Under the pieces are notes generated by a model. The model made no database searches and was not told the origin of the DNA. It saw nothing but the letters and a program-made list of their open reading frames with translations. Source: a virus. From it: DNA of 25,212 nt. The position numbers and the translations under genes were made by a program. Shown here one piece after another: positions 1 through 25,212 of the stretch; the first letter of the stretch is position 1, and every line of letters starts with the position of its first letter. The stretch lies in IMG/VR virus record IMGVR_UViG_3300010389_000074, positions 6,829 through 32,040 of that record. One strand, given 5' to 3'.

Positions 1-53
1 ATTCTGAGGCGACTGCTGATGTGGCTCGTTTGCGTCAGCAGTCGCCTCAGAAT
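1..53. repeat. Perfect 19-bp inverted repeat at the window edge
   Basis: ATTCTGAGGCGACTGCTGA (1-19) is the exact reverse complement of 35-53, with a 15-base loop. It lies inside the reading frame of the partial leftward gene. It could be a real hairpin, or a fold-back chimera of the kind produced at contig ends by multiple displacement amplification or assembly. Confidence 0.85.
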
Positions 54-825
54 CCAGCCCAAACTCGGCAGCGGCCAACTCAGAAGTCGTCACAGCCTCT
101 TCCTCACCGAGAAGCTGCTGCGTCACCGCTGCCTGCCCCTGAAGCCGCTCAGTGATCTCACGACGCTGCACACCAAGATCAGCAAGCCGCTCAGCAGTCT
201 CCCGCTCAAAGCCGCCGCCAAGCGTTCCCATCGCCGCAGACGACAACCCGGCAGCTTCCAACTGCAACCGCTGCTCGATCACGTTCACGCCACGCTCAGG
301 GTCCAAGAAGTACGCCGTAAGCTCACCGTCGTTCTCCACACCGATCCCGTACAGATCCCGCAACTGGGTCTTCAGGTTCGGGTCGATCGACTGGACTGCT
401 GCTGCCGCCATCGACACACGCTGCGTCATCTCGGCCTGCGAGATGTCGTTGCCGATGAACGCTGCAAGGTCGTCGGGCGAGTCGTAGAACCCCTCAGGGA
501 TCCCAGCAGCCATCATGGTTTGCCGGTAGCTGCGCTCGAGACTGATGTATTCGGCAGGAGAAATTGCAGACAGCCCTGCCTCTCGCCGCATTTCCATGCC
601 TTTAAACCGCTCTTGGAACGATTCCGATTCCCGCAGACGCAACACCACAGCCTCAGTCGATGAACCTTCGATCAGCATGTTGTAGGCGTCGCCGGTCAGG
701 TCTTCCAGGCCGTACTGTCGGAGCGTGTCTCGGATGATCTCAACGGCGTCGCGTGCATCCTGCTCTTCCTGGGCAGAGATCGCGATCTCGTCCTCGGTCA
801 CGTCCATCGGGGGAATGTCACTCAT
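1..825 (-). CDS. Virion-associated protein, 3' end beyond window (275 aa visible)
   Basis: The frame is open from the ATG at 823-825 to the left edge, so the C-terminus is missing. The start shares one base with the stop of the preceding gene (TGATG), as elsewhere in this operon. The product is acidic and Ala/Glu/Gln-rich. A conserved-looking part from about residue 60 (SESFQERFKGM, then ISPAEYISLERSYRQTM and a GFYDSP segment) resembles, from memory, a module in large virion proteins of actinobacterial and other environmental phages. No enzyme motif is seen. Its place after the giant protein suggests a head-interior, connector or injected component, which is inference. The last visible codons lie in a perfect inverted repeat (1-53), so the extreme C-terminal residues are less trustworthy than the rest. 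Confidence 0.75.
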   Translation of the reverse strand, partial: MSDIPPMDVTEDEIAISAQEEQDARDAVEIIRDTLRQYGLEDLTGDAYNMLIEGSSTEAVVLRLRESESFQERFKGMEMRREAGLSAISPAEYISLERSYRQTMMAAGIPEGFYDSPDDLAAFIGNDISQAEMTQRVSMAAAAVQSIDPNLKTQLRDLYGIGVENDGELTAYFLDPERGVNVIEQRLQLEAAGLSSAAMGTLGGGFERETAERLADLGVQRREITERLQGQAAVTQQLLGEEEAVTTSELAAAEFGLDSEATADANEPHQQSPQN

Positions 826-2624
826 CAGGCCACCTGCCCAAACGTCTTGCCGATTGAGAACGCCAACGCCCTCGCAGAATCCTTACCCTGCGACGACTGC
901 TGCCACTCATCCAACCCACGCACATACTTACGCACCTCACCCAACGTCATCGGACGAGCCTCACCAGTCCCCGTATCAGGAATGTACTGGATCACATCAC
1001 CAAACTCTTCGTACAGGTCAACGTTCGGACGGTCCAGCATCCGTTCGATCTCGTACTTGTACGGAGCGAAATACTGCTCAGGCGTGATCCCAGCGTTCAA
1101 CGCGTTCTGCAACTGCGGGAACTTGTTCGCAGCCATCTCACGGAAGTACTGCTCGACACCCTCGGTCGTCTTCGTGCCGACATAAATGTCCTGAGCAAAC
1201 TGGGCAGCGTCAGCCTCGTTAATCGGCGTAAAGTACCGCTTCGACATCGCCACAATCTCATCACGCGCCGCAGCAAAGCTCGACGCAGTCACCTCGGCAG
1301 CGTTGAACGATTCCTCAGCGGTCAACAGGCCACGGATGTACTCGGCGTCGTTCTCTTCGCCCATACGGGTGATCTGCTCAGCCAGGTCACGGGCACGACC
1401 GCTGTCCAACTGGAACCCGAGGAACTGTGCTTCTTCACGCAGCAGATCCAGCACCGGTTCGAGGTACTCGGTCTTCTGCGGTTCCGACATGTCTGCGGTG
1501 AGCACGTCGTACTCGCGCATCTTCGCGTCGGTCTTCTGCCACCACTCGGTGTTCTCGAGCAGCCCGAGGACACGGGTCGGTGCCGTGATGCCTTGGTCAA
1601 CGATGACATCAAGGATGTTCTTGACGGACGCTGCGTTGGGGTCGTCGGCTGCGACTACCTGGCCGTCTGCGGTGAGGCCGACTTGCAGGTCGCTGCGATG
1701 CTTCTGAAGGAAGAACGAGAACCCGCCGAACTGCTCTGCCAGCAAGAGCTCTACTTCTGCCTGGTTAGCGTCGCGGATCTGTGCAGCCGACAGACGGGTA
1801 ACACCGCTGCCGCCGCCGCCGCCGCCGGTTGTAACGACGCCGTCAGCACCGGGAACAGGGGCGTCATCAGGAGCCGGACGAAGATCGCCAGGACCGTAAT
1901 ACCCGGGACCAGTCAACTCCGTAGGTATCGTGCGGCCGTACATCGCCTGTTCGAATCTTGCACGCTGCTCATCGGCAGACGCCATCACAGGCTGCTCGTC
2001 TTCAGCAACATCAACAGTCGCTTCAGTTACTCGCCTAACCGCTTCGGGAGAAAACGTCGTAGAAGCACGCGCCACGTTCATGATCGACTCGTAAGCCGAA
2101 CGCACCTCGCTCGGGACTGTGCGCGCAATAAAGTTGTCGATGCCTTCCTCAAACACATTGAGATGTTCATCTGGCGTGGCAGCTACCGCTTCACGCACCG
2201 AAGGCGAAATGCGGACAGCCGTCTCGTTCAGCGGGTCAACAACAGACTCCGCTTCCAACATCTTGACTGCGGTCGGGTTCGCCGATCGCGTGTTCGCAGT
2301 CCGTTCCGCTTCGAGATCCTGAAGGGGCTGCGCCGCCACTTCCGGCAACTCAACAAGAATCCGGTCACGCAAATCGCGCGTATCAGATTCCAGCAGGTAC
2401 TCAATCGTCGGACGACCCGACAATGCATCCTTGGTATCGCTCAAGTCGTCTTCGTAATTCCGAAGCAAACTCAGCGTTTCATCAAAGATCCCTCTGACCT
2501 CAGGCGACCGTTGAATCAGAAGTTCTACACCAGCGCGACGGGTTTGCCGGTTGCCGAAGAAATCAAGATCCCCGGCGAGAATGTCAAAAACGACATCAAC
2601 AGCATCATCCCTAGTAACAGCCAT
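825..2624 (-). CDS. Virion-associated protein with Gly-linker and WW-motif module (599 aa)
   Basis: The start ATG (2622-2624) shares a base with the upstream stop (TAATG). The N-terminal ~240 residues are acidic and helical. A poly-Gly stretch near residue 265 (TTGGGGGGSG) looks like a hinge. After it comes a module with LLENTEWWQKTDAKMREY, and the C-terminal part contains FPQLQNAL, a PYKYEIE stretch and a VRGLDEWQ motif. From memory, a 'T-WW-K/R-T...R' segment followed by a FP.L..A...G element characterises a widespread family in structural operons of actinobacteriophages, usually annotated as hypothetical or minor virion protein. No catalytic residues are recognised. An internal or injected virion protein is inferred from this family and from the context after portal and giant protein. 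Confidence 0.8.
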   Translation of the reverse strand: MAVTRDDAVDVVFDILAGDLDFFGNRQTRRAGVELLIQRSPEVRGIFDETLSLLRNYEDDLSDTKDALSGRPTIEYLLESDTRDLRDRILVELPEVAAQPLQDLEAERTANTRSANPTAVKMLEAESVVDPLNETAVRISPSVREAVAATPDEHLNVFEEGIDNFIARTVPSEVRSAYESIMNVARASTTFSPEAVRRVTEATVDVAEDEQPVMASADEQRARFEQAMYGRTIPTELTGPGYYGPGDLRPAPDDAPVPGADGVVTTGGGGGGSGVTRLSAAQIRDANQAEVELLLAEQFGGFSFFLQKHRSDLQVGLTADGQVVAADDPNAASVKNILDVIVDQGITAPTRVLGLLENTEWWQKTDAKMREYDVLTADMSEPQKTEYLEPVLDLLREEAQFLGFQLDSGRARDLAEQITRMGEENDAEYIRGLLTAEESFNAAEVTASSFAAARDEIVAMSKRYFTPINEADAAQFAQDIYVGTKTTEGVEQYFREMAANKFPQLQNALNAGITPEQYFAPYKYEIERMLDRPNVDLYEEFGDVIQYIPDTGTGEARPMTLGEVRKYVRGLDEWQQSSQGKDSARALAFSIGKTFGQVA

Positions 2625-3361
2625 TATCGTCCCCGAATCCCCAACGCCTGCATCAACACACCAGCAGCACTAGCGTAATCCATCGCCCTCGCCTCCTCAG
2701 GAGCCTGCTCACGCGCAAACGCCTCCGCACGGGCACCCACATTGATCCCAGTCGCACCCGACGCCTGCAACCCATGAATCATCTTCACGAACGCCTGCTG
2801 CTCCTCAGCAGTCGCCATACGGCCAGTCACCGACGCAGTGCTCTTCTTCGCAGCGTCCATCAACGCAACCGGATCAATGTAGTTAATGACACGGCCACCG
2901 CCCGAACGAGCCTCAGCCTTCTTCTCAGCCATCAACGCTTGCAGCTCTTCAGGTGACCGGTCAGAGTTCCGCATCAACACGTCGAGGAAGTCGGTGCCGA
3001 ACCCGAACTCTGCCTGGGCTGCGGCTTCCCTAATGGCTGTGTTGACGCCTGATGTCAAAGCGCCAGGTCGGAACTGGTCGTTTTTATCGAAGTATGAGTC
3101 GTAGTCGCCAATGCCGACAGTCATCAGGTCGATGGCGAGTAGCGCCATGTCTTCTTGGTCGAACCCGGTGAAGTCAAGGTCTGTCGAGTAGATCGGTTCT
3201 GGCTCTTCGCCGCGAATATATGCACTCGGCGCAACTCGGCCACCAGTAGCCTCAACCGCAGTCAGCGTTGGAACAGGGTCGCCGTAGCCGATTACCGTGC
3301 CAGCCTGACCCCCGCCAACAAACCCTTGGCTGTAATTCGCAAACTCTTGCTCAATGCTCAT
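2624..3361 (-). CDS. Hypothetical structural-operon protein (245 aa)
   Basis: The ATG overlaps the stop of the giant gene by four bases (ATGA, 3358-3361), and its own stop overlaps the next ATG, so translation is probably coupled on both sides. The N-terminal ~70 residues are Gly/Pro-rich and extended (for example FVGGGQAGTVIGYGDP). The rest is mostly helical with Ala/Glu-rich segments, such as REAAAQAEFGFGTDF and the EEQQAFVKMIHGLQASG segment. No signal peptide, membrane segment or known motif is visible. I do not recognise a family. Position suggests a minor virion component. Confidence 0.8.
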   Translation of the reverse strand: MSIEQEFANYSQGFVGGGQAGTVIGYGDPVPTLTAVEATGGRVAPSAYIRGEEPEPIYSTDLDFTGFDQEDMALLAIDLMTVGIGDYDSYFDKNDQFRPGALTSGVNTAIREAAAQAEFGFGTDFLDVLMRNSDRSPEELQALMAEKKAEARSGGGRVINYIDPVALMDAAKKSTASVTGRMATAEEQQAFVKMIHGLQASGATGINVGARAEAFAREQAPEEARAMDYASAAGVLMQALGIRGR

Positions 3362-6300
3362 AGCAGTCCCTCAAAAGCGTCGTCCTGCACAAACGATTCC
3401 CGATCAAGCCTATCGCGTTCAAAAAAGCGGTCGTAGATAGGCGAGAACTGCGGACGCATCCCCAACTCTTCCTTCTTCGCTTCCCAGAACGTCTGCAAAT
3501 CCTCATTCGAACCTGCACCGATGTCGTCCGAACCGCCGGCAGCGTCACGCGCCTGCAACTGCCGCTGCACAAACATCCGCAACTCGAAATACTCGATCAG
3601 ATGAACGCTCGACGGGCGCTGCATGATCTGCGGGTCTTGCAGGCCAGCAGCGAACCCTTCCACGACAGCCTTCGTGCGCCGTGCCGAACGCGTCAAGTCA
3701 CGTTCCTGTTCGGCCCACTGCGGATACTTCAACGCCAGCTCGGCCTTCTTCTGCTCTTGGAACAGACGCACCGGAGCGAGATGGTCCGAGTTGATGTGAC
3801 CTGACAAGCCAGCAGCAATCGCCTCGTCCTGCTTCGACCGCACAAAGTCACGCAACTCGGTGTACTCACGCCAACCCAAATCGGCCTGCGTATCACCAAT
3901 CGCCTCAAGCGGCGTCTTGCGTTCACGCCGGGTCTGGTCGCTGCCAGGAGACAACTCCATGTTCTGCTGACGGCGATACACCGCCTGCGAGAACACCATC
4001 TGCTCATCCGTCGCACCGACACTGCCAGTGATCCACGCACCAACCTCAGGATGCGCCTGCACCAGATCCTGATGCCGCATGTAGTTCTCTTCTGCGTCAA
4101 TTGACGCAGCTACGCCATCGTTGAGCTTGGTCATGCGGGCCGTCAACGCAAAGAAGTCCTCGCCGTACTTATCGAGGAACATGTCGTTGCCGATCAGCGT
4201 GCCGTGTTCCCGCTGAAGCTTGCGGGCTTCCTGCACCAACGGTTCGTACGGCGACAGCAACGTGGTCGAGGACGGCGAGAACAGACCGGCGGCGGCACGG
4301 AAGATGAAGAAGTCTTTGGCACGGTCGTTCGCGAGTTCGATCGCAGCCTGCACCTCAAGGTCGTTGTTCCAATCGAGCGGTTCGCCAGCAGCAGACCGCT
4401 CAACAACGATGTCTTGGAACATGCGCTGCACAAGCCGCTCCTTGCTTTGCGACTGGGTGCCGTAATCGACAAGAGCTTTGGTCCACGTCGGCAAGTTGCC
4501 AACAAACGCACGTTCCAAGAACCCGCCCTCGGGATGTCCGAACGGGAACATAAACCCGAACGTCTCCTCAAGGGTCGGGTCGGCCAGGATCGCTTCACGA
4601 ACCGGGATCGTGATAAGCGGACCGAACCCTGGGACCGGGGCCTGCACAACCGTGTTCAGACCGTCCTTCGAGAACCGGACCGTAGCGTTCTGGTCACGCA
4701 ACGGTTCAGGGATCAGCAGGTTCCGCATCGCTGGCGACATCGCTTCGAAGATCGTGGTTTCGTTGCCGTCTTCATCGAACGCAGGACCGAACGGTCGGAA
4801 CGCCAGATAGGTGCCGGTGACGTTGCCTTCGGCGTCTTCGGTCGTGATCTCGCTGATACCGAGCGTTTCGGCTTCCCACGGCTTCTTGTAGATACGGATC
4901 GCGTTGCCGACAAACGTCGGGTTCTGCACCGACAGGCCAGCCCAACGACCGATCACCTCTTGCCACGCGTTGAAGAACGGCATCGCGTTGCCGACCATCT
5001 CGCTGATACGAGTGTTCTCAGCCAAGTCGTACATCAACTCACGCACTTCCAACAACGCTGCTTCTCGAGCCTGCTGCTCGATCTCGTTGATGTTGCGCTG
5101 CGACAACCGCACCGTGCCGTCTTGATCGGCCATGAGTTCGATGCGGCGGCGAAGCTCACGTTCGTACTTGACTCGAAACATCGGGTTACGGGCCAGTTCG
5201 TCGGTCGGGAGCGTGCCGAACATTTTGAACAGGCTTTCGGCATATTCTGCTGCACGTCCGGTGACAGCTCGACGGGTAGAGCTTGAGTGTGACAGCGGTT
5301 CGGGGCTGGTTGCCTTAGCGAAGTTCGGGTAGCCGGCGTCACGCGTTTCTTGAATGCGTTCCGTCAGCGACTTCTTCGGGTCAAACCCTGCCGTGCGCGC
5401 CTTCAACGTGTTCGTTACATCGCTCCACGGAACGATCTCGCCCGCACGGGCACGATCACGCAACTTGCCGAACTGGCCCGACGGCAACACCTCTTCGTAC
5501 TCGTCAATGATCCGACCAGCCATCTCTGCGATGCCGCCCTCTGGGATGCTGCCCGTCGGCGTGTTGCTCAAGCTACGCAGCAACGGCTCGTCGTTCTCCA
5601 ACAGTTCCGTCAACTTCTGCTTACGCACCACAACGTCATCGTTCGACCACACCACTTGGTAGAACCTCTGGTCGATGTCGCGTGACGTGTACTGGTTCAT
5701 CATGCGTTCCCACTGCTTGGAGATGTCGCCATCCTCCAACGCATCGAACACACGCCAATCAACGTCTTGGAACCGTTCCACCTGGCGTTGCGCGTCGGCA
5801 CGGGCACCCGAGTACACCGCCGACTGCGACCGAGAAGCCGACACGTTCGCACGAATCTGCTCCTGATACCGAGGGTCGTCACCAAACGCGTTACGGAACG
5901 TCACGCCACCAATGTGAACACCGCCAACACCAGCCTGCTGCATCAACTCCTCAGCAGCATCAAACGCGTTACGGACATCGCTAGCGCCATCGATCTCACG
6001 CTGCACCAGCTCCTCGATGTACGAGGCGTCGTCCTGCAACTTGCGGATCGCAGCAAGATCGCCACCGTCAGCGTCGGTGATCTGACGCAGCATCAACTCG
6101 GCTTCGTTACGCAACGCACCCGCATAGTTCAACGCAGCCTTACGCTCCAACGCCTGGTTGATCCGGCGGCGTTTGCCGGCGTACGCAGCGAACCCGTACA
6201 CGGCACCCAACACAGGGTTACCCATAAACACGCCGACACCGCTGCCCTTCGCCGCAGCGTTCAAACCCAACCGGCGCAGGTTCGACCGGCGACCAGCTTG

Positions 6301-8907
6301 GTTGCGGTACGCCAACACCTTCTCACGAACCAACTGCTTCACAGCATCGTTCAACCCGTCAGGGCCAGCAGCCTCCAACAGATCAAGCAGCGACGGGTCG
6401 CCCTCAGCACGCAGCCGCATCCGTTGCTGGATCAGTTCGGTACGACGAGCGCCCTCAGCAGCAGGCATGTCAGTCACACGTCCGTACTGCTCCAACTGCT
6501 CATCCAACTGACGCGTGATGTCATCGATCTGATCGGCAGCGGTGCGTTGACCGGCACGTTCCCGCAACACACGGGTCAACTGTTCAATGTCGGTCGCTTC
6601 ATCAATGCCAGCCAGGTTGTGCAGCGCGAACGCTCGACGCATCTCAGGGAACGCCGTGACGAGGTTGCCCAACGTCGTCAACGCACCCATGTCAGCCATC
6701 GCACGCAACTGCTCATCAATGCCGACACGCATCGGCCAGGCAGGACGCAGCAACATGCCGGAACGCCACGCCTGCTGCGGACTGTCCAGCACCGGCCGCA
6801 ACCGAGTCATCGAGCCTCGAGCCACGTCACCGACCGTCACCGCAATCTTCTGTGCGCCTCGGCCTGCACGGGCCTGCGCCATTTCGATCTGGCGTTGCAC
6901 GATGTCGTAGCGGGGCTGCACCATCGAGGCTTTGACCTGCGACGGCGAGTACCGGTGATGCAGAATATAGGTGTCGTCGGTTTCGCCTTGTCGACGGACT
7001 GTGATCGAAAAGTCAGCGCCGTCCTCGGTCACACCAACCGTACGAGCCTTCTCGCTCTCGTTCATCCAAGCGAGCTGCTGTTCGTCGTACGCGTCGGTCA
7101 ACGCACGTTTCGTCTTATCAATGCCTTCAATGCCAGAATCGGCCAGTAGGTCATCAAGCCTGCCGTTGAAGGTGCGGACAGTGTTCTCGTACAGCCTCGA
7201 CATGCCAGCAACATCGTTCTGCATCTTCAACGCCTGGAACGACGACACCAGCCGACCAGCTTCCTGAGCGTCAACGATCTGTGCGCCGTTGATGTTGATG
7301 CGTTCAGCCTGCGTGATGACCCGTTCAAACTGGCGAACAACCCCTGCGTCATTAAAGAAGATGACCGACTGTGGGACGCGTTCGGTCAGGACTCGGATAG
7401 CGCGCCCGAACGGGCCACCCAACGCACCGCCGACCGTGTGCGGGTTAGCGAACTCGCTGACGACATACTTGCCGCCTTGCTGCTCCAACACCTCAGAGTG
7501 CCGACGCAACATGCTGTCAAGCCGGCTACCCCACGGCGTGTTCGCCATGCCGAGGACGCTGCCGTACGCGTCTTTGCTCATCCCGGCAATGCTCTCAAGC
7601 GCAGCGAGCGTTTCGTCAACGTGTTCCGCAGCGTGCGACGCAAACGTTGTCGCTTTCTGCGTGCCCACATAACGGTTCAAGCCGCTATCAAAATCAAGAG
7701 CGATCTGTTGTGACTTGAACAGGGCTTCTCGGAACTGCGACATCACAGCCCAGTCCGTCTTCTCAGCCAACTCACGGAACTTGGCTACACCTACAGCGTC
7801 GCCGCCCTTAGGGTCACGCAACGCCTTCTGGATCTCTGCCCAGTTATCGCCCTGCATGATCTCACGAAGCTGCTTTGCTTCATCAGCGACCTCTTTAAGA
7901 ACGCTCGTGTCGCCGAGCAACGCACGCATCGTCCGCTCACGGGCAGTAGCCGTCTCAGCGTTCACGAACAAACGAATCGCGTCATCGCCCATCCGCTTGC
8001 TGGCCTTGCCAGTCACCTGCTTAAACGCGTTGAACCGGTCATCGACGCTGTCAAGCTTCGCCATGACCGACTCGATGCGGCCGTAATCCTTGGTCTTGGT
8101 GAATTGTTTGGCACGCTGCGCTGTGTGCGACTGGATGATCCGCTCACGGTTCCGAAGCTGCTGCTCGGTCTTCGTCAGGAACCCACGCTGCTTGCCGAGG
8201 ATCTCAACAGGCCGGAAACCAGTGCGACCGCCGTACACCCTCGTAATGTCCTTCGGGCGACCGATCAGCGCACCACGGCGACCAGCTTGGGCAGGGCCAA
8301 ACACGGCAGCGCCTCGAGCGGCCTTAAACAACGTGCCGCCAATAATCGTCACCGGGTCAATGAACTCCTGCACGAAGTCGGCGGTGCCGGAGATCAGGTT
8401 GAACAGCGGGTCGTCTTGGATCGCGTTGTATTCGTCCTCATCGAACGGGTCGATCCGGTACAGGTTCGCTGCGAACGACTGCCCGAACGTGCGAGCATCG
8501 TTGATTTCCCACGCACGCGAATACGTTTCCAGATCAAACAGGTTCTGGATGCCGTTCACTGACGTTGCGTTAACGACCGTAAACAGGGTGCCGAGTGGCC
8601 GGTCAACAATCTCCTGCACCGCCCAGTCCCACGCACCAAACACCGGATCGATCACGTTGCCAGACACGTTGCGGACCGGTTCGGGGATAGCGCCGAAGAC
8701 TGCGCCGCCGATGCCCTCGGGGCCGAACAAGCCGCCCATCGTCTGCCCAAGAATCTCTTCTTGGAACGAGTTCAGAACTTGACCGAGCGCTTCCGTCGGA
8801 CCCTCAGTAAACAACGTCTCAGTCGCCTGGAACCCGTCAGCAATAAAGTCAACAGGACCGGTGATGACATCCGTCGCACCGTTATACAACTTGTCGAAGA
8901 ACCCCAT
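3358..8907 (-). CDS. Giant virion-associated (probably injected) protein, 1849 aa
   Basis: The largest gene of the window. Its ATG (8905-8907) shares a base with the upstream stop, and it ends in an ATGA overlap. The N-terminus (MGFFDKLYNGATDVITGP, then several GG/FG-containing hydrophobic stretches to about residue 200) looks membrane-interacting. Residues about 890-912 form another hydrophobic Gly/Ala-rich segment followed by KRRR. Near residues 1309-1315 is MPFFNAW followed by a conserved RW, which from memory occurs in very large phage proteins carried in the virion and injected with DNA. Most of the remainder is charged, helical and Gln/Arg-rich. I see no clear lysozyme or transglycosylase glutamate motif or protease motif. 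A gene this long directly after portal is more typical of podovirus-like ejection proteins than of a tape measure, which usually follows the tail-tube genes. The functional call is inference; the reading frame is certain. Confidence 0.85.
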   Translation of the reverse strand: MGFFDKLYNGATDVITGPVDFIADGFQATETLFTEGPTEALGQVLNSFQEEILGQTMGGLFGPEGIGGAVFGAIPEPVRNVSGNVIDPVFGAWDWAVQEIVDRPLGTLFTVVNATSVNGIQNLFDLETYSRAWEINDARTFGQSFAANLYRIDPFDEDEYNAIQDDPLFNLISGTADFVQEFIDPVTIIGGTLFKAARGAAVFGPAQAGRRGALIGRPKDITRVYGGRTGFRPVEILGKQRGFLTKTEQQLRNRERIIQSHTAQRAKQFTKTKDYGRIESVMAKLDSVDDRFNAFKQVTGKASKRMGDDAIRLFVNAETATARERTMRALLGDTSVLKEVADEAKQLREIMQGDNWAEIQKALRDPKGGDAVGVAKFRELAEKTDWAVMSQFREALFKSQQIALDFDSGLNRYVGTQKATTFASHAAEHVDETLAALESIAGMSKDAYGSVLGMANTPWGSRLDSMLRRHSEVLEQQGGKYVVSEFANPHTVGGALGGPFGRAIRVLTERVPQSVIFFNDAGVVRQFERVITQAERININGAQIVDAQEAGRLVSSFQALKMQNDVAGMSRLYENTVRTFNGRLDDLLADSGIEGIDKTKRALTDAYDEQQLAWMNESEKARTVGVTEDGADFSITVRRQGETDDTYILHHRYSPSQVKASMVQPRYDIVQRQIEMAQARAGRGAQKIAVTVGDVARGSMTRLRPVLDSPQQAWRSGMLLRPAWPMRVGIDEQLRAMADMGALTTLGNLVTAFPEMRRAFALHNLAGIDEATDIEQLTRVLRERAGQRTAADQIDDITRQLDEQLEQYGRVTDMPAAEGARRTELIQQRMRLRAEGDPSLLDLLEAAGPDGLNDAVKQLVREKVLAYRNQAGRRSNLRRLGLNAAAKGSGVGVFMGNPVLGAVYGFAAYAGKRRRINQALERKAALNYAGALRNEAELMLRQITDADGGDLAAIRKLQDDASYIEELVQREIDGASDVRNAFDAAEELMQQAGVGGVHIGGVTFRNAFGDDPRYQEQIRANVSASRSQSAVYSGARADAQRQVERFQDVDWRVFDALEDGDISKQWERMMNQYTSRDIDQRFYQVVWSNDDVVVRKQKLTELLENDEPLLRSLSNTPTGSIPEGGIAEMAGRIIDEYEEVLPSGQFGKLRDRARAGEIVPWSDVTNTLKARTAGFDPKKSLTERIQETRDAGYPNFAKATSPEPLSHSSSTRRAVTGRAAEYAESLFKMFGTLPTDELARNPMFRVKYERELRRRIELMADQDGTVRLSQRNINEIEQQAREAALLEVRELMYDLAENTRISEMVGNAMPFFNAWQEVIGRWAGLSVQNPTFVGNAIRIYKKPWEAETLGISEITTEDAEGNVTGTYLAFRPFGPAFDEDGNETTIFEAMSPAMRNLLIPEPLRDQNATVRFSKDGLNTVVQAPVPGFGPLITIPVREAILADPTLEETFGFMFPFGHPEGGFLERAFVGNLPTWTKALVDYGTQSQSKERLVQRMFQDIVVERSAAGEPLDWNNDLEVQAAIELANDRAKDFFIFRAAAGLFSPSSTTLLSPYEPLVQEARKLQREHGTLIGNDMFLDKYGEDFFALTARMTKLNDGVAASIDAEENYMRHQDLVQAHPEVGAWITGSVGATDEQMVFSQAVYRRQQNMELSPGSDQTRRERKTPLEAIGDTQADLGWREYTELRDFVRSKQDEAIAAGLSGHINSDHLAPVRLFQEQKKAELALKYPQWAEQERDLTRSARRTKAVVEGFAAGLQDPQIMQRPSSVHLIEYFELRMFVQRQLQARDAAGGSDDIGAGSNEDLQTFWEAKKEELGMRPQFSPIYDRFFERDRLDRESFVQDDAFEGLL

Positions 8908-9299
8908 CAGGCTTCCTCAAACGACGAAGGAACCCCTCGATCCGCAAAGTCGGCAGGGTTACCGACAAACGAACGCAGCCGGCGTGCCGTGTTGCGTAGA
9001 TGCGGAGACGCATACGGGTTCGACGCCATCTCCTCCAACATCGGCAAATACGCAGCGACCTTCGCCCGCTGCTCATCCGACCGCATCGGCTTCGCCTGCT
9101 CCGGCGTAGCCGCCGCCATCACCGACTCGTTCGGACGTTCCGACCGACGCGCAAACGGTGCAGCACCAGGCTGCATCCGTGGCGGTTCCATCTGCGGCAA
9201 CGGCACCGCCGCCTGCGCTTCTTCCTGCGCCTGCGCCTGACCATACTGCTGACCCGTAGCAGTCCGTGTGGCCTGCTGGCCTCTACCTCGACGTGGCAT
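8907..9299 (-). CDS. Portal-adjacent protein with Gln/Pro-rich N-terminus (130 aa)
   Basis: The start (9297-9299) and stop (8907-8909) each share one base with the neighbouring gene. The first ~50 residues are low-complexity, basic then Gln/Ala/Pro-rich (MPRRGRGQQATRTATGQQ, AQAQEEAQAA). The second half is a helical, charged segment (DEQRAKVAAYLPMLEEMA) with a conserved-looking SPHLRNTARRLRSFVG. No family is recognised. A small protein between portal and giant protein could be a portal-associated factor or a scaffold-like protein, but no sequence motif decides this. Confidence 0.75.
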   Translation of the reverse strand: MPRRGRGQQATRTATGQQYGQAQAQEEAQAAVPLPQMEPPRMQPGAAPFARRSERPNESVMAAATPEQAKPMRSDEQRAKVAAYLPMLEEMASNPYASPHLRNTARRLRSFVGNPADFADRGVPSSFEEA

Positions 9300-11050
9300 T
9301 ACAACGCTCCCAACAACGCACGAAGATCAGGAGGCCCAGCCGGGGCACCGCCCCCAGCCTCAGCGCCAGCCCCCGGCTGCGCGATCCCGGGCTGGGCCTC
9401 AGGGGCACCAGGCTCGACCTGTTCGGCCTGACGCTCTTGCGCTTCCCGCTGCACCTTCGTGACAGCTTCAGCAAGATCAGCCTGATCGTTCTTCACCAAC
9501 TCCATAATGCGAGCTAGGTCGGACGGCGGCAGAGCGCCCTGTGCGGCCTGCTGCTGCAAACCGGCCAGCAGCGACTGCTCAAGCTGCTCAGCCACCACGG
9601 CGTCACGTTCCTTCTCGACATCTTCGACCAGAGGGTCGATCCGCATGAACGCTTCCTTGGACATGGTGCCCATCGCAAGACGTTGACCGCCAGCGATCAC
9701 AAGGTTGTTGATGTCCGCACCAGCCTGCGAGTACGACACGACGTTGTCGTCGGTCGTGAAGTGCTTGTTCGGGGTGTAGTCAACCTTGCCTTTGACCTTG
9801 CCCATACTGACGTAGAACGACCGAGGCTTGTTGCCGGCGTACGCCTTGCACTGAGCAATCGCAATCCGGTTCTCCTCCTCGAGGGCACGGGCAAGCGTCT
9901 TCTGCGTCTCTTGCACCGTGAAGTCCACCACAGCAGACAGCACAGCATCGCCACGACGACCCGTACGAATGTTGGAGGTGGATTCGCCGCCGAACTCGGC
10001 AGGGATACCAGCGGTCAGGCGCTGGGCACGTTCAAGCCGGTCGATGGCAGGGTTGGTCATGAACCCTGGCTGCATCTGCATGTCTCGCAGCGTGCCGCCA
10101 CGCACCACACCAACCTCGCCAGTCAGACCGTTAGCGGTGTTGACGATCTTGGGTTGTTCGCCTGCGTTGCCGACCAGCCAAGTGTCAGGGAACACGCCCT
10201 TCTGCACAGCCAGCACCTCGAGCGCCATGAGCTTTGCTTGCTGCTGGTACATGCCGAGGATGCCGTCGAACTGGCCTCGGGACTCGTCCAGCGAGATCCG
10301 GTTTGACACGACGACGGGGCAGCGGCCGATCAGGTTTGGGACACGCTCCAGCTCCACGATGACGGGGCTGGTGTCGTCGCTGGCGTAACCCTGAGTGTGC
10401 GGGTTACGCAACCCGACCAGCACCGTCTCCATATGGTCGACGTACTCGATCATCTCGATCGGTTCGTCCTTCTCATACGGCGAATCCTTCACGCCACCAG
10501 CGAACCGCAAAGCGGCTTCGGGGTAGAACGTCTGCATCCAGCCATATGATCGTTCATATCCGAACACGCAGTCGGCAGGAGTCATGTCGTCCACGCCCCG
10601 CAGGTTCGACGGGTAGGCGGTCAGCGGGTCACGGGTATGCCACGTCGGCACGCCCTTCTTCGGATCGAACCGCAACTGCGTCACAGTCTGCGAATAACCG
10701 ATCAGGTGACGGGCACGCTTAGCCAACTGCAAATCAAGCGTCGAGTTCTGCCACCAACCAAACATCGCCTTGCGACGAATCTGCGCGTGCTTGCGCGCCT
10801 GCTTCGAGGTGTCGTCGGACGGTGGGCACACAATGTCCGGCAGGACCGACGCGACACGCATCGCAGTCTGGTCGAGGCCCTGGGCGAGCAGGTTAGCGAC
10901 CGCAGCCGATTCGGTAGTGTCGATCTCGGGTAGCGGCACGACAACGTCGCCGTTGTAATGGTCACGAATGTGACGCATACGCGCCTTAACGCCCGCATGG
11001 TTCTGCGAACGGCTGTAGTACAGGTCGACAATCTCTTCAGCAGACTTCAT
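9299..11050 (-). CDS. Portal protein (583 aa)
   Basis: The protein forms the dodecameric ring at the capsid vertex through which terminase packages DNA. Evidence: directly downstream of the terminase; length typical of portals; an N-terminal helical part (EIVDLYYSRSQNHAGVKAR) leading to WWQNSTLDLQLAKRARH and a central RGGTLRDMQMQPGFMTNPAI followed by a helix with IPAEFGGESTSNIRTGRRGD, the long-helix/wing region seen in portals of actinobacteriophages. The C-terminal ~60 residues are Gln then Pro/Gly/Ala-rich and probably disordered. I chose the ATG at 11048-11050, which overlaps the terminase stop (ATGA), instead of an in-frame start at 11164 that would run 118 bases into the terminase gene. 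The exact portal subfamily is not resolved. Confidence 0.85.
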   Translation of the reverse strand: MKSAEEIVDLYYSRSQNHAGVKARMRHIRDHYNGDVVVPLPEIDTTESAAVANLLAQGLDQTAMRVASVLPDIVCPPSDDTSKQARKHAQIRRKAMFGWWQNSTLDLQLAKRARHLIGYSQTVTQLRFDPKKGVPTWHTRDPLTAYPSNLRGVDDMTPADCVFGYERSYGWMQTFYPEAALRFAGGVKDSPYEKDEPIEMIEYVDHMETVLVGLRNPHTQGYASDDTSPVIVELERVPNLIGRCPVVVSNRISLDESRGQFDGILGMYQQQAKLMALEVLAVQKGVFPDTWLVGNAGEQPKIVNTANGLTGEVGVVRGGTLRDMQMQPGFMTNPAIDRLERAQRLTAGIPAEFGGESTSNIRTGRRGDAVLSAVVDFTVQETQKTLARALEEENRIAIAQCKAYAGNKPRSFYVSMGKVKGKVDYTPNKHFTTDDNVVSYSQAGADINNLVIAGGQRLAMGTMSKEAFMRIDPLVEDVEKERDAVVAEQLEQSLLAGLQQQAAQGALPPSDLARIMELVKNDQADLAEAVTKVQREAQERQAEQVEPGAPEAQPGIAQPGAGAEAGGGAPAGPPDLRALLGAL

Positions 11051-13026
11051 GCGTATGACTCTCCAGTAAGCCAGGACGGACGCCACTGACGCGCGACGTT
11101 CTCCATCGATGGAGTGTAAATCTTTTCGAGATTGTGCTCCATGAACCATTGTGCCATAACACAATCGTCCGTTCTAGAACCAGTCCCCTCAGGGTTCCAC
11201 TTCGTGACCTCGTTTACCAGAAGTAACGAGTGTGGACGTGCGGCAGTCTGCTGCTTCCCCGGCAACCGTACTCGGCCGGCTTTGTACAAGGGGGCCAGCA
11301 TCTGCACACCGTACTTCGGGTCGCCTTTGTTCCTCGAGTGCGTGTAATGCGGCACAAGCTCCACGCCCCTCGTTGACGCCCACCTGCGGAAGTGGTCGTA
11401 CTGGAGGATGAACTTCTGCGCTGCGTTCGCTTCAACAATCCAGTACTGGATCGGGTGCCCCATATCGTTCGATATTTGCCACCAGTCCTCTGCGATTCCG
11501 GTAAAAGTCTGTTGCTCATGGTTCCAGTCCAAGAATGACGGCGCGTCCATCTTGCGCCTGTAGGACTCCAACAGATACCGGTACTCTGTTTCCTCAACGT
11601 ATGCCCAGCATTGCAAAGCCCAAAAATTTGACGGGCTTGGGTCAGCAGAAGCGATAACGACAGGGTCAGACGGCAGGTACGGGGGGAGCTGCCACAGGTC
11701 ACGGTCGGAGTCCCAGCAGCCTACATGATGCACGCCGTCTCGGCCTTCACCGCCCGACACCCACACAGGGTCAACAAGCACAGCAGACGGGTCAGCGTCT
11801 TCCTGCTGGTACAGGATCTCGTACCGGTCAGGAGTCTGCGCCTTGATGTGCCGGATCTTCTTCCACGGCAACCGTCGAGGATACAGCAGGCACCCTTCAG
11901 GGTACGGCTTCGCGTTCAGGCTGTGGTCGCCTTCGCACTGGTCCTCGTAGTGAACCTTGTACTTCAGGTGATGGTACTTGGATTCTTCGAACGAGTCCGT
12001 GGGGGAGGGTGTTTCACAAGGCAAGGAGGAAGCCTGTCCAGAGATCTCCTCTGGCACCATGCCCTCCCCCACTAGGTCAAGGTCATCCTCGTCTAGTGGG
12101 GCCTTCTTATCTAGTGCGTACCGGTAGATGTCGTCGGACGACATGCGTTGGCCGTTCAACACTAACAGGCCACCTGGCTCGAGACGGGTTTCTGCTACCT
12201 CGTCCCACCAGCGGTACATGTCGGAGCGGGATTCGGAGTTACGCATCTTGCGTGGATCCCACACGTCGTCCCAGATGACGAGGTCAAAACGGCCACCAAG
12301 GAAGCCAGAGTCCATGCCAAACGCTGACCAAGTAGGTTCTTTCTGCGAGAGAGGCTGGTCGTCGGGCTGCAAAATGGTGAAGGCTTCGGCTCTCCATATT
12401 TCCTTCGCATCAGGTTTGAACGCACCGAAGTCCTGCTGCATGGTGCGTACGGCATCCACAGCGATACCGATCTTCTGGTCGTTCAACTCGGCACGGGCAA
12501 CGTGTTCTCGTTCAAACTCTGCACGTAGCCGCCGTGTGTACCACTCGGCTAGGCGTTGAGTTGACGATCCGATCATGCCTCGTAGGGCACGGTTGCGGAC
12601 GGTCGCCCAAGCAGGCAACACTTTCGCAAAAAACGTAGATTTGCCGGAACCGGGGGGTGCGTTGATGACGATGTACTCCTCCTGCGGCGTGTTGAGGAGT
12701 TCGTTTACTTTTTCGGTTGCTTCGATTTGCCAGGGTTGGAGAATGATTCCGAAGTAACGGAGCGCAAATGCTTCGATGTTGTCATGTGCTTCTTGTGCGG
12801 CCGGGTCGAGCTGGTCATAGGCAGGGATCTTTGAAACGCCGATTCTGTCGACTTGTTCTTTTGCTTGCAGCCACGAACGGGTCGAAGTGCGGCCCGATTC
12901 GTTGTCACGCGCCGAGTGGTAGTTCACGCCGGCTTTGATCGCGGATTGGCGCATTGATTCGCCGCCGCGACGAAGCAGCAGGTACTGGACCCACTGCTCC
13001 GTTGTTGTGTGCTTGCCAGACGGCAT
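11047..13026 (-). CDS. terL: Terminase large subunit with N-terminal HTH-like segment (659 aa)
   Basis: ATP-driven DNA packaging motor and headful/cos nuclease. The Walker A motif APPGSGKST is at residues 123-131, Walker B FDLVIWDD at 247-254, and a motif III-like LVLNGQR at 288-294. The RNase H-type nuclease acids are seen as D462 (in ASADPS), E532 (in VEAN) and D620/D621 (in RTDD). The first ~50 residues (EQWVQYLLLRR, MRQSAIKAGVNYHSAR) read like a helix-turn-helix of small-terminase type. No separate small terminase is recognised among the small genes upstream. Between ATPase and nuclease, residues ~305-345 are an acidic insertion whose DNA is highly palindromic (11999-12098). The next gene upstream ends two bases before the start codon. 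Confidence 0.95.
   Translation of the reverse strand: MPSGKHTTTEQWVQYLLLRRGGESMRQSAIKAGVNYHSARDNESGRTSTRSWLQAKEQVDRIGVSKIPAYDQLDPAAQEAHDNIEAFALRYFGIILQPWQIEATEKVNELLNTPQEEYIVINAPPGSGKSTFFAKVLPAWATVRNRALRGMIGSSTQRLAEWYTRRLRAEFEREHVARAELNDQKIGIAVDAVRTMQQDFGAFKPDAKEIWRAEAFTILQPDDQPLSQKEPTWSAFGMDSGFLGGRFDLVIWDDVWDPRKMRNSESRSDMYRWWDEVAETRLEPGGLLVLNGQRMSSDDIYRYALDKKAPLDEDDLDLVGEGMVPEEISGQASSLPCETPSPTDSFEESKYHHLKYKVHYEDQCEGDHSLNAKPYPEGCLLYPRRLPWKKIRHIKAQTPDRYEILYQQEDADPSAVLVDPVWVSGGEGRDGVHHVGCWDSDRDLWQLPPYLPSDPVVIASADPSPSNFWALQCWAYVEETEYRYLLESYRRKMDAPSFLDWNHEQQTFTGIAEDWWQISNDMGHPIQYWIVEANAAQKFILQYDHFRRWASTRGVELVPHYTHSRNKGDPKYGVQMLAPLYKAGRVRLPGKQQTAARPHSLLLVNEVTKWNPEGTGSRTDDCVMAQWFMEHNLEKIYTPSMENVARQWRPSWLTGESYA
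11999..12098. repeat. Palindromic insertion-like segment inside terL
   Basis: GTGGGGGAGGG (11999-12009) is an exact inverted repeat of 12062-12072. Inside lie a CCAGAG/CTCTGG hairpin and an AGGC/GCCT pair. Next to it CACTAG (12071-12076) pairs with CTAGTG (12093-12098), and CTAGTG recurs at 12111. The segment stays in frame and encodes an acidic, Pro/Ser-rich linker between the ATPase and nuclease domains, as a small palindromic element inserted in frame would. Confidence 0.7.
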
Positions 13027-13028
13027 GG

Positions 13029-13319
13029 CTACTTCTTGGTGGACTTGCCGTTAGCGCCCTGGCGGGCACGGTTACGGCTCGAGTCCTCCGGCACGATCCG
13101 GCCGTCCTTCGTGTGTGACATGTCTTTGCCTCGCAAGTTCACGCCACGCTTCTTCGCGGCACGCCGAGCCTTCTTCAGCTCGTTGCGTTTCTTGCGCTGC
13201 TCCGGACGGGCATTGACCTTCTTATCGGTTGCTGCCTTCTTGCGTCGAGCCTCAGGATGATCCCGGTAGTACTTGGCCGACGACCGCAGCTGGCTACGAG
13301 GTTTCTTCGGCGGGGCCAT
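13029..13319 (-). CDS. Small basic protein, YYRDHPEAR family (96 aa)
   Basis: Very Lys/Arg-rich protein with KYYRDHPEARRKKAATDKK near the N-terminus and GKDMSHTKDGRIVPEDSSRN near the C-terminus. From memory, this arrangement (YY...NPEAR..K...D...N..P..R..R.EL, then D.SH...G) defines a small protein common in marine and freshwater phages, function unknown, probably nucleic-acid binding because of its charge. I prefer the ATG at 13317-13319, which overlaps the preceding stop as TAATG, over an in-frame GTG two codons upstream. The stop lies two bases before the terminase start. Confidence 0.85.
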   Translation of the reverse strand: MAPPKKPRSQLRSSAKYYRDHPEARRKKAATDKKVNARPEQRKKRNELKKARRAAKKRGVNLRGKDMSHTKDGRIVPEDSSRNRARQGANGKSTKK

Positions 13320-13603
13320 TACCACTTCACCTTGTTCGCCCAGTACGCAGCAGACATCTTGCCCTTCGCAATGTTCTTCGCATGGCGAGCCTTGAACGAC
13401 TTACGGCGCGCTTTCTGAGCAGCCGTCTTCGGGTTCTTGCCCGCACCAGACACGCCCTGCTGGCCGAATCGAATCGTCTTGACACGATCACCCTCCTTCG
13501 CCACCACGACATGGCTCTTGGTCGGATGGTTCGGCGTCCGTTTCGGCTTGTTGTAACCCGACACGCCGGCACGCTTCAAACGAGGATCAGGTTTCTTCGC
13601 CAT
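13319..13603 (-). CDS. Small basic protein, AGVSGYNKPKRTP family (94 aa)
   Basis: Starts with MAKKPDPRLKRAGVSGYNKP, continues with TKSHVVVAKEGDRVKTIRFG and ends with HAKNIAKGKMSAAYWANKVK. From memory this is a very conserved small protein in aquatic phages (and known as a domain of unknown function), often located near terminase or portal. The pI is strongly basic. The function is unknown; a virion DNA-binding or packaging accessory role is only inferred from charge and position. Its ATG shares one base with the stop of the 55-aa gene, and its stop TAA overlaps the next ATG. Confidence 0.88.
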   Translation of the reverse strand: MAKKPDPRLKRAGVSGYNKPKRTPNHPTKSHVVVAKEGDRVKTIRFGQQGVSGAGKNPKTAAQKARRKSFKARHAKNIAKGKMSAAYWANKVKW

Positions 13604-13770
13604 CAGCGACGCTTCTTCGCAGTCTTCGCAGAACGCTTAAACGCAGCAGCAGTCGGCGCACCCTTCGACCCAGGCTTCCGCATCCGCTCACCAGAACCAG
13701 CCTTGATCCGCTTCCGCTTCGCATGAATGTTCGCGTACAAGCCCTTCTGAGCCTTCTTCTTCGCCGGCAT
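13603..13770 (-). CDS. Small basic protein, GLYANIHAKRKRI family (55 aa)
   Basis: MPAKKKAQKGLYANIHAKRK followed by a GSGERMRKPGSKGAPT motif and a Lys/Arg-rich tail. From memory this is a highly conserved short phage protein of unknown function found in many cyanophage, actinophage and uncultured phage genomes. The reading frame and start at 13768-13770 are supported by the upstream GGGAG ten bases before the ATG and by the one-base overlap with the next gene. About one residue in three is Lys or Arg, so nucleic-acid or ribosome contact is plausible but unproven. Confidence 0.85.
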   Translation of the reverse strand: MPAKKKAQKGLYANIHAKRKRIKAGSGERMRKPGSKGAPTAAAFKRSAKTAKKRR

Positions 13771-13844
13771 CAGCTACTCCCTACAATCGCACAAGTCACA
13801 AATACACAAATGAGGATCAGCAACAGCACACGAGCTACTGGCAC
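13770..13844 (-). CDS. Possible 24-aa hydrophobic peptide
   Basis: A GTG at 13842-13844 opens a frame encoding a short basic start and then a run of about 17 hydrophobic residues (VLLLILICVFVTCAIVG), a single membrane helix. The stop shares one base with the ATG of the 55-aa gene (TGATG), the same junction used by the real genes here, and the start overlaps the end of the 56-aa gene. A GGAG lies about 11 bases upstream of the GTG. The case rests on hydrophobicity and junction geometry only. Confidence 0.3.
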   Translation of the reverse strand: MPVARVLLLILICVFVTCAIVGSS

Positions 13845-14005
13845 GACTCACACGACTCCGGATTCTCAAGGTCACACGATCCCTCAATCGGCTCATCAGA
13901 ACCCTCACCCCAATCCAACTCATCAAACTCACCCTTCCTGTACAACTCGACCAGCTTCTCAGGATTCTGCACACCACACCTACGCAAAGAATCAGCCAAC
14001 ACCAT
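13835..14005 (-). CDS. First gene of the late operon, small acidic Cys-containing protein (56 aa)
   Basis: A perfect AGGAGG (complement of 14013-14018) sits seven bases ahead of the ATG at 14003-14005, the strongest ribosome binding site of the leftward block. The protein starts MVLADSLRRCGVQNPEKLVE, with a helical first half, then an acidic Glu/Asp-rich tail ending in four cysteines (GSCDLE, ESCESCQ), which could bind a metal. I do not recognise a family. It is the promoter-proximal gene of the late operon. A TAGTGT hexamer (complement of 14032-14037) could be its -10, but no convincing -35 is seen. Confidence 0.7.
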   Translation of the reverse strand: MVLADSLRRCGVQNPEKLVELYRKGEFDELDWGEGSDEPIEGSCDLENPESCESCQ

Positions 14006-14234
14006 CACACAACCTCCTCAAGTCATCTGCTACACTACACCACGCCAGCACCCCAACCTGGCAAACCGTTGGGGCCACGCCTTGCAAGCGTGAGCGTCGC
14101 CCGTCAGAAGGGCCTCCGAGTCGTGCTCGAGAAACGACGGCTCCCCGGGACGGAGCGGGCACGACCAGCCAACACACACCGCAGATCGTTGGCCGGCGAT
14201 CAACCGAAACTGACGGAGGGACCCAGGGCACGGT

Positions 14235-14284
14235 CCCAACACCACACAACACACACACCAACAAACCAAAACACCCAACACACC
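14235..14284. repeat. 50-base A/C-only tract
   Basis: Every base from 14235 to 14284 is A or C (G/T on the other strand). Such strand-asymmetric low-complexity DNA may be easily melted or bound by single-strand proteins, or may form an unstructured leader in leftward transcripts. No function is shown. Confidence 0.8.
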
Positions 14285-14289
14285 GATAT

Positions 14290-14322
14290 CACATTCCTAT
14301 GTGGCATGTGCCTCGGCACATG
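14290..14322. promoter_or_regulatory. Two adjacent palindromes, possible operators
   Basis: CACAT-TCCT-ATGTG (14290-14303) is followed two bases later in register by CATGTGCC-TC-GGCACATG (14305-14322), an 8-bp perfect palindrome. Both share the CATGTG/CACATG core. They lie in the divergent intergenic region, where a dimeric regulator could act on both operons. No regulator has been matched to them. Confidence 0.4.
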
Positions 14323-14583
14323 GCCCCATTGGTTGTGGCTCGTTCCTCGCCACTATGACCCCCCCTTCCCCTACCCTACCGGCATTTGTTAGGTGCCCTT
14401 AACTCGAGGGATGGAACGCTACAGAACGTCACGAAACAACACCAAACAAAGCCGGCACCGGAACAGACACCACAGAACCGAAAGCGCATAGCAAGACTTG
14501 CCGAGCGAGTGAGATGCGGAGAGCTTGCCGAGTGTCTACGCTGCGGAGAGTTTCCCGGCCGAGTGAGTTGCGGAAAGGTTGGC

Positions 14584-14817
14584 GAGGTTGCGCGTCGAGG
14601 TTGCCGGCTGTAGTTGTTCGTTCGTGTGGTGTGTTGCTGTTGTTGTTGCTGCCGCACCTCCGCTGCGCTCCGGTTTGGCGTCGGAGTGAGTGCCGGCGAG
14701 GTTGCGCGCCGGGGTTGGGCCACTATCCCGCGTGCGCGTCGCGTGCGTCAGTGTCGCCACTATGGCCGCCGTGTATCGGATCGAGTGCGCCGAGGTTGCC
14801 GGCCGTGGAGAGGTTGC
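14584..14817 (+). repeat. Five direct copies of GAGGTTGC (iteron-like)
   Basis: Exact copies at 14584-14591, 14597-14604, 14698-14705, 14792-14799 and 14810-14817, all on the same strand. Related GAGCTTGCC copies are at 14521 and 14819. The copies often extend to CGAGGTTGC(C/G)(G/C)G. Same-strand short repeats in a non-coding region are typical of iterons or regulator-binding arrays, although the region is also generally rich in GCCGAG words. Confidence 0.5.
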
Positions 14818-14909
14818 CGAGCTTGCCGCCTGGCCCCGGGCGTGTCGCCGGCGAGGATCCCCGGCCGAATGCCTTGCAACGTATTACATGCCCCGGTAGC
14901 GTGGTGCGT

Positions 14910-15215
14910 ATGCATACCCAACCCAACAGCGGAGTGAGCGCGCATGACGCGCCCGCGACCGCGCCCACCCATGAGCCGAAATGGTGGCGGGACGCCCAAC
15001 ACGGCCCCTATATCGCCGAATCTCTGTCAAATGGCATGACAGCCCGTGTCGTTCACTACGCGACCCCCCACAGCCAACTAGGCGAGATCCTCCAAACGTT
15101 CACAGGTACAACCGCATGGAGCGACGCAGCACGCGCCGCTCAGGATCTCCACCAGAGCGAGCGCGCCAACCTCGCCGCGGATGCCGTCGCCGCACAAAAT
15201 AGGCCGAACCAGTGA
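14910..15215 (+). CDS. Hypothetical early protein (101 aa)
   Basis: First gene of the first rightward operon. The ATG at 14910 is chosen because the protein becomes ordinary from there (KWWRDAQHGPYIAESLSNGM, then TARVVHYATPHSQLGEILQT), whereas the upstream in-frame extension is a Pro/Arg/Ser-rich read-through of the repeat region. The ribosome binding site is weak (a GGTAGCG about ten bases upstream). The end overlaps the next GTG (GTGA). No domain is recognised; the C-terminal third is Ala-rich and helical. Confidence 0.6.
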   Translation: MHTQPNSGVSAHDAPATAPTHEPKWWRDAQHGPYIAESLSNGMTARVVHYATPHSQLGEILQTFTGTTAWSDAARAAQDLHQSERANLAADAVAAQNRPNQ

Positions 15216-15466
15216 CCGCCCCACTCACCGCAAGCCCGCGCATCGCCGTGACGATCCGTTGGGCCGAACTGACCGTTCCGCAGCGGTGGGCAGTTGCGGA
15301 GACAGCCAACGCCATGGCCGCGGGATCCCTGGATCTCGAGCGCTTGCGCGAGTTCCTCGACGGCCGAAACGAGCCGGCGACGGCGTCGGCGTGGCCGAGC
15401 GTCTCGCCGGCGCTTGCCTGCTTGCGTGACTTCCTGGGCTTGCGTGACGAGAAGGTAGACCGATGA
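15212..15466 (+). CDS. Hypothetical early protein (84 aa)
   Basis: GTG start at 15212 in a GTGA overlap with the previous stop, and its own stop overlaps the next ATG (ATGA at 15463-15466). It is a helical protein with a WAELTVPQRWAVAETANAMA segment and LERLREFLDG, and it ends in FLGLRDEKVDR. No motif or family is recognised. The unbroken chain of four-base overlaps from 14910 to 15720 argues that it is translated as part of an operon. Confidence 0.65.
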   Translation: MTAPLTASPRIAVTIRWAELTVPQRWAVAETANAMAAGSLDLERLREFLDGRNEPATASAWPSVSPALACLRDFLGLRDEKVDR

Positions 15467-15720
15467 ACGAAACACTAACCGCCCATGTCCGAATCGGAAA
15501 CGAGGCAATCGAGAACGAACACGACGCGCTTGAAACGCTGCGCGCCGCACTGGCGCGCATTCTCGTCGAAGGCGTGCAGAGCTGGACCCGATACAGTGCA
15601 AAAGAGGTTGACGGCAAAGTAACCGAGACTGCCAAGGAATGGACCGTGCGCGACGCGAACGGAAACACCGTTGGCGCTATTCGGCACGTTAACCACGACG
15701 GCGAGGAGGTAGCCCGATGA
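15463..15720 (+). CDS. Hypothetical early protein (85 aa)
   Basis: ATG start in an ATGA overlap with the previous gene. The N-terminal half is helical and acidic (GNEAIENEHDALETLRAALA), the C-terminal half a predicted beta-rich part (TAKEWTVRDANGNTVGAIRH). A GAGGAGGTAG at its end serves as ribosome site for the next gene, which starts in another ATGA overlap. No family is recognised. Confidence 0.65.
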   Translation: MNETLTAHVRIGNEAIENEHDALETLRAALARILVEGVQSWTRYSAKEVDGKVTETAKEWTVRDANGNTVGAIRHVNHDGEEVAR

Positions 15721-16049
15721 CCGTCGCCGTTTTCGCCGCGTTCTGGGTCGGTGTGCTCGTCGTCGCCGTGTGGCCCGATGCGTCAGAGCGTGCCGAGCTT
15801 GCTAGGTGGATGCGTCACCGTGTCGCCACTATCTCGCGGGTCCGAGACGATGGTCGCCACTATGGCCACCCCTCGCACAGCCTGCCGAGATCGGCGCACG
15901 GTATCGGCACCGTGTGCCCGTTCGGCCGTCGACAGTGCAAGCTGCACGAATTCGAAGGCATGCCGCCGCGTGATGGCATCGCACGCGTGACGCCGGAAGG
16001 GCTGCCCAACGTGTGGGCCGACCTCGACACAGCAGAGCGCGAGCAGTAA
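15717..16049 (+). CDS. Hypothetical protein with N-terminal membrane helix (110 aa)
   Basis: Residues 3-19 (VAVFAAFWVGVLVVAVW) form one membrane helix or uncleaved signal anchor, followed by a basic region (ELARWMRHRVATISRVR) and a Cys-containing segment (GTVCPFGRRQCKLHEFEG). The topology by charge is unclear. The gene carries two copies of the TCGCCACTAT motif in different frames. Start by ATGA overlap and a GGAGG six bases upstream. The function is unknown; a small membrane protein among early phage genes could act on the host envelope, which is speculation. Confidence 0.65.
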   Translation: MTVAVFAAFWVGVLVVAVWPDASERAELARWMRHRVATISRVRDDGRHYGHPSHSLPRSAHGIGTVCPFGRRQCKLHEFEGMPPRDGIARVTPEGLPNVWADLDTAEREQ

Positions 16050-16070
16050 ACCCAGGAGGCAGCGCGCGAG

Positions 16071-16093
16071 CCTGCCGGCCAAAAGTCGGCAGG
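16071..16093. other. Intergenic hairpin
   Basis: CCTGCCG (16071-16077) pairs with CGGCAGG (16087-16093) across a nine-base loop, in the 95-base gap between two early genes. It lacks a T-run, so it is more likely an RNA-processing or stability element, or a weak attenuator, than a terminator. An AGGAGG at 16053-16058 in the same gap has no start codon behind it. Confidence 0.45.
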
Positions 16094-16144
16094 TTCCGCG
16101 GTGCCGCTTAGGTACTGAAACCCAACCAGAAAGAGAGTCCAATT

Positions 16145-16414
16145 ATGGACCTGTATTGCCGAACCTGTGGCGAGCCATGGGACACCTACGAGGTGCAAAC
16201 GTGCCTTGCCGAGGAACTCGAGACGACGCCCGCAAAAGCGCTTGCCCTATTCCGGCGCAAGGGTTGCGAAGCTTTCCCAGGTTCGAAGTGTGCCGAGGAT
16301 GCCGCGCCGAGTTTGCGCGGCGAAGCTACTGCCGTCCTGTTTGACCTGATGCCGGATGACGCGGACGGAGTCGCCGCGATGCTCGAAGACTTCGACGCGC
16401 TAGGGATGCTGTAG
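16145..16414 (+). CDS. Small Cys-motif protein, zinc-ribbon-like (89 aa)
   Basis: Starts MDLYCRTCGEPWDTYEVQTC: a CxxC followed by CGEPWD and a third Cys, then further cysteines at KGCEAF and SKCAED. This resembles small zinc-ribbon-type proteins common in actinobacteriophages, usually annotated as hypothetical. An AAGAGAG lies about eight bases before the ATG. The C-terminal part is acidic (FDLMPDDADGVAAMLEDFDA). The following gene starts two bases after the stop. Metal binding is inferred from cysteine spacing. Confidence 0.7.
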   Translation: MDLYCRTCGEPWDTYEVQTCLAEELETTPAKALALFRRKGCEAFPGSKCAEDAAPSLRGEATAVLFDLMPDDADGVAAMLEDFDALGML

Positions 16415-16416
16415 CC

Positions 16417-17259
16417 ATGACGCAAACACCTACGAAACTCGAAATCACGCGAGCGTATGCCGGCGGTGCGATGTACACCGACGCGGCACTAGATCAGGTA
16501 GACCTCGCGCACGCCACCGAGCTGTGGCGACATCACCGAGTGCGGAACGGATTCGCCGCGACGACTCCCGACCTGATTGCCGAACCCGCGAGCAACGCCA
16601 AACTGAAAAAGTCCGAGACGCCAACCTACGGGTTGAGTCTCGCGCCGCACCGCCTCGCCGGCATCGGCAACGTGTGCCCACACTCAACCCCCGAGTGCCG
16701 CCGCGTCTGCCTGGAGTCGTCTGGGCAGGGATGGCGCAGCAATGTCCAAGCCGGTCGCGCCGTTCGGACCAGTTTCCTAGCGATGTATCCGCTTGAGTGT
16801 CGCGCCATGTTGCGCGACGAACTCCGGCGAGCGTTGAAGCGTCACGGTAGGAAGTCGATCGCATGGCGTCCTAATGTCCTAAGTGATCTTCCCTGGCATG
16901 CCGAGCCTTGGGTGCAATCCCTGCCGAAGCGCTTGCGGATCTATGGCTACACCAAGCGCCCCGTATCGGCCGAGGATGCCGGCCGCGTGGACCTGACCTA
17001 CAGCATTAGCGAACGACAGCCGACGTTTGCCGACGCGCTTGAGATCCTCGAAAACGGTACGCGCATCGCAGTGGTGACCGCCGCGGAACTGCCGAAGACC
17101 ATCGCCGGCTATCCCGTCATCGACGGCGAGCGCACCGACGAACGATGGCGCGAGCCGGTCGGCATCGTCCGTCTCGTTCCGAAGGGTAAAGCCCTGAAGC
17201 TTGCACCCTCGCCGAATGGGTTCATCAAGCCGGCCGAATGGTTCGGGCTTGCCGCGTGA
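16417..17259 (+). CDS. Gp88-like phage protein (280 aa)
   Basis: The central block YGLSLAPHRLAGIGNVCPHS, with cysteines C87, C94 and C98, then GQGWRSNVQAGRAVRTSFLA and IAWRPNVLSDLPWHAEP, matches from memory the gene product 88 family of mycobacteriophages and cyanophages (a conserved GLSLAP...CP....C...C block followed by an LR.NVLSD-like block). The biochemical function of the family is not known to me; the conserved cysteines suggest metal or cluster binding. Length fits the family. The ATG is two bases after the previous stop. It is the only large gene of the first early operon. Confidence 0.75.
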   Translation: MTQTPTKLEITRAYAGGAMYTDAALDQVDLAHATELWRHHRVRNGFAATTPDLIAEPASNAKLKKSETPTYGLSLAPHRLAGIGNVCPHSTPECRRVCLESSGQGWRSNVQAGRAVRTSFLAMYPLECRAMLRDELRRALKRHGRKSIAWRPNVLSDLPWHAEPWVQSLPKRLRIYGYTKRPVSAEDAGRVDLTYSISERQPTFADALEILENGTRIAVVTAAELPKTIAGYPVIDGERTDERWREPVGIVRLVPKGKALKLAPSPNGFIKPAEWFGLAA

Positions 17260-17342
17260 TCCTCACCGCATCGACCAACGTCGACCCCGTCGTCGCGTTG
17301 ATCCTGTTCGCCATAGTCGGGTCATGGTGGGCGCGTTGGTGA
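17256..17342 (+). CDS. 28-aa single-pass membrane micropeptide
   Basis: A GTG start overlapping the gp88-like stop (GTGA) opens a 28-residue frame: a short polar N-terminus, then a membrane helix VVALILFAIVGSWWARW at the C-terminus. Its stop is followed 30 bases later by a strong terminator, so it would be the last gene of the operon. Too short for family recognition. The support is the junction and the clean hydrophobic segment. Confidence 0.45.
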   Translation: MILTASTNVDPVVALILFAIVGSWWARW

Positions 17343-17371
17343 CCTAGAACCCACACACAACCGAACCCCCT

Positions 17372-17411
17372 GAAACGCCCGGAGAGCGCCCCTAAGCTCT
17401 CCGGGCGTTTC
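17372..17411 (+). terminator. 16-bp stem hairpin, end of first early operon
   Basis: GAAACGCCCGGAGAGC (17372-17387) is perfectly complementary to 17396-17411 with an eight-base loop. The T-run is weak (GTTTC), as in many actinobacterial terminators. It separates the 14910-17342 operon from the LexA-box region. Confidence 0.8.
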
Positions 17412-17479
17412 GCGTGCGCCGACATACGCCGGCAACGCTCGAACGCACCACAGCCCCGCACAACGCCGCACGCTGGACT

Positions 17480-17496
17480 GTTCCGCATGCCGGAAC
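17480..17496. promoter_or_regulatory. Palindrome GTTCCG-N5-CGGAAC
   Basis: Perfect 6-bp arms with a five-base spacer, 18 bases upstream of the first LexA-type box. It is not itself a LexA box (half-sites point the other way) but may bind a dimeric regulator. Confidence 0.35.
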
Positions 17497-17513
17497 CGTG
17501 CCGCATCGTGGAA

Positions 17514-17543
17514 CGAACATACGTTCGCACGAACAGGTGTTCG
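17514..17543. promoter_or_regulatory. Two tandem LexA (SOS) boxes
   Basis: CGAACATACGTTCG (17514-17527) and CGAACAGGTGTTCG (17530-17543) both fit the Gram-positive LexA consensus CGAACRNRYGTTYG, including the RNRY centre, and the mycobacterial GAAC-N4-GTTC core. They are 16 bp apart start to start. They lie 130 bases upstream of the second early operon, with no gene between. Confidence 0.75.
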
Positions 17544-17559
17544 CCGGCGGCGGCGGCGA

Positions 17560-17582
17560 AGTGACCCCGCCCAGGGGTCACT
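17560..17582. promoter_or_regulatory. 9-bp palindrome AGTGACCCC/GGGGTCACT
   Basis: Perfect arms at 17560-17568 and 17574-17582 around a five-base spacer. It also contains a TCACTAT variant of the dispersed motif. The half-site resembles the GGGGTCGC palindromes in the candidate origin at 21401-21467. It lies between the LexA-type boxes and the candidate promoter. Confidence 0.45.
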
Positions 17583-17616
17583 ATCGCTGTACCTCTTTCG
17601 CTTTACCTCTATTGCC

Positions 17617-17645
17617 TTGCAGTGTGGGTGCGGTGGGGTTAGTTT
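17617..17645 (+). promoter_or_regulatory. Candidate promoter of the second early operon
   Basis: TTGCAG (17617-17622), a 17-base spacer, and TAGTTT (17640-17645), which fits TANNNT. The ribosome binding site and GTG start follow 13-27 bases after the -10. It is the best sigma70-like pair in the region. It lies about 75 bases downstream of the LexA boxes, so direct LexA blocking of this exact site is not obvious. Confidence 0.4.
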
Positions 17646-17671
17646 GTGGGTCTTACCGGAAGGAGTGTTGT

Positions 17672-18100
17672 GTGAGTGTGGATGATGTGGGGCATCGGGT
17701 GATTGATGTCGTGTCGGCGCAGATGAGGGTGCCGGTTGATGAGATGATGTCGAGTAAGCACGGTCGTGGTTTGCAGGCGCGTCGGGTTGCGTATCGTGCG
17801 ATGCGGGATCAGGACTTGACGTGGAATGACATCGGCCGGATTTTTGGGCGGGATCATTCGACCGTTGTTGATTCTGCGAAGAAGGCGTTGCCTGAGGAGC
17901 GTGAGTTGGCTGAGCAGATTACGAGGTCGTTGAGCGGCGACTCGTTCTTTCTGCGGTTGACGACGAACCGGTCGGGTGATGTGGAGGTGGCTGTTGTGGA
18001 CCCTCTTGGGGGCCAGCGGGTTGTGCTCGAGGCTGCGCTGGCCGAGGAGTTGTTGCGGGCGGCGTTTCGTACGGAGATTCGCGTCGTCGGTTTGCAATGA
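17672..18100 (+). CDS. DnaA domain IV-like DNA-binding protein (142 aa)
   Basis: Residues 5-75 match the C-terminal origin-binding domain of bacterial DnaA: VIDVVSAQMRVPVDEMMSSK, then RRVAYRAMRDQDLTWNDIG, then the signature GRDHSTVVDSAKK at 59-71 (DnaA has a DHTTV.HA-type signature). It lacks the AAA+ ATPase domain; the last 70 residues are a separate beta-rich part of unknown role. The GTG at 17672 is chosen because GGAAGGAG ends seven to eight bases upstream; longer in-frame forms read through the LexA boxes. It could bind DnaA-box-like sites at the phage origin, compete with host DnaA, or regulate transcription. It overlaps whiB by four bases (ATGA). Confidence 0.8.
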   Translation: MSVDDVGHRVIDVVSAQMRVPVDEMMSSKHGRGLQARRVAYRAMRDQDLTWNDIGRIFGRDHSTVVDSAKKALPEERELAEQITRSLSGDSFFLRLTTNRSGDVEVAVVDPLGGQRVVLEAALAEELLRAAFRTEIRVVGLQ

Positions 18101-18336
18101 GTTGGCGTGACCTTGCGGCTTGTCGGGATGTTGACACTGCGGTGTTCTTTGACCATACCGATAGGGGTGTTGAGGCTGCGAAGAAGGTTTGTGCGGGTTG
18201 TGAGGTGCGCCAGGAGTGTTTGGATGCCCGGTTGGCCGAGTTGGATCCGAACGATTTGGATTACGGCGTGTGGGGTGGGATGACGCCGGCTGAGCGAAGC
18301 CGTGAGGCGTATGAGAGGCGCAATCTCGAAAGATAG
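18097..18336 (+). CDS. whiB: WhiB-family iron-sulfur transcription regulator (79 aa)
   Basis: All WhiB hallmarks are present: four cysteines C9, C32, C35 and C41 in the spacing C-x22-C-x2-C-x5-C (ligands of a 4Fe-4S cluster), VCAGCEVRQECLDA, the turn motif YGVWGGMTPAERS, and a basic C-terminus (RRNLER). WhiB proteins are restricted to actinobacteria and their phages. They bind the principal sigma factor and alter transcription; phage WhiB proteins such as TM4 WhiBTM4 inhibit host WhiB2 and septation. The ATG overlaps the previous stop, so it is co-translated with the DnaA-like protein. A promoter with repeated operator sequences begins directly after its stop codon. Confidence 0.93.
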   Translation: MSWRDLAACRDVDTAVFFDHTDRGVEAAKKVCAGCEVRQECLDARLAELDPNDLDYGVWGGMTPAERSREAYERRNLER

Positions 18337-18375
18337 TTGCGTGTGTCATACACGGGGTGTACTGTGTGTCATACA
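18337..18375 (+). promoter_or_regulatory. Promoter with a duplicated 12-bp operator
   Basis: TTGCGT (18337-18342), a 17-base spacer and TACTGT (18360-18365) form a good promoter. GTGTGTCATACA occurs twice, at 18341-18352 and 18364-18375, 23 bp apart, in the spacer and over the -10/start site. Each copy contains a near-palindromic GTGT-CAT-ACA(C/G). A repressor bound to both would block the promoter. Confidence 0.55.
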
Positions 18376-18398
18376 GAAGCGACGACCAGGAGGTCACC

Positions 18399-18659
18399 AT
18401 GGCAATGTTCATCCACACATCAAGGGCAGGGGACACGATCTTCTGCACGCTGGACGTTGAGCCGAAGACCGGCACAGCGATCTCCACGACGATGCGTATG
18501 ACCCTTGAGGACGCACGTCAGCTCACAGGACAGCTTGAGAAGCACATTCTGGATCACGCCATCGAGAACGACCCTGCCGAGCAGGCTGCGTTGATGGACG
18601 AGCACTTCGAGCAGCAGCTCTACGACCATCAAATGCGTTTCGCCGACGAACCCTTCTAA
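18399..18659 (+). CDS. Hypothetical protein (86 aa)
   Basis: A CAGGAGG lies about six bases before the ATG at 18399, which decides the start over an in-frame ATG at 18357 inside the promoter. The product has a beta-rich first half (IHTSRAGDTIFCTLDVEPK) and an acidic helical second half (EDARQLTGQLEKHILDHAIE) ending in FADEPF. No family is recognised. It is the first gene behind the operator-controlled promoter. Its stop TAA shares a base with the next ATG. Confidence 0.75.
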   Translation: MAMFIHTSRAGDTIFCTLDVEPKTGTAISTTMRMTLEDARQLTGQLEKHILDHAIENDPAEQAALMDEHFEQQLYDHQMRFADEPF

Positions 18660-18865
18660 TGGGTTTCGTCGTTGCTGCTGCGGCCGGCATCGTTGTTGGG
18701 TTCGGTGCCGGTCGCAGCCTCTGGTACGAGCGTTGGGTGAGGGATCGTCGCGATCGTGCGGCGATTGCTCAGGCCAGACGCATCAATTCTCATTTCACAC
18801 AACCAAGGAGAGTCCATGTTGGACGTACAGAAATATTGGATGGAAGATCAGATTCGTCGTCGTGA
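18659..18865 (+). CDS. Small membrane-anchored protein (68 aa)
   Basis: Residues 2-18 (GFVVAAAAGIVVGFGAG) form a membrane helix, followed by a strongly basic segment (RWVRDRRDRAAIAQARR) that would lie in the cytoplasm. Start by TAATG overlap. The last 50 bases overlap the start of the nuclease gene and include that gene's GGAGAG ribosome site, so the C-terminus may be less constrained. The function is unknown. Confidence 0.6.
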   Translation: MGFVVAAAAGIVVGFGAGRSLWYERWVRDRRDRAAIAQARRINSHFTQPRRVHVGRTEILDGRSDSSS

Positions 18866-19718
18866 CGAAGCGGGTCCGAAGCCCACTGCTTTCAATACCC
18901 CGTTCAGGGCAAGCGATGCGGGTGCCTGCGTCCGCAAAATGACGCTGAGCGCTTTCGACGCGATGGAGTCGGACGAGTTCTCGTCGCAGACGTACATGGC
19001 GTTCGAGATCGGCAACGCAGTCCACAAGTCCATTCAGGATGCGTTGGAGTGCGACGGCAACGGGTGGTACTTCGAAAGCGAGGTGCCGATTGATCTGTCT
19101 GAGGTGACGAAGAAGGTCGGGCACGGCATCGAGTCGTTCGGTCTGTCTGGTCACTGCGACGGGATCATCACGCAGAACGGCTCCGGCATCAAGACGGTGG
19201 TCGAGATCAAGACGGTGAGCGGGTACGCAGCGAAGCTGGCGTGGCCGTACATGCGAGGCGGCAAGGGCGGCAACGACGCAGGACCAAAAAGGGAGCACAC
19301 GGCGCAGGCGGCCCTCTATGCGCTCGGTGTCGAAGCCGAGTCGATCATGATCGTGTACGTCGCGAAGGAAGGCGACTACCGGTCGGGCATCAAGGCCGGC
19401 GACATCATGCAGTGGGACTTCCACCTGCACGAAACGACCGACTACTGGAACGGCCAGACGCCGTACGACATCGCGATGAATCAGCTGCGTCACTTCCAGT
19501 ACGCAAGCCGGTTCTATGCGAAGGGTCAGGTTGCTCCGGCGTTCGTGCCGAACGACGACGGTGAGCTGGTGCTGGTGCATGACCGTCCTGAGTACATGCA
19601 GAAGGGCGGCAAGCCCTGGAACTGTGCGTACTGCAACTACAACACGATGTGCCGCAGCCTGTCGGAGGACGAGGTGCCGGTCGAGATGATTGAGAGGTCG
19701 AAGCGTGCGGAGTCCTGA
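18816..19718 (+). CDS. Cas4/RecB-like PD-(D/E)XK exonuclease with Fe-S cysteines (300 aa)
   Basis: Catalytic residues of the RecB nuclease fold are visible: H70 (GNAVHKSI), D115 (SGHCDGII), E130 and K132 (VVEIKT), and Q164 (HTAQAALYAL). Four cysteines, C38 near the N-terminus and C270, C273 and C279 in CAYCNYNTMC, have the arrangement of the Cas4/AddB-type 4Fe-4S clamp. This predicts a single-strand-generating DNA exonuclease acting in recombination or replication. The annealing protein and SSB two to three genes downstream complete a recombination module. An AAGGAGAG five bases before the ATG at 18816 decides the start; the in-frame upstream ATG at 18756 has none. It is not a CRISPR protein here: no array or other cas genes are present. 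Confidence 0.88.
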   Translation: MLDVQKYWMEDQIRRRDEAGPKPTAFNTPFRASDAGACVRKMTLSAFDAMESDEFSSQTYMAFEIGNAVHKSIQDALECDGNGWYFESEVPIDLSEVTKKVGHGIESFGLSGHCDGIITQNGSGIKTVVEIKTVSGYAAKLAWPYMRGGKGGNDAGPKREHTAQAALYALGVEAESIMIVYVAKEGDYRSGIKAGDIMQWDFHLHETTDYWNGQTPYDIAMNQLRHFQYASRFYAKGQVAPAFVPNDDGELVLVHDRPEYMQKGGKPWNCAYCNYNTMCRSLSEDEVPVEMIERSKRAES

Positions 19719-19944
19719 AGCCGCAGCGCACAGCTGGATGCGGTCCGTTGAGTACAACAATCACATGGAGGACGAGATCGACCGCCAGATCGAACTGATT
19801 TGGAACGACAACGACACAATCGCAGGCGCACTTGAACTGTTGACGCAGGAAGGCGTGTGCGATCACCTGCTGGACGACGTGGTCCGGCAGTTGGCAGAGA
19901 ACAGGGTCGAACGTGACCTCGAGGAAAGGGCAGGAAACCAATGA
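19705..19944 (+). CDS. Hypothetical acidic protein (79 aa)
   Basis: I chose the GTG at 19705, which has GAGAGG seven bases upstream and overlaps the nuclease stop by 14 bases. An ATG at 19738 in the same frame has no ribosome site. The conserved-looking part is a helical acidic segment (MEDEIDRQIELIWNDNDTIA, then LLTQEGVCDHLLDDVVRQLA). No family is recognised. Its stop overlaps the next ATG (ATGA). Confidence 0.65.
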   Translation: MRSPEAAAHSWMRSVEYNNHMEDEIDRQIELIWNDNDTIAGALELLTQEGVCDHLLDDVVRQLAENRVERDLEERAGNQ

Positions 19945-20138
19945 CCATGACGGAAGAGATGGCTCAAGACCTAGTCGATATGTTCGACGTGAACGGGCAC
20001 GACGTGACGGTGCTCGACTTGCTGGATTGTCTTTGCGATGTCGGGCTGACGTTGCGAGTCGACAACGACGGCGAGGCCGGCAGGGTTTACACCGGCATGA
20101 TCCAACGGCGCATCACCAACAGGAAGGCACAGCAGTGA
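19941..20138 (+). CDS. Hypothetical acidic protein (65 aa)
   Basis: Starts MTMTEEMAQDLVDMFDVNGH, followed by a Leu/Asp-rich helix (LDLLDCLCDVGLTL) and a basic C-terminus (IQRRITNRKAQQ). AGGAAA about nine bases upstream is the likely ribosome site. It is joined by ATGA and GTGA overlaps to both neighbours, so it belongs to the recombination operon. No family is recognised; small acidic proteins at this place may be partners of the annealing protein or nuclease, which is inference. Confidence 0.65.
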   Translation: MTMTEEMAQDLVDMFDVNGHDVTVLDLLDCLCDVGLTLRVDNDGEAGRVYTGMIQRRITNRKAQQ

Positions 20139-20551
20139 CCACGCAACTACAAGCCCTCGCGAAGAGGATCCCGAAGAGTTACATCAAGCAGAAGCCAGGA
20201 GGCTTCGCCGCTGACTATGTGTCGCACGCCGACATTCAGCAGATGCTGATCGCCAAGCTGGGCATGCCGCCGTCGCAGGAGATCACCCAGATCATCCGGT
20301 CGGCAGAGGGCCAAGCCCAAGGCGTCGTGTTGAGGATGGTGTTCAACATCGACGGGCAAACCGTCGTCATCGATGAAGTCGGAGAATGCGAACGGCCCAG
20401 TCAGAACGAGGGGCTGAACGTGAAGAACGCCGTGAGTGATGCGGTGAAGCGGTGCGCTATGCGTATCGGGCTGGGCCTCGAACTGTGGTGCCAGGAAACC
20501 TATGTGCTCGACAAGGCACTCGCCACCAAGGAGGGCGACGACAATGAATGA
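20135..20551 (+). CDS. Rad52-like single-strand annealing protein (138 aa)
   Basis: Residues 28-45 (YVSHADIQQMLIAKLG) and the block 95-118 with NVKNAVSDAVKRCAMRIGLG followed by LELW match, from memory, phage Rad52/22-like annealing proteins, whose signature is an N...SDA.K..A...G....LW helix. It should bind single-stranded DNA and anneal homologous strands. Together with the Cas4/RecB-like nuclease and the SSB it makes a complete phage recombination set. The GTG at 20135 overlaps the previous stop (GTGA); a longer frame from 19913 only reads through the previous gene. It is shorter than typical (usually 150-200 aa) because no C-terminal tail follows the core. Confidence 0.72.
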   Translation: MTTQLQALAKRIPKSYIKQKPGGFAADYVSHADIQQMLIAKLGMPPSQEITQIIRSAEGQAQGVVLRMVFNIDGQTVVIDEVGECERPSQNEGLNVKNAVSDAVKRCAMRIGLGLELWCQETYVLDKALATKEGDDNE

Positions 20552-20972
20552 TGGACGTGGATTCGTGATGGGCAACCTCGTACGCGACTGGGAACGCAAA
20601 GAGGTCAACGTCAAAGGCACCAACAAGATCCTGTGGAAAAACTGTGTGGCACACCAGCCGCACAAAAACGACGACACCGTGTTCGTGGAGATCACGATCT
20701 GGCCGTTCGAGCAGGACGACACGCTCGGCCGCACCGTGGCTGACACGGTCGGCAAGGGCAAGCCGGTCGCTGCGTACGGTCAAATGTCGCAGCGCGAGTA
20801 CGACGGCAAGGACGGCACTCGTAAGCAGCAGTGGCAGATGAACGTGTACCGCATCGCCGGCGAGATCCGTAAGCCGTACAACCCTGGTCAGCAGTCGAGC
20901 GGCAGCGACACGGTGCAGGCGGCGTTCCCTGGGGCGACGAGCTATCCGGCAGCGGACATGGAGCCGTTCTAA
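20544..20972 (+). CDS. ssb: Single-stranded DNA-binding protein (142 aa)
   Basis: OB-fold SSB: GNLVRDWERKEV at the start, VFVEITIWPFEQ, GKGKPVAAYGQMSQREYDGK and WQMNVYRIAGEIR are the usual SSB strand motifs. A Ser/Gly/Pro-rich linker and an acidic tail ending AADMEPF follow, like the DDDIPF-type partner-docking tail of bacterial SSB. It protects single-stranded DNA in replication and recombination. The start ATG at 20544 lies eight bases inside the previous gene and follows AAGGAGG at a good distance. The stop shares a base with the next ATG (TAATG). Confidence 0.93.
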   Translation: MNDGRGFVMGNLVRDWERKEVNVKGTNKILWKNCVAHQPHKNDDTVFVEITIWPFEQDDTLGRTVADTVGKGKPVAAYGQMSQREYDGKDGTRKQQWQMNVYRIAGEIRKPYNPGQQSSGSDTVQAAFPGATSYPAADMEPF

Positions 20973-21121
20973 TGGGAAACGACGCAACCATCACCCTGCG
21001 ACTCCCCAGAGACATCGTGGAACGGCTTGACCAGTTGGCTGAGGAAGACGACATCAACCGGTCGTTGCTGATCCGTCGCCTGCTGCTCACCGGCTTGGCG
21101 AAGCGAGTCTCGACGGCATGA
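20972..21121 (+). CDS. Ribbon-helix-helix regulator, Arc/CopG type (49 aa)
   Basis: A short protein beginning MGNDATITLRLPRDIVERLD: a beta strand (TITLRLP) followed by two helices (DIVERLDQLAEEDD and NRSLLIRRLLLTGLA), with the usual N-cap R-S-L at helix 2. This is the Arc/CopG/MetJ fold; dimers bind operator DNA by the strand. It is squeezed between ssb and the winged-helix gene by TAATG and ATGA overlaps. It may autoregulate this operon or act on one of the palindromes here; which site it binds is unknown. Confidence 0.82.
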   Translation: MGNDATITLRLPRDIVERLDQLAEEDDINRSLLIRRLLLTGLAKRVSTA

Positions 21122-21756
21122 CGAAGCGGCCCATGAGGTCGCGTGAACCGTTTGCGATCGTGCCGGTGCGGCTACTCGTCGAAGTCAACAACTCCGCCCT
21201 GAGGGTGTACATCGTGTTGGCTCAAATGGCGAACGTCGACACCGGCCGGTCGTGGCCCTCGAACGACACGATCGCTGAACGCACGGGGCTGAAACGCACC
21301 GCCGTGAAGGACGGTATCCGGCAGCTGGCTGACAAGGGCTGGTTGACGAAGGTTGAGCGTCCTGGGAAGTCGTCGGTGTTTACCGTGGAACACACCACAG
21401 GGGGGTCGGCTACACGACCCCCAGGGGGTCGCTCAGGCGACCAGGAGGGGGTCGCCCAGGCGACCCCTAACTATACCAATGAACTACACCAAGAGAGTTC
21501 TGTATCTAAAAAGTGTGTGGACTGCGGCAAGCCTGCTGACATCAACCCGTTCACGGGCGAACCGAACCCTCGATGCCGGCAGTGTTACAGCACACACAAA
21601 GAACCGAAGCAAGATCCACGATTCCAAGCGGCTACATACCGTGTCTGGACGCCAGAGGAGGCCCCTGATGACTCAAGCGATGCTCGAGTTGAGGTGGCGA
21701 ACATCCGTAGACGCCTCCAGAGCGTCTCTGACGGCTTCGTGGACGAAGAAGAGTAA
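21118..21756 (+). CDS. Winged-helix protein, likely replication initiator (212 aa)
   Basis: Residues 10-90 form a winged helix of the type found in phage replication proteins: LRVYIVLAQMANVDTGRSWP, SNDTIAERTGLKRTAVKDGI and RQLADKGWLTKVERPGK. Residues 95-130 are a Gly/Thr/Gln-rich linker whose DNA carries three palindromes and an AT-rich tract. Residues 133-156 contain a four-cysteine zinc finger (CVDCGKPA ... RCRQC). The C-terminus is acidic (DGFVDEEE). Known analogues are lambda O and other helix-turn-helix initiators that carry their own origin within the gene. The initiator call is inference from fold, neighbours (ssb, annealing protein) and internal repeats; a transcription factor is the alternative. 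Confidence 0.7.
   Translation: MTKRPMRSREPFAIVPVRLLVEVNNSALRVYIVLAQMANVDTGRSWPSNDTIAERTGLKRTAVKDGIRQLADKGWLTKVERPGKSSVFTVEHTTGGSATRPPGGRSGDQEGVAQATPNYTNELHQESSVSKKCVDCGKPADINPFTGEPNPRCRQCYSTHKEPKQDPRFQAATYRVWTPEEAPDDSSDARVEVANIRRRLQSVSDGFVDEEE
21401..21518. other. Candidate replication origin: three palindromes plus AT-rich stretch
   Basis: GGGGGTCG (21401-21408) pairs with 21415-21422; GGTCGC (21427-21432) with 21437-21442; GGGGTCGC (21448-21455) with 21460-21467. The three GGGGTCG/CGACCCC palindromes are directly followed by 21468-21518, about 67% A+T by hand count in a GC-rich genome. Position inside the winged-helix gene, between its DNA-binding and C-terminal parts, parallels lambda ori in gene O. 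Confidence 0.5.
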
Positions 21757-21765
21757 CCAGTACCC

Positions 21766-21805
21766 GACGGCGGCTGGCAGGCCGTCACAGGCGCTCTCAG
21801 CGCCT
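21766..21805. other. Two tandem intergenic hairpins
   Basis: GACGGC (21766-21771) pairs with 21781-21786, and AGGCGCT (21789-21795) pairs perfectly with AGCGCCT (21799-21805) over a three-base loop. They fill most of the 73-base gap after the winged-helix gene. There is no T-run, so partial termination or mRNA stabilisation is as likely as a full terminator. Confidence 0.5.
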
Positions 21806-21829
21806 CTCACAGCAAAACAAGGAGCACCC

Positions 21830-21952
21830 ATGACCACCGAAAAGGTTCTTGATGACCGGCCGCTGCGCCTCACCAACGACACGCTCGACCTGCAACCCGG
21901 CGAAAAACCGTCCGACTGGGTCAAGCGCATCAAGCGAGAGCAGAAGAAATGA
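21830..21952 (+). CDS. Hypothetical 40-aa protein
   Basis: AAGGAG seven bases before the ATG at 21830 supports the start. The peptide is hydrophilic: MTTEKVLDDRPLRLTNDTLD followed by QPGEKPSDWVKRIKREQKK. Its stop overlaps the start of the lipoprotein gene (ATGA). Too short for family recognition; good ribosome site and coupling support translation. Confidence 0.6.
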   Translation: MTTEKVLDDRPLRLTNDTLDLQPGEKPSDWVKRIKREQKK

Positions 21953-22467
21953 GATGGCTACTACCCGCTCTACTCGCCGTCGCAGCATGCGCCCCCGACG
22001 ATCCGTTGCCGTCACCGCCGACAACCTCAACCTGGCCGAGCTTCGAGCGTACGCTCGCCGCACAGGCGGTCCCGACACCTACGACCGTGCCGCCCTCATC
22101 GACCACATCCACCAGCACCACAACCACGACAACGACGACGACGGTGCCTAGCGTGTTTCGTGACGCCGTCGAGCAATGGCGACCACAAGTCACTATGGCC
22201 GTCACACACTTCGGAGGCGACCAGAACGACGTGCATAGGTTCCTTCGGATCATGCAATGCGAGTCCGGCGGCGACCCCGACGCCAAAAACCCGAACTCGA
22301 GCGCTTCTGGGTTGATGCAACATTTGACGCGCTTCTGGCCCGACCGGTCTACCCGTGCTGGTTACCCCGATGCGGACGTGTTTGACCCCAACGCCAACAT
22401 CTGGGTATCGGCGTGGCTTGCGCTTGCTGCTCCCGAGGGCGGCTGGCAACATTGGGTATGCCGATGA
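21949..22467 (+). CDS. Lipoprotein with SLT-type lytic transglycosylase domain (172 aa)
   Basis: The N-terminus MRWLLPALLAVAAC is a lipoprotein signal peptide with lipobox VAAC (C14). A Pro/Thr-rich, wall-spanning-type linker follows (residues 20-66, with a run of nine threonines). The C-terminal half (residues 85-172) reads as a goose-lysozyme/SLT-like domain: FLRIMQCESGGDP with probable catalytic E105, SASGLMQ at 118-124, and DPNANIWVSAWLAL. It would be anchored outside the membrane and cleave peptidoglycan. The place is unusual: among replication genes, far from the lysis cassette. An alternative start (GTG 22153) would give a cytoplasmic domain only. The first 200 bases also encode another plausible ORF in a different frame. 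Confidence 0.72.
   Translation: MRWLLPALLAVAACAPDDPLPSPPTTSTWPSFERTLAAQAVPTPTTVPPSSTTSTSTTTTTTTTTVPSVFRDAVEQWRPQVTMAVTHFGGDQNDVHRFLRIMQCESGGDPDAKNPNSSASGLMQHLTRFWPDRSTRAGYPDADVFDPNANIWVSAWLALAAPEGGWQHWVCR
21954..22151 (+). CDS. SAP/Rho-N-like small protein overlapping the lipoprotein gene (65 aa)
   Basis: An ATG five bases after the lipoprotein start opens a different frame encoding a basic N-terminus (MATTRSTRRRSMRPRRSVAV), then NLNLAELRAYARRTGG and DRAALIDHIHQ, which has the helix-extension-helix pattern of SAP/Rho-N DNA- or RNA-binding motifs, and a His/Asp-rich tail. Codons are C-ending and similar to neighbours (GC3 about 77% against 71% for the lipoprotein frame, by hand count). Both starts would share the GAGAGCAGAAG ribosome region. 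Either both are translated or one is a shadow. Confidence 0.45.
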   Translation: MATTRSTRRRSMRPRRSVAVTADNLNLAELRAYARRTGGPDTYDRAALIDHIHQHHNHDNDDDGA

Positions 22468-22796
22468 GCGACGAAAAACTCGACTACATCGTGGGAACGA
22501 CCTCGATGAAAAACCTTGTCAGAAGCTGGGAAGACACCTACGCCAACCGGCAAGCCGACGCGCAGTGGAAAGATTGCCACGACAATTGCCTGCTCGCTGC
22601 ACCTGCCGTTGACAGGACAGCCAGCGAAATGTGGCAAGACGGACTGTTTGTATACGCAACTTTCCACGACGAGACGTGCCCGAACCGTGGTTGGCGATTG
22701 GTAATCAACGAACAAGGAGGCAAACGGGTCAAAGGCGGCGACGCATCATTGCAAAAAGCCGAAGAACTTGGCTTTTTCAAGCAGGACAACGAATGA
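22464..22796 (+). CDS. Hypothetical protein (110 aa)
   Basis: ATG at 22464 in an ATGA overlap with the lipoprotein stop; the longer in-frame start at 22413 reads through that gene. The product is hydrophilic with KNLVRSWEDTYANRQADAQW, three cysteines in WKDCHDNC and DETCPNRGW, and a C-terminal RVKGGDASLQKAEELGFFKQ. No family is recognised. It is joined to the methyltransferase by another ATGA overlap, so the two are probably translated together. Confidence 0.7.
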   Translation: MSDEKLDYIVGTTSMKNLVRSWEDTYANRQADAQWKDCHDNCLLAAPAVDRTASEMWQDGLFVYATFHDETCPNRGWRLVINEQGGKRVKGGDASLQKAEELGFFKQDNE

Positions 22797-23884
22797 GGAT
22801 CGGATCGCTCTGCACCGGCATCGCCGGCCTAGAACTCGGACTGCAATACGCAGGCATCGAAACCAAGCCCGTGTTCGTATCCGACATCGACCCCGGCGCA
22901 TGCGACTGGCTCGACCAAACCATGCCGCACACCCCGAATCTCGGCGACTTCACTCAGCTTGATGAGCTTCCCGAGTGCGACATACTCACCGCAGGGTTCC
23001 CCTGCCAACCCGTATCACAAGCAGGACTACGCAAAGGAATCAACGATGACCGGTGGCTCTTCGATGACATCTGCCGACTTGTTAGCCGAATGGACTCACG
23101 ACCCGTCCTCTTCCTCGAAAACGTCCCCGGCATCCTCACTGCAAACAGTGGGGACGCTATGGGCAGAGTCGTTCACGGACTGGCCGACATCGGGTACTAC
23201 ATCACCTGGGGGACTCTTCCAGCATCCGCCGTTGGAGCACCCCATCGCCGCAACCGATGGTGGGGACTTGCCTACCCTTCCGACTCCGTTGTCGCACGAC
23301 CACAAAAACAACGCGTCACCGTCCCGATTGAACCGCAACACTCCGGGGCTGGGAGCGATCGCCATGCTACTACCGACGCCTCTGGCTCGGGACACACCGA
23401 AGGCTGGGAGGCGAGCGACCAGGACCAGCTCGGACGCTCTGCCAGACGTGGTGGAGGATCTGCTGCCGACACCGAACGCATCCGAAACCGGAGCGGTCAG
23501 GGATCTCTCAAAGAGGACGGGACATCACTTCGAGTTGTCGGACGCGGTACAACTGCTGCCGACCCCGTTGGCGAGAGACGGCAAGGACGGCAAGCCAAAC
23601 CCGAACATTCCGACGAACAGCTTTCTTGGGAGAGAGATATGGGAACTCGTTTCGGACGATGGGCACCAGCAGTCGCCCGATGGGAACACATCCTCGGACG
23701 ATCAGCCCCAGACCCGCACATCGAGCAACGACTAAACCCCGCCTTCGTTGAATGGATGATGGGCTACCCCGAAGGATGGGTAACCGACACGCTGACTCGA
23801 CGCACCCACTCGCTCAAAGCACTCGGCAACGCCGTCGTTCCCCAATGCGCTGCGGAAGCATTCCTGCAACTCTCCACGCGCTAA
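22793..23884 (+). CDS. DNA cytosine-5 methyltransferase (363 aa)
   Basis: C5-methyltransferase motifs in order: I SLCTGIAGLELGL (5-17), IV GFPCQPVSQAG with catalytic C71, VI FLENVPG (107-113), VIII GAPHRRNRWW (148-157), the phage-type RLNPAFVEWMMGYPEGWVTD block (313-332) and X ALGNAVVPQCA (343-353). Residues ~165-300 are the variable target-recognition region. It methylates C5 of cytosine in a specific DNA sequence, protecting phage DNA from host restriction; no partner nuclease is next to it. The start is the ATGA overlap at 22793; an upstream in-frame start at 22631 lies in the previous gene. In 23460-23663 only 47% of codons in this frame end in G/C against 71% in the embedded frame (hand count), so the recognition region is under unusual coding pressure. 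Confidence 0.95.
   Translation: MRIGSLCTGIAGLELGLQYAGIETKPVFVSDIDPGACDWLDQTMPHTPNLGDFTQLDELPECDILTAGFPCQPVSQAGLRKGINDDRWLFDDICRLVSRMDSRPVLFLENVPGILTANSGDAMGRVVHGLADIGYYITWGTLPASAVGAPHRRNRWWGLAYPSDSVVARPQKQRVTVPIEPQHSGAGSDRHATTDASGSGHTEGWEASDQDQLGRSARRGGGSAADTERIRNRSGQGSLKEDGTSLRVVGRGTTAADPVGERRQGRQAKPEHSDEQLSWERDMGTRFGRWAPAVARWEHILGRSAPDPHIEQRLNPAFVEWMMGYPEGWVTDTLTRRTHSLKALGNAVVPQCAAEAFLQLSTR
23046..23735 (+). CDS. LPTP-repeat protein embedded out of frame in the methyltransferase gene (229 aa)
   Basis: A frame one base off the methyltransferase is open for 229 codons. It begins with ATG at 23046, preceded by AAAGGAA (23033-23039) at a seven-base spacing from GGA, a good ribosome site. The protein has SKTSPASSLQTVGTLWAESF, DWPTSGTTSPGGLFQHPPLE, and four LPTP units (LPTPLSHD, LLPTPLARD, LLPTPNASE, LLPTPLARDGKDG; the last two at 23460 and 23553). 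From memory, these phrases (W..SG...G....PPL, then repeated LLPTPxA.D) are characteristic of variable parts of phage and actinobacterial C5-methyltransferase proteins, so the frame looks selected and not accidental. Its role is unknown; target recognition in trans or via a frameshifted fusion are possibilities. Confidence 0.6.
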   Translation: MTGGSSMTSADLLAEWTHDPSSSSKTSPASSLQTVGTLWAESFTDWPTSGTTSPGGLFQHPPLEHPIAATDGGDLPTLPTPLSHDHKNNASPSRLNRNTPGLGAIAMLLPTPLARDTPKAGRRATRTSSDALPDVVEDLLPTPNASETGAVRDLSKRTGHHFELSDAVQLLPTPLARDGKDGKPNPNIPTNSFLGREIWELVSDDGHQQSPDGNTSSDDQPQTRTSSND

Positions 23885-23893
23885 CCTGCGCCA

Positions 23894-24124
23894 ATGAGAT
23901 TCTTCGGACGCGAAAAGTTCGCAGGCAACGACGACTTCCTCGGACTGTTCGTCATCGGCTGGGACGTAACCGGACGCCGGCCGATCGCAGCGATCACCGA
24001 CGAACCCTGGGAACGCCTAACGATCCGTCAAGAATCCGAAGTGTTCAAACTTCTTGCCGAGCTGGCTCTGGACGTTGCGCCGTTTACGTTGCCGGACAAC
24101 ATGGAAGAGTTTCTCGAGGAGTAG
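23894..24124 (+). CDS. Hypothetical protein (76 aa), last rightward gene
   Basis: ATG at 23894, nine bases after the methyltransferase stop, without a clear ribosome site. It is an ordinary globular-looking sequence: MRFFGREKFAGNDDFLGLFV, WERLTIRQESEVFKLLAELA and an acidic C-terminus FTLPDNMEEFLEE. No family is recognised. It ends directly against the 3' end of the tRNA-like element on the opposite strand and is followed by the bidirectional terminator. Confidence 0.65.
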   Translation: MRFFGREKFAGNDDFLGLFVIGWDVTGRRPIAAITDEPWERLTIRQESEVFKLLAELALDVAPFTLPDNMEEFLEE

Positions 24125-24199
24125 TGGAGGCGGCGGGAATCGAACCCGCGTAACCCGCACCTGCATTGGCCGGTGCAGCGAACCCAACTGCTCGCCCCC
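24125..24199 (-). tRNA. tRNA-like element, possibly degenerate tRNA or attachment core
   Basis: Read leftward, a 75-base segment starts GGGGGCG and ends CGCCTCC-A, giving a seven-pair acceptor stem (one G-U). It has a perfect T-arm, GCGGG-TTCGATT-CCCGC. A D-arm-like AGC-loop-GCT with GG in the loop and a GCACC/GGTGC stem are present, but the latter encloses ten bases instead of seven and no standard U33-anticodon loop can be placed. No CCA follows. It may be a decayed phage tRNA, a tRNA-like structure, or the tRNA-derived part of an attachment site; no integrase is seen in the window. Confidence 0.45.
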
Positions 24200-24215
24200 T
24201 GGGTATTAGGAGAGG

Positions 24216-24246
24216 AAGGCCCCCCTGCGAAGGACAGGGGGGCCTT
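24216..24246. terminator. Bidirectional terminator between convergent operons
   Basis: AAGGCCCCCCTG (24216-24227) pairs perfectly with 24235-24246 around a seven-base loop. On the + strand it ends in CCTTTT; on the other strand the arms give a shorter T-tract. It lies between the last rightward gene and the leftward endolysin gene. Confidence 0.85.
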
Positions 24247-24250
24247 TTGG

Positions 24251-24320
24251 ATTGCGGGTGTTTCAAAGGGAAAAGCTAGAAAACCCGTCGTAGGATCTCC
24301 CTACGCACCATGCCCGCAAT
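24251..24320. other. Nested inverted repeats in the convergent intergenic region
   Basis: ATTGCGGG (24251-24258) pairs with CCCGCAAT (24313-24320), enclosing a CGTAGG-ATCTC-CCTACG hairpin and an A-rich stretch. It might be an RNA fold or a protein site; no gene is present. Confidence 0.4.
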
Positions 24321-24323
24321 AAA

Positions 24324-24356
24324 CCTCGGGAATGAATTTCGACGCTCACCCCGAGG
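24324..24356 (-). terminator. Terminator of the leftward lysis genes
   Basis: Immediately after the endolysin stop (read leftward) CCTCGGG (24350-24356) pairs with CCCGAGG (24324-24330) and is followed by TTTATT. It has a typical hairpin-plus-T composition, although the loop is long (19 bases). Confidence 0.6.
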
Positions 24357-24358
24357 CT

Positions 24359-24988
24359 TTACTTCTTCTTGGCTTCCTTACGGATCTTACCAAGCAGAAT
24401 AGCCATATGCGGCGACTCGTACACGCCGGTCATGCGGCCCTTAGCGATCACTTCTCGCCAGTGGTTAGGCGAGTCGATGACGGCGGTGCCTTCGCCTGGG
24501 ATACCGACTCGGTATTCGTCGGTGTTGCTGTCGTAGGTCAGAAACATTCCTGAATCCTCTGGTAGGGGGCCGTCAACCCAGCCCGAACTTGTAAGAGCCT
24601 GAAGATGCCACCACTCGCTGCGGACAGTCTGCTTCAAACCCCATTTAGCGAGGTACGGCTTGACCGCACGGTCAGCCATCGCCCGAGTCACACCGACCGG
24701 ACGTTTCAAGTCTACAGCGTGCCCGTACCCGTCTGCCTGCTCCATGTGCCACGACCCTCGAGGCTTCCACGCATACGGAAAACTCTTGCCGGTACGCAAG
24801 ATCCGGTCAGGGTTCGCTGCCAGGTTGCCACGACCAGCCTTGTACCGGTCGTACAACGCCTTCTGCTTGGAGTACAGCCGCACGGCAGGGTACGTCCCGT
24901 AACGGCGCAACGCCGGCTCCGACAACAGCCCCCTGATACGGAACTCCAGAATCGGATGAACCCCACGCAGGTTGGCGTCGAGCGACAT
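24359..24988 (-). CDS. Endolysin, M15-type peptidase (209 aa)
   Basis: Zinc D,D- or L,D-peptidase that cleaves peptidoglycan stem peptides at lysis. Visible ligands: H81 and D93 in SWHMEQADGYGHAVDL (the SxH...GxAxD motif with a few extra residues) and H128 with catalytic E125 in SEWWHLQ. VRLYSKQKALYDRYKAGRGN before it is the usual substrate-groove part of VanY/M15 lysins. Residues 140-209 are an extra domain (MFLTYDSNTDEYRVG, NHWREVIAKGRM) ending in KEAKKK that could contact the cell wall. The start shares a base with the holin stop (TGATG), and a terminator follows the stop. Lysis at the end of the late operon fits its position. Confidence 0.92.
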   Translation of the reverse strand: MSLDANLRGVHPILEFRIRGLLSEPALRRYGTYPAVRLYSKQKALYDRYKAGRGNLAANPDRILRTGKSFPYAWKPRGSWHMEQADGYGHAVDLKRPVGVTRAMADRAVKPYLAKWGLKQTVRSEWWHLQALTSSGWVDGPLPEDSGMFLTYDSNTDEYRVGIPGEGTAVIDSPNHWREVIAKGRMTGVYESPHMAILLGKIRKEAKKK

Positions 24989-25212
24989 CAGTCGTTCAGG
25001 TCAGCATCGGTCGCCACATCAAGGTTGACCATGCTCGGGTTAGCGCCGCCGATCGGACCCTTGATCGCAGCATACGACTTGACGATGGACAGCAGACCGG
25101 CAATGGCCGAAGCCTTCAGCGAGTCGCCCAGACCAACGTCAAGCATGCCAGCACCATCAGTACCGACGAGAGCAATAAGAGTCTGACAAAAAGCAGATAC
25201 AGCACGCTCAGC
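24988..25212 (-). CDS. Holin, r1t type, N-terminus beyond window (74 aa visible)
   Basis: The frame is open from the right edge to the stop at 24988-24990, which overlaps the endolysin ATG. The visible part AERAVSAFCQTLIALVG is the first helix with the AER...FAQ.L.A..G signature of r1t-like holins. It is followed by MLDVGLGDSLKASAIAGLLS, a second helix with SIVKSYAAIKG, and a hydrophilic tail. The holin accumulates in the membrane and opens it so that the endolysin reaches the wall. The holin-endolysin pair with TGATG coupling is a standard lysis cassette. About 10-20 N-terminal residues are probably missing. Confidence 0.85.
   Translation of the reverse strand, partial: AERAVSAFCQTLIALVGTDGAGMLDVGLGDSLKASAIAGLLSIVKSYAAIKGPIGGANPSMVNLDVATDADLND

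Follow-up and report, generated by a model that had tools for sequence, protein, structure and literature searches.

The window, which is the whole stretch of 25,212 nucleotides of viral DNA that was analyzed here, carries on its plus strand a methyltransferase gene (frame A, or alpha) and, inside this gene and one base off (+1), a second long open frame (frame B, or beta). By its motifs and profile matches, frame A is a C5-cytosine methyltransferase. All of the motifs of such enzymes lie in this single frame, as a preliminary description of this DNA had read them; motifs I–VIII, IX and X, with PCQ, ENV, GAPHRR and LGN, are conserved in an alignment with relatives. The Pfam family DNA_methylase (PF00145) matches its residues 1–356 (E=1.8e-41), and NCBIfam dcm (TIGR00675, 1.7e-35) and phrog_363 (3.4e-55) match it as well. 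The C-terminal part also matches phrog_1008, at profile positions 214–317. The features of frame A are:

22793–23884, plus strand: frame A, alpha, predicted C5-cytosine methyltransferase of 363 amino acids (motifs I–VIII, IX and X; Pfam, NCBIfam and phrog profile matches)
22994–23008, plus strand: motif IV GFPCQ with the catalytic Cys, frame A (sequence; conserved in the alignment of relatives)
23234–23251, plus strand: motif VIII GAPHRR, frame A, used as the frame anchor (alignment of relatives and sequence)
23729–23770, plus strand: motif IX-like RLNPAFVEWMMGYP, frame A; in E-type relatives the motif sits in beta (alignment and sequence)
23813–23830, plus strand: motif X LKALGN, frame A (sequence)

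Some other features of the window were recorded along the way. On the minus strand, 3358–8907 encodes an 1849 amino acid protein that matches phrog_10618 (function unknown) best in its C-terminal part, and a Cas4-like exonuclease (18756–19718; phrog_1706, 1.1e-25) lies near a replication-initiation protein (21118–21756). ARAGORN reports a minus-strand tRNA at 24124–24199 with an undefined anticodon, whose GCACC/GGTGC stem encloses a loop of 10 bases instead of the usual 7; both nearest relatives carry this sequence 3' of the methyltransferase (L001 near 3113, L002 near 4381).

Frame B is open for 229 codons, as was described previously, and stops at 23735. Its ATG at 23046 is preceded by the Shine-Dalgarno sequence that the same description had pointed out, with 7 nt between the GGA and the ATG. 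A second possible start is the ATG at 23064, and the open +1 stretch extends back to 22959, where a TTG start is found. The features of frame B, and of frame A opposite its repeats, are:

23033–23039, plus strand: Shine-Dalgarno AAAGGAA for frame B, overlapping the RKG codons of frame A (sequence; codon choice in relatives)
23046–23735, plus strand: beta gene of 229 codons (frame B), nested in the alpha gene and +1 to it (phrog_1008 match; frame-B purifying selection; open frame)
23277–23369, plus strand: LPTP module 1, frame B (31-codon period)
23370–23462, plus strand: LPTP module 2, frame B (31-codon period)
23463–23555, plus strand: LPTP module 3, frame B; the frame A reading of CTGCTGCCGACACC at 23460 is AADT (31-codon period)
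23556–23648, plus strand: LPTP module 4, frame B; the same family occurs in frame 0 of the fused enzyme L176 (31-codon period)
23291–23608, plus strand: '(V)ADT' shadow of the LPTP array, frame A residues 167–272 (AlphaFold2, predicted disordered)

The four LPTP words begin at 23277, 23370, 23463 and 23556; the repeat itself had been noticed before, and its exact spacing of 93 nt (31 codons) is new. Recomputed over 23460–23663, GC3 comes to 0.71 for frame B and to 0.48 for frame A, which bears out the earlier hand count; the other sequence details of the preliminary description proved right as well. A pattern scan for CTGCTGCCGACACC returned mostly unrelated GC-rich loci. Pfam and NCBIfam searches gave no family for frame B, and phrog_1008, annotated as 'DNA methyltransferase', matches its residues 4–147 at profile positions 64–206 (E=4.8e-21). 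The RWE and motif IX–X part of this profile (214–317) is absent from frame B, and it is this part that frame A matches. Since one stretch of the profile is matched by frame B and the adjoining one by the C-terminal part of frame A, what is one phrog_1008 chain elsewhere is distributed here over two frames. This agrees with the earlier statement that the LLPTP and (V)ADT readings both occur in phage methyltransferases. The window beta has neither a catalytic motif nor motif IX.

The chance occurrence of such a frame was estimated in 2000 shuffles of the window gene, in which the frame A protein and its codon usage were held fixed. Frame B was open in 2.3% of the shuffles (P=0.0225) and the longest +1 stretch was equalled in 0.55%. 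By contrast, the four LPTP words compare with 0.25 expected (shuffle mean); the shuffle maximum was three, and four were never reached. Taken by itself, the window's open frame B is no more than suggestive; its LPTP repeat counts as strong evidence, and the comparative data are decisive.

For the comparison we used 33 loci with the window's layout, mostly metagenomic contigs, which form 22 clusters at 80% identity. Relative to synonymous shuffles of frame A, these loci hold a single stop in frame +1 where 31.7 are expected. They also hold 98 LPTP words vs 6.0 expected, although the stop count is the cleaner figure since LPTP presence partly defined the nested type. The mismatch rates between nested loci at the three codon positions of frame A (A1/A2/A3) are 0.149/0.099/0.422 in the N-terminal part and 0.148/0.124/0.445 in the C-terminal part, whereas in the variable part they are 0.344/0.131/0.092, so that here it is the third position of frame B that varies most. 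Between the 80% clusters, the A1:A3 ratio is 0.46 in the N-terminal part (bootstrap interval 0.38–0.63), 2.92 in the variable part (1.89–4.22) and 0.42 in the C-terminal part (0.36–0.51), and the interval of the variable part overlaps neither of the others. These rates show that frame A governs the substitutions at both ends of the gene, in the N- and C-terminal parts, and frame B those in the variable part. The free synonymous variation in frame A that the preliminary description had asked about is absent, and the synonymous sites of frame A (position 2 of frame B) are the most conserved ones in the variable region.

The same pattern can be seen in single pairs. For example, between Streptomyces phage Darolandstone and L172 the variable part contains 24 changes that are nonsynonymous in A and synonymous in B (10.3 expected) and 6 that are synonymous in A and nonsynonymous in B (11.1 expected). 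The comparison of Raleigh with L172 is weaker (16 vs 11.9) because their modules differ. Close nested pairs also show frame-B-type substitution (L124/L127: 15, 2, 2; L003/L004: 7, 0, 1). In the 26 codons before motif VIII synonymous change is reduced to 0.38–0.44, against about 0.6, which suggests that beta is constrained upstream of its modules as well. Homologues with a broken frame B are rare: among the 33 nested loci the LPTP region is interrupted only in L008, by an in-frame TGA at about 3611, right after the second LPTP word. The nested layout was also found in the isolates Darolandstone and Raleigh, both Streptomyces phages in which only frame A is annotated, and in Planotetraspora phitsanulokensis. 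Sequencing indels, which had been raised as a possible cause, are ruled out by the recurrence of the layout in independently sequenced isolates. By these comparisons the second frame concealed in the gene is genuinely protein-coding and conserved, and the substitution pattern shows that both frames are kept by selection in the same DNA, with frame B as the protein-constrained one in the variable region.

The start signals of frame B leave a trace in the codon choice of frame A. Among the nested relatives, the Gly of the AGxRxG sequence is encoded by GGA in 13 of 26 (5.0 expected, z 4.1) and the Asp that follows it by GAT in 16 of 25 (6.3 expected, z 4.6), z-scores that are optimistic due to the kinship among the loci (22 clusters at 80% identity, 13 at 60%). 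An AAGGA(G) together with an ATG lies at about −63/−58 codons from motif VIII in most loci. Together, the preferences for GGA and GAT provide a Shine-Dalgarno sequence and an ATG for frame B at a conserved distance from motif VIII. Thus, the synonymous codon choice of frame A, as these counts show, favors the start signals of beta. The position of the beta start shifts between lineages, and it is different or indistinct in the Raleigh/mycobacteriophage (actinophage) branch.

Another question is what frame A does opposite the modules. With the frame B protein held fixed, frame A contains no stops in 28 nested loci where 68.2 are expected, a count that is biased toward an open frame A as the loci were partly recruited through a frame A match; the third frame of the same 28 loci has 82 stops vs 80.7 expected. 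In the split relatives, whose alpha is truncated, 12 frame A stops compare with 13.3 expected. These counts show that alpha must read through the variable region and that nested loci keep frame A open. In the split phages, whose alpha is cut short, this constraint is gone: once frame B has taken over the C-terminal motifs, frame A closes, as the near-expected count of the split relatives indicates. In the alignment of relatives, the amino acids of frame A are not conserved in the variable region. AlphaFold2, with a shallow alignment of 12 sequences, gives residues 167–272 a pLDDT of about 30 without secondary structure, vs roughly 55–88 for most of the frame A core. A segment that is kept open, yet is unconserved and predicted to be disordered, looks like filler. 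The earlier proposal of dual coding is corrected in one respect: in the variable region it is frame B that is under amino acid selection, and all that is required of frame A there is an open reading.

Three-frame translations of the relatives revealed four layouts. In the nested layout, which is that of the window, motifs VIII and IX are in frame 0 and LPTP is in +1. In the E-type layout (M.EcoHK31I-like) LPTP and a motif IX-like EWMMGYP are in +1, motif X is in frame 0 and both frames are open. In the split layout LPTP, IX and X are all in +1 and alpha is truncated, and in the fused layout there is a single ORF with LPTP in frame 0, although the first module is often still in +1. Over all loci, the LPTP words fall in frames +1, 0 and +2 relative to motif VIII in a ratio of 191:46:11 (191/248 in +1). 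The LPTP modules of fused relatives are located between motifs VIII and IX, which in C5-methyltransferases is the place of the target-recognition domain. The modules, with a median spacing of 33 codons, are reshuffled between loci: module families are common to the fused, nested and split types, five nested loci carry the family to which the window's fourth module belongs, as does the fused L176 in its frame 0, and Raleigh and Darolandstone have the catalytic part in common and differ in their modules. For one fused relative AlphaFold gave a good, HhaI-like catalytic core (Foldseek E=3.7e-13) and an LPTP part of low confidence (pLDDT 25–50).

A tree built from the catalytic N-terminal part places the window within a clade of 19 nested rows (support 94/87); the fused type is dispersed over this tree with 7 changes and the split type with 4. 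On this tree the nested state is long-lived, and frame switches occur between lineages. The preliminary description had proposed that the LPTP and (V)ADT families arise in part from one DNA read in two ways, either by real dual coding or by switching of the target-recognition domain through frameshift. The double reading and real dual coding are both borne out by the 191 of 248 LPTP words in +1 and by the tests on the 33 loci; switching within one genome found no support, though lineages did switch frames.

Several observations were made on the other layouts. In E-type loci (L016, L019, L031, L070 and others), CRMDDGLP of alpha and EWMMGYP of beta are the same DNA read one base apart, so that motif IX itself is dual-coded, and substitutions in the E-type C region follow frame B (0.34, 0.17, 0.20). 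In L085–L094 (mycobacteriophages and others) the beta N-terminal FSGHS.PYSETLPTSGMTRNG... is the +1 shadow of motifs VII–VIII (LGDLADLGYDAQW). Over this region synonymous change is very low in the fused genes, 0.06 in one block (few sequences), due to which a short beta may still be made there. In L093 (Gordonia phage Inspectinfecti) an annotated endonuclease CDS (1482–1937) lies wholly within the methyltransferase CDS (1097–3055), and other Gordonia phages have HNH or LAGLIDADG genes listed inside the methyltransferase match.

Two-part designs among C5-methyltransferases have been known from the 1990s. The small gene of M.EcoHK31I lies inside the large gene in a different frame, and M.EaeI is a further two-polypeptide enzyme. 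Both M.EcoHK31I polypeptides are reportedly required in vitro, going by the title of a 1995 paper by Lee et al. In M.EcoHK31I the large polypeptide has motifs I–VIII and X and the small one has motif IX, with the recognition domain predicted in the large one (PMC3404938). The window resembles it in having an alpha with motifs I–VIII and X and a second polypeptide whose reading frame, other than that of alpha, apparently lies within the alpha gene; it differs in that motif IX is in alpha (frame A, 23729–23770) and frame B is an LPTP array. The window locus would thus be a phage variant of the M.EcoHK31I-like design rather than a member of it, given the place of motif IX. M.AquI is also made of two polypeptides, with the break in the variable region (PMC3404938), but it is split by position, with motifs IX–X in the small subunit and no nested recognition array. 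A plasmid search for an M.EcoHK31I-like beta gave only one Bacteroides and one Paenibacillus match.

Closer to the window are the Paenibacillus phages Tadhana (gp54/gp55) and Bloom (gp56/gp57), in which beta is wholly inside alpha in +1 and the two CDSs were annotated by the depositors as 'DNA-cytosine methyltransferase' pairs. Their modules are related to those of the window (WPTP/WATP/WGTP), but their beta ends with a motif IX-like LNPDWVECLMGFP that the window has in alpha. The phrog_1008 split halves of the actinophages Ovechkin (gp70), Camperdownii (gp75), Samy (gp50) and Upyo (gp53) have LPTP in +1 to motif VIII, as in the window, but their beta holds motifs IX and X together with LPTP, alpha is truncated and frame A has stops. 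The fused enzymes Ramsey gp69, DillTech15 gp66 and L176 have the same module families as the window, between VIII and IX, but in a single ORF and, except for the first modules, in the catalytic frame. In the multispecific C5-methyltransferases of Bacillus phages (SP-beta, phi3T), recognition modules that can be exchanged stand in arrays between VIII and IX; these enzymes are single chains without a second frame, and the likeness considered here is one of array layout. The earlier statement that no description of such a locus is known does not hold in view of the M.EcoHK31I two-polypeptide enzyme (PMC3404938) and the nested CDSs annotated in Paenibacillus phages; in the literature covered, nothing on phage methyltransferases with nested or overprinted genes describes this variant, which is weak evidence of absence.

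The mechanism that fits these data best, to which we give a probability of about 0.72, is that the locus encodes an overlapping two-polypeptide C5-cytosine methyltransferase with a catalytic alpha and a nested beta that carries the target-recognition modules. Alpha would be translated straight through frame A, with motifs I–VIII, IX and X, and its target-recognition slot would hold only the unstructured shadow of the overlapping reading. Beta would initiate at an internal ribosome-binding site within alpha, at the conserved RKGxxDD codons, and carry an array of LPTP modules of about 31 residues each, exchangeable by recombination; it would dock on alpha and supply the recognition of the DNA target. 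We infer that beta is translated, that it assembles with alpha and that the LPTP modules recognize DNA, the last because fused enzymes carry the same modules in frame, in the interval from motif VIII to motif IX, and because the modules are reshuffled between loci.

One may ask whether beta belongs to the enzyme at all, since the coding evidence does not itself show assembly and the window beta is without a catalytic motif; frame B could be a separate protein with its own role, such as a regulator, an inhibitor or an anti-restriction factor. This is unlikely, as the same modules are found between motifs VIII and IX of single-ORF methyltransferases, the split phages join them to motifs IX–X in one ORF that phrog_1008 names 'DNA methyltransferase', and alpha's own recognition slot looks disordered. 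The sharing of modules across nested, split and fused types, the switching of frames between lineages and the broken copy in L008 would also suit a silent cassette store, in which the modules persist through recombination with relatives that express them in frame and the copy itself is unexpressed. Yet the nested state is stable over the 19-row clade (94/87) that includes the window, the close pairs L124/L127 and L003/L004 still show frame-B-type substitution and the start signals are conserved, which makes such a store quite improbable.

A third option takes the natural fused single-ORF relatives as its model, with two programmed frameshifts (from A to B after motif VIII and from B to A before motif IX) inserting the LPTP array in one chain. 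In programmed frameshifting the first frame is free to close past the shift site; in the nested loci it stays open, with no stops vs 68 expected. Such shifts would also make do without a Shine-Dalgarno sequence and ATG for frame B and without any constraint on this frame before motif VIII, yet both are seen. Based on the continuous alpha, the frame B constraint before motif VIII and the internal Shine-Dalgarno/ATG, two separately started polypeptides are favored, and we regard the double frameshift as very improbable. Finally, base composition and the conserved motifs of frame A could have left frame B open by chance, and for the window by itself an open frame B is no more than moderately unlikely (P=0.0225). 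The codon shuffles, in which four LPTP words never appeared, the comparative tests on the 33 relatives and the flip of phase in the variable region refute chance openness, and hardly any weight is left to it.

Beyond this locus, it is possible, though we put it at somewhat under an even chance, that the overlapping two-polypeptide methyltransferases form a large and stable phage clade whose specificity is provided in trans by an overprinted, exchangeable LPTP subunit, while the slot in the catalytic chain is a non-folding shadow; such a division of labor would be HsdS-like but laid out in two frames. Long same-strand nested genes that are selected in both frames have rarely been proven in phages, and this case is one that can be tested by substitution counts. 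The nested layout recurs in at least 33 loci, which include named isolates with only frame A annotated and a bacterial genome, and it implies that many genes have been missed and recognition domains assigned wrongly. It also explains why the (V)ADT and LPTP motifs in methyltransferase variable regions look like separate families. The locus gives a simple model of a protein part that moves between fused, split and overprinted states, and it offers a natural two-part methyltransferase whose specificity is modular and possibly swappable.
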